Under the pieces are notes generated by a model. The model was given only the letters and a program-made list of their open reading frames with translations, did not search any database and was not told where the DNA came from. Made by a program: the position numbers and the translations under genes. This document shows positions 1 through 64,000 of a stretch of DNA of 64,000 nt, in pieces. Each line of letters begins with the position of its first letter. Within the stretch, counting starts at the first letter, position 1. Origin of the DNA: an uncultured Clostridia bacterium (lineage in GTDB: Bacteria; Bacillota; Clostridia; Lachnospirales; Anaerotignaceae); NCBI GenBank assembly GCA_944377425.1, contig CALWEX010000012.1:1-64000 (forward strand). The letters are read 5' to 3'.

Positions 1-32
1 CTTTTGCAGCGGAGCAGCCTTAGAGAATAAAA

Positions 33-201
33 ATGCCGTTAATATAGTTATAATTATTTAAAGCGGCATAGTCAAATTATAATTCATAGTTTAACTATAT
101 TATTAATATGTTTTAAACTTTACATCAGTTATTCTATGCCGCATAAGTCAGAATTAGACACATAAAGAGGCATATACAGGTTTTTGTCTGTGCCTCTTTA
201 T
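33..201. repeat. Nested inverted repeats at window edge
   Basis: GCGGCATAG at 63-71 is the exact reverse complement of CTATGCCGC at 134-142, and ATGCCG at 33-38 can pair with CGGCAT at 64-69, so alternative stems are possible. A further hairpin pairs ATAAAGAGGCA (162-172) with TGCCTCTTTAT (191-201). It has no long T-run after it, so it is terminator-like but weak. Nothing in 1-262 looks coding. Confidence 0.4.
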
Positions 202-262
202 TTAAAAGTACAGGAATTATAGTTAAATTATAGTTAAATAAAAAATAGAAAGGAATACGCTT

Positions 263-505
263 ATGTGCAATCAAGATCTTGTTAATGCTTATTTTGCTTC
301 TGACGAATACATTAAGTCAGAAAATGATAAAGATTATTTGAATTTAATTACATTTTTGCAGAACAATATAAAAGGCAAGTCTTTTTTAGAGTGCGAAGAG
401 ATACTACACTTAGTAATAATTGAAAAAACAGAGCGTGCCTTTTTAGCTGGATATGCCGAAGGACTTAACAGTGAGCAAAATCAGCAATATAAAATAGTAG
501 TTTAA
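263..505 (+). CDS. Small acidic hypothetical protein, 80 aa
   Basis: I do not recognise this protein. The ATG at 263 follows AGAAAGGAAT, an acceptable ribosome site. The product is soluble, with no signal peptide or membrane segment, and is probably mostly helical, with one Cys-containing stretch (FLECEEIL) in the middle. Its codons match the neighbours: AT-rich, with AAA, ATA and CTT common. It stands alone, followed by a large inverted repeat (513-609) and a hairpin with a short T-run (680-717), so it is probably monocistronic. The next gene, gltX, points the other way. Size and isolation suggest an accessory or regulatory protein, but no function can be read from the sequence. Confidence 0.6.
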   Translation: MCNQDLVNAYFASDEYIKSENDKDYLNLITFLQNNIKGKSFLECEEILHLVIIEKTERAFLAGYAEGLNSEQNQQYKIVV

Positions 506-512
506 ATATAAG

Positions 513-609
513 TTTTTAGGTCAATTAGTTACGCTTAAAATTAAGCAAATGTTTATTTTTAGAACATTGCTTTTGTTAAGGCCAATTAACCGGTGTTAAA
601 ACCTAAAAA
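513..609 (+). repeat. Long imperfect stem-loop after the small gene
   Basis: TTTTTAGGT (513-521) is the reverse complement of ACCTAAAAA (601-609). Inside it, AAGCAAATGTT (543-553) pairs with AACATTGCTT (563-572) with one bulge. The two coaxial stems could be a 3' UTR structure or a small RNA. There is no clear T-run on either strand. Confidence 0.4.
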
Positions 610-679
610 ATCTTCAGCACTATTGCTATTATTAATATGAGATTATTCGTTTGCTGCAAATTAAAATATTTATTTGTTT

Positions 680-718
680 AAAAGCCTGTTTGTATTTTTT
701 AAAATATGCAGGCTTTTA
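680..718 (+). terminator. Hairpin terminator
   Basis: AAAAGCCTG (680-688) pairs with CAGGCTTTT (709-717). It lies downstream of the 80-aa gene and ends in TTTT on the plus strand. Confidence 0.6.
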
Positions 719-727
719 ATTTACAGA

Positions 728-760
728 CAAAAATAGCATAGCTTTGGCTATGCTGTTTTT
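728..760. terminator. Bidirectional terminator (gltX end)
   Basis: AGCATAGC (735-742) and GCTATGCT (747-754) form a stem with a TTTG loop. It is flanked by an A-run on the left and a T-run on the right, so it works for gltX on the minus strand and for plus-strand readthrough. Confidence 0.75.
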
Positions 761-769
761 GTTTTAATA

Positions 770-2224
770 TTATTTTTCTAAAAGCTCAATGCCTTTTTTA
801 ATTCTTAAAATTGACTCATCTTTTCCAAGTATGTCCGCAAGCTCCATAGCGCCGCCTGGAGATGTAGGCTTACCAGAAAGAGCTGTTCTTACAGGCCATA
901 AAAGCTGACCGTTTTTAATTCCAAGCTCGCCAACAAGGTTCATAAGAGTGTCATGTATAACTGTTTCGTTCCAGTCAGTAATGCCTTCAAGTACAGGTAC
1001 GCAGGCTTTAAGGCTTGAAAGGGCTATTTCTTCTGTTGTTTTCATTTTCTTATGAACATACAGGTCTGTTGTGTACTCAGGAAGCTCATCGAAGAAGTCC
1101 ACAAGAGCAGGTATGTCATTAAGTGTTTCAAGTCTTTTTTGAAGAAGTAGAGCTATTTTTTTAAGGTCAAGCTCTTTATTTTTAATTACTTTTTCAAGAC
1201 GTGGTATTACAAGTGATAAGTATTTATCCTCGTCCATGTTCTTGATGTATTCGCTGTTCATCCATGTAAGCTTAGCTGTATCGAATATAGCCGGTGATTT
1301 GCTTAAGCCTGAAATATTGAATTTTTCTTTAAGCTCATCAAGTGTAAATATTTCTGTATTGTCGGAAGGACTCCAGCCTAAAAGGGCAATATAGTTCATA
1401 ACTGCTTCTGGTATATAGCCTTTATCTATAAGGTCACCAAAAGAAGCGTCGCCGTTGCGTTTTGAAAGCTTATGGTGTGCGTCTTTCATAACTGGCGGAA
1501 GGTGAACATACTGTGGAGCGTTCCAGCCAAAAGCTTTGTAAAGAAGGTTGTATTTTGGTGTAGATGAAAGATACTCGCTGCCTCTTACAACATGTGTTAT
1601 GTCCATAAGGTGGTCGTCTACTACGTTAGCAAAGTTGTAAGTAGGCATTCCATCGGACTTAATAAGTATCTGGTCGTCAAGCTCGCTGTTTTCAACTGTT
1701 ATTGTGCCGTAAACAGCGTCTGTAAATGTTGTTGTGCCTTCCTGAGGCATTTTCTGGCGAATAACAAAAGGTTTGCCGCTTTTTAAATTCTCCTCAATTT
1801 CTTCTTTTGAAAGTGAAAGACAGTGTCTGTCGTACTTAGCAAAAGCGTCGCCTTCGGCATTGCTTTCTTTAAGGCTGTCAAGACGTTCCTTTGTGCAGAA
1901 GCAGTAGTAAGCTTCGCCTTTTTCAACTAATTCAAGAGCATATTTCATGTAAATGCCTAATTTCATTCTTTCGCTCTGAATGTATGGGCCGTAACCTCCG
2001 TCTTTATCTGGGCCTTCGTCGTGCTCAAGACCTGTTGTTTTAAGTGTGTTGTATATAATGTCAACAGCGCCTTCAACGTATCTTTCCTGGTCGGTATCCT
2101 CAATACGCAGTATAAACTTGCCGCCTTGTGATTTGGCAATAAGGTATTCATAAAGTGCTGTTCTAAGGTTGCCTATGTGCATATAGCCTGTAGGGCTTGG
2201 AGCAAACCTTGTTCTTATCTCCAT
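770..2224 (-). CDS. gltX: Glutamyl-tRNA synthetase
   Basis: This class I aminoacyl-tRNA synthetase charges tRNA with glutamate in the cytoplasm. At 484 aa it has the usual bacterial length. The HIGH-type motif is near the N-terminus ([12 protein letters not shown], residues 8-19) and the KMSKS-type motif is KLSKRNGD at about residue 255. The C-terminal third is the helical anticodon-binding part. The ATG at 2224 follows AAAGGAAG on the minus strand. A MocR regulator lies 83 bp upstream on the same strand, and a strong hairpin terminator follows the stop. Whether it is discriminating or also misacylates tRNA-Gln cannot be settled here. Its product is also the substrate of HemA, encoded at 38.4-39.6 kb. 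Confidence 0.97.
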
Positions 2225-2307
2225 GTATATCTTCCTTTCGTGTATAATAAACGCTTAAATTCATAGCTAAGATATATTTTACATATTTTAAGCCAAACTG
2301 TAAAGGT

Positions 2308-3729
2308 TTATGTAAGGCTGTCTATACATTCGGCAATGCGGCGTATGCCTGTTTCCATTTTAGGAAGTGTTACGGCGGTAAAACAAAGACGTATATAGCT
2401 TGTGTTACTGCCGTTTATCATAAACCGACTTCCAGGGGAAACGGCTGTGTTTTTGCTGTAAAGAGCCTCGGAAAGGGCAGAGTAGTCGGCGCCTGTGTCT
2501 ATCCAAAGGCTTATGCCGCCGTTTGGCTTATTGTAAGAGCATTTATTTTTAAGAAATCTGTCGCAGTATTTAACAGCATGGCGGTACTGGGTTGCGGCAT
2601 AGCTTACAACGCTGTTTATATGGCTTTTGTATGTGTTTTTGGAAAAATAAATGTCAAGGGCCTTTTGAAGCACACCGGAAGTTGAAATATCCGTTGTATA
2701 CTTAGCGTTCATTATACTTTGAGTTATTTTGTTAGGAAGTACGGCAAAACCCATCCTAAGGCCAGGCATAAGTATTTTGGAAAAACTTTTTATATATATA
2801 ACTCTGCTCTGATAATCAAGGGCTTTATATGGCACAATAGATGACTTAGTGTAGTTAAAGTCGTAAAGGTTGTCGTCTTCTATAATATAAAAATTAAACT
2901 TTTCGGCTAACTCCAGTATACGCCTTTTTTTGGCAAGGGAGCAAGAAACGCCTGTAGGTGTTTGAAAATATGCCATTGAATAAAAAAACTTAGGTTTATA
3001 AAGCTTTGCCATATTTTCTATAGCCGAAACGTCAGGACCGTTTTCGTCAACAGGAATTTCAACTATTCGGCAACCACGGGATATAAAAGCCCCGGCGGCG
3101 CCGTAAAAAGTTGGATTTTCGGTAAAAACAACATCGCCGTAACTTATCATTGCCTTTGACACAATATCTATACCCTGCTGTGCACCAGATAAAATCTGTA
3201 TGTTTTCGGGATATGTGTTTATACCGTAGTCCGTAAGAAAAGAGCAAATTTTCTCTCTAAGTGGCATGTACCCCTGACTGTCTACTGCGGAAAATGCGCC
3301 GCCGCTTTCTCTGTCTAAAAGCTCGTTAAATGCGCTTTTAAATTCGTCAGATGGAAAAAGTGACTGTGGCAGTGATGAGTCAGCAAAGTTTATAAAACCA
3401 GGGGATTTTATGTCGGCCTTGTGCTCAATAAAAGGCGATATGTTTTCTTTTGCCACTGGCTGCGGAATTTCGTCAAGAAGTATAGGGGATACATAAGTGC
3501 CGCTGCCTACTTGGGAGTATGCGGCTTTTTTGTTTATAAGGTATTTATATGCAGATACTATTGTGTCATTGTTTACCCCAAGGCTTTGGGCTAATGGCCG
3601 TATGGCCGGAAGGCGTGTATTGGCTTTTAGTGTGCCGTCTTCTATAAGGCGGCATATACCATCACCTATCTGGCGGTAAAGGGGTATGTCCGAGTCTTTA
3701 TTTATTTTTATATTAAAAACAGAGTCCAT
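2308..3729 (-). CDS. MocR-family GntR/aminotransferase-fold regulator
   Basis: This is a fusion regulator: an N-terminal GntR winged helix (about residues 8-80, including SLGVNNDTIVSAYKYL) joined to a fold type I aminotransferase-like domain (about 110-473). The PLP lysine lies in YIKSFSKILMPGLRMGF, and the aminotransferase-type Asn and Asp/Tyr positions appear in SMAYFQTPTGV and IIEDDNLYDF. MocR proteins usually sense PLP, GABA or related amines and control adjacent genes. No pdxS/pdxT or GABA gene is in this window, so the target is unknown. The ATG at 3729 follows AAAAAAGGAG. It could control itself, the gltX gene 83 bp downstream, or distant genes. A genuine aminotransferase is unlikely because the DNA-binding domain is intact. 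Confidence 0.9.
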   Translation of the reverse strand: MDSVFNIKINKDSDIPLYRQIGDGICRLIEDGTLKANTRLPAIRPLAQSLGVNNDTIVSAYKYLINKKAAYSQVGSGTYVSPILLDEIPQPVAKENISPFIEHKADIKSPGFINFADSSLPQSLFPSDEFKSAFNELLDRESGGAFSAVDSQGYMPLREKICSFLTDYGINTYPENIQILSGAQQGIDIVSKAMISYGDVVFTENPTFYGAAGAFISRGCRIVEIPVDENGPDVSAIENMAKLYKPKFFYSMAYFQTPTGVSCSLAKKRRILELAEKFNFYIIEDDNLYDFNYTKSSIVPYKALDYQSRVIYIKSFSKILMPGLRMGFAVLPNKITQSIMNAKYTTDISTSGVLQKALDIYFSKNTYKSHINSVVSYAATQYRHAVKYCDRFLKNKCSYNKPNGGISLWIDTGADYSALSEALYSKNTAVSPGSRFMINGSNTSYIRLCFTAVTLPKMETGIRRIAECIDSLT

Positions 3730-3770
3730 ATTTTACTCCTTTTTTAAAATATTCAAAGTTTTGTAAATTA

Positions 3771-3795
3771 AAAGTGCCGGCGGAGCCGGCACATA
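3771..3795 (-). terminator. Terminator of the S-layer protein gene
   Basis: GTGCCGGC (774-781 after 3000) pairs with GCCGGCAC (785-792 after 3000). Read on the minus strand it is followed by TTTTAATTT. It is the most GC-rich hairpin near here and separates the surface protein gene from the MocR gene. Confidence 0.7.
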
Positions 3796-3806
3796 GTTAT
3801 TGTATT

Positions 3807-5147
3807 TTATTGCTGTTTGCCTGAGTCACGTCTTGTAACTATCATAGCGTTATTAAGTATTTCGGCAGCCTCAGCTCTTGTTACATAGCTCTTTGGAGCA
3901 AGGGTTCCGTTACTGTTTTTAGTTACTATGCTCTTAAGTGTGCAGTACATAACACCTTCTATTTTGTCGCTTGAAAGCTCGTTTGTATCTGTATATGGAA
4001 GTTTAATTGCCCAGCTGCCTGTAGGGGCTGCACCTGTGTATTTAGCATAGTTATAAATCATCTGGCAGAGCTCTTCTTTTGTAATAGCGCCTGTAGGATT
4101 AAATATACCATCTGACTGTGGCTCTATTATTCCGTTGTGATATGACCACGCAATAGCGTCACGATATGAGCTGCTTTCTGATACATCTGTATATGGGTTT
4201 GAGAAGTTAGAGCTTGCAATTCTTTCAATACGATAGAAAGCTCTTGCGGCGTCCTGCCTTGTAAGGTATTCATTTGGTGAAAATTCGTTTGCTGATGTGC
4301 CTAAAAGTACATCGTTATTATAAAGATTAAGTACGCTCTTATAGTAGGAATCTTTACTTGTTACATCTCTGTATGGGTTTTCAACACCTGATATGCTGTA
4401 GCCTATATCAATAGATTCAACGGTTTTATTAGAATTGTTACTTGTCATTTCGCCTATTTCAGCGTTAGCTGCTGATTCAAACTCAACTCTTATGGTATGG
4501 TCTTTGGCTAAATCGCTGAAAGTATATGTTGTAGGCTTTCCGCCATAAATATCATCAATGTATACACCCTTTACAACATATCCGTCTTTAGGGAGCATTT
4601 CAAAAGTAACACTTTCGCCGCCTTTTGCTGAAACGGTATTGCTTGGAGAAATTTTACCGCCTGTTCCGGCAGAAGCTTTTATGTAAAATGTTTTATCTTT
4701 ATTGGCCTCATTTCGTTCTGCAGTGGCGTTAGGGTCTGTTGTCCAAGCTGAGTTAGCTGTTTCTTTTTCTGGCTCAACTTTTTGGCCTACAAGTTTAGTA
4801 TAGCCTGTGCTTTCTTCTTCTTGTGTATATTTTTTAGTTATTTTTTTAAATTCTGCACGTATTATATGGTCACCAAATATGTTATAAAAAGTATAGCTTG
4901 ATATATCTTCTTTATCTAAACCGTCTACTGTAACGGATTTTATTTCATATCCTTCATCAGGTGTTATTTTAAATGTAAGGTCTTCGCCTTCCGGTACCTC
5001 TACGTTATACTTAGGTGATATACTTCCGCCTTCGCCGCAGGATGCATTTACTGTTGCCATACCATCGGAAGCAAGGGCAGGTACGCATATTGATAATGTT
5101 AATGCTATAGCTGAAGTTATGCTTATTAGTTTTTTAAATACTTTCAT
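3807..5147 (-). CDS. S-layer homology surface protein with two InlB-like repeats
   Basis: This is a secreted cell-surface protein of 446 aa. I start it at the ATG at 5147 because AAGGAGGT sits just upstream and a clean promoter (5199-5227) places transcription start near 5192. Residues 1-26 are a typical signal peptide (KK, hydrophobic core, ALA cleavage). Two related modules of about 70 aa follow (roughly 30-100 and 145-220), each with GxGGxISP near the start and a Tyr/Phe-rich end reading HxIRxEF. They resemble the bacterial InlB B-repeat type. The C-terminal half holds three SLH motifs (about 255, 320 and 385 onward), which in other Bacillota bind pyruvylated cell-wall polymer. A hairpin terminator follows. 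The ligand is unknown. Confidence 0.88.
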   Translation of the reverse strand: MKVFKKLISITSAIALTLSICVPALASDGMATVNASCGEGGSISPKYNVEVPEGEDLTFKITPDEGYEIKSVTVDGLDKEDISSYTFYNIFGDHIIRAEFKKITKKYTQEEESTGYTKLVGQKVEPEKETANSAWTTDPNATAERNEANKDKTFYIKASAGTGGKISPSNTVSAKGGESVTFEMLPKDGYVVKGVYIDDIYGGKPTTYTFSDLAKDHTIRVEFESAANAEIGEMTSNNSNKTVESIDIGYSISGVENPYRDVTSKDSYYKSVLNLYNNDVLLGTSANEFSPNEYLTRQDAARAFYRIERIASSNFSNPYTDVSESSSYRDAIAWSYHNGIIEPQSDGIFNPTGAITKEELCQMIYNYAKYTGAAPTGSWAIKLPYTDTNELSSDKIEGVMYCTLKSIVTKNSNGTLAPKSYVTRAEAAEILNNAMIVTRRDSGKQQ

Positions 5148-5198
5148 TTTTAATACCTCCTTAACTGAATTTATAATTTTTATGTAGCTGCTGATTTC

Positions 5199-5227
5199 AT
5201 TATACATTTTTTTGCACATGTTAACAA
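5199..5227 (-). promoter_or_regulatory. Promoter of the S-layer protein gene
   Basis: On the minus strand TTGTTA (5222-5227) and TATAAT (5199-5204) are separated by 17 bp. The predicted start of transcription lies about 45 nt before the ATG at 5147. Confidence 0.7.
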
Positions 5228-5325
5228 CCGATATAACACGAAAACAAAGCTCTTAAATATTAAGTTTTTATTACATGGAATGTATTTTGTTTCCAATCTT
5301 TAATCTGAAAATTCGGTAATTTGTG

Positions 5326-5354
5326 TTGACAATATAATTTTTATAAAATATAAT
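5326..5354 (+). promoter_or_regulatory. Consensus promoter of alaS leader
   Basis: TTGACA (5326-5331) and TATAAT (5349-5354) are both perfect consensus with an exact 17-bp spacer. Transcription should begin near 5361, at the start of the T-box leader. Confidence 0.85.
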
Positions 5355-5360
5355 TGTTTG

Positions 5361-5620
5361 CGTTAAGCTGTAAAAGGCAAAGAAAAGAAAAAGTAGGTTT
5401 TAAAATACCTTTCAGAGAGACGCCCACGGATTTATCCGGGCTGTAAGGCGCGTTATGTGTGTTTTTTAACTGAAGCAGTCTTTGAGCCGCCGGAGTGAAC
5501 AAAGAGTATCTCTGGACGTAAGCCCTTCGTTACAGGGTATAAAGTGACACCGATTTTTCGGTGTAAATAGGGTGGTACCGCGAGCCTTCGTCCCTAAGAG
5601 CAGGGATTGAAGGCTTTTTT
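5361..5620 (+). promoter_or_regulatory. T-box leader of alaS with terminator
   Basis: The T-box sequence AGGGTGGTACCGCG is present at 5569-5582. It is followed by an intrinsic terminator in which AGCCTTC (5583-5589) pairs with GAAGGCT (5609-5615) before a T-run. Uncharged tRNA-Ala is expected to pair with the specifier in stem I and stabilise the antiterminator. An AGAGAGA tract near 5416 fits the base of stem I. I could not place the alanine specifier codon with confidence by eye. Confidence 0.92.
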
Positions 5621-5680
5621 GTATTTAATTTTAAGTAAATAAAACTATTTTATAAATGTTTTTTAAGGAGGATACCAAAA

Positions 5681-8320
5681 ATGAAACCATTGGGTGTAAA
5701 CGAAATAAGGGAAAAATTCCTTTCATTTTTTGAGTCAAAGGACCATTTAAGACTGCCGTCTGCGTCACTTGTACCGCATAACGACAACAGCCTTTTACTT
5801 ATTAACTCTGGTATGGCGCCTCTTAAGCCATTTTTCACAGGCCAGGAAATTCCACCAAGAAAAAGAGTTACTACATGCCAGAAATGTATAAGAACAGGAG
5901 ATATTGAAAACGTAGGCAAAACAGCCCGTCATGGTACTTTCTTTGAAATGCTTGGAGATTTCTCATTTGGCGATTATTTTAAAAACGAGATTATTCCTTG
6001 GAGCTGGGAGTTTGTAACAAAGGTTCTTGAGATACCTGAGGACAAGCTTTATGTAACAGTTGATAAAGATGATGAGGAAGCAGCTACTATCTGGCACGAA
6101 AAAGTAGGCATTCCTAGAGATAGAATTTTCTACATGGGTAAAGAAGACAATTTCTGGGAGCACGGCACAGGCCCTTGCGGTCCATGCTCCGAAATATATT
6201 ACGACAGAGGCGAAGAATACGGCTGTGGTCAGCCTGGCTGTACTGTAGGCTGCGACTGCGACAGATATATGGAGTTCTGGAACCTTGTATTTACACAGTT
6301 TGACGCTCATGAGGATGGAACTTATTCAGAGCTTGAAAAGAAAAATATAGACACAGGTATGGGTCTTGAAAGAATGGCCACTATTATGCAGGGTGTAGAC
6401 TCAATATTCGATGTTGATACACTTAAAGCCCTTAGAGATGCCGTTTGCAATATTGTCGGTGTTGAGTATATGAAAGACCACAAGACAGACGAAAGCGTTC
6501 GTGTTATCGTAGACCATATCCGCTCTGTAACATTTATGACAGCTGACGGTGTTCTTCCTTCAAACGAAGGCAGAGGTTATGTTTTAAGAAGACTTTTAAG
6601 ACGTGCTGCTCGTCACGGAAAACGCCTTGGAATAGAAAAAGAGTTCCTTGCAGACCTTTGCGAAGTTGTAATTGCTACATCAGGCGATGCTTATCCTGAG
6701 CTTAAAGAGAAAAAGGACTACATTAAGAAAGTTCTTACTGTAGAGGAAAACAGCTTCTACAAGACTCTTGATAAAGGTATGGAAATACTTAAAAACGATA
6801 TAGACGAAATGAAGGCAGCTGGCCAGAGCGTAATGGGAGCAGACAAGAGCTTCAGACTTTACGACACATATGGTTTCCCTATTGAGCTTACAGAGGAGAT
6901 ACTTGAAGAAAACGGCCTTACACTTGATAAAGACGCATTTGCTGCTGAAATGAAAGAGCAGAAAGAAAGAGCAAGAGCTGCAAGAGCAGTATCCAACTAC
7001 ATGGGTGCAGCAGAAACAGTTTACAATCAGCTTGACCCTGCACTTTTAACAGTATTTGATGGATACAATAAAGCAGAAATTGACGACTGCAAGGTAATTG
7101 AGCTTGTAGCTGATAACGCTGTTGCAAACAGTGCTTCTGTAGGCAGTGATGTTGCTGTATTCCTTGACAAAACACCATTTTATGCTGAAATGGGCGGTCA
7201 GGTAGGCGATATAGGTATTATCAAAACAGATATGGGTACTGTTGAGGTTTCTGACACAATACATGTTGTAGGCGGAAAAACAGCTCATATCGGTACTGTT
7301 GTAGACGGTGTTATTACTGTAGGCGAAAAAGCTACAGCTAAAATTGACGAGAAAAACAGACTTTCTATATCAAGAAACCACTCAGCTACACACCTTCTTC
7401 AGAAGGCTTTAAGAGAAGTTTTAGGCACACATGTAGAGCAGGCAGGCTCTTATGTTTCAGCTGATAGACTTAGATTTGACTTTACTCACTTCCAGCCAAT
7501 GACAGAAAGTGAGATAAAGAAGGTTGAAGATATAGTAAACGAAAAAATACTTTCAGGCCTTAACATAGATATATCTGAAAAGTCTATTGATGATGCAAGA
7601 AAAATGGGTGCTATGGCGCTTTTTGGCGAGAAATATGGCGATGTTGTTCGTGTTGTAAATATGGGCGGTTACAGTATAGAGCTTTGCGGTGGTGCTCACC
7701 TTACAAACACAGCGCAGGTTGGTTCATTTAAGATTGTTTCCGAAAACGGTGTTGCTTCCGGTGTAAGACGTATTGAAGCCCTTACAGGCGAAGGTGCTCT
7801 TAAACACTACCAGAGTGAGGAAACAGCACTTAAAGAAATTTGTGCTATGCTTAAAACAAACCCAGATAACATGCTTAAACGCCTTGGTGATATTATTAAA
7901 GAGCAGAAAGACCTTGCTAAAGAGGTTGAAAAGCTTAAAGCTGAAATGGCTTCCGGCGCAGCAGATGAAATACTTAAAAACTGCCAGGAAGTAAACGGAA
8001 TTAATGTAATATGTGCTCAGGTTGAAAATACAAGTGCAGATGACCTTAAAACAATGGGCGATGAGCTTAAAAACAGACTTGGTGAAGCAGTAGTTGTTCT
8101 TGCTTCAAGCGTAGATGGTAAAGTTACTCTTGTGGCTATGGCAACAAAAGGCGCTGTTGATAAAGGCGTACATGCCGGCAAGATAATTAAAGAAGCTGCG
8201 GCTGTTTGCGGCGGTGGCGGCGGCGGTAAGCCAGCTATGGCTCAGGCAGGCGGCAAAGACGCTTCAAAAATAGGCGACGCACTTAAAAAAGCCGAAGAAG
8301 TTATAAAATCACAGTTATAA
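5681..8320 (+). CDS. alaS: Alanyl-tRNA synthetase
   Basis: This class II synthetase charges tRNA-Ala and edits mis-acylated Ser/Gly. The 879-aa length is standard. The class II catalytic domain (about 1-240) contains the TGTGPCGPCSEIYYDRG-like metal and ATP region, here HGTGPCGPCSEIYYDR. The editing domain carries the zinc ligands NHSATHLL (about 565) and CGGAH (about 670). A helical linker leads to a C-Ala domain with a Gly-rich GGGGGGKPAMAQAGG tract at the end. The ATG at 5681 follows AAGGAGGA. It is expressed from the T-box leader upstream and ends in a strong hairpin. Codon use (many CTT, ACA and AAC) suggests high expression. Confidence 0.98.
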   Translation: MKPLGVNEIREKFLSFFESKDHLRLPSASLVPHNDNSLLLINSGMAPLKPFFTGQEIPPRKRVTTCQKCIRTGDIENVGKTARHGTFFEMLGDFSFGDYFKNEIIPWSWEFVTKVLEIPEDKLYVTVDKDDEEAATIWHEKVGIPRDRIFYMGKEDNFWEHGTGPCGPCSEIYYDRGEEYGCGQPGCTVGCDCDRYMEFWNLVFTQFDAHEDGTYSELEKKNIDTGMGLERMATIMQGVDSIFDVDTLKALRDAVCNIVGVEYMKDHKTDESVRVIVDHIRSVTFMTADGVLPSNEGRGYVLRRLLRRAARHGKRLGIEKEFLADLCEVVIATSGDAYPELKEKKDYIKKVLTVEENSFYKTLDKGMEILKNDIDEMKAAGQSVMGADKSFRLYDTYGFPIELTEEILEENGLTLDKDAFAAEMKEQKERARAARAVSNYMGAAETVYNQLDPALLTVFDGYNKAEIDDCKVIELVADNAVANSASVGSDVAVFLDKTPFYAEMGGQVGDIGIIKTDMGTVEVSDTIHVVGGKTAHIGTVVDGVITVGEKATAKIDEKNRLSISRNHSATHLLQKALREVLGTHVEQAGSYVSADRLRFDFTHFQPMTESEIKKVEDIVNEKILSGLNIDISEKSIDDARKMGAMALFGEKYGDVVRVVNMGGYSIELCGGAHLTNTAQVGSFKIVSENGVASGVRRIEALTGEGALKHYQSEETALKEICAMLKTNPDNMLKRLGDIIKEQKDLAKEVEKLKAEMASGAADEILKNCQEVNGINVICAQVENTSADDLKTMGDELKNRLGEAVVVLASSVDGKVTLVAMATKGAVDKGVHAGKIIKEAAAVCGGGGGGKPAMAQAGGKDASKIGDALKKAEEVIKSQL

Positions 8321-8335
8321 TATAAAACGGCAATG

Positions 8336-8371
8336 CAGTTCTTCCCGTCAATAACGGGAGGAACTGTTTTT
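8336..8371 (+). terminator. alaS terminator
   Basis: CAGTTCTTCCCGT (8336-8348) pairs with ACGGGAGGAACTG (8354-8366), with one G-T pair, and is followed by TTTTT. Confidence 0.85.
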
Positions 8372-8418
8372 ATACCTGTATAAATATTAAATTTATACGA
8401 ATATACATTATTTTTTTG

Positions 8419-8447
8419 TTGCGGTTATTTTAAGTATGGAATATAAT
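8419..8447 (+). promoter_or_regulatory. Promoter of the AEC-AEC-hydratase operon
   Basis: TTGCGG (8419-8424), a 17-bp spacer and TATAAT (8442-8447) lie about 42 nt before the first carrier gene. Confidence 0.6.
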
Positions 8448-8488
8448 GTGTTTATGCTGTAAACATGTGTGTTTTCGGGGGTGGCGGC

Positions 8489-9418
8489 ATGGAGTATTTT
8501 AATATTATTGTTCAGCAGGTATGCTTTTTTTCAACAGCTCTTGCCGTAGGCTTTATAGCCCAGAGAGTTAATTTTATAACTGATGAAATGATACTCTCTT
8601 TGTCAAAGCTTATTATGCGTGTTATAGTGCCTATAATGGTTCTAACCGTTACGGCTTCCAGCGGTACAAGAAGCGAGCTTTTTTCGGTATGGCCTTTTGC
8701 CCTTTGTGCTGTTGGAATGTATATTATACATTTTGTGGTAAGCTTTGTTACAGGTAAGGCAATAAGGCTTAAAAAACCGGAGATAAACTCACATGTCTGT
8801 TCCTGCACATTTGTAAACAGCGCTCTTATAGGCTATCCTATTGTAATGGCTATGTTTCCTGAAAAGTCCGGACTTTTTATAGCGGCGTTTCTTGTAGTTG
8901 AAACTTTTGTTACATGGACAGCCGGTGTGCTTGTTTTATCCAGCGCCCACGGAAAAGGACGTATTGATGTTAAAAAAATGATAACGCCAATGACAGTAGC
9001 CCTTATAATAGGTATTATAATGGTTCTGCTGGATATTCATCCTAAAAATATAGTTTGGGATACACTTACAGGCATAGGAGCTACACAGAAGTATTTGGGG
9101 CTTATATACATAGGCGCAGATATTGGCCGCAGAGGATTTAAAAAGCTTTTTGCTAAGCCTAAAGTATTTTTAACTGTGCCAATTAAGCTTATACTGGCGC
9201 CTTTGGCAGTATTTTTTATATACAATTTAATAGGTGTTGCAGAAGATATGAAGATGGCCATAACCGTTTTTTCAATGCTTCCTACAATGCTTGTAATAAC
9301 AATACTTACTATGGAATATGACGCGGCGCCGGACTATGGCTCGGGAGCTATACTGGCAACTACTGTAAGCTGTCTGTTTACAATGCCGCTGGTATTTTAT
9401 ATAATTTCGTTTTTTTAG
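8489..9418 (+). CDS. AEC-family transporter, first of a tandem pair
   Basis: This is a membrane carrier of the auxin efflux carrier (AEC) family, 309 aa with about ten hydrophobic segments. I place the start at ATG 8489 because GGGGGTGG lies at the right distance. An in-frame upstream GTG at 8465 would add only eight residues and lacks such a site. AEC proteins in bacteria move organic anions such as malate, malonate or citrate-like acids. The second carrier begins 34 bp later and is clearly a paralogue: both share GFxxQ-V near the N-terminus, a GYPI/GIPL segment, and a conserved ATQKYLG/TSKYFAS stretch. The operon ends in a hydratase of the aconitase family, so a tri- or dicarboxylate is the likely substrate. 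Confidence 0.85.
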   Translation: MEYFNIIVQQVCFFSTALAVGFIAQRVNFITDEMILSLSKLIMRVIVPIMVLTVTASSGTRSELFSVWPFALCAVGMYIIHFVVSFVTGKAIRLKKPEINSHVCSCTFVNSALIGYPIVMAMFPEKSGLFIAAFLVVETFVTWTAGVLVLSSAHGKGRIDVKKMITPMTVALIIGIIMVLLDIHPKNIVWDTLTGIGATQKYLGLIYIGADIGRRGFKKLFAKPKVFLTVPIKLILAPLAVFFIYNLIGVAEDMKMAITVFSMLPTMLVITILTMEYDAAPDYGSGAILATTVSCLFTMPLVFYIISFF

Positions 9419-9452
9419 GGGATAAGTTATAATTTATATTTGGGGATATATT

Positions 9453-10388
9453 ATGGACAGTAATGTTGCTCTGCTTATAGGACAGATGGAAATAATAGCC
9501 GCCCTTATGGTAATAGGCTTTTTTGAGCAGAAAGTTAGGCTTTTCAGTAATGAGCTTATAGACTCTTTTTCAACTATAATTTCAAAGCTTATACTGCCTC
9601 TTATGCTTTTAACGGTTATAGGCTCTATTTCAAGGCAGCAGCTTTTTTCATCTTGGGTATTTTTTGTAAGCTCTGTGGTGTGCTATATTATAGTAATAGC
9701 CATAAGCAAATTTTTAGCTGTATTTTTAGGGCCAAAAGAGCCTAAAAGAAGTATGCATGCTCTTTTAATGTGCTTTGGTAATTCCGGTTTTATAGGCATA
9801 CCCCTTATAGTAAGTATGTTTCCGGAAACGGCAGGCATTGCCGCTGCATCTTTTTCTTTGGTAGAGTCTACATATTACTGGGTAATAGGCCCGCTTCTTA
9901 TTAATAATGGCGAAAAAAAGAAAGGCATAGACTGGAAAAAGCTTGTAACACCTCTTACAATATCTATTTTGGCAGGACTTATAATAGTTCTGCTGGATTT
10001 GGATTTTCAGGGAACTGTTTTATGGGATACAATGACAGAAGTAGGCGGAACAAGCAAGTATTTTGCCAGTATTTATATAGGAATGACATTAGGCAGAATG
10101 GGTTTAAAAAGGCTTTTAAGCAACATGCGTGTGTTTTTGGCTGCGCCTTTTAAACTTGTTATATTCCCGCTTTTGGCATACTTTTTGTTTGGCAAAACAG
10201 GAATTATAACAGGGGATTTGCTTATTATGTTTATAATACTTTTTGCTACCCCTGCTGGAATGACACTGCCTATACTTTCCAAAATAGCTGGTCTTGACGG
10301 GGAATATTCTTCCGCCGGCTGTATGGTATCAACTGTTTTATGCCTTGTAACAATGCCTTTTGTAATTTGGCTTACAGGCATTATTTGA
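9453..10388 (+). CDS. AEC-family transporter, second of a tandem pair
   Basis: This 311-aa membrane carrier is a paralogue of the gene before it, with matching hydrophobic segments and spacing. It has the FGNSGFIGIPLIVSMFPE signature region (about residues 107-124). The ATG at 9453 follows TTTGGGGATA. The two copies differ throughout, so the duplication is old. They may form one heteromeric carrier, or take different substrates, or work in opposite directions (substrate in, product out). The hydratase begins 21 bp after this stop, so the three genes are probably one transcript. Confidence 0.85.
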   Translation: MDSNVALLIGQMEIIAALMVIGFFEQKVRLFSNELIDSFSTIISKLILPLMLLTVIGSISRQQLFSSWVFFVSSVVCYIIVIAISKFLAVFLGPKEPKRSMHALLMCFGNSGFIGIPLIVSMFPETAGIAAASFSLVESTYYWVIGPLLINNGEKKKGIDWKKLVTPLTISILAGLIIVLLDLDFQGTVLWDTMTEVGGTSKYFASIYIGMTLGRMGLKRLLSNMRVFLAAPFKLVIFPLLAYFLFGKTGIITGDLLIMFIILFATPAGMTLPILSKIAGLDGEYSSAGCMVSTVLCLVTMPFVIWLTGII

Positions 10389-10409
10389 TAAATGAAACGG
10401 AGGATTAAA

Positions 10410-12692
10410 ATGAAACTTTACGACACAGGAGTTTATGTTTTAAAGGGCAATAAAATTATAGAAGATAACGGTGAGGCTCTTAACCGTATAAAGGCCGAAA
10501 CCGGTAAAGACGTTACAAAAGAAAGCGCTTCTAAAGGTACAATGGCTTACAGAATACTTACAGGCCATAACACAAGCGGAAACGACAGCAAGCTTAAAAT
10601 TAAGTTTGACGCTATGGCAAGCCACGACATTACTTATGTAGGTATTGTGCAGACAGCACGTGCCAGTGGACTTGAAAAATTCCCTATTCCTTATGTACTT
10701 ACAAACTGCCATAACTCACTTTGTGCAGTAGGCGGTACAATTAACGAGGATGACCACCTTTTTGGTTTAAGCTGTGCTAAAAAATACGGCGGTATATATG
10801 TACCAGCTCATCAGGCAGTTATTCACCAGTATATGCGTGAAATGATGAGCGGTGTTGGCAAAATGATACTTGGTTCAGACAGTCATACTCGTTACGGTGC
10901 CCTTGGTACTATGGCTATGGGTGAAGGCGGTCCTGAGCTTGTTAAACAGCTTTTAAACAAAACTTACGATATTGACATGCCAGAAGTAATAGCTGTATAC
11001 CTTACAGGTAAGCCTGCGCCTTATGTAGGCCCTCAGGATATAGCCCTTGCTATTATAGGTGCTGTATTTAAAAACGGTTATGTTAAAAATAAAGTTATGG
11101 AATTTATAGGCGATGGTATAGCTAATCTTACAGCCGATTACAGAAACGGCATTGATGTAATGACAACTGAAACAACATGCCTTTCATCTGTTTGGATAAC
11201 AGACGATAATGTTAAACAGTGGTACGATGTTCACGGCAGAAGCGAAGATTTTAAATATCAGACACCTGATGACATAGCATATTATAACGGCATGATTTAT
11301 ATTGACCTTTCACAGATTAAGCCTATGATTGCTATGCCTATGCACCCAAGCAATGTATTTACAATAGACGATTTAAACGCTAACCTTGACGATATACTTA
11401 ACGAAATAGAAGTAAACTGCGCTAAACAGCTTGATAACGATACTGTAAAAGTATCTTTAAGGGATAAAGTAGTAAACGGCAGACTTATGGTTGAACAGGG
11501 TGTTATTGCAGGTTGTGCCGGCGGTACATACGAAAATATCTGCGCTGCAAGAGATATTATAAAAGGCCATTCTATAGGCTCTGGAGAGTTTGCATTAAGC
11601 GTATACCCAGCAAGCCAGCCGGTATTCCTTGGTCTTGTAAATAACGGTGCTATAAGCGATATTATGGTTTCAGGCGCAACAGTACGTTCTGCATTCTGCG
11701 GTCCATGCTTTGGTGCAGGTGATGTTCCGGCTAATAACTGCCTGAGCATAAGACACTCAACACGTAACTTCCCTAACCGTGAAGGCTCAAAGATTACAAA
11801 CGGCCAGATTGCAACAGTTGCCCTTATGGACGCAAGAAGCATTGCCGCTACAGCAGTAAACAAAGGTATGCTTACAGCTGCAAGCGAGGCTGATTTTGAG
11901 CTTACAAAGCCTTCATATTACTTTGATAAGACTGTTTATGAAAACAGATGTTATTTTGGTTACGGCAAAGCCGATGAAAGCGCTCCTTTAAGATTTGGTC
12001 CTAATATTACAGATTGGCCACAGATGTGTGCTCTTACAGATGATATGCTCCTTAAAGTTGTTTCTTATATAACAGACCCTGTTACAACAACTGATGAGCT
12101 TATACCTTCTGGCGAAACATCTTCATTCAGGTCTAACCCTCTTAAGCTTGCAGAGTTTGCTCTTTCAAGAAAAGACCCTGCTTATGTAGGCAGAGCAAAA
12201 GAAGTTCAGAAGGCAGAAAAAGCAAGAGAAGCAGGCGAAAATCCAGCTGAGGCTTTTGGCGAAATTAAAGGCGTTTATGATGTTTTAAAAGCTAACTTTA
12301 AAGACTTTGACGCTGATAAAACAGGTATTGGCAGCACAATTTATGCTGTAAAACCTGGTGATGGCTCAGCAAGAGAGCAGGCTGCAAGCTGTCAAAAAGT
12401 TTTAGGCGGCTGGGCTAATATAGCCAAAGAATATGCTACAAAGCGCTATCGTTCAAACCTTATTAACTGGGGTATGATACCATTTATAATAGACGAAACA
12501 CCTTTTGAAAACGGGGATTATATTTATATTCCTGATGTTAAAAAGGCAGTTGCTGACGGCGCAAGCCAGATGAAAGCATATGTTGTAAAGGATAACGCTG
12601 TTAAAGAGTTTGAAATCAAGCTTGGCGCCCTTACAGATGACGAAAAACAAATTATACTTGACGGATGTCTTATTAACTATTACAAACACTAA
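10410..12692 (+). CDS. Aconitase-superfamily hydratase, YbhJ-like
   Basis: This is a predicted [4Fe-4S] hydro-lyase of 760 aa. The start is ATG 10410, preceded by CGGAGG; an ATG 18 nt earlier has no site. The cluster ligands expected for aconitases are present: one Cys in [16 protein letters not shown] (about 368-372) and two in CGPCFGAG (about 434-437). The substrate-binding [10 protein letters not shown] segment is at about 157 and the C-terminal swivel domain is retained. Overall form matches the E. coli YbhJ branch rather than housekeeping aconitase or IPM isomerase, as far as I can judge. In E. coli ybhJ neighbours an anion symporter gene, ybhI; here it neighbours two AEC carriers. The natural substrate is not established. 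A strong terminator follows. Confidence 0.85.
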
Positions 12693-12700
12693 TAAATATC

Positions 12701-12732
12701 AAAACACCGCCTTTTTAAAGGCGGTGTTTTTT
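12701..12732. terminator. Terminator after the hydratase
   Basis: AAAACACCGCCTTT (12701-12714) and AAAGGCGGTGTTTT (12717-12730) are perfect arms followed by T's. The A/T flanks allow use from both strands. Confidence 0.85.
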
Positions 12733-12757
12733 ATGTTTTTATATTTAATTTTATGTA

Positions 12758-12967
12758 TTACGATTGACCAGAAACCTCAACAGGCATACTGTTTTCAATG
12801 GCTGTGCTTTTTGTTACTTCTTTATCGCCACACTCAGTGCTGTCTTTAAAATAAACATTGTAAACATACAGTTTAACAGTTTTAACAGTGTCTTCTATAA
12901 ACTGTTAAGAAATAGTATTTGACTGACCAGCACATATTTTTCCATTTTCTTTACATACAATATTAAA
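12758..12967 (-). pseudogene. Decayed coding fragment, unknown family
   Basis: On the minus strand an open stretch of 48 codons (12904 down to the TAA at 12758) has no start and reads like a protein tail: QFIEDTVKTVKLYVY, then a Cys/Asp/Lys-rich segment, ending PVEVSGQS. Directly upstream, in the same frame, an in-frame TAA (12905-12907) interrupts a further 20 codons that also look coding (GKICAGQSNTIS). No ATG with a ribosome site is present. The amino-acid mix and codon choice (ACA, GTT, AAA) match real genes here, so I read it as the remnant of the C-terminus of a larger, possibly surface, protein. I cannot name it. Confidence 0.35.
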
Positions 12968-12980
12968 TCAATATTTTTAA

Positions 12981-13040
12981 TTGTATAAGCATAAAATAGC
13001 CTATATAATTTATTTTACTATACTATATTTGCCTATACAA
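12981..13040 (+). promoter_or_regulatory. Promoter and possible operator of the XRE gene
   Basis: TTGTAT (12981-12986), 17 bp, TATAAT (13004-13009). TTGTATA at 12981-12987 is repeated inverted as TATACAA at 13034-13040, and GCCTATA occurs twice (12999-13005 and 13031-13037). The symmetry flanking the promoter would suit autoregulation by the XRE protein. Confidence 0.5.
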
Positions 13041-13076
13041 TTCAAGTAAAAATAAACTAGCTAGGTGGTTTTTGTT

Positions 13077-13412
13077 ATGGATTATTACAAAATAGGACAG
13101 CGTATAAGAAAATATAGAAAAGCAAATGGCTTGTCACAGGAACAGTTGGCGGAAAAAATAGGTATTTCTGTTACACATATGAGCCATATTGAAACGGGTA
13201 ATACAAAACTTAGCCTTCAAGTGCTTGTGGATATTACAAATGCACTTGATGTGCGCTCTGATGATTTGCTTACTGACAAAGTGTCTAATCGCGAAGTAGC
13301 TTTTGCTGAGCTAAACAAAACCCTTGAAAGCTGTACTTCTGACCAGCTTAAAATAATAGAAGATGTTGTAAAAGCAATAAAAATATCTCTTGAAAAATAT
13401 ACAAATAACTAA
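13077..13412 (+). CDS. XRE-family helix-turn-helix regulator
   Basis: This 111-aa protein is a DNA-binding regulator with a Cro/CI-type HTH at about residues 6-62 (IGQRIRKYRKANGLSQEQLAEKIGISVTHMSHIETGNTKLS). A helical tail of about 45 residues probably serves dimerisation. ATG 13077 follows AGGTGG. A GTG 12 nt upstream overlaps that ribosome site and is unlikely to be used. It is the first gene after a promoter with flanking inverted half-sites and lies 87 bp before a DUF454 membrane-protein gene, which it may regulate. No phage genes are nearby, so this is more likely a chromosomal regulator than a prophage repressor. Confidence 0.85.
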   Translation: MDYYKIGQRIRKYRKANGLSQEQLAEKIGISVTHMSHIETGNTKLSLQVLVDITNALDVRSDDLLTDKVSNREVAFAELNKTLESCTSDQLKIIEDVVKAIKISLEKYTNN

Positions 13413-13499
13413 AATATATACAGTTGATTTTTACGAATATAATTCTATAATAATAGTAAAACATATTTTGAAATTTAGTTTTTAGGAAGGTGCGGATAT

Positions 13500-13799
13500 A
13501 TGAAAATACTTTATATTTCCGGCGGTATTTTGTTTTTTTTACTGGGAGTTATAGGCCTTGTTATTCCCGTTGTGCCGCAGGTGCCTTTTTTTCTTTTAAG
13601 TGTATATCTTTTTTCAAAAGGCTCACCAAGGTTTGAAAAAAAGCTTAAAAGCACAAAAATTTATCAAAAGTATGTTTCAAAAATAACCGAGGAGCTTTCA
13701 ATCCATAAGTATATAAAGTATACACTTATGTTTTTGGTTATTGCTATTATTTTGGGTGCTGTTGTAACTACTTTAATCTATTTAAAAGGCGGTTTTTAA
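13500..13799 (+). CDS. DUF454 (YbaN-like) membrane protein
   Basis: This is a 99-aa integral membrane protein of the DUF454/YbaN family. The signature is the N-terminal GGILFFLLGVIGLVIPVVPQVPFFLLSVYLFSKGSPRF block (residues 10-47), with a Pro-rich turn between two membrane segments, followed by an amphipathic loop and a third segment near the C-terminus. ATG 13500 follows GGAAGGTG. The function of the family is not known. A terminator hairpin overlaps the stop codon, so the gene ends its transcript and is separate from the riboswitch operon that follows. Confidence 0.85.
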   Translation: MKILYISGGILFFLLGVIGLVIPVVPQVPFFLLSVYLFSKGSPRFEKKLKSTKIYQKYVSKITEELSIHKYIKYTLMFLVIAIILGAVVTTLIYLKGGF

Positions 13800-13827
13800 A
13801 GTTTATTTTTCAAAATCCGCCTTTTTC
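13784..13827 (+). terminator. Terminator overlapping the DUF454 stop
   Basis: AAAAGGCGG (13784-13792) pairs with CCGCCTTTT (13817-13825), followed by T's. The left arm lies inside the last codons of the gene. Confidence 0.75.
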
Positions 13828-13864
13828 TTTACATAATCATATTTTGGTATTATAATCAAGAACA

Positions 13865-13953
13865 GGCAGGGGTGCGCCGGTTTAAAGCTCGGCGCTGAGA
13901 GAGTCCCATTGAACCTGATGCGGGTAATTCCGCCGTAGGGAGCGCGTAAAGAT
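13865..13953 (+). promoter_or_regulatory. TPP riboswitch (THI-box)
   Basis: The conserved parts are all present in order: AGGGGTGC at the 5' side, CTGAGAGA (13895-13902), GAACCTGATGCGGGTAATTC (13911-13930) and CGTAGGGAGCG (13933-13944). This binds thiamine pyrophosphate. A terminator follows at once, so ligand binding should switch the ABC importer genes off. Confidence 0.97.
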
Positions 13954-13956
13954 TAG

Positions 13957-13985
13957 AGGACATTTCTGCCAATGTCCTTTTTTTG
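13957..13985 (+). terminator. Riboswitch-controlled terminator
   Basis: AGGACATT (13957-13964) pairs with AATGTCCT (13971-13978) and is followed by eight T's. It lies between the TPP aptamer and the first gene. Confidence 0.88.
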
Positions 13986-14008
13986 TTGCTTATTTTGGAG
14001 GTAACACA

Positions 14009-14761
14009 GTGTTAAAATTTGATAATGTAACATTTAAGTACGATTCAGATGATTATGAAATGATAAAAGGCCTGTCTTTTAATGTACAAGATGGGGAATT
14101 TATATCACTTATAGGTGCCAGCGGCTGTGGTAAAAGCACTGCTTTTAGACTTATAAACGGCTTGGAAAAACCGCAGAGCGGCAGTATAACAATAAACGGC
14201 ACACCTATAAAAGAACTTAAAAACTACAGCTCATATATGCCTCAAAAGGATTTGCTTTACCCGTGGCGCACTATAGAAAAAAATGTGTGTCTGCCTATGG
14301 AACTTAGGAAAGAAAGCAAAGAAAAAATGAAAAAGGCCGCCGAAGAAATTTTGGAAGAAGTAGGCCTTTTGGAGTATAGGAACAAATACCCAAGAGATTT
14401 ATCAGGCGGTATGCGTCAAAGAGTATCTTTTGCAAGGGCACTTCTTGCCGGGGCTAATTTGCTTTTGCTTGATGAGCCTTTTTCAGCTCTTGACTCCCTT
14501 ACAAGAATAGGCCTTCAGGAATGGCTTTTAACTGAATGGGAAAAACGAAAAAACACAATCCTTTTTGTTACCCATGACGTTGAGGAAGCTATATTTCTTT
14601 CACAAAAGGTTTTTGTAATTACCGATAGACCTATAACTCATTTTGAGGAATATGTGGTGCCGTTGGATTATCCGCGTAAAAGGGATGACTTAAAAAGAAG
14701 TGATATTATGGAGTTAAAAGAAGAACTTATTAAAAAATTAAGACAGGAGGAAGTGAAATGA
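14009..14761 (+). CDS. ABC transporter ATPase for thiamine or its precursor
   Basis: This is the ATP-binding subunit of a NitT/TauT/ThiXYZ-type importer, 250 aa. Walker A is GASGCGKST (about 36-44), the signature is LSGGMRQRVSFARA (about 131-144) and Walker B is LLLLDEPFSALD (about 150-161), with the switch His in VTHDVEEA. The start is GTG at 14009 after GGAGGT. The TPP riboswitch upstream ties it to thiamine supply; ThiZ is the closest role name, and the pyrimidine precursor HMP or formyl-aminopyrimidine is a plausible substrate. It overlaps the permease gene by 4 bp. No substrate-binding protein gene is present in the operon. Confidence 0.88.
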   Translation: MLKFDNVTFKYDSDDYEMIKGLSFNVQDGEFISLIGASGCGKSTAFRLINGLEKPQSGSITINGTPIKELKNYSSYMPQKDLLYPWRTIEKNVCLPMELRKESKEKMKKAAEEILEEVGLLEYRNKYPRDLSGGMRQRVSFARALLAGANLLLLDEPFSALDSLTRIGLQEWLLTEWEKRKNTILFVTHDVEEAIFLSQKVFVITDRPITHFEEYVVPLDYPRKRDDLKRSDIMELKEELIKKLRQEEVK

Positions 14762-15501
14762 AAAACAGACTGCCTTCTATTGTGCTTATAATTATAGTTT
14801 TAATTTTATGGCAGTTTATAGCATTTTTAATTAATGCGCCATACATACTGCCGTCACCTACAGAGATAGTAGCTAAAATTTGGGAATTAAGGCGCACGCT
14901 GTTTCTTGTTCAGCTGCCAGCTACAATGTCGGTTACAGTAATAGGCCTTTTAATTTCAATAGTTTTCGGTCTTGCTTTAGCCATAGTAATGGACATGAAC
15001 AAAAAAATAGCCGATGCCCTTTATCCTATTGTTATAGCATCACAGACAATACCTACAACAGCTATTGCACCACTTTTTGTGCTGTGGTTTGGCTATAGCA
15101 TATGGGCTAAGGTTCTGGTTACTATACTTATTACATTTTTCCCTATAACAATAACTGTTTACGATGGCTTTAGAGCAACAAAAAGGGAAATGGAAGAACT
15201 GCTTATTACATACGGCGCTTCAAAATGGGATATATTTTTTAAGCTTAAAATACCTTCAGCATTACCGCACTTTTTTTCAGCAGTTAAAATGGCTATACCT
15301 TTAAGTGTTATAGGCGCAGCCATAGCCGAATGGTTGGGTGCTCAAAGCGGTTTGGGATATTTTAGCAAACGAATGATGACTCAGCTGGATGGAGCAGGAG
15401 TTTTTGCTCCTATAGTTATTCTTTCCATAACGGCTATGATTTCAGTTGCAGTTGTAGGCGCTGTAGAAGAAAAACTTATTAAATGGCGAAAAGAAATTTA
15501 A
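14758..15501 (+). CDS. ABC transporter permease for thiamine or its precursor
   Basis: This membrane subunit, 247 aa with about six helices, partners the ATPase encoded just upstream. The BPD_transp_1 EAA loop is visible as EELLITYGASKWDIFFKLKIPSALP (about 147-171), the region that contacts the ATPase. The ATG overlaps the ATPase stop (ATGA), so the two are translationally coupled. The ThiX/SsuC family resemblance and the TPP riboswitch suggest thiamine-precursor import. A hairpin terminator follows directly, which shows that the operon ends with two genes and that a periplasmic-type binding protein is absent here. Confidence 0.87.
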   Translation: MKNRLPSIVLIIIVLILWQFIAFLINAPYILPSPTEIVAKIWELRRTLFLVQLPATMSVTVIGLLISIVFGLALAIVMDMNKKIADALYPIVIASQTIPTTAIAPLFVLWFGYSIWAKVLVTILITFFPITITVYDGFRATKREMEELLITYGASKWDIFFKLKIPSALPHFFSAVKMAIPLSVIGAAIAEWLGAQSGLGYFSKRMMTQLDGAGVFAPIVILSITAMISVAVVGAVEEKLIKWRKEI

Positions 15502-15506
15502 AAAAC

Positions 15507-15540
15507 AAGAACGGTTTTAAAAAGCCGTTCTTATTTTTTG
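15507..15540 (+). terminator. Terminator of the thiamine ABC operon
   Basis: AAGAACGG (15507-15514) pairs with CCGTTCTT (15525-15532), followed by ATTTTTT. Confidence 0.8.
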
Positions 15541-15718
15541 TGTATTTTTTTATTTTTATTTTATGACTTATTGGCTGAAGTGACGTAAATGTGCTGAAAT
15601 TTCATATTTTGTTCACATAGTTATAGTAAAATTCTAAGATATTAAGTATAATACTTAAGTTAAGGCAAAATTTTCTTTAATAAAAGCCGCTTTTGCGGCG
15701 TATATGGAGGGATAGGGT

Positions 15719-16819
15719 TTGATAGAAGTTAAAAACCTTGTTAAAAACTACGGCAAGTACGAAGCCGTAAAAGATATTTCTTTTAAAGTTGATACTGGTG
15801 AGGTTGTTGGCTTTTTAGGTCCTAACGGAGCCGGAAAATCAACTACAATGAATATTATTACAGGCTACATATCAGCAAGCAGCGGAGAAGTTTCTATTGA
15901 CGGTTTTGATATACTCAAAAACCCGAAAGAAGCCAAAAAACGTATAGGCTATCTTCCGGAAATTCCGCCTTTATACATGGATATGACCGTAACAGAGTAC
16001 CTTAATTTCGCCGCTGATTTAAAAGGTGTTAAAAAAGCCGAAATTAAGCCTATGCTGGACGACATAATGGAAAAAATCAAAATAACCCATGTTTCACATA
16101 AGGTAATTAAAAACCTTTCAAAAGGTTACAGACAGAGGGTAGGCCTTGCGCAGGCCCTTGTTGGCTATCCTGAAGTGCTTATACTTGATGAGCCTACAGT
16201 AGGCCTTGACCCTAAACAGATTATAGAGATAAGAGATGTTATTAAAGAGCTCTCAAAGAGCCATACAATAATTTTAAGCTCTCATATACTTTCGGAAGTA
16301 AGTGCGGTATGTAACAGAGTAATTATTATTAATAAAGGCCGCCTTGTGGCTTCCGGTACACCGGATAGACTTTCTGAAAGTCTTAGTCAGGATAGATTTA
16401 AAATCAAGCTTAAAGGCGACAGGGAAAGCATTATTAATGCTTACAAATCCGACAGTTCTTTCAGCACTGTTGAGGAAAGCGAAACAACAGAAGAAGGCAC
16501 AACAGACCTTATTGTTGAAGGTGTATCAGGCGTTGATACAAGAGAAGCTGTGTTTGATAATGCAGTTAAAAATGGATTTAAACTGCTTATGATTAAGTCC
16601 GAAAAACTTTCTCTTGAGGAAGTATTCCTTCAGGTTACTGAAAACGAGAATTTCAGTTTAGATGATTTTTCAAACAGCACAGCACAATCCAGCGATTTAG
16701 CAGATAATAACGAAAGTGCTGAAAATACATCTGAAGCTGAAGAAATAGAACAGGTAATAGAAAATACCGAGCCGGAAAAAGATATTAACGAAACAAACGG
16801 GGAGGCTGATGAAAAGTGA
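15719..16819 (+). CDS. ABC-2 type transporter ATPase, Gld-like
   Basis: This is the ATP-binding subunit of an ABC-2 exporter (GldA/CcmA class), 366 aa. Walker A is GPNGAGKST (about 38-46), the signature is LSKGYRQRVGLAQA, Walker B is LILDEPTVGLDP. It starts with TTG at 15719, seven bases after GGAGGG. A small GCCGC-TTTT-GCGGC hairpin lies just before the ribosome site. Two features are unusual. The region after residue 220 is a long extra domain, and the last 50 or so residues are a low-complexity acidic tail rich in Glu, Asn and Ser. The GTG of the permease overlaps the stop by 4 bp. It is the first gene of a four-gene operon. Confidence 0.88.
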   Translation: MIEVKNLVKNYGKYEAVKDISFKVDTGEVVGFLGPNGAGKSTTMNIITGYISASSGEVSIDGFDILKNPKEAKKRIGYLPEIPPLYMDMTVTEYLNFAADLKGVKKAEIKPMLDDIMEKIKITHVSHKVIKNLSKGYRQRVGLAQALVGYPEVLILDEPTVGLDPKQIIEIRDVIKELSKSHTIILSSHILSEVSAVCNRVIIINKGRLVASGTPDRLSESLSQDRFKIKLKGDRESIINAYKSDSSFSTVEESETTEEGTTDLIVEGVSGVDTREAVFDNAVKNGFKLLMIKSEKLSLEEVFLQVTENENFSLDDFSNSTAQSSDLADNNESAENTSEAEEIEQVIENTEPEKDINETNGEADEK

Positions 16820-17679
16820 AAGCCATTTATAAAAGAGAAATAAAGATGTATTTTTCATCTATGATTGGATATGTATTTATAGCCTTTTTTGTGCTTATAA
16901 CAGCTGTGTATTTTTCTTTGCAGAATATACTGTCTTTAAGCCCTGACTTTCAGTATGTTTTCAGCTCAGTTATAATGATGTTCCTTATACTTGCGCCTAT
17001 GCTTACAATGAGGCTTTTGTCTGAGGAAAAGAAGCAGAAAACAGACCAAATGCTTTTAACATCGCCTGTTAGCATACCGGCTATAGTTTTAGGCAAATAT
17101 CTTGCGGCAGTAACAGTGTTTTTAATTTCACTTGTTATAACAGGTATATTCCCTATAATACTTTCGTTTTTCGGCACAGTTGCTCTAGCGCAGATTTTAG
17201 GTTCTTACATAGGTTTTTTCCTTTTAGGCAGTGCTTTTATAGCAGTAGGACTTTGGATTTCGTCTATAACTGATAACCAGATAGTTTCAGCTGTTGCTAC
17301 ATTTGTGGCTGTATTCCTTTTGCTCATGGTAGAAACAATTGTGTCAGCAGCTTCTGGCTCAGAGAGCTTTTCGCTTATGTTTGCTGGCGTTATAGCGCTT
17401 CTTATAGCCCTTTATGTATATTACAATACAAAAAATACTGAAGTTTCAATAACTGTGTTTATTATAGAGGCCGCAGTGCTTCTTGTTCTTTATTTTGTAA
17501 AAAGAAGCATATTTACAGGCCTTGCAGGAAAATTTGCAATGATGTTTGCCGTTCTTACACGGTTTAACAGCTTTGCTATGGGGCTTCTTGATATATCTTC
17601 TATTGTTTACTTTATTTCATTCATAGCTGTATTTTTGTACTTTACTATACGCGTGATTGAAAAAAGAAGATGGTCTTAA
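16816..17679 (+). CDS. ABC-2 permease, GldF-like
   Basis: This six-helix ABC-2 permease has 287 aa. It has the characteristic start (MKAIYKREIKMYFSS followed by a long helix) and the LLSEEKKQKTDQMLLTSPVS coupling segment (about 68-87) seen in GldF/NosY-type permeases. The GTG start overlaps the ATPase stop. With the ATPase it should form a membrane complex moving an unknown substrate, or acting mechanically on the envelope. Downstream are a GldG-like and a DUF4340 protein, an arrangement common in Bacteroidota and Clostridia. In non-gliding bacteria this set has no settled role. Confidence 0.87.
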   Translation: MKAIYKREIKMYFSSMIGYVFIAFFVLITAVYFSLQNILSLSPDFQYVFSSVIMMFLILAPMLTMRLLSEEKKQKTDQMLLTSPVSIPAIVLGKYLAAVTVFLISLVITGIFPIILSFFGTVALAQILGSYIGFFLLGSAFIAVGLWISSITDNQIVSAVATFVAVFLLLMVETIVSAASGSESFSLMFAGVIALLIALYVYYNTKNTEVSITVFIIEAAVLLVLYFVKRSIFTGLAGKFAMMFAVLTRFNSFAMGLLDISSIVYFISFIAVFLYFTIRVIEKRRWS

Positions 17680-17694
17680 AAGGAGGCGCTTAAG

Positions 17695-19128
17695 TTGAAG
17701 AAGATAGATAAAAACGACCCGCTTATTAAATACGGCGGTTATGCTTCAATAATGACCGCCATAGTTGTGGTTGCTGTAATAGTTTTGAATTTAGTTGTAA
17801 GCAGTTTTGATGTAAAATTCGACCTTACAAAAAACGGCCTTTATACACTTTCCGAAGATACTGTTTCTTTGGTTGAAAACTTAAATCAGGATGTAAACAT
17901 TTACTCTCTTTACGCCGAAGGCCAAGAGATTACAATGGTTACAGAAATACTTGACAGATATGCTTCTCACTCAAAGCATATTTCTATATCTAATATTGAC
18001 CCATATACCGACCCAGCTTTTGCTGTTGAGCATACCAAAAACGGTCAGCAGCCTACAATAGGCGATATTGTGGTAGAAACCGACAGCGATTTTGCCATTA
18101 TACCTCAGGAAGATATAACAGATATTAGTGTAGACAGTATGTCTCAGACAGCATACTTAAAAGGCATTAAAGTAGAAGGCGTGCTTACAGGTACTATCCG
18201 CCAGCTTACAAACGGCGCAGCTGAGGCGGTTTATGAGCTTACTGGACATAACGAAACACCTATTGGCGATGAGCTTAAAAAGGAAATGGGCTATAGCGGT
18301 TTTGATGTGCAGACTTTAGATTTATTGCAGTCAAGAGAAATACCAGAAGACTGCGAGATACTTGTTATAAACGGCCCAGCTGTGGATTTAAGCAAATCCG
18401 AAAGCGATACATTTAAAAATTATTTAGAAAACGGTGGTAAAGCCTTTATAACTTTAACACTTACAACACAGGATATGCCAAACTTTGATTCACTTTTGGC
18501 TTCTTACGGCATAGCCGACAGCGGAAGGCTTATAGTTGAGGGCAGTGCCGATTATGTAATAGACAATAACCCGCTTTATATTATTCCGGACCTTAATTCC
18601 GAAAGCAAAATATGCGAAAGCCTTGCAAGTGCTGGAACAAACATACTTACTCCGGCGGCTATGTATGTTGAAAGACTTGATACAAAGCGTTCTACAGTTA
18701 ATATCGAAACCCTTGCTTCATCTTCAACATATTCATACGCTAAGACTTTGGAAGACATAAGCGGAAATAACGCAAATCTTGCAGAAACAGACCCTACAGG
18801 ACCTTTGGATATAGTTGTTTCAATTACAGATACAGACAATAACGGCACCGAAAACGGAACAAAAATTATTGTTTCCGGCGCTTCAATGCTTCTTGAAGAC
18901 AGTGTAAACAATATTGTAAACGGTGGTAACTTTGGCCTTGTAATGAATGCTTTTGACTTCCTTAACGGCACAGAAAGCACAGGAAGAACAAAGAGCATAG
19001 GCGCTGATGAGTACCTTAATATTACACAGAGCAAGGCAGTAGTTATAATGCTTGTGTCAGTTATAGTAATACCGCTTATAATACTTTTAGTTGGCTTTAC
19101 CGTATTTATCAGGAGGAGAAACAAATGA
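17695..19128 (+). CDS. GldG-like ABC auxiliary protein
   Basis: This 477-aa protein has one N-terminal membrane helix (about 18-38), a large extracytoplasmic domain, and a C-terminal membrane helix (about 448-470) followed by RRRNK. The segment after the first helix, KFDLTKNGLYTLSEDTVSLV, is the hallmark of the GldG/ABC_transp_aux family, which resembles IFT52/GIFT domains. It starts with TTG at 17695 after AAAGGAGGCG. Its end overlaps the DUF4340 gene (ATGA). Two-helix topology places the domain outside the cell next to the permease, where it may capture a substrate. Confidence 0.85.
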   Translation: MKKIDKNDPLIKYGGYASIMTAIVVVAVIVLNLVVSSFDVKFDLTKNGLYTLSEDTVSLVENLNQDVNIYSLYAEGQEITMVTEILDRYASHSKHISISNIDPYTDPAFAVEHTKNGQQPTIGDIVVETDSDFAIIPQEDITDISVDSMSQTAYLKGIKVEGVLTGTIRQLTNGAAEAVYELTGHNETPIGDELKKEMGYSGFDVQTLDLLQSREIPEDCEILVINGPAVDLSKSESDTFKNYLENGGKAFITLTLTTQDMPNFDSLLASYGIADSGRLIVEGSADYVIDNNPLYIIPDLNSESKICESLASAGTNILTPAAMYVERLDTKRSTVNIETLASSSTYSYAKTLEDISGNNANLAETDPTGPLDIVVSITDTDNNGTENGTKIIVSGASMLLEDSVNNIVNGGNFGLVMNAFDFLNGTESTGRTKSIGADEYLNITQSKAVVIMLVSVIVIPLIILLVGFTVFIRRRNK

Positions 19129-20483
19129 GCAGTCAAAAGACAAGGCTTATAATAGGCTTAGTGGCTGTTGTTGTTCTTTTAGGCGCTTTTGGCCTTAGTA
19201 AGTCATATAACGCAAAGAAAGAAGAACAGATACTTCAGGAAGAAGAAACAAAAAAGCTTTTTGACCAAAGCGATGCCACAATAAAAAAATATGTAGTAAC
19301 TCAAGACGGAGTAACTGTTACATTTAATAAACAGGAAGATACTAACTGGGCTATAGAAGGCATGGAAAATGCAGACCTTACCCAGATTTCAATAGACCAG
19401 GCTATTGCGTGCCTTCAAAACCTTGAGTATACACAGATAATAGAAAACGGCATGGATAAAGCAGCTGATTACGGCCTTGATAAAGGTGTAACTGATGAGG
19501 CCTACGACGAAAGCGGCAATCTTGTTTATAAAATCACTGTAGGCGGCCAAACAGTTGACCAAACAGGATATTATGCCTGCCTTGATGGTGACCAGAATGT
19601 ATACATAATAAGTGCGGAAAACGGAAAACCTCTTTCACGCAGCCCAAATGCCTTTAGAGATGTATACCCAGCTTATGTGGACTATAGCGATATTAAATCG
19701 TTAAACGTCAGCATTCGCAATGGAATAAGCTACAGCGTTGTGCCTAACCCTAATGGTGAAATAACAGAAGGTTACGGCGAATACCTTCTTACAGGTGTTT
19801 ACAGCTTTGACGCGCCTGTACTTTCAGAAGAATTAGCAGATAATGTAGGCGGACCGTTCTATGAAATTACAGCTGTTGACTTTATAGATACACCAGAAGA
19901 AGGCGTTGATTATGGCTTTGATAATCCGGCTATGGTTTTATCAGCATCAGACAACAAAGGCAACGAATGTACAATAACAATAGGCAATACATGTGTTGAT
20001 GACAGTACAAAAGTTTATGCTCAGTTTAGCGGCAAAGACTATATGTGCACTGTTTTAAAAGAAAAAACAGATAAAATTAAAAATACAAATCCTTTTGATA
20101 TTATAGGCAAGTATTTTATAAACGACAGTGCTGATGCTTTCAGCGAGATTACTGTTAAAGATGCAGAGTTTACAGGTACATACAGCTTAGATGCAGAAAA
20201 CAGCAGTGTTACACTTAACGGCCAACAGGCTGATATGTCTGCTTTTACTGAAATTTATAAGAGCATAGCTGCTGTTACAATGGACGGCGAAAAGAAATTG
20301 GAGCCAGGCGAGTATGTGGGAGAGCTTATTTTAACATACCGCAGTGGAGATGTGCTTACATTAAGGTTTATGCAATATGATGACAACTATTATGCAGTAG
20401 AGCGAAATGGTGTTTGTGAATTTATAACAGGCCAAAGAAGCTTTACCCAAATAATAGAAGCAGTTAAGGCTCTTACTGAATAA
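19125..20483 (+). CDS. DUF4340 domain protein
   Basis: This 452-aa protein has a single N-terminal membrane helix (about 6-24), so it is a membrane-anchored extracytoplasmic protein. A run of Glu/Lys follows the helix. Two DUF4340-like modules appear to follow. Motifs include WAIEGMENADL (about 68) and YYACLDGDQNVYII (about 146). It has no catalytic motif that I recognise. DUF4340 proteins regularly end GldA-GldF-GldG operons, as here. It is coupled to the GldG gene by a 4-bp overlap and is followed by a strong bidirectional terminator. Confidence 0.82.
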   Translation: MSSQKTRLIIGLVAVVVLLGAFGLSKSYNAKKEEQILQEEETKKLFDQSDATIKKYVVTQDGVTVTFNKQEDTNWAIEGMENADLTQISIDQAIACLQNLEYTQIIENGMDKAADYGLDKGVTDEAYDESGNLVYKITVGGQTVDQTGYYACLDGDQNVYIISAENGKPLSRSPNAFRDVYPAYVDYSDIKSLNVSIRNGISYSVVPNPNGEITEGYGEYLLTGVYSFDAPVLSEELADNVGGPFYEITAVDFIDTPEEGVDYGFDNPAMVLSASDNKGNECTITIGNTCVDDSTKVYAQFSGKDYMCTVLKEKTDKIKNTNPFDIIGKYFINDSADAFSEITVKDAEFTGTYSLDAENSSVTLNGQQADMSAFTEIYKSIAAVTMDGEKKLEPGEYVGELILTYRSGDVLTLRFMQYDDNYYAVERNGVCEFITGQRSFTQIIEAVKALTE

Positions 20484-20504
20484 CATAAAGTTTTTAAATA
20501 ATAT

Positions 20505-20545
20505 AAAAACACCTGAAAACATCAGTTTTGTTTTCGGGTGTTTTT
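20505..20545. terminator. Bidirectional terminator between convergent genes
   Basis: AAAAACACCTGAAAAC (20505-20520) pairs with GTTTTCGGGTGTTTTT (20530-20545), with one G-T pair. It serves the DUF4340 gene and the M20 amidohydrolase gene. Confidence 0.85.
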
Positions 20546-20591
20546 GTTTTGCAATAATTAAAGCATATATAAAATTTATTTATGTTAAAAA

Positions 20592-21740
20592 TTATATTTT
20601 ATATAAATTTATTATGTATTTATGCAGTGTTTCAAGTGCCTTATAAAAACAGTCCTCGCTTAATACAAATTTAGGATTGTGCAAAGGCAAAGCTGTTTGT
20701 GATTTTGAGCGGAAAACCATAAGTATTCCCGGGATATTTTCAAAATAAATACAGGCATTATCTCCAGCTAAATAAAGTTTATCCACAATGTAAAACTCGT
20801 CACCGAAAACCTCTTTGCCTGTTTGAGTGGCCTTTTTAACCATGTATGGATTATTAATAATAGGTGTAATAGGGTCTTTTGATACATCGTATTTTATATT
20901 AACGCCTGTCTGGTTTTGAATTTTTTCAATGGTGTCTTTTATAATATCTGCAAGCTTTAAATAGTCTTTCATGGAGCTTGCCCTTAAGTTTCCGTTTATT
21001 TTGGCGTAATCACTCATTACATTTGGTGATGTGCCGCCTTGTATTTGACCTATGCCTATGCAGAATGGGTATTTGGAGATGTAGCTTTGGTTAAGCTTGT
21101 AAAGTTCAACAGATGTAAGACATGCGGCATTTATGGCGTCACGGCCTTTTTGACTTGCGGCCCAGTGCGCTGAAACACCTTTAAACTCAATTTCAATACG
21201 GCCTATGGCAGCAGAAGCTATGTCTTTATTTACTTCCATTCCGCCGGAAGCCTTGTTTACAAAGTGAAACATAATTAAAGAGTCAGCTTTTGGGTTTTCC
21301 AAAACACCGCTTTCAATCATAACTTTTGCACCGCTTCCTATTTCCTCAGCTGGCTCGAATACAAATTTTACATTACAGCTTAAAGAGTCTTTTGTTTTTT
21401 GGCATAGTTTAGCCAGTACAAGGGCTACAGCCATGTTGGCATCGTGACCGCATGCGTGCATGGCGCCTTTGTTTTTGGAAGCAAAAGAAAGGTCTGTATT
21501 TTCGTCTATAGGCACAGCATCAATTTCGGCACGCACAATAACTGTGGGTGCATTTTCTTTTACATTTAAAAAAGCATAGCAGCCTGTTGGCTGAGTTTTT
21601 TTAACGCTGTATCCGGCATTTTGAAGATAGTCAACTATAAAATCTGTTGTAGCAAACTCTTTAAATGCTGTTTCTGGGTACATATGGAAATGACGGCGAA
21701 GCTGTACTAATTCTTTTTGAAACTTAGTGTAGTCAATCAT
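20592..21740 (-). CDS. M20-family amidohydrolase
   Basis: This is a cytoplasmic metal-dependent amidohydrolase of the M20D type (AbgB, hippurate hydrolase and IAA-amino-acid hydrolase relatives), 382 aa. Metal-binding features are HACGHDANMAVAL (about 92-104) and EPAEEIGSGAKVMI (about 128-141), and a late HNPKF motif near residue 352. The dimerisation 'lid' domain lies between about 180 and 290. It starts at ATG 21740 after AAAAGGAG. Substrates in this family are N-acyl or N-aroyl amino acids, or aminobenzoyl-glutamate; the exact one is unknown. It is divergent from a 42-codon gene and the importer operon, but shares only about 85 bp of upstream DNA with the former. Confidence 0.88.
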   Translation of the reverse strand: MIDYTKFQKELVQLRRHFHMYPETAFKEFATTDFIVDYLQNAGYSVKKTQPTGCYAFLNVKENAPTVIVRAEIDAVPIDENTDLSFASKNKGAMHACGHDANMAVALVLAKLCQKTKDSLSCNVKFVFEPAEEIGSGAKVMIESGVLENPKADSLIMFHFVNKASGGMEVNKDIASAAIGRIEIEFKGVSAHWAASQKGRDAINAACLTSVELYKLNQSYISKYPFCIGIGQIQGGTSPNVMSDYAKINGNLRASSMKDYLKLADIIKDTIEKIQNQTGVNIKYDVSKDPITPIINNPYMVKKATQTGKEVFGDEFYIVDKLYLAGDNACIYFENIPGILMVFRSKSQTALPLHNPKFVLSEDCFYKALETLHKYIINLYKI

Positions 21741-21825
21741 ACAAAAATTCTCCTTTTCATAAACCTAATTATACGATAAATTTTTAAATGTTGTAAACCG
21801 TTATAAATAAAGGGGAGTAAAAACA

Positions 21826-21954
21826 GTGGAAATTAAAAGAGTGTTTAAAAGCAGCAGTGAAAATATACGAAAAGAAAATATAATTGAAATAATAAGGCGT
21901 TTTAAATATGCATTAAAAAGCGAAAAAGCAGAAAATAAAAACAGTAATAAATAA
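21826..21954 (+). CDS. Small basic protein, 42 aa
   Basis: This short gene has a GTG start at 21826 preceded by AGGGGAG at good spacing. The product is strongly basic and helical: it begins MEIKRVFKSSSENIRK, contains IIEIIRRFKYALK and ends in Lys/Asn. It has no membrane segment. An amphipathic helix in the middle could bind nucleic acid, membrane or a partner protein. It sits between the M20 gene (divergent) and the importer operon (105 bp downstream, same strand). The same 12-mer AAATGTTGTAAA lies before it (21786-21797) and before the importer operon (22006-22017). I do not recognise the family. Confidence 0.5.
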   Translation: MEIKRVFKSSSENIRKENIIEIIRRFKYALKSEKAENKNSNK

Positions 21955-22059
21955 ACGCTGAAATTAATTTTATCGTAGCTTTATTTTATGTGGTTATTAG
22001 TATAAAAATGTTGTAAAATGTTTTATATACTAAAATTTTCATGTTTGGAGGGATTGGTA

Positions 22060-22887
22060 TTGAAGGGCGATAAAAGACAGGTTATGACTTGGCCGGCTAT
22101 GGCGGCGCTTTTTATATTCGCTGTTTTTCCGCTTTTGATTATGCTTTTTAACAGCTTTCAAAGTGATGATGGCACGGGCGGCTTTGTTATATCAAACTAT
22201 GTTAGGTTCTTTTCTAAAAGTACATACCTTAAACTTACAGGGCGCACTATTTTCAATAGTGTAATGGTAACTATAATAAGTCTTATAATTTCATATCCTT
22301 TGGCTTATATAATGGCTAAAAAGCTTAAAGGCCTTAAAAACATTGTAATGGTGCTTATTATAATACCGTTTTTTACAAATCAGCTGGTACGTGTATATAG
22401 CTGGCTTATATTTTTGCAGGACGGGGGTCTTTTGGAAAGCCTGCTTAACTCAATAGGCCTTGTAGACGGCGCTTTGGGTATTATGTATACAAAAACTGCT
22501 GTTATAATTGGCCTTGTTCACGCGTTTTTTCCATATATGGTAATTACCATTTATATGGCTCTTGAAAGAATGGATAATTCCATACTGGAGGCAAGCTCGT
22601 CTTTGGGTGCTTCCACTTTTACAACATTCCGTAAGGTTATATTCCCTATGTCAATGCCTGGCGTTGTATCGGGAATAATGATTGTTTTTGTGCCTTGCCT
22701 TGGAACATTTGTAGAACCGCGAATACTTGGCGGTGTAAACGGAACGGTTATAGGTACAGTTATTGAAGACCAGTTCTTTGAGATTTACGGCTGGAACTTT
22801 GGTGCCGCTATAGCATTTATACTTCTTGCTATGGTGCTTATAAGCATGGCGGCTATAGGAAAATGGGGAAAGAGGTATGACATATGA
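22060..22887 (+). CDS. potB: Polyamine-type ABC permease, PotB-like
   Basis: This is the first permease of a spermidine/putrescine-type importer (MOI/CysTW class), 275 aa and six helices. I start it at TTG 22060, seven bases after GGAGGG; an ATG further upstream lacks a site. The EAA coupling loop is LEASSSLGASTFTTFRKVIFPMSMPG (about 170-195), and the FVPCLGTFVEPRILGG segment is typical of PotB. The operon continues by 4-bp overlaps into a second permease and an ATPase, then a PfkB kinase and an ADP-ribosylglycohydrolase. The last two genes make a polyamine substrate doubtful; PotB here is a family name, not a proven substrate. Confidence 0.82.
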   Translation: MKGDKRQVMTWPAMAALFIFAVFPLLIMLFNSFQSDDGTGGFVISNYVRFFSKSTYLKLTGRTIFNSVMVTIISLIISYPLAYIMAKKLKGLKNIVMVLIIIPFFTNQLVRVYSWLIFLQDGGLLESLLNSIGLVDGALGIMYTKTAVIIGLVHAFFPYMVITIYMALERMDNSILEASSSLGASTFTTFRKVIFPMSMPGVVSGIMIVFVPCLGTFVEPRILGGVNGTVIGTVIEDQFFEIYGWNFGAAIAFILLAMVLISMAAIGKWGKRYDI

Positions 22888-23684
22888 AAAAAGGTGTTGT
22901 TTCAAAATTATACGTGCTTTTAATTATGCTTTACCTTTATGTGCCTATAATAGTGCTTATGATAATGGGTTTTAATAAATCCCGTTATAATTCCATGCCT
23001 TTTGAATTTTCACTGGAATGGTATCAGGCACTTATTGAAGATACAGTTTTACAGAAAGCGGCACTTAACTCTGTTCTGCTGGCTCTTGCTACAGGAATTA
23101 TATGTGTTATACTTGCTACACTTTTTATATTGGGTGAAAGGTATCTTTCAAACAGAACAAAAAGTCTTTTTAACAGCATTTCAATGATGCCTATGAGTAT
23201 TCCTTGGCTTATAATGGGTCTTTCACTTTTGCTTTTAATCAGGTTTTTTGATTTTGATAAATCAATGTTTTTTGTGGCAGCCGGACATGTTGTTATTTCC
23301 CTGCCATATTCATTGCTTGTTTTAAAGGCAAGGGTGCAGTCTATGGACAGAGCCTTAGAAGAAATGAGCGCATCTCTTGGCGCAAGTCCTTTAACAACAT
23401 TTAGAAGAATAACCCTTCCGGCTATTGCTCCGGCAATGGTGGCCGGCGGATTTTTGTCATTTATGATAAGTTTTGATAACTTCGCCATTAGCTATTTCCT
23501 TATGCCGGCGGGAGTGTCAACTCTGCCTATAGAAATTCAGTCCTCCATTAAGTTTGGCTTTACGCCGGAAATTAATGCCGTTTCTACGGTAATTATAGGC
23601 GTGTCGCTTTTATGCCTTGCTGTGGTAGGCTTAATAATGGGCTCAAGCCTTAAAACAATGGTTGGAAGGAGCGAAAACAAATGA
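22884..23684 (+). CDS. potC: Polyamine-type ABC permease, PotC-like
   Basis: This second permease has 266 aa and six helices, and its ATG overlaps the end of potB. It opens with a membrane helix followed by MGFNKSRYNSMPFEFSLEWY, which is characteristic of PotC. The EAA loop is LEEMSASLGASPLTTFRRITLPAIAPA (about 155-181). It pairs with PotB to form the channel. Its stop overlaps the ATPase start by 4 bp, so all three subunits are translationally coupled. As with PotB, the substrate should be inferred from the enzymes downstream rather than from the name. Confidence 0.83.
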   Translation: MKKGVVSKLYVLLIMLYLYVPIIVLMIMGFNKSRYNSMPFEFSLEWYQALIEDTVLQKAALNSVLLALATGIICVILATLFILGERYLSNRTKSLFNSISMMPMSIPWLIMGLSLLLLIRFFDFDKSMFFVAAGHVVISLPYSLLVLKARVQSMDRALEEMSASLGASPLTTFRRITLPAIAPAMVAGGFLSFMISFDNFAISYFLMPAGVSTLPIEIQSSIKFGFTPEINAVSTVIIGVSLLCLAVVGLIMGSSLKTMVGRSENK

Positions 23685-24745
23685 GTAAAGTGGTTTTAAA
23701 GGGGATTACAAAAAAATACGGTAATAATACCGTAGTAAACAATATAGATTTAACAGCCGAAAATGGAAAGCTTATATCAATACTTGGGCCTTCCGGCTGC
23801 GGCAAAACAACTACACTTAGAATGATTGCCGGTTTTGAAAAGCCAGACGGCGGCGAGATACTTTTTGATGACAAAGAAGTAGGCTCAATACCGGTTAATA
23901 AAAGGAATATAGGCATGGTTTTCCAAAGCTATGCACTCTTTCCGCATATGACAGTTGAGCAGAATGTGGCATACGGTTTGGAACAGAGAAAGACTCCCCC
24001 GGCTGAAATTAAAGAAAGAGTCGCTGAAGCGCTTAAAATGGTACATATGGACGAATATGCCAAAAGAAAGCCAAAACAGCTTTCGGGCGGTCAGCAGCAA
24101 AGGGTGGCTCTTGCCCGGGCCCTTGTAATTAAGCCTGATGTTTTGCTTTTGGACGAGTGTTTAAGTGCTCTTGACAAAAAGCTTAGGGTAGAAATGCAGG
24201 TTGAGCTTAGGCGCATACTTGAACAGACAGGCGTTACAACATTTTTTGTAACTCACGACCAAGAAGAAGCAATGACTCTTTCGGATAAAATAGTAGTTAT
24301 GAATGCCGGTAAAATAGAGCAGGCCGGAACGCCTTTTGAGATTTACGAAAAACCGGCAACTCGCTTTACTGCTGGATTTTTGGGCAAAGCTAACTTTTTC
24401 GAGGGCAAAGCCTTATCTTTTGAAAACAATAAAGTTCAGCTTGAAACAGAAAACGGAAATATTACAATACCTGCACAAAATGCCGTTGTGGGGCAGAACA
24501 TGCTCTATGTAGTGCGCCCTGAAAAGATTAGGTTTGTGCCGGAGGGCAAAGGCGGACTTAAAGGTACTATTGAGCATGTAACTTATTCCGGAAACATTTC
24601 AACATGTACAGTTGTTTGCTCTGGAAAAGAAATTATATGTGAGGTTCAAAATGCTGTTTCTGACCAAAGACCTCAGAAAGGCCAAAGTGTGGCTCTTGAT
24701 TGGGACAGCGCCGGAAGTATTGAAATTATGGGTGGTGTTAATTAA
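23681..24745 (+). CDS. potA: Polyamine-type ABC ATPase, PotA-like
   Basis: This is the ATP-binding subunit, 354 aa. The ATPase domain (1-235) has Walker A GPSGCGKTT (about 35-43), Q-loop GMVFQSYALFPHMTV, and signature LSGGQQQRVALARAL. Walker B is VLLLDECLSALD, in which Cys replaces the usual Pro of DEP; this sits outside the catalytic Asp-Glu pair and is probably tolerated. A C-terminal TOBE-type regulatory domain (about 265-354) follows. PfkB starts at the very next base after the stop. No substrate-binding protein (PotD) gene occurs anywhere in the operon. Confidence 0.87.
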   Translation: MSKVVLKGITKKYGNNTVVNNIDLTAENGKLISILGPSGCGKTTTLRMIAGFEKPDGGEILFDDKEVGSIPVNKRNIGMVFQSYALFPHMTVEQNVAYGLEQRKTPPAEIKERVAEALKMVHMDEYAKRKPKQLSGGQQQRVALARALVIKPDVLLLDECLSALDKKLRVEMQVELRRILEQTGVTTFFVTHDQEEAMTLSDKIVVMNAGKIEQAGTPFEIYEKPATRFTAGFLGKANFFEGKALSFENNKVQLETENGNITIPAQNAVVGQNMLYVVRPEKIRFVPEGKGGLKGTIEHVTYSGNISTCTVVCSGKEIICEVQNAVSDQRPQKGQSVALDWDSAGSIEIMGGVN

Positions 24746-25630
24746 ATGGACTGTATAATTTTTGGCGGACTTGTGGTAGATAAGTATTTCGATATAGAAG
24801 GCTATCCTGACAGGGGACAGGACGGGTTTATTACAAGCGAGGCGGCCTATGTAGGCGGCTGTGCCATAAACATAGCGGCCACAATTAATAACTTAGGCGG
24901 CAGGGCCCATGTTGTTTCTTATATAGGCAACGACAAAACAGGGGAGCAGATACTTAAATACTTAAAGACAAACGGTTTTTCTCAGGAGTTTGTTAAGCAA
25001 ACAGATGGTATAAGCGGTTACTGCCTTGTGTTTAAAGAGCCTGACGGCGAAAGAACATTCCTTACAAAAAAAGGCGTTGAAGGCAAGTTTGACCCTGAGC
25101 TTTTAGAGAATATAGACAGCATAAAGTCGCCTATTGGGGCTATTACAGGCTATTACCTGCTTAATGAGGCAGCACCTATTATAATGGACTGTATAGAGGT
25201 TATGCGTGTATCAGGCACTAAATTTATATTTGACCCGGGCCCTCTTGCTGGAAGTATAAGAGAGGATATACTTAAAAGAATGATAAAGGCTTCTTTTGTT
25301 GTAACTCCTAACGAAACCGAAATTGAAATTTTTGAAAAAGTTCAGCCTAATTTTATAGAAAGCTATGTACGCTCAAGGGGCATTGTAGTGCTTAAAAAAG
25401 GCGCTGCCGGCGGAAGATGTTATACAAGAAACGGAATATTTGACTATAACAGTGTTAAAGTTGATGCTGTTGATACAACAGGTGCTGGTGATAGTTTTAC
25501 AGGTGCCCTGTGCTATGCTTTGGGTTCTGGTGTGGATATTAAAAATGCTGTTGATTTGGCGTCGCTATGTGCCGCTAAAACAGTACAGATAAACGCTCCG
25601 CATGGTTTTTGGAATATTAAGGAGGTATAA
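24746..25630 (+). CDS. PfkB-family sugar or nucleoside kinase
   Basis: This ribokinase-fold kinase has 294 aa. The N-terminal PfkB signature region is YVGGCAINIAATINNLGGRAHVVSYIGND (about 32-60). The C-terminal signature DTTGAGDSFTGALC (about 240-253) holds the anion hole and the catalytic base Asp. Substrates of the family include ribose, adenosine, fructose derivatives and pseudouridine. It abuts potA with no gap, and its own end carries the ribosome site (GGAGGT) of the next gene. In this setting it most likely phosphorylates a ribose or nucleoside freed from an imported compound by the neighbouring glycohydrolase. That role is inference. Confidence 0.87.
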   Translation: MDCIIFGGLVVDKYFDIEGYPDRGQDGFITSEAAYVGGCAINIAATINNLGGRAHVVSYIGNDKTGEQILKYLKTNGFSQEFVKQTDGISGYCLVFKEPDGERTFLTKKGVEGKFDPELLENIDSIKSPIGAITGYYLLNEAAPIIMDCIEVMRVSGTKFIFDPGPLAGSIREDILKRMIKASFVVTPNETEIEIFEKVQPNFIESYVRSRGIVVLKKGAAGGRCYTRNGIFDYNSVKVDAVDTTGAGDSFTGALCYALGSGVDIKNAVDLASLCAAKTVQINAPHGFWNIKEV

Positions 25631-25633
25631 AAA

Positions 25634-26626
25634 ATGGATATTATAGACAGAGGCTATGGCTGTCTTGTAGGTGGTGCCATAGGTGACGCCATGGGTATGC
25701 CTGCATCTTTTTTAACAAGGGAGCAGATTAAAAATACTTACGGATATATTGAGGACTTTTTAAAGCCTGACGAAAATGTTCAGAAATACCACGGTTCTCT
25801 TGAAGCCGGAGATATAACTGATGATACAATGGAAAGTATTATAATAAGCAATGTGCTTATTGAAAACGACGGCTTTTCAGAAACAGCTTTTAATGAAGCT
25901 ATGAAAAAATGGGCCATTGAGCAGAAAATGCTTGAAAGCACTGTTATTGGACCTTCTACAAGGCGTTATTTAACTGCCCTTATAGAAAACCGTGACCCAA
26001 AAGAAACTTCCGGCATGGGAAATACAAATGGCTCTGCTATGCGTGTTGCACCTATTGGCGTTAAATATTATTACGATATTGATAAATGTATAGAAGCTGC
26101 ATGTCAGTCATCACTGCCAAGCCACGGAAGCAAGCCAGCTGTGGCTGCTGCCTGTGCTGTAGCTGCTGCAGTAGCTGCCGGAGTAAAAGGCGGATACGCT
26201 CCAAATGAGGTATTAAGAATAGCTGCTGACGCTGCTGTTTATGGCGAAAGCAAAGGCTTTGATATTACAGCGCCTTATGTTTCAAAAAGAATAAAACTTA
26301 TTGAAAGTATAGTTGATAGCTGTGGTGAATGTCATATTAATGATATTTTGGATGAGATAGCTGGTGTATTTGGTGCCAGTATGTTTGCTTATGAGTCTGT
26401 GCCTGTTGCCCTTGCTATATTTTATGCGGTAAATGGCAACGCAAAAGACGGAATATTAGGCGCAGTAAATACAGGTGATGACGCCGATACAAACGGTTCC
26501 ATATGCGGCAATATCTGCGGCGCTTATTCTGGTGCGTCTGTACTTCCTGACGCTTGGAAAGAAAGAGTACAAAGAACAAGCAGCATAGACTTTTTAGATA
26601 CAGCTAAAAAGCTTTTAAAAATTTAA
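25634..26626 (+). CDS. ADP-ribosylglycohydrolase-family enzyme
   Basis: This is a predicted N- or O-ribosyl hydrolase of the DraG/ARH family, 330 aa. The two-metal site looks complete: DDTM (about 56-59) and GDDADTNGSICGNICGAYSG (about 280-299). The substrate loop GNTNGSAMR is at about 133. The family removes ADP-ribose from protein Arg, Ser or related acceptors, or cleaves simpler ribosides. There is no signal peptide, so it acts in the cytoplasm. It ends an operon with an importer and a PfkB kinase, which suggests breakdown of an imported riboside rather than protein de-ADP-ribosylation. A good terminator follows. Confidence 0.88.
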   Translation: MDIIDRGYGCLVGGAIGDAMGMPASFLTREQIKNTYGYIEDFLKPDENVQKYHGSLEAGDITDDTMESIIISNVLIENDGFSETAFNEAMKKWAIEQKMLESTVIGPSTRRYLTALIENRDPKETSGMGNTNGSAMRVAPIGVKYYYDIDKCIEAACQSSLPSHGSKPAVAAACAVAAAVAAGVKGGYAPNEVLRIAADAAVYGESKGFDITAPYVSKRIKLIESIVDSCGECHINDILDEIAGVFGASMFAYESVPVALAIFYAVNGNAKDGILGAVNTGDDADTNGSICGNICGAYSGASVLPDAWKERVQRTSSIDFLDTAKKLLKI

Positions 26627-26644
26627 AATTTAAAGTGCCTAGAT

Positions 26645-26681
26645 AGAAGTCTTTCCCTTAAAAGAAAGGCTTCTTTTTTTA
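26645..26681 (+). terminator. Terminator of the importer/PfkB/glycohydrolase operon
   Basis: AGAAGTCTTTC (26645-26655) pairs with GAAAGGCTTCT (26664-26674), followed by seven T's. Confidence 0.85.
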
Positions 26682-27020
26682 TATAACATACAATTAAAAT
26701 ATGTGCCATACATTTATTGTAAGCTGTAAGTTAATGCATAAGCTAAAAACTGTATTGTAAAAATAGTGTTTATAAATATAGTGGTTATTATTGATAAAAT
26801 TTATCATTAAATACAAACAATGATTTAATTAATACATATATAGTGATGTTTACATAACTGAATATATTGTTTTTACTATTTATTAATATAAAAATTAAAA
26901 TAATCGAATTGCTGTTTTTGTATAAAGATACTTGATTTTAATATTTAAATGCTGTTATTTTATTAATATTGATGGTTTTATATTAATTTAAAGAGAGAGT
27001 TGTTATAAATAAAATGCAAA
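26682..27020. other. AT-rich gap with no gene seen
   Basis: About 340 bp of very AT-rich DNA. Stops are dense in all frames and no open stretch has a ribosome site. I see no tRNA-like or riboswitch-like core. It probably serves as upstream DNA for the racemase promoter at 27024. Confidence 0.5.
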
Positions 27021-27023
27021 AAA

Positions 27024-27054
27024 TTGACAGTATAGCAACTGTATACTTTATAAT
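27024..27054 (+). promoter_or_regulatory. 19-bp-spaced promoter with dyad in the spacer
   Basis: TTGACA (27024-27029) and TATAAT (27049-27054) are both perfect but are separated by 19 bp. The spacer contains GTATA-N7-TATAC (27030-27046). Overlong spacing plus a central dyad is the layout of MerR-family activated promoters. The gene start is about 140 nt downstream. Confidence 0.55.
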
Positions 27055-27194
27055 TATTTACATAAATGAAAATTTATTAAATATGGGAGCCAATTATAAA
27101 AACTTTTACTTTTATAAATAAACACTAAAAACAGCATGGGTAATAAAGTTTTATAAATATAATTAATAAACTTATACTAAAAGAAGGTGTGGCA

Positions 27195-28331
27195 ATGGAT
27201 TTGGAGTATTATAGCTCATACTTAGAGGTGGATTTAGGCATATTACGTTCTAATGCCGAAAAAATAATGTCCGCTATTAAGCCAAGAAAATTTATACCGG
27301 TTGTAAAAGGAAATTCCCATGGAAATGGCACAGTGCCGGTTGCTGCTATGCTCATTGAAGATTTGGGCATAAATCTTATTGCCAATGCTCAAATTATAGA
27401 AAGCAAAAAAATAAGAGATGCCGGATATAAAGATACAGAGCTTATGCTTTTAAGTGCTGTACCATACCACGCTTTGCCTTATGTAGTTGAATATAACTTA
27501 ATTGCGCCTGTTTTTGATAAAAAAACAGCTAAGCTTTTAAGTGATGCTGTTTCGCTTTCAGGCAAAAAATATCAGGATATACAAATAAAAATAGAAACAG
27601 GACTTCATAGGCTTGGAGTAAATCCGCAGAAAGATTTAAACGGCCTTATAGCATATATCAGAAGCCTTAAAAATTTAAGAATTGTAGGTGTATATTCTCA
27701 TTTTGGCAATGCTTATGAGTTTAATGATGAATTTACAATTAATCAATATAAGCTTTTTGAAGACGCTGTATGGCAGGTGCGCGGCTTAGGCATTGACCCA
27801 AAATATGTACATATCTGCTGTAGCGGCGGCTCTATGTGGGTAGAAGATACTATATCTACCCATGCAAGACTGGGCTGTATGTTTACTGGCTTTTCCGGAC
27901 TTGATGATGGCAGAAACCCTTTTGATGTTGAAACAGCGGCATCATGGAGGGCATTTATAACTAATATATGCCATTTAAAGCCAGGTGAGAGAGCTGGTTA
28001 TGGTTATTCGTGTGTGGCTGATAGAGAGATGACAACAGCAACTGTAAGTGTAGGAATATGCGATGGATTTTTTAGACCTCTTGCCAGCAGTAAAGCTCCG
28101 CTTCTTGTAAACGGTAAGCGTGCCAAATATCTTTCTGTCTGTATGGACCAGATGTTTATTGACGTAACAGGCATTGACTGTGAGATAGGGGACGAAGTGA
28201 CGATTTTTGGCAAAGACAGGCTAGGAAACAATATCACTACAGAATATATTTCAAAGTTTGTTGACCACAGCCCTACATCACTTACAGGATACTTAAACGA
28301 CAGGGTTAAAAGAATATACATAAACCGCTGA
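27195..28331 (+). CDS. Alanine racemase-like PLP enzyme
   Basis: This is a fold type III PLP enzyme of about 378 aa, the usual alanine racemase length. The PLP lysine lies in VVKGNSHGNG (about residues 36-45), where housekeeping enzymes read VVKANAYGHG. The C-terminal beta domain keeps the catalytic-Tyr region (RAGYGYSCVADREM) and CMDQMFIDV. I prefer ATG 27195 over the GTG two codons earlier because AAGGTG is better placed. The altered PLP loop suggests another amino-acid substrate, or a broad-spectrum racemase. It stands alone under a dyad-containing promoter and ends in a bidirectional terminator. A sodium:amino-acid symporter lies 3.3 kb downstream, which may or may not be related. Confidence 0.8.
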   Translation: MDLEYYSSYLEVDLGILRSNAEKIMSAIKPRKFIPVVKGNSHGNGTVPVAAMLIEDLGINLIANAQIIESKKIRDAGYKDTELMLLSAVPYHALPYVVEYNLIAPVFDKKTAKLLSDAVSLSGKKYQDIQIKIETGLHRLGVNPQKDLNGLIAYIRSLKNLRIVGVYSHFGNAYEFNDEFTINQYKLFEDAVWQVRGLGIDPKYVHICCSGGSMWVEDTISTHARLGCMFTGFSGLDDGRNPFDVETAASWRAFITNICHLKPGERAGYGYSCVADREMTTATVSVGICDGFFRPLASSKAPLLVNGKRAKYLSVCMDQMFIDVTGIDCEIGDEVTIFGKDRLGNNITTEYISKFVDHSPTSLTGYLNDRVKRIYINR

Positions 28332-28336
28332 TATTA

Positions 28337-28368
28337 AAAAAGCCTCGGAATAAAATTCCGGGGCTTTT
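28337..28368. terminator. Bidirectional terminator
   Basis: AAAAGCCTCGGAAT pairs with ATTCCGGGGCTTTT (one G-T pair) around a short A-rich loop. It serves the racemase gene and the convergent LysR gene. Confidence 0.82.
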
Positions 28369-28390
28369 ATAGTAATTGCTAAATTGTTTG

Positions 28391-29269
28391 TTACTTTTTG
28401 GTAAGCATTTTTACTGCATACTCAATAAATTTAGCAGCAGCAGGTGAGGCGTTTTCCAAAGAAAAAAGACCTATGCCAAGGGTGCGGTAAAAAGGCGGGT
28501 TTAACGGCAAAACATGTACGTTTTGGAAATGTCTTAAAGTAATAAGCTCAGGAAGTATGCTAACACCTAAACCGTTTTCTACCATACTCATAATAGCTAT
28601 GTCGTCTTTTGATGAAAAGGTAACATTAACTTCTATGCCTGCTTTCTTTAGTACTTTATCCACATCGCAGTCGTTCTGTTTATCCATTGAAGCCATAATA
28701 AAAGGCTGGTTTTCAAATTCAGATATATCAATATAATTTTTGTTTTTTAAATCATACCACTGCGGCACAACGGCAACCATAGGGTCTTTGTGAAGGGGTA
28801 TGTAATCAAATTCGTCATTTTCTTGAAGACTTGTAAGGCCTAAATCTACAGTATGGTCTAATATCCAGTCATGTATTTCCTCAATACTGCCTTCTTTAAG
28901 GTCTATTTTAATTTGAGGGTAATCCTGCTGAAATGCTTTTAGTACAGGCGAGAGCATATTAATAGAGATGCTCTGAAAAGTGCCTATTGTAACAAGACCT
29001 TTTGTAATTCCTTGAATAGAGGAAATAGTTTCGTAAAGCTTTTCCATACTACGGTCTAATTCCTTAGCCGCCGGCAGAAGAATACGACCTTCTGGGGTAA
29101 GGGTAACACCGCTTTTAGCTCTATAAAAAAGCCTGAAACCAAGCTCGTCTTCGGCTCTGTTAAGGGTATGGCTTAAACCACTTTGGGTATAGCCTAAGTT
29201 TTCAGCAGCTTTTGTTATGTTGCTGCAGGACGCTATTTCTATAAATATCCTTGAAAAGTTAGAATCCAT
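28391..29269 (-). CDS. LysR-family transcription regulator
   Basis: This LysR-type regulator has 292 aa. The N-terminal winged HTH (about 1-62) includes NITKAAENLGYTQSGLSHTLNRAEDELGFRLF, and the effector-binding periplasmic-like domain runs from about 88 to 290. It starts at ATG 29269 after AAAGGAG. It is divergent from the HAD gene, with 209 bp between them. That gap contains a CATGT-N7-ACATG dyad with the LysR T-N11-A pattern, centred about 64 bp before the predicted HAD transcription start, where LysR activators usually bind. A near-copy of the site precedes the ACT gene. The inducer is unknown. Confidence 0.92.
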   Translation of the reverse strand: MDSNFSRIFIEIASCSNITKAAENLGYTQSGLSHTLNRAEDELGFRLFYRAKSGVTLTPEGRILLPAAKELDRSMEKLYETISSIQGITKGLVTIGTFQSISINMLSPVLKAFQQDYPQIKIDLKEGSIEEIHDWILDHTVDLGLTSLQENDEFDYIPLHKDPMVAVVPQWYDLKNKNYIDISEFENQPFIMASMDKQNDCDVDKVLKKAGIEVNVTFSSKDDIAIMSMVENGLGVSILPELITLRHFQNVHVLPLNPPFYRTLGIGLFSLENASPAAAKFIEYAVKMLTKK

Positions 29270-29323
29270 TTAGGCACTCCTTTCAGTTTATGGTACTTTT
29301 AAATAGCTAAAATTGGATTTATA

Positions 29324-29340
29324 CATGTTCAAATGACATG
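29324..29340. promoter_or_regulatory. Predicted LysR operator upstream of HAD gene
   Basis: CATGTTCAAATGACATG has perfect 5-bp arms and fits T-N11-A (T29326, A29338). The core TGTTCAAATGACAT recurs with one change at 30349-30362. Confidence 0.6.
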
Positions 29341-29361
29341 ACAAGCATTAAAAAATGGCGC

Positions 29362-29418
29362 TTTACTTATGGATGAATTTAATTATAATGGTTATTGTAA
29401 AGAAGTTCAAGAGAACTT
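29362..29418 (+). promoter_or_regulatory. HAD gene promoter and leader dyad
   Basis: TTTACT (29362-29367), 16 bp, TATAAT (29384-29389). Just downstream AAGTTC-AAGA-GAACTT (29403-29418) is a perfect inverted repeat that would form a 6-bp hairpin at the 5' end of the message, possibly stabilising it. Confidence 0.55.
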
Positions 29419-29478
29419 AAACACAAAGAGAAGATAACATATTAATAAAATACTATTTAATTAAGGGGTGCATTTAAA

Positions 29479-30213
29479 ATGGCAAGATTAGTACCAAAGG
29501 CTATTACATTCGACGTATACGGAACACTTATCGACTGGGAAGGCGAAATTCAGGATTTCTTCAAAGGCTTCCTTGACAAAAAAGGCATCACAAACGTATC
29601 ACCTTATCAGGTACAGCAGAAATGGGAAGAACTTCAGTTCGAGTACATAAAGACATACAGACCATACCGTCAGGTATTAAAAGATACTCTTGGTATCACA
29701 TGCAACTACTTTGGTTTTGATTTTGACGAGCAGGATGCTATTGACTTCTCAGAGACAATGGCTCATTGGAGAGCATTCCCTGACACAGTTGAAGCTATCA
29801 AAGAGCTTAGAAAATATACAAAATGCGTAATGCTTACAAACACAGATAACGACATCATTAGAGCTACACTTTCAAACGCTGGTATCGAAGTTGACGATAT
29901 CATCACAGCTGAGGATGCTCAGTGCTACAAACCAGCTCATGGCGGATTCCTTCTTTCACAGAAGAAACTTGGCCTTACAGTAGACGAAATGATGCATGCT
30001 GGTTTCGGTTTCAAATATGACGTAGTTCCTGGCAACGAGCTTGGATACAGAACAATCTGGGTAAACAGACAGGGTATCGTTAGACCTATCGATGGTTACA
30101 GCGGCGAAATGCTTAAATACTGCAAAGAAGATATCATGTGCGGCGACCTTAAGACACTTGCTTACATCATTAAAGGTATGCATGCAACAGATGTTGAAAA
30201 CGGTGAGGCTTAA
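29479..30213 (+). CDS. HAD-superfamily hydrolase, haloacid-dehalogenase-like
   Basis: This is a soluble HAD hydrolase of 244 aa. The nucleophile motif is FDVYGTLIDW (Asp about residue 10), motif II is MLTNTDN, motif III has the Lys in QCYKPAHGG, and motif IV keeps one Asp in KYDVVPGNELG. The pattern is closest to type II 2-haloacid dehalogenases and their phosphatase relatives. The substrate is not evident. ATG 29479 follows AAGGGGTG. Codon use differs sharply from its neighbours: ATC, TTC, AAC and TAC dominate, as in the highly expressed alaS and vor genes. Strong expression under a LysR activator is therefore likely. Confidence 0.87.
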   Translation: MARLVPKAITFDVYGTLIDWEGEIQDFFKGFLDKKGITNVSPYQVQQKWEELQFEYIKTYRPYRQVLKDTLGITCNYFGFDFDEQDAIDFSETMAHWRAFPDTVEAIKELRKYTKCVMLTNTDNDIIRATLSNAGIEVDDIITAEDAQCYKPAHGGFLLSQKKLGLTVDEMMHAGFGFKYDVVPGNELGYRTIWVNRQGIVRPIDGYSGEMLKYCKEDIMCGDLKTLAYIIKGMHATDVENGEA

Positions 30214-30253
30214 TTTTAATATAAAGCTTAGAGCAGAATAGAATAATTGGGGG

Positions 30254-30300
30254 AAAGTCGTGCTTTTAAAAACGTAAGTTTTTGAGGGCGCGGCTTTTAT
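30254..30300 (+). terminator. HAD gene terminator
   Basis: AAAGTCGTGC (30254-30263) pairs with GCGCGGCTTT (30288-30297) through two G-T pairs, and encloses a smaller AAAAAC/GTTTTT stem. A T-rich tract follows. Confidence 0.65.
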
Positions 30301-30348
30301 TTTGTTTTAAAAATATATTAGAATAAATTTGAATTCTGTTATTTTGTT

Positions 30349-30362
30349 TGTTCAAAAGACAT
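30349..30362. promoter_or_regulatory. Second LysR-box-like site upstream of ACT gene
   Basis: TGTTCAAAAGACAT matches the operator core at 29326-29339 in 13 of 14 positions and keeps the T-N11-A pattern. It is centred 63 bp before the ACT gene. Confidence 0.5.
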
Positions 30363-30418
30363 ACTGAATAATAAAGAGTATTGCAAATTGCTTTTAATTT
30401 TAAACTGAAGGTGATTAA

Positions 30419-30793
30419 ATGGATATAGAAATACTTCCTTATGATTTTTCTATATGCAAAGTAAATGATTTAAGTCAAATTGATTTAAACAGAGAATTTG
30501 TATTTTTATCACATACAGATAACGAAATATCTGTTGTATGCCCTTGCGAGAATGTACCTAAAGAAGTTATATGCCAAGATAAGATATGGAAATGCTTTAG
30601 AATATGTGGAATACTTGATTTTTCACTTATAGGGATATTGTATTCTGTTTCAAAAATATTGGCTGAAAGCAAAATAGGTATATTTGCTGTTTCTACATAT
30701 AATACAGATTATATATTTGTTAAGGCTGAAAATATGCAAAGGGCAGTTAATGCACTTGCGGAATGTGGAATAAATATAGTGTATTTAAAATAA
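30419..30793 (+). CDS. ACT-domain protein (CASTOR-type)
   Basis: This is a small soluble protein of 124 aa built from two ACT-like halves. The second half, GILDFSLIGILYSVSKILAESKIGIFAVSTYNTDYIFVKAEN (about 62-103), matches the amino-acid-sensing ACT type found in CASTOR proteins and bacterial homologues. ACT domains bind amino acids or similar small ligands. ATG 30419 follows GAAGGTG. A sequence almost identical to the predicted LysR site of the HAD promoter lies 57-70 bp upstream, so the two genes may belong to one regulon. It is followed by a modest terminator. Confidence 0.82.
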   Translation: MDIEILPYDFSICKVNDLSQIDLNREFVFLSHTDNEISVVCPCENVPKEVICQDKIWKCFRICGILDFSLIGILYSVSKILAESKIGIFAVSTYNTDYIFVKAENMQRAVNALAECGINIVYLK

Positions 30794-30814
30794 ATTATAA
30801 TAGATTATGTATTT

Positions 30815-30850
30815 AAAAGGGTATTGTCTAAATTGACTGCCCTTTTTTAG
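30815..30850 (+). terminator. Terminator of ACT gene
   Basis: AAAAGGG (30815-30821) pairs with CCCTTTT (30840-30846), followed by more T's. Confidence 0.65.
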
Positions 30851-31500
30851 ACTTTTGCTTATTTAATATTTTAAAGAGCAAACAAACTGCTTAATCAGTA
30901 TTGTTAGAATATGTTTTAATATACTGCCAATAAAACTATTAAAACTTTAAAACGTATAATTTTTTATTGCTGAAAATATGTTTAATAAACTTATTAAATT
31001 AAAAAGTCTTTAATTTTCAGCCTTTTCTTAACTTTTAAGTGTCTTAAAACTATACTGTATACATATTCATAATTTAAAAATTAATCAAAAACAGCTTTAA
31101 AAAACCATATTCTTAGTATAGAGTTTTAAGAAAGTTTTAATTTTGCTCTAATTAAGTGTATATTATACGAAAACTAAGCTAAGATTTTCACTGAAAAATA
31201 AATTAAAAAATTTTTAATAATTTCAATTTAAAACGTACAAATACGCATTATACACTGAAAATTAATTTATTTGGCGGTTATATTTTTTAAATGACTGAAC
31301 TTTGTTTCTGCAATAGACTTTAAAAAACGCAAAAAAAATAATGTGGTATTTTAATAAGTATTTTTGCAATTCATGTAAAATAAGCTTAGTCGTTTATTTA
31401 TAAACAAAAATATACCAATAAATTAAGTATTAGTGCTAAATTATAAATAACTCTATAGTAAAAGATATACAAATATACGCATTTAATATATTGATATATT
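30851..31500. other. Long AT-rich gap with no gene seen
   Basis: About 650 bp, roughly four-fifths A+T. No frame is open with a ribosome site on either strand. TTTTCAGTG-like words recur in both orientations (near 31184 and 31255), but I cannot build a convincing RNA. The gap ends in the promoter at 31506. Confidence 0.5.
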
Positions 31501-31505
31501 AGTAA

Positions 31506-31536
31506 TTGACCTATTTGTAGGTAATAAAAGTATAAT
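31506..31536 (+). promoter_or_regulatory. 19-bp-spaced symporter promoter with dyad
   Basis: TTGACC (31506-31511), 19 bp, TATAAT (31531-31536). ACCTA-TTTG-TAGGT (31509-31522) is a perfect inverted repeat covering the end of the -35 box and the spacer. The gene starts about 70 nt after the -10 box. Confidence 0.55.
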
Positions 31537-31610
31537 GTGACTGTAAAGCATTAACTAAGCTTTATAAAATTTCACTCAATTAAAACTAAAATCAGAGGGG
31601 GGCGATTTAT

Positions 31611-33128
31611 GTGGGTGATTTTTTAATAAGTCTTAATAACTTTATTTGGGGTGCGCCGTTCATACTTTTTGTTATGATTATAGGCCTTTACTTTACAGCA
31701 AGAAGTGGATTTTTTACATTCACTCATTTTGGCCACGTAATGAAAAACACACTGGGCAGCCTTACAAGTAAAGAGGCAAGGAAAAAAGATGAAAAATCAG
31801 TTTCACCATTTGAGGCTGTGTGCGTTGCTATTGGTGGCTGCGTAGGCTGTGCCAACATAGCCGGTGTTGCAACAGCTATGGCTACAGGTGGATACGGTGC
31901 CGTGTTCTGGTTATGGCTCTGGGCATTTTTTGGAATGATGGTAAAAATAGTTGAGGTTGCCCTTGGCTGCTACTATCGTTCAAAAGATGAGAACGAGAAC
32001 TACTACGGCGGTCCTATGTACTACATGGAAAAAGGTATTCTCCGTGATATGGGACTTAAAATTGGTGGACCTTTGGCTATTTGCTTCTCATTCTTCTTTG
32101 TTTTACAGACAGTACAGGGTTCACAGGGCTTTACAATAGCAGAAATACTTCATGCTTCATTTGGCTGGAATATGGTAGTTGTTGTTTCAATTTATAGTGC
32201 TGTAGTTCTTTACCTTATTTGGAGTGGAAGACAGGGAGCTGTAAACTTTGCTACAAAATGCGTTCCTTTTATGTGTGTAATTTATCTTTTAGCCGGAATT
32301 GTATTAACTATATTAAATATTCAGAATCTTCCATCAGCAATAGTAAGCATTTTCCACGACGCTTTTACAGGTTCAGCAGCTTTCGGTGGTTTCCTTGGAG
32401 CCAGTGTAATTCAGGCCATGAACTCAGGTGTTTCTCGTTCAATGAACTCAAATGAGGCTGGTATGGGTTCTTCACCTCTTATTCACGGTTCAGCAGACTG
32501 TGAGCATCCTATCCGTCAGGGTCTTTGGGGCTCATTTGAAGTTTTCGTTGATACATTAATTGTATGTTCAGTAACAGCTCTTGCTGTTGCATGCTCAGGC
32601 GTTCTTGATACAGGTCTTACAGGTGCTACTCTTACAATAGCTGCTTATGAGACAATGTTTGGAAGCTTTGCCGCATATTTTATAGCTATAATGGCTGTTA
32701 TGTTTGGTCTTACAACAACAACAGGATACTATGTTTATTATACAACTGTAATAAAATATATGTTCCGCCACAAACCTGTTTTAAGGGATAAAATTGTAAC
32801 AATATTTAAGATTTATTTCCCTCTTATGAACGTTGTGGTTACAGCATACATAGTATTTACAGGTCAGGACGCTACAATGTTCTGGACAATAGTAAGTATA
32901 GTTACAGCTGGACCTGTAGCTTTCAACCTTATAGCTTTGTTTATACTCAGAAATAAATTCTTTGTTATATTTAAGGATTATCAGGCACGTTATCTTGGAA
33001 AGGGCAAAGTTGACCCTAACTTCTATGTATTCTATGAGGATAACCCACAGATAGCAGCTCAGGAAGAAGCTATAAGAGCTGAGCTTCGTAAAGAAGTAGC
33101 AGACGCTTATTCAGCAAGCGGAAAATAA
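31611..33128 (+). CDS. Sodium:alanine/glycine symporter, AGCS family
   Basis: This is a multi-helix secondary transporter of 505 aa importing alanine or glycine with sodium (AgcS/DagA type). Family motifs are visible: YFTARSGFFTFTHFGHVM at the N-terminus, ACVAIGGCVGCANIAGVATAM-like region (about 70-90), and MNSGVSRSMNSNEAGMGSSP (about 275-294). The start is GTG 31611 after AGAGGGGGG; an ATG two bases earlier is out of frame and stops at once. It is monocistronic, with an inverted-repeat promoter upstream and a bidirectional terminator downstream. Confidence 0.93.
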   Translation: MGDFLISLNNFIWGAPFILFVMIIGLYFTARSGFFTFTHFGHVMKNTLGSLTSKEARKKDEKSVSPFEAVCVAIGGCVGCANIAGVATAMATGGYGAVFWLWLWAFFGMMVKIVEVALGCYYRSKDENENYYGGPMYYMEKGILRDMGLKIGGPLAICFSFFFVLQTVQGSQGFTIAEILHASFGWNMVVVVSIYSAVVLYLIWSGRQGAVNFATKCVPFMCVIYLLAGIVLTILNIQNLPSAIVSIFHDAFTGSAAFGGFLGASVIQAMNSGVSRSMNSNEAGMGSSPLIHGSADCEHPIRQGLWGSFEVFVDTLIVCSVTALAVACSGVLDTGLTGATLTIAAYETMFGSFAAYFIAIMAVMFGLTTTTGYYVYYTTVIKYMFRHKPVLRDKIVTIFKIYFPLMNVVVTAYIVFTGQDATMFWTIVSIVTAGPVAFNLIALFILRNKFFVIFKDYQARYLGKGKVDPNFYVFYEDNPQIAAQEEAIRAELRKEVADAYSASGK

Positions 33129-33167
33129 AGACATTTTAACTTTAACACACTAAACAATATATTTAAA

Positions 33168-33196
33168 AAAGCCATAGGATTTTTTCCTATGGCTTT
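33168..33196. terminator. Bidirectional terminator between symporter and hemL
   Basis: AAAGCCATAGGA (33168-33179) and TCCTATGGCTTT (33185-33196) are perfect arms with A/T-rich flanks on both sides. Confidence 0.88.
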
Positions 33197-33199
33197 ACT

Positions 33200-34462
33200 T
33201 TATTTAAAGCTTAGTATTGAATTAACGGTTTTTTGAATATCATCATCACTATGAGCGTCTGAAACAAACATGGCCTCAAATTGCGAAGGCGCAACATAAA
33301 TTCCGTTTTCCAGCATGTAAGAAAAGTATTTTGCATACTCCTTTGTATCAGATGCCATAGCGCTCTTGTAGTCTGTAACAGGCTCTTTTATAAAAAATGC
33401 ACTCATTAGTGAACCTACACGATTTACTGTTACTTTGCCTGTTGATAAAAAGGCTTTTTCTATTTTCTCAGCTTTTTTATCTATACGCTTGTAAATATCA
33501 GGGTCACCCATAAGTATTTTAAGTGTTTCTATTCCGGCAGTAACGGCTATTGGGTTTCCTGAAAGTGTTCCAGCTTGATAAACTTTTCCTACAGGAGATA
33601 CAGTCTGCATAATTTCTTTTCTGCCGCCGTAAGCTCCTACTGGCATTCCGCCGCCAACTATTTTGCCAAGGGTTACCATATCCGGCTTAACACCATAGTA
33701 TTCAGAAGCTCCGCCAAGGGCAAGACGAAAGCCTGTTATTACCTCATCAAATATTAAAACAGTATTGTTTTTTTCTGTAATATCCCTTAAAAATTCAAGA
33801 AATCCGTCTTTAGGTGGTACAACACCCATGTTTGCGGCAACAGGCTCTACCACAAGGCAGGCTATCTGGTTAGGATATTTGTCAAATAATTCCTCTACTG
33901 ATTTTTTGTTGTTGTATTCTGCTACAAGTGTACACTGGGTATATGCCTTAGGTACTCCGGCACTGTCGGCAACGGCATTTGTAATTAATCCTGAGCCAGA
34001 TTTTACAAGAAGCCCGTCGCTGTGGCCATGGTAACAGCCTGTAAACTTAATTATAAAATCCCTGCCTGTATAACCCCTTGCGGCTCTAACGGCACTCATA
34101 ACGGCTTCAGTTCCGCTGGATACAAGGCGAAGCATTTCAATGTGCGGCATAAGACTAATTACCATTTCAGCAAGTATTGATTCTTTTTCAGTAGGTGCGC
34201 CGTATGTTAAACCATACTTGCAGGCTTCCTGAACGGCAGAAATTACTTCTTCTCTTGCATGCCCCAGTATTCCTGGACCCCAAGAACATACATAGTCTAT
34301 AAATTCATTGCAATCAACATCTGTTATTTTAGAGCCTTTGGCACTTTTTATAAAAAGCGGTGTTCTTCCAACGGCATTAAATGCTCTTACAGGGGAGTTT
34401 ACTCCGCCGGGCATAAGTGTTACGGCTTTTTTATAAAGTTTTTCTGAATTTTCTGTTTTCAT
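33200..34462 (-). CDS. hemL: Glutamate-1-semialdehyde 2,1-aminomutase
   Basis: This PLP enzyme converts glutamate-1-semialdehyde to 5-aminolevulinate in the C5 pathway. It has 420 aa, the normal length. The PLP phosphate site is SSGTEAVMSAVRAARG (about 116-131), GCYHGHSDGLLVKSGSG follows, and the PLP lysine is in TLGKIVGGGMPVGAYGG (about 258-274). It starts at ATG 34462 after GAGGAG, overlapping the end of hemB by 4 bp. It is the last gene of the tetrapyrrole operon and is followed by a bidirectional terminator. Confidence 0.97.
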   Translation of the reverse strand: MKTENSEKLYKKAVTLMPGGVNSPVRAFNAVGRTPLFIKSAKGSKITDVDCNEFIDYVCSWGPGILGHAREEVISAVQEACKYGLTYGAPTEKESILAEMVISLMPHIEMLRLVSSGTEAVMSAVRAARGYTGRDFIIKFTGCYHGHSDGLLVKSGSGLITNAVADSAGVPKAYTQCTLVAEYNNKKSVEELFDKYPNQIACLVVEPVAANMGVVPPKDGFLEFLRDITEKNNTVLIFDEVITGFRLALGGASEYYGVKPDMVTLGKIVGGGMPVGAYGGRKEIMQTVSPVGKVYQAGTLSGNPIAVTAGIETLKILMGDPDIYKRIDKKAEKIEKAFLSTGKVTVNRVGSLMSAFFIKEPVTDYKSAMASDTKEYAKYFSYMLENGIYVAPSQFEAMFVSDAHSDDDIQKTVNSILSFK

Positions 34463-35433
34463 TTTAAATACTCCTCTTTAAGCCACTGTGCCATATCAAG
34501 GGCGTGGTAAGTTATTATTATTTTAGCTCCGGCACGCTTCATGGCAGTTAAGTTTTCTGTTACTATTTTTCTTTCATCAATCCAGCCATTTAAGGCAGCA
34601 GCTTTTACCATAGCATATTCACCGCTTACGTTGTAAACAGCTAAAGGATAATCGAATTTGTCAGCTGCGGCTTTTAAAACATCAAGATAAGCCAAAGCAG
34701 GTTTAACCATAACTATGTCTGCACCTTGGTTAATGTCGTTTTCTATCTCCCTAAGGCCTTCTTTACCGTTGCGGAAATCCATTTGATAAGATTTTCTGTC
34801 GCCAAAGCCAGGAGCTGAGCCTGCTGCATCTCTGAAAGGTGAATAGTAAGCCGATGAATATTTTGCACTGTAACCCATTATAGGTGTGTTAATAAAACCA
34901 TTTTCGTCTAATGCTTTTCTTATGGCGGCAACATCTCCGTCCATCATGTCAGAAGGCGCTACCATGTCGGCACCGGCCTTAACTGTTGTAACTGCCATTT
35001 TGGCAAGAAGGGGGAGTGTTTCGTCGTTTAAAATATGTTCTCCATTAATAACTCCGCAGTGGCCGTGGCTTGTGTATTCACAAAGGCAAATATCAGCTAT
35101 AACAACCATGTTTGGGTATTTTTGTTTAATATGCCTTATGGCTCTTTGAATAATACCGTTTTCGTTGTAAGCTTCTGTACCCATAGGGTCTTTGTGCTCT
35201 GGAACACCAAAAAGAAGCACTCCTGATATGCCGCTTTTATCTATTTTTTCAAGTATTTCGTCCATTAAGTCTATAGAGTATCTGTAAACTCCCGGCATGG
35301 ACTCAACACTTTCTTTTATGTTTTCACCTTCAATTATAAAAAGAGGGTATATAAAATCCTTTGGGTAAAGCTGTGTTTCGCATACCATGTCACGCATGGC
35401 GCTGCTTTGCCTTAATCTTCTGAATCTGAACAT
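34459..35433 (-). CDS. hemB: Delta-aminolevulinic acid dehydratase (porphobilinogen synthase)
   Basis: This 324-aa enzyme condenses two 5-aminolevulinate molecules to porphobilinogen. The active-site lysines lie in YSAKYSSAYYSPFRD (about 192-206) and IVMVKPALAYLD (about 243-254). The Cys-rich ADICLCEYTSHGHCG (about 114-128) is the zinc-binding type of site. It starts at ATG 35433 after GAGGTG, with the usual FRxRRLR opening. It overlaps the cobA-hemD gene by 22 bp and hemL by 4 bp, so translation is coupled along the operon. Confidence 0.97.
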   Translation of the reverse strand: MFRFRRLRQSSAMRDMVCETQLYPKDFIYPLFIIEGENIKESVESMPGVYRYSIDLMDEILEKIDKSGISGVLLFGVPEHKDPMGTEAYNENGIIQRAIRHIKQKYPNMVVIADICLCEYTSHGHCGVINGEHILNDETLPLLAKMAVTTVKAGADMVAPSDMMDGDVAAIRKALDENGFINTPIMGYSAKYSSAYYSPFRDAAGSAPGFGDRKSYQMDFRNGKEGLREIENDINQGADIVMVKPALAYLDVLKAAADKFDYPLAVYNVSGEYAMVKAAALNGWIDERKIVTENLTAMKRAGAKIIITYHALDMAQWLKEEYLK

Positions 35434-36914
35434 TTATTTTTCACCTCGTTTAATATTGTTTCAACTATACCGTCGGCACAGGCTTCTTTTGCAACCAAAA
35501 AGTTTGAAAATCCGTGCTTTTCCAATTCTTCTGCTGTGTATTTGCCTATACATACGGCTTTGGTGTTTTCCGGTATATTTCCGCCGTTTTCAAAAAATCC
35601 GTGTACACCGGCAGAGCTGGCAAATGTAATAAAATCCGCATTTAACGGCATATTTTCTATATTTTGGCATACAGTGTCGTAAAGAGGAATTTCTTTAAAT
35701 TTAATACCGGCATTTTTAAGACTTTCACCTAAAACTTTGTTTCCTTTTAAAGCTCTTGGTATAAGTATTCTATCTCTTTTTTGGCAGTTTTCAATAAGTT
35801 CTTTGGCCAAAGCGTCAGAAGTATATGTTTTTGTCATAATATCGGCTTTAATGCCGTAGTTTTTCAAAAATTCTTTTGTGCTTGGGCCTATTGCTGCAAA
35901 ACGTAAATGACTTAATGCGCGTATGTCAATTTCAGAGTTATTCAAGTGTTCAAAAAACAACCTAATGGAGTTAGGCCCGGTAAATACAACAACATTGTAG
36001 TTTTGTATATTTTTAAATTCCTCCATAAGCAGATTTTTCGGCAGAGGTATTATTTTTACATAGCTTAAAACTTCTGTTGAGCCGCCTAAAGACATTATTT
36101 TGTTCGAAAGCTTTTGGCAGAAACTTTCTGTTCCGCATACTACGGTTTTTATGCCGTAAAGAGGAAGACGTATATCAGAGCGCATATCAAGAGAAGCACA
36201 TTTACCAACAACTATTATTGAAGGGGGTGTTATTTTTTCATCGCTTTTTACTATTTCAGATATATTTTTAAGTGTACCCCTTACAGAATGTTCGTTTTCT
36301 CTTGTTCCGTTGGATATAACGGCGCAATGTGTGCTTTCTTCCATGCCATTATTTATAAGCTCTGTGCATATTGTGTTAATGGCATTAAGACCCATTAAAA
36401 ACACAAGCGTTCCGCCTGTTTTGGCTAAAGAAGCAAAATTAATGCTGTCTTTTAAGTTTCCATCTGCTGTGTGGCCTGTTACAACTGTAAAAGAACGGCT
36501 GAGCCTTCTGTGGGTAACAGGTATACCGGCCGACATTGGAACGGCTGTGGCAGAAGTAACTCCTGGTATAACTTCGTAACCAATACCGGCTTTTTTTAAA
36601 GCCTCACATTCTTCACCGCCACGACCGAAAACAAAAGGGTCGCCGCCTTTAAGGCGCAGAACAGTATTTCCTTTTAAAGCATAGTCTATTATAAGATTGT
36701 TTATTTCTTCCTGTTTCATATAGTGGCTTCCGGCGGATTTACCGGCATATAATTTAATACAGCCGCTTTTGCAGGCGTTTAATATTGAATTATCCAAAAG
36801 ATTGTCATATATAACAACATCGCATGTTTTAATAATACGTGCTGTTTTAACTGTAATATAATCTGGGTTAGACGGCCCAGCACCGGCTATATAAACAAAG
36901 GGCTTAAATTCCAT
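35412..36914 (-). CDS. cobA-hemD: Fused uroporphyrinogen-III methyltransferase / uroporphyrinogen-III synthase
   Basis: This bifunctional protein has 500 aa. The N-terminal half (about 1-245) is SUMT: it opens with AGAGPSNPDYITVKTA and contains RLKGGDPFVFGRGGEE and GVTSATAVPMSAGIPVTHR. It methylates uroporphyrinogen III to precorrin-2. The C-terminal half (about 250-500) is HemD, with VVFTGPNSIRLFFEHL and ITFASSAGVHGFFE, which closes hydroxymethylbilane to uroporphyrinogen III. The fusion is common in Clostridia. It overlaps hemC by 11 bp. Having methyltransferase next to SirC channels flux to siroheme or cobalamin rather than protoheme. Confidence 0.95.
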   Translation of the reverse strand: MEFKPFVYIAGAGPSNPDYITVKTARIIKTCDVVIYDNLLDNSILNACKSGCIKLYAGKSAGSHYMKQEEINNLIIDYALKGNTVLRLKGGDPFVFGRGGEECEALKKAGIGYEVIPGVTSATAVPMSAGIPVTHRRLSRSFTVVTGHTADGNLKDSINFASLAKTGGTLVFLMGLNAINTICTELINNGMEESTHCAVISNGTRENEHSVRGTLKNISEIVKSDEKITPPSIIVVGKCASLDMRSDIRLPLYGIKTVVCGTESFCQKLSNKIMSLGGSTEVLSYVKIIPLPKNLLMEEFKNIQNYNVVVFTGPNSIRLFFEHLNNSEIDIRALSHLRFAAIGPSTKEFLKNYGIKADIMTKTYTSDALAKELIENCQKRDRILIPRALKGNKVLGESLKNAGIKFKEIPLYDTVCQNIENMPLNADFITFASSAGVHGFFENGGNIPENTKAVCIGKYTAEELEKHGFSNFLVAKEACADGIVETILNEVKNKCSDSED

Positions 36915-37779
36915 TTTTTAAGTCACCTGCCATTTTAATTATTTCGTTTTCTATGTTGTTTATGTCAATTTCTGTTTTTAAAACAGGAGAAGTTTTGTAA
37001 AAAGCTGTTATGGAAATTTTATCGCTGTTTTTAACGGTATAAACTCCGGCGGCATCGTGGCAGTCAGCACCTAAAAGGCACATTAACTTTCTTTCAATGT
37101 CGAAAACTATTTTTGTGTCGATGTGGTTTATTTCTTTTAAAATTTCTTCTGTTTTTGTGCCTTTAACACACTGCAAAGCTATAATGCCTTGACATGAAGC
37201 CGGAACAAATTTTTCCGGGTCTAATTTAATTAAGTTAAATTCCGATGTGTCTATACCTAAACGCTCAATTCCTGCTAAAGCCAGTATAACGGCGTCGTAT
37301 TTTCCGCTTTTAAGTGCGTTAAGGCGAGTAGGTACGTTTCCCCTTAAAGTTTCTGTTATGCAATTTGGATAAAGGCGTTTTATCATTATTTGGCGCCTTG
37401 GACTTGATGTGCCAAAAACAGGAGTATTTTCGGAAGAAAGACTTTTATTTTTAAGTGTTATAACCGCGTCAAAAGGATTACCACGCTTTAAAACAGCCGG
37501 TATACAAAAAGGCTCTTCTGTTTTGGAAGGCATGTCTTTTGCACTGTGTACAGCCATGTCAATTTCGCCTTTTAGTAATGCGTCTTCAAACTCATTTACA
37601 AAAAGACCTTTGCCGCCTATGGCATAAAGAGGTTTGTCGGTTATTTTATCCCCTGTTGTTTTTAAAACAATTACTTCGGTTTTTATGTCTGGAAATGATT
37701 TTTTTATCTCGTTTATAACCATTTCGGTCTGTTTAAGGGCAAGGGCACTGCCGCGGGTACCTATTTTAATTGATGTCAT
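36904..37779 (-). CDS. hemC: Porphobilinogen deaminase (hydroxymethylbilane synthase)
   Basis: This 291-aa enzyme polymerises four porphobilinogens to hydroxymethylbilane. Motifs are IGTRGSALALKQTE at the N-terminus, HSAKDMPS (about 79-86), TSSPRRQ (about 124-130), and the dipyrromethane cofactor Cys in LLGADCHDAAG (about 238). I start it at ATG 37779, which has GGGTGA upstream; a GTG nine bases earlier overlaps that site. The usual Cys-neighbourhood reading GGCxxPxG is replaced by ADCHDAAG, a normal clostridial variant as far as I recall. It overlaps both neighbouring genes. Confidence 0.95.
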   Translation of the reverse strand: MTSIKIGTRGSALALKQTEMVINEIKKSFPDIKTEVIVLKTTGDKITDKPLYAIGGKGLFVNEFEDALLKGEIDMAVHSAKDMPSKTEEPFCIPAVLKRGNPFDAVITLKNKSLSSENTPVFGTSSPRRQIMIKRLYPNCITETLRGNVPTRLNALKSGKYDAVILALAGIERLGIDTSEFNLIKLDPEKFVPASCQGIIALQCVKGTKTEEILKEINHIDTKIVFDIERKLMCLLGADCHDAAGVYTVKNSDKISITAFYKTSPVLKTEIDINNIENEIIKMAGDLKNGI

Positions 37780-38407
37780 TTTTATCACCCATATTGTTTA
37801 TTATTTCGTTTATTTCTTTGTTACTGCTTAAATTCCGGCTTTTTAAAAGCGTTTCAAATATCTGCCGCATTGTTTTGGCACGCAGTTTTTGGCTGTCTAT
37901 TTTAAGCTTTACTATTTCTCGTATTTCACCCATGCGGTTATTAATATCCCCTAAAAAATGGGGCATAAATTTTATTATTTCTTCCTTTATATACTGAGTA
38001 ATAACAGGGCTTTTTCCGCCGCTTGAAATACCGCATACTATGTCCTGCTGTTTTACTATGGAAGGGAATATAAAAGAGCAAAGGGGAGTGTTGTCTACCA
38101 CATTTACAGGTATTTTTAATTCAAAGCATGTTTTGCTTATTTGTTCATTAAGATTATTGTCGTTTGTGGCGGCAACAACCATAAATGCTTCGTTTATATC
38201 ACTAATAACAAATTTACGCTTTATAAGTAATAAATTTTCATTGCTTCTATTAAGGCTGTCAAAGCCGGAAGCAAATTCAGGTGAAACAACAGTTACATTA
38301 GAGCCGAATGAAAGAAGTATTTCGGCTTTTCTAAGAGCTGTTTCTCCTCCTCCTGCAATTATGGCTTTTTGTCCTGTTATATCTGTAAAAAAAGGAAAAT
38401 ACGCCAT
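37766..38407 (-). CDS. Precorrin-2 dehydrogenase (SirC/CysG-N)
   Basis: This NAD-dependent enzyme oxidises precorrin-2 to sirohydrochlorin. It has 213 aa. The Rossmann motif is AIIAGGGETALRKAEILLSFG (about 16-36), and the C-terminal part is a short helical dimerisation domain. I start it at ATG 38407, directly after GGGGGA and 2 bp after the hemA stop; an ATG 24 nt earlier lacks a site. The length covers only the dehydrogenase (and possibly ferrochelatase) module, with no methyltransferase. It ends overlapping hemC. Its presence shows that the operon serves siroheme or B12 synthesis. Confidence 0.92.
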   Translation of the reverse strand: MAYFPFFTDITGQKAIIAGGGETALRKAEILLSFGSNVTVVSPEFASGFDSLNRSNENLLLIKRKFVISDINEAFMVVAATNDNNLNEQISKTCFELKIPVNVVDNTPLCSFIFPSIVKQQDIVCGISSGGKSPVITQYIKEEIIKFMPHFLGDINNRMGEIREIVKLKIDSQKLRAKTMRQIFETLLKSRNLSSNKEINEIINNMGDKNDIN

Positions 38408-38408
38408 T

Positions 38409-39560
38409 TTATTTCCCCCATTCATCAACATATTTTTTAAGCCAGTTTAAAACACATTCAGTTTCTTCACGGCTTGAAAGCTTTCTCAGTGAGTAAATCA
38501 AGTGATTTAAGCTTTTTTCTTCAATTAATTTGTTCACTTGTGGCAAAAGAGGTATTATCTGCCTAAATGAAAGCTCTTTTAAAATTTCGTCTGTCCATTT
38601 TTCAATGTATTCTTCGGCAAAACGTGCTTCTTTAAGTTTTATATTATTGTTGTTTTCAGAAAGCTTTTTAAAATAGTCTATGTCATAAAGAGTACATAAA
38701 TCCCTTTGGCCTACTGCTGTATCTATGTCATTTGGAACGGCTAAATCTATAAAGAGCCTTTGTTTTTTAATTGTAAGGCTTTTTTCCAAACCGTCTTTTG
38801 TAATTATATAATGCGGACTTGATGTAGCGCTTATTATAATGTCGGCATTATTAATTAATTCATAGCGTGACGAAAAGTCTTTAATTTCTATCTGTGGGTA
38901 AGACGGAAAAAAGCTTTCGGCATTATGGCTTCTTGATGTGCCTATTATTTTAATATCACTGTGGGCAGCTATGTTTTTGGCAGTAATAGAGCCTATTTTG
39001 CCTGTAATGCCTATTATTAATACGTTTTTGTTGTTTTTTGGAAAATTAAAGACTTCGTTTGCCGTTAGTGTACCTATGGATACAGGTGTTTTAGAAAGAC
39101 CAGTAAGGGTTTTAATCTCTTTGGCCGCTGTAATGGCCATTTTAAATATGGTGTTAAACTCAAAAGATGTGATATTTGATTTAAGTGCGGTGTAATAGCT
39201 TTCTTTAACCTGCCGCAGTATTTCATCTTCACCCAAAACCATGGAGTCTATGCCGCAGGCTACTTTTAAAAGGTGGCTTACCGCTGTTTGTGATGTGTAT
39301 ATATTGAAATATTTTAATGCTTTGTCTATATCCAAGCCTTTAAAAGAGCAAATAAAAAGCTCCATTTGGCGTATGGCGCTTTTTTCTCCGTCAAAATAAA
39401 TCTCACAGCGGTTGCAGGTGCTTATTATAACGCACTGTGAGATAAATGACATACTGTTTTTAATTTCTCTGTAAAATGCTTCCTGTTCTTCTTTTGTAAA
39501 AGCAAACTTGGCGCGTATGTCTATAGGCGCCGATTTAAAGCTTACGCTTATAATGTTCAT
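38409..39560 (-). CDS. hemA: Glutamyl-tRNA reductase
   Basis: This 383-aa enzyme reduces glutamyl-tRNA to glutamate-1-semialdehyde, the first committed step. The catalytic Cys is in ISTCNRCEIYF (about 46-56), followed by the substrate motif HLLKVACGIDSMVLGEDEIL (about 94-113). The NADPH domain reads VLIIGITGKIGS, where most enzymes have GAGEMG, so the dinucleotide loop is divergent but still Gly-rich. The C-terminal helical dimer domain is present. It starts at ATG 39560, with GGAG slightly distant. It lies 39 bp after the IclR gene and is first of six overlapping or abutting tetrapyrrole genes. Confidence 0.93.
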   Translation of the reverse strand: MNIISVSFKSAPIDIRAKFAFTKEEQEAFYREIKNSMSFISQCVIISTCNRCEIYFDGEKSAIRQMELFICSFKGLDIDKALKYFNIYTSQTAVSHLLKVACGIDSMVLGEDEILRQVKESYYTALKSNITSFEFNTIFKMAITAAKEIKTLTGLSKTPVSIGTLTANEVFNFPKNNKNVLIIGITGKIGSITAKNIAAHSDIKIIGTSRSHNAESFFPSYPQIEIKDFSSRYELINNADIIISATSSPHYIITKDGLEKSLTIKKQRLFIDLAVPNDIDTAVGQRDLCTLYDIDYFKKLSENNNNIKLKEARFAEEYIEKWTDEILKELSFRQIIPLLPQVNKLIEEKSLNHLIYSLRKLSSREETECVLNWLKKYVDEWGK

Positions 39561-39583
39561 AAGGTTATGTCTCCGTTTATAAC

Positions 39584-39604
39584 AGTAATTAATTTATAAT
39601 TACT
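39584..39604. repeat. Perfect 21-bp dyad between iclR-type gene and hemA
   Basis: AGTAATTA (39584-39591), 5 bp, TAATTACT (39597-39604). It covers the stop codon of the IclR gene and lies 24 bp before hemA. It could be a regulator site, or an AT-rich hairpin that trims the transcript. Confidence 0.5.
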
Positions 39605-40394
39605 TAGTATAACCCATGAACTGAGAAATTCCAAGACATGCCTGCCTTAAAACCGGTGAAATCTCGCCTATTTTTTCTTTTGTCATTCTTTTGGAAGGTC
39701 CGCTTATGCTTATGCCGGCTACAACATGTCCTGTAAAATCACGTATAGGCATAGCAAGGCATATCATTCCATCTACAAACTCCTCATTGTCTACTGCAAA
39801 ATCCTGCTGGCGCACCTTTTCAAGTGCCTCCAAAAGCTTATCACGGTCAGTAATTGTATTGGAAGCAAGTTTTTTAAGTGTTGTGCGCTCTAAATAGTTG
39901 TCAATTTCTTTTTCCGGCATGTCGCTCATAAAAAGTTTTCCAAGGGCTGTGGAGTATATAGGCTCTCTTTCTCCTACCTGTGTGTTTGTGCGAAGCATTC
40001 TGGCTGGTTCCATTTTACATATAATGATAGCCTCATAATTGTTGAGTATGCCTAAGTTTGTTGTTTCAAAGAATGTGTTGCAAAGTTTTTCAATAATAGG
40101 AACATAGTTTGCTCCGTTAAGTGTATGTTGTTTAGGAACGGCATTTCCAGCGTTAAAAAGACCCCAGCCAAGCCTGTAGGCAGGTGAAACACCATTTATT
40201 TTTTCTACAAAGTCATAAGCCATAAGTGTGTCAAGAAGCCTGTGAACTCCGCTTTTTCCTATATTAAGTGCGGAGCTTATCTCAGTAAGGGATATGCCTT
40301 CACTTGATGGATTGTTTTTTATATATTCCAAAATATCAAGCGCTTTACCTAAAGTTTGAACAGGATATTTAGGCACATGCTTAAAATCGCTCAT
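39600..40394 (-). CDS. IclR-family transcription regulator
   Basis: This regulator has 264 aa. The N-terminal winged HTH (about 8-70) includes GKALDILEYIKNNPSSEGISLTEISSALNIGKSGVHRLLDTL, and the C-terminal IclR effector domain runs from about 85. I start it at ATG 40394: GGAGGT directly before it overlaps an earlier ATG, so the earlier one cannot be used efficiently. A good minus-strand promoter (40440-40468) supports expression. It is divergent from the ketoacid:ferredoxin oxidoreductase genes, the most likely target. It also lies immediately upstream of hemA on the same strand, so the hem operon may be read through from it. Confidence 0.92.
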   Translation of the reverse strand: MSDFKHVPKYPVQTLGKALDILEYIKNNPSSEGISLTEISSALNIGKSGVHRLLDTLMAYDFVEKINGVSPAYRLGWGLFNAGNAVPKQHTLNGANYVPIIEKLCNTFFETTNLGILNNYEAIIICKMEPARMLRTNTQVGEREPIYSTALGKLFMSDMPEKEIDNYLERTTLKKLASNTITDRDKLLEALEKVRQQDFAVDNEEFVDGMICLAMPIRDFTGHVVAGISISGPSKRMTKEKIGEISPVLRQACLGISQFMGYTK

Positions 40395-40439
40395 TAAATT
40401 TACCTCCATTTTCGTTCTGAATAATAGAATGATATAACT

Positions 40440-40468
40440 ATTATATAGATTTATATCAAAATTGTAAA
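40440..40468 (-). promoter_or_regulatory. Promoter of the IclR gene
   Basis: On the minus strand TTTACA (40463-40468) and TATAAT (40440-40445) are 17 bp apart, about 45 bp before the start codon. Confidence 0.7.
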
Positions 40469-40497
40469 GAAAATCTGTTACGTTTTATTATTAAAAT

Positions 40498-40533
40498 ATC
40501 ATTGACATTAATTAAAATGATAATTATAATGAT
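40498..40533 (+). promoter_or_regulatory. vor promoter with overlapping inverted repeat
   Basis: TTGACA (40502-40507), exactly 17 bp, TATAAT (40525-40530), all consensus. ATCATT (40498-40503) and AATGAT (40516-40521) form an inverted repeat over the -35 box, and AATGAT recurs at 40528-40533. These are candidate IclR half-sites. Confidence 0.75.
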
Positions 40534-40536
40534 GTT

Positions 40537-40671
40537 GTAAGAAAAACAGAAAGGCTTTCTAATATTTAGAACAATTGGCCTTGTAACTTTGGCGGTGCCT
40601 TATAAGGTACGCTTTAATATCAGTCAATTCCGGATAGGCCGGAAATACATAAGCTGGAGAGGAGTTTTAAT
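40537..40671 (+). promoter_or_regulatory. Structured 5' leader of the vor operon
   Basis: About 135 nt separate the predicted transcription start from the first gene. It holds three small hairpins: AGAAA-GGC-TTTCT (near 40548), GTGCCTT/AAGGTAC (40594-40609) and TTCCGG-ATAGG-CCGGAA (40627-40643). I match it to no known riboswitch. There is no T-run, so a transcription switch is unlikely. Confidence 0.4.
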
Positions 40672-40884
40672 ATGAACCGAGTTACAGTAAACCGGGAAAT
40701 GTGCAAGGAATGCGAGTACTGCCTGCATTTCTGTCCAAAAAAGACAATACTTAAAAAGAGCGAAACTGTTAATAAAATGGGATATTATGCTGTTGAAGCT
40801 GTTGACATGACTGATTGTATCGCCTGCGGTATATGCGCTACAGTTTGTCCTGAAGGCGCTATAACAGTAGAAAAGAATGTTTAA
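40672..40884 (+). CDS. vorD: 2-oxoacid:ferredoxin oxidoreductase, ferredoxin-like delta subunit
   Basis: This 70-aa subunit carries two [4Fe-4S] clusters, with the ligand sets CKECEYCLHFCP (about 11-22) and CIACGICATVCP (about 50-61), both complete CxxCxxCxxxCP. It passes electrons from the catalytic subunits to ferredoxin. ATG 40672 follows GAGAGGAG. It is the first of four tightly spaced genes (D-B-A-C order). The branched-chain (VOR) assignment is by overall resemblance; a 2-oxoglutarate or general 2-oxoacid enzyme remains possible. Confidence 0.9.
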   Translation: MNRVTVNREMCKECEYCLHFCPKKTILKKSETVNKMGYYAVEAVDMTDCIACGICATVCPEGAITVEKNV

Positions 40885-40898
40885 GGGGAGGGTTCAAA

Positions 40899-41951
40899 AT
40901 GGCAGATAAAGTTTTTATGCAGGGTAACGAAGCCTTCGCTGAAGCGGCTATCCGTTCAGGATGTAAATATTTCTTTGGTTATCCTATTACACCATCAAGT
41001 GAAATTCCAGAATACTATGCTAAAAAAGCTCCTACAGAGGGACTTACATTTATACAGGCAGAAACAGAAGTTTCAGCTTTCAACATGGTAGCAGGTGTTG
41101 CTGCTACAGGTAAAAGAGGTATGACAGCTACAGCAGGCCCAGGTTTCTCACTTGGCTGCGAGGCTATGAGCTACATGTCAGCTGCTAGTCTTCCAGCAGT
41201 TATTGTTGACTGTATGCGTCCAGGTCCTGCCGATGGTGAAATCCTTGGTTCACAGGGTGACTACAACCAGCTTACAAAAGGCGGCGGACATGGTGACTAC
41301 AACACAATAGTTCTTGCACCTTATTCAGTACAGGAATACGCTGACTTTGCACCTCTTGCTTTTGACCTTGCTGAAAAGTATAGAAACCCTGTGGTTGTTG
41401 CCAGCGACGGTACAATAGCTAAAATGATGGAAAACGTTGAGCTTCCTGAAAGAGTAGAGCCTAAGGGCAGAGCTGACTGGGCTGTAGACGGTATCAACGG
41501 CAGAGGTCATCACAATGATATTACAACATGTGGTGATGGTCCTGAGCAGTGGGAAAGATTTAACCTTGCTCTTCAGGCTAAATATGCTGAAATCAGAGAA
41601 AACGAGCAGAGATGGGAAGAAGTTGAAACAGCAGATGCTGACATTATAGTTGTTGCTTTCGGCACAATGGCAAGAGTTTGCCTTGACGCTGTTAAGCTCG
41701 CAAGAAAAGACGGCATGAAAGTAGGTATGATTAGACCTATTACAATTTGGCCGTTCCCAGAGAAAGCTTTTGCTAACTACATAGGAAAAGGCAAGAAATT
41801 CTTTGTAGCAGAGCTTAATGCTGGACAGATGGTAAATGATGTTAAGATAGCAGTAAACGATAATGCTTCTGTTGAGTTCTACGGCAGACTCGGCGGTATG
41901 ATTCCGTCACCTGTAGAAATCTACAACAAGCTTTGCGAGCTTTACAAATAA
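40899..41951 (+). CDS. vorB: 2-oxoacid:ferredoxin oxidoreductase, alpha subunit
   Basis: This alpha subunit has 350 aa. The N-terminal pyrimidine-binding domain opens with QGNEAFAEAAIRSGCKYFFGYPITPSSE (about 8-35), and the TATAGPGFSLGCEAMSYM segment (about 75-92) is typical of VorB/KorA. A transketolase C-terminal-like domain follows (about 240-350). With the TPP-binding beta subunit it oxidatively decarboxylates a 2-oxoacid (probably 3-methyl-2-oxobutanoate or 2-oxoglutarate) to its CoA ester. ATG 40899 follows AGGGGAGG. Codon use is of the highly expressed kind. Confidence 0.92.
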   Translation: MADKVFMQGNEAFAEAAIRSGCKYFFGYPITPSSEIPEYYAKKAPTEGLTFIQAETEVSAFNMVAGVAATGKRGMTATAGPGFSLGCEAMSYMSAASLPAVIVDCMRPGPADGEILGSQGDYNQLTKGGGHGDYNTIVLAPYSVQEYADFAPLAFDLAEKYRNPVVVASDGTIAKMMENVELPERVEPKGRADWAVDGINGRGHHNDITTCGDGPEQWERFNLALQAKYAEIRENEQRWEEVETADADIIVVAFGTMARVCLDAVKLARKDGMKVGMIRPITIWPFPEKAFANYIGKGKKFFVAELNAGQMVNDVKIAVNDNASVEFYGRLGGMIPSPVEIYNKLCELYK

Positions 41952-41969
41952 TCAGGGGGTGACAATAAG

Positions 41970-42719
41970 ATGAGTATAGTATATAAGAGACCTGAGGTCT
42001 TTACAGACGAATACATGAAATACTGCGGCGGCTGCGGCCACGGCATTATTAATAAACTTATCGGTGAAATTATTGAGGAAGAAAATCTTGTTGAGAAAAC
42101 TGTTCTTATCTGGCCTATCGGATGTTCAGTTTATGCTGACAAGTATTTTAAAGCAGACTCTGTATGTGCACTTCATGGCCGTGCTCCTGCTATGGGTACA
42201 GGTATTAAGAGAGCTTGTCCTGAAGACCTTGTTATTGTATACCAGGGCGACGGTGACATGGTTTCCGAAGGTATGGCAGAAATTATGCATGCCGGCATCA
42301 GAGGCGAGAAATTTACAGTAATTTTCGTTAACAACTCAATCTATGGTATGACAGGTGGCCAGATGGCTCCTACAACACTTATGGATCAGGTTACAACAAC
42401 AACACCTTACGGCCGTGCAGAAGTTAACACAGGTAACCCTGTAAACATGGCTGAAATTATAGGTAACCTTCCAGAGTGCTACTACAGCGAGCGTGTTACA
42501 GTAAATTCACCTGCAAACATCAGAAAGACAAAAGCAGCTATTAAAAAAGCTTTCAAATATCAGATGGAAGGCAAAGGACTTTCATTTGTAGAAATTCTTT
42601 CCCCATGTCCTACAGGCTGGAAAGTTAAACCGGTACAGGCTATCAAGTGGATTGATGATGTAGTTACAAAACAGTTCCCACTTGGCGTATTCAAGGATCG
42701 CGGACAGGAGGAGAAATAA
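41970..42719 (+). CDS. vorA: 2-oxoacid:ferredoxin oxidoreductase, beta subunit (TPP-binding)
   Basis: This 249-aa beta subunit binds thiamine pyrophosphate and magnesium. The TPP motif runs from YQGDGDMVSEGMAEIMHAG to NNSIYGMTGGQMAPTT (about 91-133). The N-terminal YCGGCGHGI (about 18-26) is the conserved cysteine region of this subunit. ATG 41970 follows AGGGGGTGA. It lies 18 bp after the alpha gene and 2 bp before the gamma gene, so equal expression is expected. A TPP-dependent enzyme in a genome region that also has a TPP-controlled importer is consistent but not evidence of linkage. Confidence 0.93.
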   Translation: MSIVYKRPEVFTDEYMKYCGGCGHGIINKLIGEIIEEENLVEKTVLIWPIGCSVYADKYFKADSVCALHGRAPAMGTGIKRACPEDLVIVYQGDGDMVSEGMAEIMHAGIRGEKFTVIFVNNSIYGMTGGQMAPTTLMDQVTTTTPYGRAEVNTGNPVNMAEIIGNLPECYYSERVTVNSPANIRKTKAAIKKAFKYQMEGKGLSFVEILSPCPTGWKVKPVQAIKWIDDVVTKQFPLGVFKDRGQEEK

Positions 42720-42721
42720 TT

Positions 42722-43246
42722 ATGAAAAGTGAACTTATTTTTTCAGGTATCGGCGGACAGGGTACTATCCTTATGGGAAAAATGGCCTGCACAGCCGCAT
42801 CAAAAAAAGGATATAATGTAACTCTTTCACCTGCTTATGGTCAGGAAAAAAGAGGTGGCCGCGCAAGCTGCCAGGTTGTAATATCAGAAGAGATTGGCTC
42901 TATGATTATTTCAGAGGCTGACACTGTACTTGTAATGGATGAGAAATCACTTGTTGATTACGAAGGCAAAGTTAAAGCAGGCGGCACACTTATTATAAAT
43001 AGTTCTATGATTGATAAAAAAGCTGAAAGAACAGATATCAAAGTAGTAGAGATTCCTTTTACACAGATAGCTACAGATGTTGCTACAGCTAAATCAGCAA
43101 ACATGGTTGCTCTTGGCGCTGTTGTTAAAACACTTGATATCATTACACTTGATGACGCTAAAGAAGTTATCAAAATGAAAATGAAACCTGCACTTGTAGA
43201 GGCTAATATTAAAGCTCTCGAGGCTGGATATGACTACGTTAAGTAA
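42722..43246 (+). CDS. vorC: 2-oxoacid:ferredoxin oxidoreductase, gamma subunit
   Basis: This 174-aa gamma subunit has the POR-gamma domain with FSGIGGQGTILMGKMACTAA (about 7-26) and SPAYGQEKRGGRASCQVVIS (about 38-57), the region that binds CoA. ATG 42722 is 2 bp after the beta stop, with GGAGGAG inside the previous gene. It completes the four-subunit enzyme. A strong terminator follows, so the operon is exactly D-B-A-C. No acyl-CoA synthetase or phosphotransacylase is linked here. Confidence 0.93.
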   Translation: MKSELIFSGIGGQGTILMGKMACTAASKKGYNVTLSPAYGQEKRGGRASCQVVISEEIGSMIISEADTVLVMDEKSLVDYEGKVKAGGTLIINSSMIDKKAERTDIKVVEIPFTQIATDVATAKSANMVALGAVVKTLDIITLDDAKEVIKMKMKPALVEANIKALEAGYDYVK

Positions 43247-43288
43247 TTTACCAACCATATAAAACCACAAAAGAAACACACACACACG

Positions 43289-43333
43289 AAAAAAGGCTTT
43301 TCGGATACTTAGTATCCGGAGGGCTTTTTTTCT
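43289..43333 (+). terminator. vor operon terminator
   Basis: The outer AAAAAAGGCTTTTCGGATAC region pairs with GTATCCGGAGGGCTTTTTT, with a short loop centred at 43311, followed by a long T-run. Confidence 0.85.
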
Positions 43334-43531
43334 TTTTATTTGTCTACTATTTTAACAAATGAGTTATTAAAAAACACAGTATTTTATAAATTTTTTCACA
43401 CAACCGTCACATTGCAGTCATACTTAAAACAAAGAAGCGCTCTATAATTTTATCAAAAGACAGCAGTAACAAAGCTGTTTTTAATATAGATGTAGTGTGT
43501 TAATTATTTGTGTTTAGGAGTGGTACCGGAT

Positions 43532-45055
43532 ATGAAAGGACGGAAAAAAGTAATAGCCATTGTAGTAGCGGTGGTAGTTGTAGTAGCGGCAGTAGCTGTG
43601 TGGGCGGCAAGCAAAGACAGCCAAAAATCAGCACCAACGCCAGTTATGCCAACTACAACTAGCATGCAGAAAGGCGATATTGAGCAGAGAGTAACAGCAT
43701 CAGGCACAGTACAGGCAGCCGATGAGTACTCTATATTTATTGAGCTTTCACAAGAAGTAAAGGAAGTTTTTGCCGAGGTAGGCGATTATGTAGAGGAAGG
43801 CCAGCTTCTTGTTACATACGATATTGAAGACGATAAAAAAGAACTTCAAAACAAAGTAACATCGGCTCAAATAACACTTGATAACGCTAATCTTGAATTG
43901 AAAAGCATTGTAACTCCAGCTGAGGGCACAGAACTTTTAGACCTTAAAACAAAAGTTGTAAGTGCTGAGCAAGCATTAACAGAGGCTCAAAAAGCTATTG
44001 ATGACAACGAGGAAGACATAACAGAAGCTAAAGAAGATTTGGATTATTCAAAACAAATGCTGGAAATGGGCGGTATAAGCCAAAGTGAGTATGACACTGC
44101 TGAAAAAACATATAACGATTTGGTTAAAAATAAGGAAACTTTAGAGGATAACCTTGAATCAGCTCAGCTTGCCCTTGAAACAGCTAATCTTAATTTGGAA
44201 AATGGCCAGAATAGGCTTAATGACGCATCTACAATGAACAGTTACCAAAAACAGCTTAACACTGTTGAAACAGCTGAAATGAATTTAGCCGAAGCACAGG
44301 ATAATTTATCAAAGCTTACAGAATCTACATATAGCCCTATAAGCGGTACCATTATAGAAAGCAGCGCTGTTGAAGGCCAGATGCTTACAGACTCTACAGC
44401 TATAATGAAAATTGCTGATTTAACTAACCTTGACGTACTTGCTTATGTAAGTGAATACGATATAGCTAAAATTGCTGTTGGTCAGAATGTTGAGCTTACA
44501 TCAGACGGCATAGAAGATAAAATTTATCACGGCACAGTAACAAAAATAGAGCCTACAGCCGAAAGCCAAAGCACTATAAGCGGCAGTGAAACCGTTGTGC
44601 CAGTACTTGTGCACTTAACAGATAACGATGACCTTATAAAGCCGGGCATGGAGTTTGATATGGAATTTATAACTGTAAGCTTACAGGATGCTGACTATGT
44701 GCCTATTTCAGCCGTAATGGCAGATACTGAAAACGACGGACACTATGTATATGTTGTAAATGATGAGGGCGTTATTGAAAAACGCGATATTGAAATAGGT
44801 GTAAGCGATGATATGAATATACAGATTGTAAGTGGTCTTACAGCAAATGATGTTATAGTAGAAAGCCCGGATTCCAATATGGAAGCAGGCAAAAACCTTT
44901 CAGACTATGCCACAATGCAGAGCACACGTGATAGCTCTTCCGAACAATCGTCAGAAGGCGGTATGCTTGACGGTATGTTAGGCGGAGGTGGTGGTGCTCC
45001 TTCCGGCGGCGGCGGTATGCCTATGGGCGGCGGAGGAGGCGGCCCAAGAGGCTAA
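43532..45055 (+). CDS. Membrane fusion protein of a MacAB-like exporter
   Basis: This HlyD/MacA-type adaptor has 507 aa. I start it at ATG 43532 after TAGGAG. An N-terminal membrane helix (about 5-24) anchors it outside the cell. The barrel-sandwich halves flank a long coiled coil (about 110-260) rich in Glu, Ala and Leu heptads, with STYSPISGTIIESSAVEGQ (about 266-284) after it. A beta-barrel and membrane-proximal domain follow. The C-terminal tail is mostly Gly with Met and Pro, like other Gram-positive MacA homologues. It is followed at 26 bp by an ATPase, then a permease and a TolC-family protein. Confidence 0.9.
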   Translation: MKGRKKVIAIVVAVVVVVAAVAVWAASKDSQKSAPTPVMPTTTSMQKGDIEQRVTASGTVQAADEYSIFIELSQEVKEVFAEVGDYVEEGQLLVTYDIEDDKKELQNKVTSAQITLDNANLELKSIVTPAEGTELLDLKTKVVSAEQALTEAQKAIDDNEEDITEAKEDLDYSKQMLEMGGISQSEYDTAEKTYNDLVKNKETLEDNLESAQLALETANLNLENGQNRLNDASTMNSYQKQLNTVETAEMNLAEAQDNLSKLTESTYSPISGTIIESSAVEGQMLTDSTAIMKIADLTNLDVLAYVSEYDIAKIAVGQNVELTSDGIEDKIYHGTVTKIEPTAESQSTISGSETVVPVLVHLTDNDDLIKPGMEFDMEFITVSLQDADYVPISAVMADTENDGHYVYVVNDEGVIEKRDIEIGVSDDMNIQIVSGLTANDVIVESPDSNMEAGKNLSDYATMQSTRDSSSEQSSEGGMLDGMLGGGGGAPSGGGGMPMGGGGGGPRG

Positions 45056-45081
45056 ATAGTAAATGAAACGGGAGTGTTAAT

Positions 45082-45795
45082 ATGGCATTGCTGACATTAG
45101 ATAACATTTGTAAAAAATATAATCAAGGCGAGCTTGCTGTTATGGCTATTAAAAATATTAACCTAACTATAGAAAAAGGGGAGTTTGTGTCTATAATGGG
45201 CACCAGCGGCTCAGGCAAAAGTACTATGATGAATATTTTAGGCTGCCTTGATAGGCCAACAGAAGGACATTACTTTATTGAAGACGAAGATGTAGCGCGG
45301 TTTAATGAAAGCCGCCTTGCAGATATACGAAACAAGAAAATAGGCTTTGTTTTTCAGTCATTTAATCTTCTGCCAAAGCTTTCCTCGGTAGAAAATGTGG
45401 AACTGCCTATGGTTTACGCAGGTATAGGCAGAAAACAGCGCCGTGAAAGGGCTATAGAAGCCCTTACAAAAGTAGGTCTTGAAAAGCGAATTTATCATAA
45501 ACCAAATGAGCTTTCAGGTGGACAAAGGCAAAGAGTAGCCATAGCAAGGGCATTGGTCAACGACCCTTCTATATTAATGGCTGATGAGCCTACTGGTAAC
45601 CTTGATACAAAATCAACATATGAGGTAATGGGTATATTCCAGCAGCTTAACGATGAAGGCGTTACAGTTGTAATGGTTACCCATGAGCCTGATGTGGCGC
45701 AGTTTACAAAAAGAATTGTTGTTTTTAAAGACGGCGATATAATAAGCGATAAACCAGTTGAAAACCGTACATTAAGGGAGGGAATAGTGTCTTGA
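45082..45795 (+). CDS. MacB/LolD-type ABC ATPase
   Basis: This ATP-binding subunit has 237 aa. Walker A is GTSGSGKST (about 38-46), the signature is LSGGQRQRVAIARAL (about 142-156), and Walker B is ILMADEPTGNLD. The GFVFQSFNLLPKLSSVENVELPMVY Q-loop region is typical of the MacB/LolD/FtsE group. ATG 45082 follows ACGGGAG. Its end overlaps the permease TTG start by 4 bp. It powers a mechanotransmission-type exporter rather than a classical substrate channel. Confidence 0.93.
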   Translation: MALLTLDNICKKYNQGELAVMAIKNINLTIEKGEFVSIMGTSGSGKSTMMNILGCLDRPTEGHYFIEDEDVARFNESRLADIRNKKIGFVFQSFNLLPKLSSVENVELPMVYAGIGRKQRRERAIEALTKVGLEKRIYHKPNELSGGQRQRVAIARALVNDPSILMADEPTGNLDTKSTYEVMGIFQQLNDEGVTVVMVTHEPDVAQFTKRIVVFKDGDIISDKPVENRTLREGIVS

Positions 45796-47006
45796 ATATT
45801 TACGAGTGCATTAAATCGTCTTTCTTTAATGTGTTTTCAAATAAAATGAGAACGTTCCTTACAATGCTTGGCATTATAATAGGTATAGCAAGTGTTATTA
45901 TAATTGTTGCTATAGGAAACGGTTCTCAGGCAGCTATGGAGGAGGAGTTTGAAAGCTTTGGTACTGGTACACTCCAGGTAAGCCTTGTAAGCTCAAGAGA
46001 TATTGAAACACGCGACCTTCTTACAATGGACGATTACTATATGCTTAAAGAACTTGACGGCATAGAATATATTTCCCCTACATACTCTGGTTCCAATGCC
46101 TATGTAAAGCTTTTAGACCCTACGGAAACAAACAGAGCAAATATAACAGGCGCTACAGGCGACTATAAATATATAAATAACGATAATGTTTTGTACGGCA
46201 GATATATATCCGATAATGACGTTGAAATGCGAAATAATGTGTGTGTGATTCAGGATACAACGGCATTAAAGGTATTTGGCTATTGCAACGAAGACGTTAT
46301 AGGGCAGAAAATAAAAATTAAGTCTTGGAAAGGCACAACAAAGCTTACAGTTGTAGGTATTACAGAAAATACTGACTCATCTTCTTCAAATTACAGCGAT
46401 GAATATCCGGAAAGCATAGTTATGCCTATAACTACATGTATGAAAGTATTTACCGGTTCCAACTTAGGCGGTATATCAATAGTTTTAACTGACGCAAGCC
46501 AAAGTGAGATTATGCAGGAAAAAATAATCGCAGCTTTGGAAGACTTCCATGGTAACGAAGATAAGTATTATATTATGGATACTACTGATATGGTAGAATC
46601 CATTAACTCCATACTTTCGTATGTAACGCTGTTTATAAGCTTTGTTGCTGCAATTTCACTTTTGGTAGGCGGAATAGGCGTTATGAACATAATGATGGTT
46701 ACAGTTACCGAAAGAACGCGTGAGATAGGTATAAGAAAGGCTATAGGTGCCAAAAACCGAGATATACGCCTTCAGTTTATAACAGAGGCCATTATACTTA
46801 CCGGTATGGGCGGTATAAGCGGACTTATAATAGGCTATATAGGCTCAGTATTTGTAGGAAACCTTGTAGGAGTAGCGCCGGTTATGAGTATAACTGCAAT
46901 AGCAGGTGCTGTAGGTATATCAATGCTTATAGGTATAATTTTCGGTGTTGCTCCGGCTAATAAAGCTGCACTTTTAGACCCTATAGAAGCCCTTAGGTTT
47001 GAGTAA
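45792..47006 (+). CDS. MacB-type ABC permease
   Basis: This four-helix permease has 404 aa. It has a first helix near residues 20-42, a large extracytoplasmic MacB periplasmic-core domain (about 45-255) and three C-terminal FtsX helices. The VTERTREIGIRKAIGAKNRDIRLQFITEA segment (about 304-332) is the FtsX coupling helix. The TTG start overlaps the ATPase stop (TTGA). With the fusion protein it should expel a peptide, antibiotic or lipid-like substrate. The operon contains no immunity or biosynthesis gene to suggest which. Confidence 0.92.
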   Translation: MNIYECIKSSFFNVFSNKMRTFLTMLGIIIGIASVIIIVAIGNGSQAAMEEEFESFGTGTLQVSLVSSRDIETRDLLTMDDYYMLKELDGIEYISPTYSGSNAYVKLLDPTETNRANITGATGDYKYINNDNVLYGRYISDNDVEMRNNVCVIQDTTALKVFGYCNEDVIGQKIKIKSWKGTTKLTVVGITENTDSSSSNYSDEYPESIVMPITTCMKVFTGSNLGGISIVLTDASQSEIMQEKIIAALEDFHGNEDKYYIMDTTDMVESINSILSYVTLFISFVAAISLLVGGIGVMNIMMVTVTERTREIGIRKAIGAKNRDIRLQFITEAIILTGMGGISGLIIGYIGSVFVGNLVGVAPVMSITAIAGAVGISMLIGIIFGVAPANKAALLDPIEALRFE

Positions 47007-47019
47007 AGGATGTGAGTTA

Positions 47020-48177
47020 ATGAAAAAAAGATATGTTGCTGTTTTATCTGCTATAGTTACAGCATTTTCACCTGTGGCATCTTTCGGCGCAGATGAAAGC
47101 ACAGTATCTGAAACAACAGTAAGTGAGGAGCAAAACCAGCAAACCGACCTTACAGAGCAGTTCAGCACATTTATAACAAGCCAGTATGATGAGGAATTGG
47201 AAACTTTAACATTTGACGATGCTGTGGAAAAAGCTTTAAGAAACAATTCATCACTTAATAACCTTAAAGCAAGTATGGACCTTGCAGAAACACAGCTTGA
47301 AATACAATACCTTGAGGCATATTCTTCCGAAGACGGTTTTTCAGGCTTAATAAGCTTTTTAAACTCCCAAAGCAGTTATCAGAATAGTGAGCTTTCTATA
47401 GTTGCTCAGGAGGAAAGCGTTAAACATTCAATGAAACAATCGTATATTAATATTATTGAACTTCAAAGAAATATTGCTTTGTCGGAACTTGCTCTTAAAA
47501 ACGATGAGCTTAATTTGGCTCTTTCAAAAATAAAGCTCTCAAATGGCAAAATATCTCAAAGCGAGTATGATAATCTTAATCTTGCCTATAATACAGCTAA
47601 AGAACAGTTAGAAACACAAAAAGACACTCTTGAAATGGAGTATGTTTCTTTAAACATATTAATGGGCACTGACATAAATAAAAGATATAACTTTGTAATG
47701 GATGCTGTTTATGAGCCTTTTGAACTGGATATACCAGTTGAAAGCTATATTAACGGAAAAGTGGCTTTAAGCAACTCTGTAAGGCAGGCGGAAAAAAGCT
47801 ATGAAACAACAAAACAAACATCAAAGCTTACGCCTTTAAACAGCTCGGAGATAGGCGGCTATCAGTCGGCGCAAAATAGCTTAAACTCAGCTGAAATGAG
47901 CTATGAGGATGCCAAAGACAGCGTTTACGAGTCTTTGTACCAAAAATATAACTCCATTGTTCAGGAGGAAAAAGATTATACAGCAGGACTTGATGAGTTA
48001 AAACTGCTTCAGGATGAGTTTGAGAGAGTACAGGTTAAGTACCTCAACGGAAATGCCTCGTATTATGAGCTTTTAACAGCTCAGTATAATGTAGCTGAAA
48101 AAGAAAACACACTATTAAGCAGTGTTTACAGCCACATGCTTCTTTCTGAGGAGCTGACAAACACAGAATTAATGTAA
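47020..48177 (+). CDS. TolC-family (outer membrane efflux-like) protein
   Basis: This 385-aa secreted helical protein starts at ATG 47020, just after the permease stop. Residues 1-22 are a signal peptide (KKR, hydrophobic core, SFGA). The rest resembles OEP/TolC repeats: LTFDDAVEKALRNNSSLNNLKASMD (about 60-85), and a second half ending YLNGNASYYELLTAQYNVAEKENTLLSSVY, the typical TolC 'YxxGxxxxxxLLxAQ' signature. In diderms TolC spans the outer membrane. Everything else in this window looks monoderm, so here it is more likely a cell-wall or extracytoplasmic partner of the exporter. A terminator follows. Confidence 0.85.
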   Translation: MKKRYVAVLSAIVTAFSPVASFGADESTVSETTVSEEQNQQTDLTEQFSTFITSQYDEELETLTFDDAVEKALRNNSSLNNLKASMDLAETQLEIQYLEAYSSEDGFSGLISFLNSQSSYQNSELSIVAQEESVKHSMKQSYINIIELQRNIALSELALKNDELNLALSKIKLSNGKISQSEYDNLNLAYNTAKEQLETQKDTLEMEYVSLNILMGTDINKRYNFVMDAVYEPFELDIPVESYINGKVALSNSVRQAEKSYETTKQTSKLTPLNSSEIGGYQSAQNSLNSAEMSYEDAKDSVYESLYQKYNSIVQEEKDYTAGLDELKLLQDEFERVQVKYLNGNASYYELLTAQYNVAEKENTLLSSVYSHMLLSEELTNTELM

Positions 48178-48200
48178 AAGAATTACATAAAATATATATA

Positions 48201-48245
48201 TAGCGGTATAAACTAAGAATTTAATTGTTTATACCGTTATTTTTT
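48201..48245 (+). terminator. Exporter operon terminator
   Basis: TAGCGGTATAAAC (48201-48213) pairs with GTTTATACCGTTA (48227-48239), followed by TTTTTT. Confidence 0.75.
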
Positions 48246-48337
48246 GTACTATGTTTTATGTCTATATGCCAAATAGGCTCATATTATATGTTTTTTTGCA
48301 ATATATAATATTTTCTATAGATAATTAAGTAAGGTTT

Positions 48338-48346
48338 TGGTATAAT
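48338..48346 (+). promoter_or_regulatory. Extended -10 promoter of coaBC
   Basis: TGGTATAAT carries the TGn extension before a perfect -10 box. No good -35 box is seen. Start codon is about 50 nt downstream. Confidence 0.5.
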
Positions 48347-48395
48347 TATTCGATAAAGTATGATTACTGTTGAATTTAGAGTTAGGGATGGTTGT

Positions 48396-49595
48396 ATGCT
48401 TAAAGGCAAAACTGTGCTTGTTTGCGTAACAGGCGGAATAGCTTCATATAAAATGGCTAACTGCGTTAGTATGCTTATTAAACAGCATGCCGATGTATAT
48501 GTTATAATGACTAAAAATGCGGTTAACTTTATTAACCCAATTACTTTTGAAACTCTTACATCACATAAATGTATTGTAGATACTTTTGACAGAAACTTTC
48601 AGTTTAACGTAGCGCATGTGGCTTTAGCTAAAAAAGCTGATGTATGCCTTATTTCACCAGCTACGGCAAATGTAATAGGCAAAATAGCAAATGGCATTGC
48701 CGATGACATGCTTACAACAACTGTTATGGCCTGCACATGTAAGGTTATAATAGCACCGGCAATGAATACGGCAATGTATAGAAATCCTATTGTTCAGGAT
48801 AATATTTCAAAACTCAAACGCTTTGGATACGAGGTTATAACGCCGGCAAGCGGCTATCTTGCCTGTGGTGATAATGGAGAAGGCAAAATGCCGCCGGAAG
48901 AAGAGCTGGTTGATTATGTATTAAAAGAAGCGGCATATAAAAAAGATATGGCAGGCCTTAAAGTTATAGTAAGCGCAGGACCTACACAGGAGGCCATAGA
49001 CCCAGTAAGATATATTACAAATCATTCAACTGGCAAAATGGGCTATGAGCTTGCTAAGGCAGCTGTGCGCCGTGGGGCTGATGTAACACTTGTAAGCGGA
49101 AAGACAAGCCTTCCACCAGTTAGGTTTGCAGAGAATATAAGCATTACAAGTGCTCAGGATATGTTCGATGTCTTTAAATCAAGATTTAAAGATTACGATA
49201 TTATAATTAAAGCCGCCGCCGTTGCTGACTATAAACCGTCTCACGCTTCTGATGAGAAAATTAAGAAAAAAGATGACGATATGAATATAGAGCTTACAAG
49301 GAACCCGGATATTATAAAATATATGGGTGAAAACAGGCGTGATGGGCAGTTTATATGCGGTTTTTCAATGGAAACCCAAAACATGATAGAAAACAGCAGA
49401 GCCAAAATAAACAAAAAAAATATAGATATGATAGTTGCCAATAACCTTAAGCAGGCAGGCGCAGGTTTTGGTACTGACACAAATATAGTTACAATAATTA
49501 CAAATGATGAAATGCTTCAGCTGGAAAAAATGTCAAAAGAAGGTGTGTCAAACGAGATTTTGACATTTATACTTAAGCGCCTTGGACGCAGTTAA
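48396..49595 (+). CDS. coaBC: Phosphopantothenoylcysteine decarboxylase / phosphopantothenate-cysteine ligase
   Basis: This bifunctional enzyme of coenzyme A synthesis has 399 aa, the standard length. The N-terminal flavin-dependent CoaC half (about 1-185) has VTGGIASYK, the catalytic His in NVAHVALAKKADV (about 66-78), and PAMNTAMYRNP. The C-terminal CoaB half has ITNHSTGKMGYELAKAAVRRGADVTLVSG (about 207-235) and AAAVADYKP. I start it at ATG 48396, preceded by AGGGATGG; an ATG 36 nt upstream has no site. The nearest same-strand gene, a GntR regulator, begins 35 bp later and may be co-transcribed. Confidence 0.95.
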   Translation: MLKGKTVLVCVTGGIASYKMANCVSMLIKQHADVYVIMTKNAVNFINPITFETLTSHKCIVDTFDRNFQFNVAHVALAKKADVCLISPATANVIGKIANGIADDMLTTTVMACTCKVIIAPAMNTAMYRNPIVQDNISKLKRFGYEVITPASGYLACGDNGEGKMPPEEELVDYVLKEAAYKKDMAGLKVIVSAGPTQEAIDPVRYITNHSTGKMGYELAKAAVRRGADVTLVSGKTSLPPVRFAENISITSAQDMFDVFKSRFKDYDIIIKAAAVADYKPSHASDEKIKKKDDDMNIELTRNPDIIKYMGENRRDGQFICGFSMETQNMIENSRAKINKKNIDMIVANNLKQAGAGFGTDTNIVTIITNDEMLQLEKMSKEGVSNEILTFILKRLGRS

Positions 49596-49630
49596 TTATT
49601 ATTTGCTGGAGTTTAAAAGGAGATGGTACT

Positions 49631-50281
49631 TTGATTGAAAGAATAACGCTTAAAATGCAGGCGTATAACTACTTAAAAAAACAAATTATAGATGGCAAAC
49701 TTAAGGCGGATGAAATATATACAGAACAGGGCTTTGCTGAAATGCTTAATATTTCCCGTACGCCTGTAAGGGAAGCAGTACTTCAGCTTGCCCATGAAGA
49801 TTTTGTAACCATAAAACCAAACAAAGGTTTTATGGTTCGTGAATACAGCGGTAAAGATATAGACGAATATCTTCAGGTAAGATTGGCAATAGAGGGATTT
49901 TGCGGTATGTATGCCGTTGATACATCCGGAAGCCGGAAATGGCGTGAACTTGTGCAGACACTTGAATCTTATCTTGACCAAGAAAAACAGCTTATTGAAC
50001 GCTCTACCACATCACAGGAATTTATGAAGTGGGACTTTAATTTCCATTTGGCTATTGTAAGCTATGTAAATAACAGCCAAATGCTGAATATATTTAATGA
50101 TATGCGAAACAGAATAGACCGTATAGGCGTTAAAACGTTCTCAATAGGCGGTACTATAACAAATGCATATAAAGAGCATATGGAAATTTATGAGGCAATA
50201 AAGAGCGGAACAAGAAACGATATTTATATGGCTCTTGAAGCACACCTTGATAAATACCGTGAGGTATTAGATAAACTTTAA
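49631..50281 (+). CDS. GntR-family regulator (FCD type), first copy
   Basis: This FadR/FCD-type regulator has 216 aa. The winged HTH (about 5-72) includes TEQGFAEMLNISRTPVREAVLQL, and the all-helical FCD ligand-binding domain (about 78-212) has the metal-binding-type Asp/His positions in WDFNFHLAIVS. The start is TTG 49631, eight bases after AAGGAG. It lies 35 bp after coaBC and is followed by its own terminator. It is clearly a paralogue of the GntR gene 195 bp downstream; the two share most of the HTH. I see no TGGT-type operator directly before this copy. Confidence 0.9.
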   Translation: MIERITLKMQAYNYLKKQIIDGKLKADEIYTEQGFAEMLNISRTPVREAVLQLAHEDFVTIKPNKGFMVREYSGKDIDEYLQVRLAIEGFCGMYAVDTSGSRKWRELVQTLESYLDQEKQLIERSTTSQEFMKWDFNFHLAIVSYVNNSQMLNIFNDMRNRIDRIGVKTFSIGGTITNAYKEHMEIYEAIKSGTRNDIYMALEAHLDKYREVLDKL

Positions 50282-50284
50282 TAA

Positions 50285-50325
50285 AAAACGCATTATTAGT
50301 ATAAAGCTGATAAATGCGTTTTTTA
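50285..50325 (+). terminator. Terminator of first GntR gene
   Basis: AAAACGCAT pairs with ATGCGTTTT across about 20 nt, followed by further T's near 50322. Confidence 0.75.
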
Positions 50326-50408
50326 TTATTACGTGTTACGTGTAGTAGTTGGTTTATATATTACAAACATTGATTATTGTATTTATAAATAAATTTAACA
50401 CAGTATTT

Positions 50409-50463
50409 TTGTAAATAAATCATATTGCTAATTATAAACAAAACTGGTACACTACACACCAGT
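50409..50463 (+). promoter_or_regulatory. Promoter and operator of second GntR gene
   Basis: TTGTAA (50409-50414) and TATAAA (50433-50438) form a weak promoter. ACTGGT (50443-50448) and ACCAGT (50458-50463) are perfect inverted arms over the predicted start of transcription. The core TGGTACACTACACACCA matches the site before the dehydratase gene in 13 of 17 positions. Confidence 0.68.
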
Positions 50464-50475
50464 AGGAGGGGTATT

Positions 50476-51129
50476 ATGTTTGTAAAATCGACATTTAAAG
50501 AACAGGCTTATGAATACCTGCTTAATTTAATAGTTAATAATCAGCTTGAAGTAGATAAGGTGTATTCTGAAAGGCATTTTGCTGAAATAATGGGAATTTC
50601 AAGAACACCTGTAAGGGAAGCAATACTTCAGCTGCAAAAAGAAGGCTATATTGTAATACAGTCAAATAAAGGAATAAAAGTTAAAGAAATTTCACAAAAT
50701 GAGATGCACGAAATACTTCAAATGCGAATGGCTATAGAAGGCTTTTGTGCTCTTTATGCCGCCGAAAATATAACATCTCATAAAGGGCAGGAGCTTTGCC
50801 AGAGCATGCGCTATTTTTTGGATAGTGAAGAAGAAATGCTGAATAAAGAAGGCATACAGGAAGAATTTATAAAAAACGATTTGCGCTTTCACTTATCTAT
50901 TATAGATTTTTGCGGCAATAGCAGAATGAAAGAATCAATAGTTAATTTAAGAAATCAAATAAGCCGTATTGGCCTTCAGTCTTTTTATAAAAAAGACAGA
51001 ATTATACAAACACATAAAGAGCATTTAAGTATATATGAAGCCATAAAAAGTGGCAACGCAAAAATGGCATTTTTAGATATAAAAGAACATCTGCTTAGCT
51101 GTGAGGAAATTTTAAAAGCCCGAGAATAA
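50476..51129 (+). CDS. GntR-family regulator (FCD type), second copy
   Basis: This 217-aa FCD-type GntR regulator starts at ATG 50476 after AGGAGGGG. The HTH region SERHFAEIMGISRTPVREAILQLQKEG (about 34-60) is nearly that of the first copy, and the FCD domain keeps Asp/His in NDLRFHLSIID. An inverted repeat sits over its own transcription start and a close relative sits 20 bp before the enolase-superfamily gene downstream. This argues that it represses itself and that gene until a sugar acid or breakdown product binds. A terminator overlaps its stop codon. Confidence 0.92.
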   Translation: MFVKSTFKEQAYEYLLNLIVNNQLEVDKVYSERHFAEIMGISRTPVREAILQLQKEGYIVIQSNKGIKVKEISQNEMHEILQMRMAIEGFCALYAAENITSHKGQELCQSMRYFLDSEEEMLNKEGIQEEFIKNDLRFHLSIIDFCGNSRMKESIVNLRNQISRIGLQSFYKKDRIIQTHKEHLSIYEAIKSGNAKMAFLDIKEHLLSCEEILKARE

Positions 51130-51157
51130 ACAGGAATTAATATTTCGGGTATTTTTT
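51119..51157 (+). terminator. Terminator overlapping second GntR stop
   Basis: CCCGAGA (51119-51125) pairs with TTTCGGG (51143-51149), with one G-T pair, followed by TATTTTTT. Confidence 0.6.
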
Positions 51158-51163
51158 AACATA

Positions 51164-51184
51164 ACTGGTATGCCACATACCAAT
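51164..51184. promoter_or_regulatory. GntR operator before the dehydratase gene
   Basis: TGGTATG (51166-51172), CCA, CATACCA (51176-51182): perfect 7-bp arms. It is related to the site over the GntR promoter, and it lies just before AGGAGGAG of the dehydratase, so binding would block transcription. Confidence 0.7.
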
Positions 51185-51202
51185 ATTAAAGGAGGAGTTT
51201 AA

Positions 51203-52420
51203 ATGAAAATTACGGCTGTTGAAACAATTCAGCTTCCGGCACATCCAAGGCATTTGTGGGTTATGGTACATACTGATGAAGGCATAACGGGTATAGGCGA
51301 GGCTACAGACAAAGTTGAGCTTACAAAAACAGCGGTGCATAATTTCTGTGCCGAAATAATTTTAGGTGAAAATCCTTTAAATAACGAAAAGCTTTGGGCT
51401 ATGATGTATGATAGCGCTAACTACACAGGTTATATGGGTGCAGAAATGCGTGCAATGGGTGCTATAGATATGGCGCTTTGGGATATAAAGGGAAAAGCCG
51501 CAAACATGCCGGTTTATAACCTTTTAGGCGGCAAAACACAGGAAAGCCTTAAAGTATATAACACATGTATTAGTTACGGAAATATAAGAGATAGAGAATG
51601 GTTTATGGAAGATGCGGGAGAGCTGGCAAAAGACCTTTTAAAAAGCGGTATCACAGCTATGAAAATTTGGCCTTTAGACAGTCTTTCAACTAAATATAAT
51701 GGCCAGTATGTAACAAGAGAGGATATACGCCGGGGCCTTCTGCCATTTAAAAAGATACGTGACGCCGTAGGGGATAAAATGGAAATAGCCCTTGAGTGCC
51801 ACTCAAGATGGAATCTTCCAATGGCAGTACGTGTGGCAGAAGAAGTTGAGCAGTATGACCCTATGTGGTTTGAAGACCCTATACCAGTTGACAATATAAC
51901 ATGTTTTGCAAATTTAAGGAAAAAAACAAAGCTTCCTATACTTGCCAGCGAAAGACTTGTTACTAAATATCAGTTTAGAGAGCTTTTTGAAAAAGACGCC
52001 TGTGATATTGCCATGTTTGATGTAAGCTACTGCGGCGGAATTACAGAGTGCAAAAAAATAGCCGGTATGGCAGATGCTTACCACCTGCCAGTTACAACCC
52101 ATAACTGTGGTTCACCTGTTATGACTATGGTTGTTGCTCATCTTATGATAAGCTGTCCTAACACAAATGGTATTGAAACAGTGCGTTCACTTTATAAAAC
52201 ATTTGATATAACAGATAATGGAGTTGATATACGCGACGGACATATTTACTTAAGCGATAGGCCGGGTCTTGGCATTAATTTAAAAGACGAGGTTTATAAT
52301 GCCAAGGATACAATACATACAATTACTAAAGAAGCACGCCATGACCAGATGTTTGCTGTAACTGGTGACCCTTGGGCTCAGTCACCGGGCGATGATAAAG
52401 CAGGCGTTATACAGGCATAA
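51203..52420 (+). CDS. Enolase-superfamily (mandelate racemase group) sugar-acid dehydratase
   Basis: This member of the mandelate racemase/muconate lactonizing family has 405 aa. The N-terminal capping domain (about 1-115) is followed by a TIM-barrel. Likely active-site parts are AMKIWPL (about 150, base Lys), metal ligands in LECHSRWN (about 196), WFEDPI (about 220) and ASERL (about 246), and the His in TTHNCGSP (about 296). These fit an acid-sugar dehydratase; the first ligand position is Glu rather than the commoner Asp. ATG 51203 follows AAAGGAGGAG. It is a single-gene transcript under the GntR operator. Substrate candidates such as galactonate, mannonate or gluconate cannot be separated by eye. 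Confidence 0.87.
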   Translation: MKITAVETIQLPAHPRHLWVMVHTDEGITGIGEATDKVELTKTAVHNFCAEIILGENPLNNEKLWAMMYDSANYTGYMGAEMRAMGAIDMALWDIKGKAANMPVYNLLGGKTQESLKVYNTCISYGNIRDREWFMEDAGELAKDLLKSGITAMKIWPLDSLSTKYNGQYVTREDIRRGLLPFKKIRDAVGDKMEIALECHSRWNLPMAVRVAEEVEQYDPMWFEDPIPVDNITCFANLRKKTKLPILASERLVTKYQFRELFEKDACDIAMFDVSYCGGITECKKIAGMADAYHLPVTTHNCGSPVMTMVVAHLMISCPNTNGIETVRSLYKTFDITDNGVDIRDGHIYLSDRPGLGINLKDEVYNAKDTIHTITKEARHDQMFAVTGDPWAQSPGDDKAGVIQA

Positions 52421-52445
52421 AACTAAATAAATATATATTATTTAT

Positions 52446-52475
52446 AAAGCCGTGATTTTTTCACGGCTTTGTTTG
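52446..52475. terminator. Terminator after dehydratase
   Basis: AAAGCCGTGA (52446-52455) and TCACGGCTTT (52461-52470) are perfect arms; T-rich DNA follows. Confidence 0.8.
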
Positions 52476-52490
52476 CGTTTTATAAATAAA

Positions 52491-52519
52491 TTGACTTTTC
52501 ATACGGTGTTATGTAAAAT
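52491..52519 (+). promoter_or_regulatory. Promoter of the 66-aa membrane protein gene
   Basis: TTGACT (52491-52496), 17 bp, TAAAAT (52514-52519), about 44 bp before the ATG. Confidence 0.65.
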
Positions 52520-52562
52520 AATATTAGTGGCAGTTGTTTGTGTGTTTTGGAGGGGATATTTA

Positions 52563-52763
52563 ATGGATGATAAAGAATTTAAAAGAATGAATTTATATAA
52601 CAATAGAGTAAATGAAGAAAACCGCGAAAAATATAATAAATATAAAGTAAATAAAGACGAAAAAGAACCTAAAACAGCTATTTGGTGGGCAATAATGCTT
52701 TTCTGCATTGTTTATGGCATACAGGTTGTATATAACAATATACTTCTTAACGGCGGTTTATAA
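52563..52763 (+). CDS. Small C-tail-anchored membrane protein, 66 aa
   Basis: I do not recognise this protein. ATG 52563 is preceded by GGAGGGG and by a good promoter; longer in-frame forms would start upstream of the promoter. The first 37 residues are highly charged (DDKEFKRMN, then RVNEENREKYNKYKVNKDEKE), followed by one membrane helix (about 39-59) with an aromatic start (AIWWAIMLF) and a short GGL end. This gives a cytoplasmic charged tail and one membrane span. It stands alone between two terminators. Similar tiny one-helix proteins often modulate membrane enzymes, but none is adjacent. Confidence 0.7.
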   Translation: MDDKEFKRMNLYNNRVNEENREKYNKYKVNKDEKEPKTAIWWAIMLFCIVYGIQVVYNNILLNGGL

Positions 52764-52790
52764 TTTTAAGTATTCTACCACAAAAAAATT

Positions 52791-52830
52791 ATCGGGTTTA
52801 AAGCAATAAACTTTAAACCCGATTTTTTAG
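52791..52830. terminator. Bidirectional terminator
   Basis: ATCGGGTTTAAAG (52791-52803) pairs with CTTTAAACCCGAT (52811-52823); A-run before, T-run after. Confidence 0.88.
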
Positions 52831-53735
52831 TGTTTTTTTATGATACTTATTTGGCTTTTAATATTTTTAACTATGGCATTAAGAGGGTTTTCAAGGCCGG
52901 CTTTTATAAAGGCTTGTGTGTAGTTAAGTCCCGGCATGGCGTTTGCCTCGCAGAATACAAGCTCCCCGTTTTTATCAGTTAAAAAATCAACACTTCCCAG
53001 ATTAATATTAAGCAGTGCTGTTATGCTTTCGGCGGCTTTAATTTCTTCAGGCTTAGGAGTATAAGGAATTATTTCTCCGCCTTTTGCCACATTAGATAAA
53101 AAGCTTTCGCTGTTTTGGCGTATAAAAGAAACTATATACTTTCCGCCGCAGACTATAAAACGTATGTCGCGTCCTTTTGAAGAACGTATATATTTTTGAA
53201 GCATTGTGCTATCGCCATATTTTTCTTTAAATTCATTTGATTTTTTAATGGCTTCTTCCGCACTTTGGCAAAGCTCAACGCCTATACCCTTGCTGCCGTT
53301 AAGTATTTTAATTATACATGGAAAAGACATTTTTTCTTTTATAAACTCCGCTGTTGTATTTGGGCTTAAAAGCAATGAGTCTGGTATTTTAATATTAGGC
53401 AGGTTTTGGCTTATTTTAAGCATAGCCTTTAATTTGTCCCGGGCATCAATTATGCAGTCAGCGGTATTTATGCATAAAACGCCCATGCTTTCAAAATATC
53501 TTGTAACGTATAAGTTATAATCATTCATGTTGCCGAAGTATGCCGATATAACAGCATCAGGCAGAGGGCATTTTTGTCCGTTTACAGATATTTGACCATT
53601 AAATGGGTATGAAATATCTATTGTGTCTGTCATTACTTTTTTTAGTTTAATGCCGTTTTTCTCAAAGGCATCGCAGAAAATGTCTATGTCTTTAAGAGCG
53701 GCGCTTTTTTCACCTAAGAGCAGATAAATTTCCAT
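52827..53735 (-). CDS. RimK-type ATP-grasp ligase
   Basis: This ATP-grasp ligase has 302 aa. I start it at ATG 53735 on the minus strand, after GGAGGT; an ATG 33 nt earlier lacks a site. The central ATP-grasp part has FPCIIKILNGSKGIGVELCQSAEEA (about 143-167) and MLQKYIRSSKGRDIRFIVCGGKYI (about 182-205). The metal ligands are in NLGSVDFLTDKNGELVFCEANAMPG (about 253-277; Asp, Glu and Asn). The RimK/LysX group adds amino acids to a carboxylate (glutamate tails, LysW, coenzyme F420). The acceptor is unknown. It is divergent from a GH3-type acyl-amide ligase with about 130 bp between their starts. Confidence 0.87.
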   Translation of the reverse strand: MEIYLLLGEKSAALKDIDIFCDAFEKNGIKLKKVMTDTIDISYPFNGQISVNGQKCPLPDAVISAYFGNMNDYNLYVTRYFESMGVLCINTADCIIDARDKLKAMLKISQNLPNIKIPDSLLLSPNTTAEFIKEKMSFPCIIKILNGSKGIGVELCQSAEEAIKKSNEFKEKYGDSTMLQKYIRSSKGRDIRFIVCGGKYIVSFIRQNSESFLSNVAKGGEIIPYTPKPEEIKAAESITALLNINLGSVDFLTDKNGELVFCEANAMPGLNYTQAFIKAGLENPLNAIVKNIKSQISIIKKH

Positions 53736-53843
53736 AGTTAACCTCCATTTATAATATGATTTTATCATTATGAAACAGACAGTAAAGTTCTAAATTGTAT
53801 ACAATATGTATTTCCCGTTGCAAAGGGCAAATCTGTATTGTAT

Positions 53844-53849
53844 TATAAT
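53844..53849 (+). promoter_or_regulatory. -10 box of the GH3 gene
   Basis: A perfect TATAAT 20 bp before the TTG start. The -35 box is unclear: TTGCAA at 53818-53823 is 20 bp away. With so little space, the ribosome site AAAGGAG lies close to the 5' end of the message. Confidence 0.4.
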
Positions 53850-53869
53850 CGCAAAAGGAGTTGCTTATA

Positions 53870-55534
53870 TTGACTGCGACAAAAGAAATTTTAAATAAAA
53901 CAATAGAAAAAGGCAATAAGGGATTAGAGGCGCTTTTAAATGCTTCTTATGAAGGCTATGATGTAAATGAAAAACTGCTTTTTAAGCTTTTTCAGGAAAA
54001 TAAAAATACAGAATTTGGGAAGAAATACGGTTTTGATACAATTACAACTGTTGAGGAGTATCAAAAAAGAGTGCCTTTAAGCGCTTACAGCGACTATGAG
54101 GAATATATAAACCGAATTGAAAACGGCGAAAAAAACATAATTACATCACGAGATATAGAGCACTTTGCTTTAAGTTCCGGCAGCAGCGGAAAACCAAAAA
54201 AAGTGCCTATGTGCCGTGAAGCAGCAGATTTATTTGCTCTTTATACCCATGGGGCGTGCTTTGCCGTAATGGATAGGGAATTAAAAAAAAGCTGGGTTAA
54301 GGGCAGAGGTGTTTCGTTAACTGAAATACGGTTTAAAACACAAGACAACGGTTTTACATACGGCGCCGTTTCAGGTAAAGTACGTGAAAGAAACAAAGCC
54401 TATGAAAATTATGTTTATACTACACCTCTTTGTGTTACCTATCCAAAGCATGATATGGATTTTATGTACATGCATTTAAGGTTTGCCCTTATGGAAAAGG
54501 ATTTATCTTATATTACATGTACATTTATGACAGCGGCTTATGATATAATGCGGTATTTTGAAAACAACTGGCAAATGCTTGTTGAGGACATAAAAAACGG
54601 TACAATTAACGAAAAAATTAATGTGCCAAAAAGTGTAAAAAATGAGCTGACACTTGAAAAAATGCCTCAAAGAGCAGAAGAAATAGAAAAAGAATGTCTA
54701 AAAGGCTTTGAGGGCATTATAAAACGCATTTGGCCTAATGTTGCTTTTGTATTTGGTATAGGCAGTGAAAGCTTTAAAATTTATACCGAAAGGCTAAGAT
54801 ATTTTTTAGGCGGCATAAAGGTACACTACAGCGTTTTTTCAGCGTCGGAAGGTATATTTGCCTGCCCTGTAGAGTCCGAAAGCGACGAAATGGTGCTTAT
54901 ACCTTTTAGTGCGTTTTATGAGTTTAAAGACATTAAAACAGGTGAAATTGTTACACTGGATAAAGTTGTTAAAGGCAGACGTTATGAGTTTATAATAACC
55001 AATTTATCGGGATTTTACCGCTATAGAATGATGGATATTGTGGAAGTAACGGGCTTTTATAATAAACTGCCTAAAATACGTTTTGTTTACAGACTTAATC
55101 AGGTACTTAACATAGCTGGTGAAAAAACAAACGACAGCACAATGAAGGACGTTATTATTAATTTTGAGAAAAAAACAGGCATTAAAACAAAGGAATATAC
55201 AGTTTATGCCGATAAAAATTCATCACCAGGCAGGTATGTGGTTTTTGCCGAGTACGACAAAGAAATATCAGCAGAAAACGCCGAAAAATACTCTTCGGTT
55301 ATAGAAAAAATACTTTGTGGTTTTAACTCGTCTTATGCCGAAAAAATACGCCTTGGAAAGCTTCAAAGTCTTGTACTTGTACCTTTGCAGCAGGGTTCAT
55401 ACAGCGACTATGTTAAAATGATGAGTAAAAAAGGTGTTTCTGTAAACCAGTTAAAGCCGGTTAGAGTAGCCGACAGCGACGAAAAGGCCGAATTTTTTAT
55501 AAACCATATGGCCCATGGCCATAGTTTTGCTTAA
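53870..55534 (+). CDS. GH3-family acyl-acid amido synthetase-like protein
   Basis: This 554-aa protein belongs to the GH3 (auxin-responsive) branch of adenylate-forming enzymes. The start is TTG 53870, nine bases after AAAGGAG. The ATP motif I is LSSGSSGKPKKVPM (about 103-116), motif II is YSVFSASEGIFACP (about 319-332), and motif III YRYRMMDIVEVTGF with the later LNQVLNIAGEKTND (about 422-435) matches the GH3 C-terminal hinge. Plant GH3 enzymes join jasmonate, auxin or benzoates to amino acids. Bacterial members have few known substrates. The length is in the family range. It is divergent from an ATP-grasp ligase gene, which also forms amide bonds. Confidence 0.85.
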   Translation: MTATKEILNKTIEKGNKGLEALLNASYEGYDVNEKLLFKLFQENKNTEFGKKYGFDTITTVEEYQKRVPLSAYSDYEEYINRIENGEKNIITSRDIEHFALSSGSSGKPKKVPMCREAADLFALYTHGACFAVMDRELKKSWVKGRGVSLTEIRFKTQDNGFTYGAVSGKVRERNKAYENYVYTTPLCVTYPKHDMDFMYMHLRFALMEKDLSYITCTFMTAAYDIMRYFENNWQMLVEDIKNGTINEKINVPKSVKNELTLEKMPQRAEEIEKECLKGFEGIIKRIWPNVAFVFGIGSESFKIYTERLRYFLGGIKVHYSVFSASEGIFACPVESESDEMVLIPFSAFYEFKDIKTGEIVTLDKVVKGRRYEFIITNLSGFYRYRMMDIVEVTGFYNKLPKIRFVYRLNQVLNIAGEKTNDSTMKDVIINFEKKTGIKTKEYTVYADKNSSPGRYVVFAEYDKEISAENAEKYSSVIEKILCGFNSSYAEKIRLGKLQSLVLVPLQQGSYSDYVKMMSKKGVSVNQLKPVRVADSDEKAEFFINHMAHGHSFA

Positions 55535-55588
55535 GGCTGACCTTGACGCACTGGCTTTTAGGGTGTTATACTTGTTTTTAATTAAATA

Positions 55589-55631
55589 AGACAGTTCGTT
55601 TGTACCATCCTGTCTATAAATAAAACCAGGG
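55589..55631 (+). promoter_or_regulatory. preQ1 class I riboswitch
   Basis: AGACAG (55589-55594) pairs with CTGTCT (55610-55615), enclosing a loop TTCGTTTGTACCATC. An A-rich tail, ATAAATAAAACCAGG (55617-55631), follows, whose GG can pair with CC of the loop. This is the small H-type pseudoknot of preQ1-I. A terminator lies 25 nt further on and queD follows. Confidence 0.85.
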
Positions 55632-55656
55632 CTGAATACAAAACGATTTTTATTCT

Positions 55657-55685
55657 GCTCCGAATTATTTTCGGAGCTTTTTTGT
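55657..55685 (+). terminator. preQ1-controlled terminator
   Basis: GCTCCGAA (55657-55664) pairs with TTCGGAGC (55670-55677) and is followed by six T's. It stands between the preQ1 aptamer and queD. Confidence 0.88.
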
Positions 55686-55703
55686 TACGGAAAGGAGTCA
55701 AAA

Positions 55704-56123
55704 ATGTATACTATCAAAACAAAACAAAGCTTCGACTCAGCACATTTTCTTAAAGACTATAACGGCAAGTGTGCCAATATCCATGGCCATAGATGGACAG
55801 TTGAAGCAGAAATATATTCTCAAACAATACAAAATGAAGGCGCTTTCAGGGGTATGATTGTGGATTTTGGCGATTTAAAACATGATTTAAAAGAAATAGC
55901 CGACTATCTTGACCATAGCCTTATTATAGAGCGCGGCTCTTTAAAGCAAAACACACTTAATGCGCTTTTAGATGAAAATTTCAGGGTTATAGAGCTGGAT
56001 TTCAGGCCTACAGCAGAAAACTTGGCTAAATACATATTTGATAAAATGACTGAAAAAGGCTATAAAGTAAGAATGACAGCTGTGTACGAAACGCCGGATA
56101 ATATGGCATCGTATTTCGGCTGA
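55704..56123 (+). CDS. queD: 6-carboxy-5,6,7,8-tetrahydropterin synthase
   Basis: This 139-aa enzyme makes 6-carboxytetrahydropterin from dihydroneopterin triphosphate, the second step to queuosine. Zinc ligands are the His in FDSAHFL (about 14) and in NIHGHRW (about 28-30), and the catalytic Cys precedes them in GKCANIHG. ATG 55704 follows AAAGGAG. It heads the queD-queE-folE-queC operon, directly behind a preQ1 riboswitch. The length is the usual QueD range and there is no sign of the larger PTPS forms. Confidence 0.95.
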   Translation: MYTIKTKQSFDSAHFLKDYNGKCANIHGHRWTVEAEIYSQTIQNEGAFRGMIVDFGDLKHDLKEIADYLDHSLIIERGSLKQNTLNALLDENFRVIELDFRPTAENLAKYIFDKMTEKGYKVRMTAVYETPDNMASYFG

Positions 56124-56137
56124 AAGCAGGTGTTTTA

Positions 56138-56806
56138 ATGAGTAATTTTAAAGTTGTAGAAATTTTTGAAAGTATAAACGGTGAAGGCGCCAGAGCCGGA
56201 CAGCTGGCTGTTTTTGTGCGTTTTGCTTTCTGTAATTTAAACTGCTCATACTGTGATACAAAGTGGGCAAATGAAGAAAACGCGCCTTATACTTTAATGA
56301 CAACAGACGAAATTTATAACAGAATTAAAGAAACGGGCATTAAAAACATAACATTAACCGGTGGTGAGCCACTTTTAAGAGAAGGTATAAAAGACCTTTT
56401 AGAAAAAATAGCTTCTGATGAGTTTTTAAGCTGTGAGATAGAAACAAACGGCAGTATAGATTTAAAGCAGTTTTGTGACATACCAAACAGGCCATATTTC
56501 ACTATGGACTACAAACTTAAATCTAGTGGTATGGAAGATAAAATGCTCCTTTCAAACTTTGATGTTTTGGATAAAAACGATGTTGTAAAGTTTGTATCTT
56601 CTAACAGAGAAGATTTGCAAAAGGCACTTTATATAATCAAAAAATACGATTTAACGAATAAATGCCGTGTTTATATAAGCCCTGTTTTCGGCAGTATAAA
56701 CCCGGAAGAAATAGTTGATTTTATGAAGGAAAACAAGCTTAATAATGTTAATATGCAGCTTCAGATGCACAAAATTATTTGGGACCCGGATAAGCGGGGA
56801 GTTTAA
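56138..56806 (+). CDS. queE: 7-carboxy-7-deazaguanine synthase, radical SAM
   Basis: This radical SAM enzyme converts 6-carboxytetrahydropterin to 7-carboxy-7-deazaguanine. It has 222 aa. The cluster motif is FCNLNCSYCDTKW (about 31-43, CxxxCxxC), following the QueE opening FESINGEGARAGQ. The glycine motif is TLTGGEPLLR. ATG 56138 follows AGCAGGTG. It lies 14 bp after queD and 12 bp before folE. The overall shortened radical SAM barrel is normal for QueE. Confidence 0.95.
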   Translation: MSNFKVVEIFESINGEGARAGQLAVFVRFAFCNLNCSYCDTKWANEENAPYTLMTTDEIYNRIKETGIKNITLTGGEPLLREGIKDLLEKIASDEFLSCEIETNGSIDLKQFCDIPNRPYFTMDYKLKSSGMEDKMLLSNFDVLDKNDVVKFVSSNREDLQKALYIIKKYDLTNKCRVYISPVFGSINPEEIVDFMKENKLNNVNMQLQMHKIIWDPDKRGV

Positions 56807-56818
56807 AAAGGTGATATA

Positions 56819-57397
56819 ATGGCAATAGACAAAGAAAAAATAAAAGAACATATTAGGGGGATTATAGAGGCCTTAGGTGATGACCCAAACAGAGAAGGCC
56901 TTATTGATACACCTAAAAGAGTAGCTGAAATGTACGCCGAAGTATTTGAAGGCATGAATTATACCAATGCCGAAATAGCCCAGATGTTTGACAAAACTTT
57001 TGAGGACGATTTAACTTTTTCTCAGGAAAGCAGTGACATGGTAATAGTTAGGGATATAGACATATTCAGCTACTGCGAGCACCATTTGGCGCTTATGTAC
57101 GATATGAAAGTAACTGTAGCATATATGCCAAGGGGTAAGGTTATAGGCTTAAGCAAAATAGCGCGTATTGCTGATATGGTGTCAAAACGCCTTCAACTCC
57201 AGGAGAGAATTGGAACAGATATAGCCGAGATAATAGAAATGGTAACAGGCTCTCAGGATGTGGCTGTGCTTATAGAAGGCTGCCATAGCTGTATGACTGC
57301 AAGGGGAATTAAAAAGACATCGGCTAAAACATATACCAGCGCTTTAAGAGGCCGTTTTGCCGATGATATAGCCCTTCAAATGAGGTTAAGAAAATAA
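56819..57397 (+). CDS. folE: GTP cyclohydrolase I
   Basis: This 192-aa enzyme converts GTP to dihydroneopterin triphosphate, feeding both queuosine and folate. It has the zinc/active-site residues in [15 protein letters not shown] (about 81-95, Cys and His), and [13 protein letters not shown] (about 151-163) with the second Cys. ATG 56819 follows AAAAGGTGA. Placement inside the que operon means its expression follows preQ1 and not folate levels, so a second folate-linked copy or route elsewhere in the genome would be no surprise. Confidence 0.96.
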
Positions 57398-57439
57398 GTA
57401 AATAAAATTAAAAATCAGAAAAAAGGAGGCATAAGTGTT

Positions 57440-58123
57440 ATGGAAAAAGCACTTGTTTTGTTCAGCGGCGGACTTGACAGCAGTACATGCCTTGCCATGG
57501 CCGTGGAAAAATACGGCGCCGAAAATGTAGTTGCTCTTTCTGTGTTTTATGGTCAGAAGCATAAAAAAGAAGTTGAGGCAGCAAAAAAAGTAGCCGATTA
57601 TTATAAAGTCGAAAGACTGACAGTTGATTTAACACAGATTTTTAAATACAGTGACTGTTCACTTCTTGAAGGCTCAAAAAACGAAATACCAGAAAAAAGC
57701 TATGATGAACAGCTTAAAGAAACTGACGGAAAGCCTGTAAGTACTTATGTACCATTTAGAAATGGTCTTTTTATATCAACTGCCGCAAGTGTGGCACTTT
57801 CTAAAGGTTGCAGTGTTATTTATTACGGCGCCCATAGTGACGATGCCGCAGGAAGCGCTTATCCTGACTGCTCAGACGAGTTTAATAATGCTATGGCAGA
57901 TGCTGTGTATATAGGAAGCGGGAAACAGCTTGAAATAAAGGCGCCTTTTGTTAATTTAACAAAGGCTGATATTGTAAAAGAAGGCCTTAGGCTTAAAGTG
58001 CCTTATGAGCTTACATGGAGCTGTTACGAAGGCGGAGATAAGCCATGCGGAAAATGCGGTACATGCATAGATAGGGCAAAAGCCTTTGAAAAGAACGGAG
58101 TAAAAGACCCAGCTTTAAATTAA
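57440..58123 (+). CDS. queC: 7-cyano-7-deazaguanine synthase
   Basis: This 227-aa enzyme turns 7-carboxy-7-deazaguanine into preQ0 using ATP and ammonia. The PP-loop is LFSGGLDSSTCLA (about 7-19). The C-terminal zinc site is CYEGGDKPCGKCGTC (about 194-208). ATG 57440 follows AAAAGGAGGC. It ends the pathway genes of the operon. QueF, which would reduce preQ0 to preQ1, is not in this window. A MATE gene follows at 26 bp on the same strand. Confidence 0.96.
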   Translation: MEKALVLFSGGLDSSTCLAMAVEKYGAENVVALSVFYGQKHKKEVEAAKKVADYYKVERLTVDLTQIFKYSDCSLLEGSKNEIPEKSYDEQLKETDGKPVSTYVPFRNGLFISTAASVALSKGCSVIYYGAHSDDAAGSAYPDCSDEFNNAMADAVYIGSGKQLEIKAPFVNLTKADIVKEGLRLKVPYELTWSCYEGGDKPCGKCGTCIDRAKAFEKNGVKDPALN

Positions 58124-58149
58124 TATCAGTATGTAAGGGGTGTGTATTT

Positions 58150-59517
58150 ATGGAAAAAGAAAGCCAGTTTGTAAAAATGACAACCCAGCCTGTTGAGCGC
58201 CTTATACCGGCACTGGCGCTGCCTATGATTGTAAGTATGCTTGTTTCGGCTATTTACAATACAGCAGATACATTTTTTGTATCCCAGATTAATACCAGTG
58301 CTTCAGGTGCTGTAGGTGTTGTGTTTTCCGTAATGAGCATTATGCAGGCTTTGGGATTTCTTTTTGGTATGGGTGCAGGAAGCAATATTTCAAGGCTTTT
58401 AGGGCAGAAAGATAACCAAAAGGCTTCTGAAATAGCCGCCTCGGCATTTGTTATTACTTTTGTTTTAGGAGTAATAATAGCTGTTTTAGGCATGGTTTTT
58501 AACAGGCAGATAGTTTCTGTTTTAGGCGCTACACCTACAATACTGCCTTATGCACAAAGCTACTCAATGTACATATTCATAGGCACACCTTTTATATGCA
58601 CATCTTTTGTTTTAAACAACATTATGCGTTCTCAGGGCAGGGCTTTTTTCTCTATGGTAGGCCTTTCCTTCGGCGGTGTGCTTAATATAATACTTGACCC
58701 TATATTTATATTTGTTTTTGATTTAGGTATAGGCGGTGCGGCCATAGCAACGCTTATAAGCCAGTTTATAAGCTTTCTTATACTTTTATTATTCTGTATA
58801 AGAAAAAAAGGCAATATGGTACCTTTAAATATTAAAAACGCCGTATTAAAGTTATCGGTTTACAGCGATATTATTAAAATGGGCCTTCCATCATTCTTCC
58901 GCCAAGGTCTTGCCAGTATAGCTAATATAATGCTTAATTTAGGCGCTATGGCTTACGGCGATGCCGCTGTTTCGGCTATGTCTATTGTTGGAAGAACATC
59001 TTTTATAATGACAGCCGTGCTTTTAGGCTTTGGCCAAGGATTCCAGCCAGTAGCTGGTTTTGCATACGGTGCCAAAAAATACGGCAGGGTAAGGAAAGCT
59101 TTTAAGTTTACACTTTTAACAGGCATGATAATGCTTTTTGTTCTTTCTGTAGTATGCTTTGTTTTTGCAGATGAAATAATTGTGCTTTTTAGAAAGTCTG
59201 ACCCTGATGTTATAGAAATAGGCACTCTTGCCCTTAAGTTACAGTGTGCCACTATGTTTATACAGCCTCTTTCAATTATAAGCAACATGCTTTTACAGTC
59301 TGTAGGCCTTCCAGTAGAGGCTACACTTACATCAATTTCACGTCAAGGGCTGTTTTTTATACCGGCGGTTATTATACTGCCTATGATTTGGGGGCTTTTA
59401 GGTGTTCAGGCTTCTCAGCCTGTAAGTGATTTACTGGCCGCTGTATTTTGTGTATTCTTTTTAAAGAAATTTTTCAGCCAACTTCCAAAAGATGACATTG
59501 AGGTATTGAAAAACTGA
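58150..59517 (+). CDS. MATE-family multidrug exporter
   Basis: This 12-helix MATE transporter has 455 aa. The N-terminal RLIPALALPMIVSMLVSAIYNTADTFFVSQ block and the internal repeat near residue 235 (SDIIKMGLPSFFRQGLASIAN) are typical of the NorM/DinF-type group in Clostridia. It exchanges cations for organic substrates. ATG 58150 follows AAGGGGTG. Only 26 bp separate it from queC with no terminator, so it is probably co-transcribed under preQ1 control. A role in deazapurine traffic is possible but unsupported. Confidence 0.9.
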   Translation: MEKESQFVKMTTQPVERLIPALALPMIVSMLVSAIYNTADTFFVSQINTSASGAVGVVFSVMSIMQALGFLFGMGAGSNISRLLGQKDNQKASEIAASAFVITFVLGVIIAVLGMVFNRQIVSVLGATPTILPYAQSYSMYIFIGTPFICTSFVLNNIMRSQGRAFFSMVGLSFGGVLNIILDPIFIFVFDLGIGGAAIATLISQFISFLILLLFCIRKKGNMVPLNIKNAVLKLSVYSDIIKMGLPSFFRQGLASIANIMLNLGAMAYGDAAVSAMSIVGRTSFIMTAVLLGFGQGFQPVAGFAYGAKKYGRVRKAFKFTLLTGMIMLFVLSVVCFVFADEIIVLFRKSDPDVIEIGTLALKLQCATMFIQPLSIISNMLLQSVGLPVEATLTSISRQGLFFIPAVIILPMIWGLLGVQASQPVSDLLAAVFCVFFLKKFFSQLPKDDIEVLKN

Positions 59518-59555
59518 AATAAATGTTGTATATTTGTAAAAATAAAAATTAAATA

Positions 59556-59627
59556 AACCGCTGTGTTGTTTTTAAGCGGTAAAAAGTGGGTTTTATGGGT
59601 TATTAAGCCTTTAAGCCCGCTTTTTTG
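59556..59627 (+). terminator. Tandem terminator after the que/MATE operon
   Basis: ACCGCT/AGCGGT (59556-59580) is a first hairpin. AAGTGGGTTT pairs with AAGCCCGCTT (about 59585-59623) as a second, with an inner GGGTT-ATT-AAGCCT stem and T's after it. Confidence 0.7.
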
Positions 59628-59698
59628 CATAGTAAAGCAAAAATTTTATATGGGAAGCGGTTTAAAAACATTTATTTCTAATTTGGGGGTGGCATTAT

Positions 59699-60655
59699 AT
59701 GGACAGTTTAATATTCAGCCTTAATTCAACAATACCAGTTTTTTTGGTAATGGTTCTGGGTTATATACTTAATCGAAAAGGCTTTTTTACGGAGAGCTTT
59801 CTTAAAATAAGCGATAAGCTTGTTTTTAAAGTAACTCTGCCAGTTATGCTTTTTATGGATATGTGGGGGATAGACCTTTATACGGATTTTGATGTTAAGT
59901 ATGTTTTATTCTGTGCCGCAGCTACAACAATAGCTTTTGTTGTTATATGGATAATGGCAAAAATATTTATAAAAGACAAAAAAGTTACAGGTGAGTTTGT
60001 TCAGGTTTCATACCGCTCAAGTGCCGCTATACTGGGTGCGGCATACATAACCAATATTTACGGCGACGCCGGCATGGTGCCACTTATGATGATAGGCAGT
60101 GTACCGCTTTTTAACGTGTTTGCTGTGCTTGTGCTTACTTTGGAGTCTCCAGAGAAGGTTTCGGCTTCTGAGGCAGGCAAAAGAATAAAAACAGCTATTA
60201 TAAATATTATAAAAAACCCTATTATAGATGGAATAGCAATAGGCCTTATAGCTTCGGCATTAAAGCTTCAGCTGCCTACAATGGTTCAAAAAACATTTAC
60301 AAGCATTTCGTCCCTTACAACACCACTTGCTCTTTTGGCTATAGGTGCCAGCTTTGAGTTTTCAAAAATGCGTTCTAAAATAGGTCTTACAGCAGTAGCT
60401 TCTGCTATAAAGCTTGTTGTGCTTCCGGCTGTATTTTTGCCTGTTGCTGTTAAAATGGGCTTTACAGACCAAAAGCTTATAGCTCTTATGATAATGCTTG
60501 GAGCCTGCTCAACACCTACATGTTATGTAATGGCTAAAAATATGGGCCACGATGGCGCTCTTACATCAAGTACTGTTGTATCAACTACACTTCTTTCAAC
60601 TGTTACACTTACTTTCTGGATATTTATATTTAGAAGTATGGGCTATATATTGTGA
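59699..60655 (+). CDS. AEC-family transporter, third copy
   Basis: This 318-aa ten-helix carrier of the auxin efflux carrier family is more distant from the tandem pair at 8.5-10.4 kb than those two are from each other. It has the family N-terminus (STIPVFLVMVLGYILNRKGFFTE), a central loop of about 20 hydrophilic residues, and LGACSTPTCYVMAKNMGHDG near the end (about 269-288). ATG 59699 follows GGGGGTGG. It is monocistronic, and the gap after it is AT-rich with only a weak inverted repeat (60727-60753). The substrate is probably an organic acid. Confidence 0.87.
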   Translation: MDSLIFSLNSTIPVFLVMVLGYILNRKGFFTESFLKISDKLVFKVTLPVMLFMDMWGIDLYTDFDVKYVLFCAAATTIAFVVIWIMAKIFIKDKKVTGEFVQVSYRSSAAILGAAYITNIYGDAGMVPLMMIGSVPLFNVFAVLVLTLESPEKVSASEAGKRIKTAIINIIKNPIIDGIAIGLIASALKLQLPTMVQKTFTSISSLTTPLALLAIGASFEFSKMRSKIGLTAVASAIKLVVLPAVFLPVAVKMGFTDQKLIALMIMLGACSTPTCYVMAKNMGHDGALTSSTVVSTTLLSTVTLTFWIFIFRSMGYIL

Positions 60656-60930
60656 TTTCGAAATTGTGATGATGGTATATTTTATATGACATTTAAAGAA
60701 TGCTTTTAGCAGCTTTAACTCCAAAAGTTAATAATTTTTTGTTTATTATTAACGCTTGACATTAAATTTTGTTTGCGAGTATTTTTTGCCTTAAGTTATA
60801 AATAATGCCGCTAAAGCAAGAAGACAGGCTTTTTTACAGCAGATTTATATATAAGCTTAAATTTTTAATGTATACAAAAATTTTGTAAAAAGTATATAAA
60901 AATAGCATTAGGGCACAGATGTTGTATAAA
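60656..60930. other. AT-rich gap, one weak inverted repeat
   Basis: GTTAATAA (60727-60734) and TTATTAAC (60746-60753) could form a weak terminator for the AEC gene. No coding stretch or known RNA core is seen. The gap ends in the nrd promoter. Confidence 0.5.
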
Positions 60931-60934
60931 TGAC

Positions 60935-60962
60935 TTGCAAAAAACACAAGATATAGTATAAT
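60935..60962 (+). promoter_or_regulatory. nrdDG promoter with NrdR-box-like site
   Basis: TTGCAA (60935-60940), 16 bp, TATAAT (60957-60962). ACACAAGATATAGTAT (60944-60959) fills the spacer and overlaps the -10 box. Its complement, TACTATATCTTGTGT, resembles clostridial NrdR boxes. A weaker AAGATATA copy lies at 60985-60992, 37 bp away. Confidence 0.65.
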
Positions 60963-61014
60963 TAAAGGGCGCTATAAAACACATAAGATATATAAGGGGA
61001 AAGTGGGAAGCTAT

Positions 61015-63192
61015 ATGAAGATAATTAAAAGAAACGGAACAGAGGCTGTTTTTGACAGCAGCAAAATAAGCATGGCTATAAGAAAGGCCAATAACGAAGC
61101 TGTAGAGTCTGAAAGACTTACAGAAGAACAGATTGAGAAAATAACTCTTGAGATAGAAAAAGAATGTCTTAACCTTGGCAGAGCGGCAGGGGTAGAAGAA
61201 ATACAGGATATGGTAGAAGACCGTATAATGGCTGAGAGAGCTTTTTCTGTTGCAAGAAAATACATAACTTACAGATACCAGAGAGCACTTATAAGAAAAG
61301 CTAACTCTACAGATGACAAAATAATGAGCCTTATAGAGTGCAGCAACGAAGAAGTTAAACAGGAAAATTCAAATAAGAACCCTACTGTAAACAGTGTTCA
61401 AAGGGACTACATGGCAGGAGAAGTAAGCAAGGATATTACAAAAAGAATACTTCTGCCTAAAGATATAGTAGACGCTCATGAGCAAGGCATTATACATTTC
61501 CACGATGCAGATTATTTTGCTCAGCATATGCATAACTGCGACCTTGTAAATCTTGAGGATATGCTTCAAAACGGTACTGTTATAAGCGGCACACTTATTG
61601 AAAAGCCGCATACATTCTCAACAGCCTGCAATATAGCAACTCAGATAATAGCTCAGGTTGCCAGCTCACAGTACGGCGGACAGAGCATAAGCCTTACACA
61701 CCTTGCGCCTTTTGTTCAGATAAGCCGTGAAAAAATAAGAAAAGAAGTTATTGAGGAAATTAAAACAATAGGCACTGAAGTTTCTGAAGAAACATTAAGC
61801 AATATAGTTGAAAAACGCCTTCACGACGAAATATGTAAAGGTGTTCAAACAATTCAGTACCAGGTAGTAACACTTATGACAACAAACGGCCAGGCGCCTT
61901 TTGTAACTGTATTTATGTACCTTAACGAGGCAAAGGACGAGCAGGAAAAGCACGACCTTGCTCTTATAATTGAGGAAGTATTAAAACAGAGATATCAGGG
62001 AGTTAAAAACGAGGATGGTGTTTGGATTACACCAGCTTTCCCTAAACTTATATATGTTCTTGAAGAAGATAACATCAAAGAAGGCACACCATATTTTTAT
62101 TTAACAGAGCTTGCAGCTAAATGTACAGCTAAAAGAATGGTGCCGGATTATATATCCGAAAAGAAAATGCTTGAGCTTAAAGTTGATAAAAACGGTGAAG
62201 GCCACTGCTATACATGTATGGGATGCAGAAGCTTCCTTACACCGTATGTTGATGCGGAAGGCAAGCCTAAATATTACGGCAGATTTAACCAGGGTGTTGT
62301 AACAATTAACCTTGTAGACGTTGCACTTTCTTCTGGCGGAGATGTAGACAAATTCTGGGATATATTCGACGAAAGACTTGACCTTTGCTACAGAGCTCTT
62401 ATGTGCCGTCACAACAGGCTTAAAGGCACTGTTTCCGATGTGGCACCTATACTTTGGCAAAACGGTGCTTTGGCAAGACTTAAAAAAGGCGAAACAATAG
62501 ATAAACTTCTTTACGGTGGCTATTCTACAATATCCCTTGGCTATGCTGGTCTTTATGAATGTGTAAAATACATGACAGGTCTTTCACATACAGACCCTGA
62601 GGCAGAGCCTTTTGCACTTGAAGTTATGCAGCACATGAACGATGCCTGCAAAAAATGGAAGGCTAAAGAAAATATTGATTTCAGCCTTTACGGCACACCA
62701 CTTGAAAGCACAACATATAAATTTGCTCAATGTTTGCAGAAAAGATTTGGCATAATTAAAGGCGTTACAGATAAAAACTATATTACAAACAGCTACCATG
62801 TGCATGTAACAGAGCCTATAGACGCATTTACAAAGCTTGCCTTTGAGGCTAAATTCCAGGCTCTTTCACCAGGCGGCGCCATAAGCTATATTGAGGTGCC
62901 TAACATGCAAAACAACATTGACGCTGTAATAAGTGTAATGCAGTTTATATACGATAATATTATTTATGCTGAGCTTAATACAAAGAGCGATTACTGCCAA
63001 ATGTGCGGTTATGAAGGTGAAATACAGATAGTAACAGACAACGACGGAAAGCTTGTTTGGGAATGCCCTAACTGCAAAAACCATGACCAGTCAAAAATGA
63101 ATGTGGCAAGACGTACATGTGGATATATAGGTACACAGTTCTGGAATCAGGGCAGAACACAAGAGATTAAAGAAAGAGTACTTCACCTTTAA
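61015..63192 (+). CDS. nrdD: Anaerobic (class III) ribonucleoside-triphosphate reductase
   Basis: This oxygen-sensitive glycyl radical enzyme reduces ribonucleoside triphosphates to deoxy forms. It has 725 aa. The N-terminal ATP-cone (about 3-95) starts MKIIKRNGTEAVFD, and ATG 61015 is chosen to match this usual start. The active-site Cys region includes FSTACNIATQIIAQVASSQYGG (about 200-221). The C-terminal zinc site is YCQMCGYEG plus CPNCKNHD, followed by the glycyl radical loop ARRTCGYIGTQ (about 700-710). nrdG follows 12 bp later. The promoter carries an NrdR-like site, which suggests repression when dATP is high. Confidence 0.97.
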   Translation: MKIIKRNGTEAVFDSSKISMAIRKANNEAVESERLTEEQIEKITLEIEKECLNLGRAAGVEEIQDMVEDRIMAERAFSVARKYITYRYQRALIRKANSTDDKIMSLIECSNEEVKQENSNKNPTVNSVQRDYMAGEVSKDITKRILLPKDIVDAHEQGIIHFHDADYFAQHMHNCDLVNLEDMLQNGTVISGTLIEKPHTFSTACNIATQIIAQVASSQYGGQSISLTHLAPFVQISREKIRKEVIEEIKTIGTEVSEETLSNIVEKRLHDEICKGVQTIQYQVVTLMTTNGQAPFVTVFMYLNEAKDEQEKHDLALIIEEVLKQRYQGVKNEDGVWITPAFPKLIYVLEEDNIKEGTPYFYLTELAAKCTAKRMVPDYISEKKMLELKVDKNGEGHCYTCMGCRSFLTPYVDAEGKPKYYGRFNQGVVTINLVDVALSSGGDVDKFWDIFDERLDLCYRALMCRHNRLKGTVSDVAPILWQNGALARLKKGETIDKLLYGGYSTISLGYAGLYECVKYMTGLSHTDPEAEPFALEVMQHMNDACKKWKAKENIDFSLYGTPLESTTYKFAQCLQKRFGIIKGVTDKNYITNSYHVHVTEPIDAFTKLAFEAKFQALSPGGAISYIEVPNMQNNIDAVISVMQFIYDNIIYAELNTKSDYCQMCGYEGEIQIVTDNDGKLVWECPNCKNHDQSKMNVARRTCGYIGTQFWNQGRTQEIKERVLHL

Positions 63193-63204
63193 GAGGTTTT
63201 TAAT

Positions 63205-63723
63205 ATGAACTATGGCGAAATAAAAAAAACAGATATAGCAAATGGTATAGGAGTAAGGGTTTCGCTTTTTGTTTCCGGTTGCCGTCATCATTGCAAAAAC
63301 TGTTTTAATCAGGCTACTTGGGATTTTAAATACGGCAGTGAATATACTAAAGAAACAGAAGAAGAAATACTTAATGCATTGGCACCAAGCTATATAAAAG
63401 GCCTTACGCTTTTAGGCGGTGAGCCTTTTGAAGCCGAAAACCAAGAATATTTGACTGCTTTATGCAAAAAAGTACGTCAGAAGTTTCCTGATAAAGATAT
63501 ATGGTGTTATTCCGGCTTTACATTTGAGGAGATAACGGGAAACAGCAGGGCAAACTGCCAGTTCACAAAAGAATTTTTATCTTGTTTAGATGTGCTTGTA
63601 GACGGAAGATTTGTAGAGGAAGAAAAAGACATAACGCTTAAATTTAAAGGCAGCCGAAACCAAAGAATAATAGATGTAAAAGAAACACTTGCCCAAAATA
63701 AAATAGTTTTATTTAATGTTTAA
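63205..63723 (+). CDS. nrdG: Anaerobic ribonucleotide reductase activating protein
   Basis: This radical SAM activase puts the glycyl radical on NrdD. It has 172 aa. The cluster motif is SGCRHHCKNCFNQATWD (about 29-45, CxxxCxxC), and the glycine motif is LLGGEPFEAENQ (about 71-82). ATG 63205 follows AAGAGGTT. It lies 12 bp after nrdD and ends the operon, with a perfect hairpin terminator 8 bp after the stop. Confidence 0.96.
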   Translation: MNYGEIKKTDIANGIGVRVSLFVSGCRHHCKNCFNQATWDFKYGSEYTKETEEEILNALAPSYIKGLTLLGGEPFEAENQEYLTALCKKVRQKFPDKDIWCYSGFTFEEITGNSRANCQFTKEFLSCLDVLVDGRFVEEEKDITLKFKGSRNQRIIDVKETLAQNKIVLFNV

Positions 63724-63730
63724 ATAATTA

Positions 63731-63760
63731 CCCCGAACATTATGTTCGGGGATTTTTTTA
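63731..63760 (+). terminator. nrdDG terminator
   Basis: CCCCGAAC (63731-63738) pairs with GTTCGGGG around an ATTAT loop, followed by ATTTTTTT. Confidence 0.9.
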
Positions 63761-63983
63761 TGCTTAAATTTAATTTCTATGATTAAGCTTACATTTATCA
63801 GTTTGGAATATAAGAATTTTACTAATGGCTGTGATAAAAACATTGCACAAAAAATATATAAAAATTATTTTGTAAGCAAATAAATGCTGTTTTAAATAAA
63901 CTGTTTTTAAATTTTTAGTCAGTAACCAAATTGAGGTTTTAAACATAATATAAACTGCTCAATAAAAAAACAGGAGGCAAACA

Positions 63984-64000
63984 ATGCGACAGGTATATGA
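63984..64000 (+). CDS. Start of a further gene, cut by the window edge
   Basis: ATG 63984 is preceded by CAGGAGGC at ideal spacing and opens the frame MRQVY. Only five codons are visible, so no product can be named. The 220 bp before it are AT-rich with no clear -35/-10 pair that I trust. Confidence 0.55.

Follow-up and report, generated by a model that had tools for sequence, protein, structure and literature searches.

A divergent GH3 and RimK-type gene pair from an uncultured Clostridia bacterium as a candidate carrier-free amide-conjugate module

We describe a pair of divergently transcribed genes in a 64,000-nucleotide stretch of DNA from an uncultured Clostridia bacterium of the family Anaerotignaceae (contig CALWEX010000012.1, positions 1 to 64,000; hereafter the window), one coding for a GH3-family acyl-acid amido synthetase and the other for a RimK-type ATP-grasp ligase. 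On balance, we favour the reading that the two enzymes form a carrier-free module for the synthesis of an amide conjugate, and that this module is a reduced relative of larger clusters found elsewhere. The pair probably makes a small conjugate, since the partnership between GH3 and RimK recurs in clusters of acetogens, gut Clostridia and methanogens.

Results

Two intact amide-forming enzymes

The GH3 gene and its functional elements were assigned as follows:

53870..55534, plus strand: GH3-family acyl-acid amido synthetase, 554 aa, TTG start (Pfam, AF2 model, ribosome-binding site, alignment, tree)
54173..54202, plus strand: GH3 nucleotide motif I, SSGSSGKPKK (sequence; S103, G104 and K110 invariant in 33 GH3s)
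54836..54850, plus strand: GH3 nucleotide motif II, FSASE (E327 invariant in 33 GH3s)
55016..55036, plus strand: GH3 nucleotide motif III, YRYRMMD (R384, Y385 and D389 invariant in 33 GH3s)
55124..55126, plus strand: hinge lysine K419, in GEKT (invariant in 33 GH3s)

The protein scores 254.9, 72.4 and 69.1 bits against the Pfam GH3 N, M and C domains (cut-off 23.6 each), its reading frame is open, and all three nucleotide-binding motifs are present with their key residues invariant across the 33 aligned GH3s, which bears out a preliminary description of the locus as holding an intact GH3 with three adenylation motifs. Motif III ends in MMD, whereas plant GH3s carry a glycine before the aspartate. 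Lys419 is presumably catalytic, a role that we carry over from the plant GH3 literature.

By sequence, the best solved relative is the auxin-conjugating GH3 of grape (E 1.2e-54). The AF2 model (pLDDT 90.1) adopts the two-domain GH3 fold and superposes on Arabidopsis JAR1 (4epl) with a Z score of 43.3 and 3.4 Å over 525 residues; the first 16 rows of its structural neighbours are plant GH3s without exception. The plant enzymes (JAR1, GH3.12/PBS3, GH3.6) share with it the three Pfam domains, the adenylation motifs and the fold, but identity over the best structural alignments is 23-28%, so that neither acyl nor amino acid specificity can be transferred from them. We know of no RimK partner in the plant GH3 pathway. 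Among the next structural neighbours are the PaaK-like amide ligases NatL2, AjiA1 and ClxA from natural-product pathways (Z 17.7-18.7), a different family that also performs carrier-free acyl-adenylate amide synthesis and for which, to our knowledge, there is no RimK partner either. By family, fold and motifs the window GH3 belongs to the acyl-acid amido synthetases, with predicted adenylation activity. It is the single GH3 of its genome, and the copy in congener G004 is 71% identical to it.

The second enzyme lies on the opposite strand:

52827..53735, minus strand: RimK-type ATP-grasp ligase, 302 aa, ATG start (PF08443, TIGR00768, AF2 model, GH3-linked clade)

Its frame is open, and it scores above the cut-offs of both PF08443 (88.9 bits) and TIGR00768 (152.5 bits, cut-off 143.4), which places it in the RimK subfamily and agrees with the earlier assignment of a RimK-type ATP-grasp ligase divergent from GH3; the RimK pre-ATP-grasp domain PF18030 reaches 25.3 bits for a cut-off of 26.4. 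The AF2 model (pLDDT 94.2) aligns over residues 1-300 with RimK 5zct (Z 30.8). The enzyme shares the ATP-grasp fold and the subfamily score with the wider family (RimK, LysX/ArgX, MptN, CofF and mammalian RIMKLB), but stays below the equivalog cut-offs for S6 ligase (NF007764, 90.3 bits vs 331), LysX (90.6 vs 275.6), MptN (80.3 vs 350) and CofF (52.2 vs 300), and belongs to a separate, GH3-linked clade. The genome holds one RimK of this type. In both window enzymes the residues invariant across each family are intact, and the comparison with congener G002 indicates purifying selection (dN/dS 0.10 for GH3 and 0.11 for RimK; 0.04-0.07 for the neighbouring QueC, QueE and CoaBC in the same comparison).

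A shared intergenic region and its surroundings

Mechanically called frames start at 53861 (GH3) and 53768 (RimK). Judged by their ribosome-binding sites and by comparison with aligned congeners, the genes start at TTG 53870 and ATG 53735 instead, and the gap between them is therefore 134 bp rather than the 92 bp first assumed; the region is still divergent and short, as originally described. Its elements and the flanking hairpins are:

53736..53869, no strand: divergent promoter region common to GH3 and RimK, 134 bp (sequence; conserved block in the genus)
53794..53805, no strand: perfect 12-bp palindrome ATTGTATACAAT, candidate operator (between two promoter-like sites)
53818..53846, plus strand: promoter-like site for GH3, TTGCAA-17-TATTAT (consensus scan only)
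53759..53786, minus strand: promoter-like site for RimK, TTTACT-16-TAAAAT (consensus scan only)
52791..52823, no strand: terminator-like hairpin 3' of RimK, with a T-tract on both strands (hairpin scan)
55657..55677, plus strand: terminator-like hairpin between GH3 and queD (hairpin scan)

The palindrome is exact in four of the five genus members aligned and degraded in the fifth (G003), and the hexamers of the RimK promoter-like site are mostly retained within the genus. It is the sole copy in the window, and a genome-wide scan for its 21-bp core, allowing up to 3 mismatches, gives a single site. Shuffled sequences contained at least one match at up to one mismatch in 38 of 100 cases; a chance match is thus possible in a window of this size, and it is the conservation of the palindrome, not its presence, that counts as evidence. 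We regard it as a candidate operator with a presumed regulatory function. Control by two GntR regulators located 2-4 kb upstream is not supported, because the only such palindrome of the window sits between GH3 and RimK while the inverted repeat upstream of enolase (TGGTAT/ATACCA) differs from it by eye, and because congener G004 retains the palindrome without GntR regulators in the stretch fetched.

Downstream of GH3, queD begins after 169 bp and is followed by queE, folE and queC. This proximity, found again in three congeners where GH3 lies just upstream of queD (G002, G003, G004), could indicate that the pair tailors a cofactor by conjugating a pterin or deazaguanine, the more so as MptN and CofF, both related to RimK, add glutamate to pterin and deazaflavin cofactors. 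We judge such a role highly improbable and rejected it as the main reading: the terminator-like hairpin that precedes queD argues that GH3 is outside the que operon, the pair occurs in two family members (G019 and G009) that lack any match to the window QueD, and a member of the same genus (G005) has the que genes without the pair. The cofactor role is further weakened by how far the ligase falls short of the MptN and CofF cut-offs.

As for export, no exporter adjoins the pair, as the preliminary description stated, and no TMD-NBD exporter pair was found among the window neighbours scanned; that statement holds for the immediate neighbours only, for a MATE exporter lies 2.6 kb downstream, beyond the queuosine genes. 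The case for this exporter as a part of the system is weak. G005, which lacks both GH3 and RimK and has other upstream neighbours, keeps the que and MATE genes, and no MATE exporter was found beside que or GH3 in G003. An AEC permease (annotated as 'auxin efflux carrier') downstream of a relative of auxin-conjugating enzymes was put down to a chance likeness of names; the permease remains next to the que genes, and in G017 and G019 it does not adjoin the pair.

The two genes are kept or lost together

Conservation was followed in 58 genomes of the GTDB family, in an order sample of 246 and in a phylum sample of 398, using profiles (A1, A2) whose scores favour the pair since they were built from it and its nearest relatives. 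A strong full-length GH3 is present in nine of the family genomes (G000-G004, G009, G015, G017, G019), counting G001, where the gene is in two contig pieces; three further genomes give weak matches of 55-61 bits. A RimK of the pair type (368-541 bits) occurs in eight of the 58, all among the nine with GH3, and the other family genomes have no RimK-like match above 49 bits. The exception, G015, carries a GH3 without a pair-type RimK, and this GH3 is only 34% identical. Scoring the weak GH3 matches as absent, presence or absence is joint in 57 of the 58 genomes. In seven of the eight genomes with RimK the two genes are divergent neighbours, so adjacency is not peculiar to the window genome; in the eighth, G009, they are on different contigs. 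Two of the seven (G017, G019) belong to other genera and show flanking genes unlike those of the window, which indicates that it is the pair itself that is retained.

These data bear on the idea that the two genes are unrelated neighbours, with GH3 making its own conjugate and RimK glutamylating a protein such as ribosomal S6. True RimK is the closest fold to the window ligase and the genes are unlinked in G009, both in keeping with this idea, yet it would leave unexplained their joint presence and absence, the survival of the divergent arrangement after relocation and the clusters and fusions found elsewhere. Given also the low score of the ligase against the S6 equivalog, we consider independent functions rather unlikely.

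At the order level, RimK matches above 400 bits were found in five genomes, each with a divergent GH3, and the next match drops to 159 bits; no GH3 lies within 1.5 kb of any of the 24 unlinked RimK loci from the order (L124-L147). GH3 is rare in the phylum (11 of 398 genomes), a RimK within about 1.5 kb is missing from all 13 GH3 matches retrieved from the sample's other genomes, and only the window genome exceeds 172 bits with the RimK profile. Conservation of the pair holds for one family, with rearranged forms elsewhere, and not for Clostridia in general.

Larger clusters and fusions in other organisms

A wider survey covered named genomes and the best 80 of at least 469 GH3 relatives. In this set of 80, a RimK-like gene (at least 60 bits) shares the locus with GH3 in 21 cases and is out of reach in the other 59. 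The pair itself accounts for two of the 21 (L023, L025), and Acetobacterium or near kin for another seven (L026-L030, L033, L041). An ABC exporter family is present at 16 of the 21 loci with RimK vs 11 of the 59 without. These cluster counts are lower bounds, because frames were called mechanically, longest first, and real GH3 genes were masked by longer overlapping frames (probably a GH3 at L044 and L090, and an A-type GH3 at L055/L201).

The clusters combine one or two GH3s with one or two RimKs, usually paired ABC exporters and often STAS/SpoIIE regulators, in the following orders:

Acetobacterium: STAS-GH3B-GH3A-ABC-ABC-RimK-RimK
Methanobrevibacter: RimK-GH3B-RimK-ABC-ABC-STAS-GH3A (an NRPS carrying a reductase-type domain lies immediately upstream)
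Methanomethylophilaceae: RimK-GH3B-RimK-ABC
Lachnospiraceae-type: GH3A-RimK-ABC-ABC-[RimK::GH3B]
Monoglobus: ABC-ABC-ATP-grasp-RimK-GH3-GH3

In two Lachnospiraceae-type genomes the cluster is followed by a STAS gene and a protein of the f4 family, which proved to be SpoIIE in the single case scanned. Four genomes of this type (G272, G273, G274, G280) encode RimK and GH3 as a single protein of 842-854 aa; the one fusion scanned contains RimK and GH3 N, M and C domains by Pfam. The fused GH3 is the B paralogue and the window GH3 is of A type, so the fusion bears only indirectly on the window pair. The window locus lacks the second GH3, the second RimK and the ABC pair of the full clusters (whole genome and neighbours scanned), and the pair may for this reason act differently from them.

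A first RimK tree, made from selected loci (rows of at least 60 bits and at least 150 profile positions), separates the GH3-linked RimKs, archaeal ones included, from unlinked Bacillota RimKs (37 vs 31 rows, support 100/96). A second tree, without background rows below 100 bits and the near-duplicates L014, L027, L029, L033 and L076 and with three more outsiders, recovers the same split (29 vs 26 rows, 99/96). The RimKs of the pair form a clade (100/97) that is sister to two RimKs of Acetobacterium clusters (97/87; 98/95 in the second tree). All GH3-linked RimKs sampled thus group together, with good support, apart from the unlinked ones; the background was restricted to Bacillota and picked by similarity to the pair, so a GH3-less RimK of the linked clade may exist elsewhere. 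The GH3 tree comes from a quick search, with SH-aLRT as its sole measure of support. In it the GH3s of the pair make up a single clade (SH-aLRT 100) inside the A type, and the B paralogues, fused ones included, are separate. Two labels of that tree (L028, L041) read 'noRimK' for loci that do carry RimKs, which leaves the pair clade unaffected.

Discussion

The preliminary description pointed to plants as the best-known source of GH3 enzymes. To find a GH3 in a bacterium is no surprise in itself, since GH3s are widespread in bacteria (more than 7500 bacterial hits, according to the authors of the OlsH study) and the function of one of them, OlsH of Singulisphaera acidiphila, is proven (PMC12493201). 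GH3-like OlsH produces N-acyl ornithine with ATP and a free fatty acid as substrates and depends on an essential serine equivalent to one in GH3 motif I, a serine shared with the window enzyme; its authors expect other N-acyl amino acids from other bacterial GH3s (PMC12493201). A membrane lipid could therefore be considered as the product, with GH3 attaching a fatty acid to ornithine or a different amino acid, much as OlsH does, and RimK extending it to an N-acyl-dipeptide head group. We find this unlikely, though less so than the other alternatives. By its sequence the window GH3 is not OlsH: it scores 70.6 bits against the NCBIfam OlsH model NF052613, whose cut-off is 620, and its partner is a RimK ligase where that of OlsH is the acyltransferase OlsI. 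No OlsI-like hydrolase was found among the window neighbours scanned. Related clusters are moreover present in methanogenic archaea, which are not known to build their membranes from fatty acids.

A joint amide conjugate, as first proposed, is the most natural reading of the fused and clustered forms found elsewhere, with the activity itself predicted. GH3 enzymes form an acyl-AMP and then the amide; RimK enzymes form an acyl-phosphate and then the amide, usually with glutamate. In the window, GH3 would convert a free carboxylic acid into its acyl-adenylate, from which the acyl group would pass to an amino acid at its amine (acid + amino acid + ATP -> N-acyl amino acid + AMP + PPi). RimK, for its part, would phosphorylate a carboxylate and couple this group with the amine of a second amino acid (ATP -> ADP + Pi); to judge by the RimK family, this amino acid is probably glutamate-like. 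The combined product would contain two amide bonds, most simply acyl-aa1-aa2, by analogy with RIMKLB, the RimK-type enzyme that joins glutamate to N-acetylaspartate or citrate to give N-acetylaspartylglutamate or beta-citrylglutamate (PMC7907349). We infer that both enzymes act on one product, and likewise in which order they act, what they use as substrates and that the product is exported. The exporter genes of the related clusters suggest a secreted product; in the window, another transporter may export it, or it may stay inside the cell. We therefore read the pair less as a minimal conjugate system standing by itself than as the reduced form of a larger one that bears an exporter.

The surroundings of several GH3 loci recall a known peptide-producing context. 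In Methanobrevibacter ruminantium M1, NRPS genes are accompanied by serine phosphatases, an anti-sigma factor antagonist and an exporter around the peptide-making enzyme (PMC2812497), and similar modules flank a number of GH3 loci. The M1 clusters have an NRPS with carrier domains in place of GH3 and RimK, and no GH3 is named in the part of that article available (PMC2812497).

More broadly, and more tentatively, with rather less confidence than we place in the module itself, GH3 and RimK may be the hallmark of an undescribed class of acyl-peptide conjugates that are assembled carrier-free, with neither an NRPS nor the ribosome, and exported. Such conjugates would often be controlled by STAS/SpoIIE regulators and would be common to methanogenic archaea, acetogens and gut Clostridia, the system having spread between Bacteria and Archaea; the window would hold its smallest working form. 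No description of GH3-RimK clusters or fusions was found in open-licence PMC text.

Almost all of the numerous bacterial GH3s are without a known role, and an enzyme partner that is conserved makes the question more tractable: with RimK next to GH3, the predicted product bears a second amide bond, probably of the glutamate type, and can be sought by metabolomics. Culturable Acetobacterium and Methanobrevibacter carrying the clusters offer testable hosts. Acetogens and methanogens compete for hydrogen in guts, and a conjugate common to both could be a signal, an inhibitor or a metal ligand.

Fusion of RimK and GH3

The two ligase families of the proposed amide-conjugate module occur as one-piece RimK::GH3 proteins of 842-854 aa in four Lachnospiraceae-type genomes, encoded as follows (coordinates within each stretch).

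L194, 13399-15951: RimK::GH3 fusion protein
L195, 11145-13709: RimK::GH3 fusion protein
L196, 2873-5419: RimK::GH3 fusion protein
L197, 7335-9863: RimK::GH3 fusion protein

Neighbours of the divergent pair in the window

Three gene groups lie beyond RimK.

43508-48177: HlyD-type adaptor, ABC ATPase, MacB/FtsX permease and outer-membrane-efflux (OEP/TolC-type) protein, consecutive
49631-52420: two tandem GntR/FCD regulators, then an enolase-superfamily sugar-acid dehydratase
52560-52763: 67-aa protein, convergent to RimK

The gene of the 67-aa protein, which has a single apparent membrane segment and no Pfam match, is kept in three genomes of the same genus (G001, G002 and G004). Neighbourhood comparison showed the regulator and dehydratase genes kept in G001 and G002, with none seen in the G004 stretch; the window dehydratase scored under every equivalog cut-off shown. 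The genes at 43508-48177 are a predicted tripartite pump set. Such a set with an OEP/TolC-type protein is uncommon in a monoderm Clostridia genome.

Other neighbours of GH3

Elsewhere, GH3 is accompanied by different genes, with the following arrangements in G017 (another genus of the family) and a Methanobrevibacter genome.

L018, 10462-12748: MBOAT O-acyltransferase and GDSL hydrolase, directly after GH3, same strand
L199, 348-10513: NRPS, directly upstream of RimK-GH3-RimK

The L199 NRPS carries two adenylation domains and a reductase-type domain at its C-terminal end. RimK was not found at GH3 loci L034, L037, L042 and L088, which carry a CapA/PGA_cap type family (Pfam assignment shown for L034); this protein possibly stands in place of the second ligase there. 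Among methanogen GH3 loci, STAS genes occur at L053 and L058, free HATPase_c_2 and SpoIIE-family genes at L058 and L062, and MATE among the genes noted for these loci, fused at L058 to a histidine-kinase-like ATPase domain. These genes are predicted to constitute a partner-switching type module.
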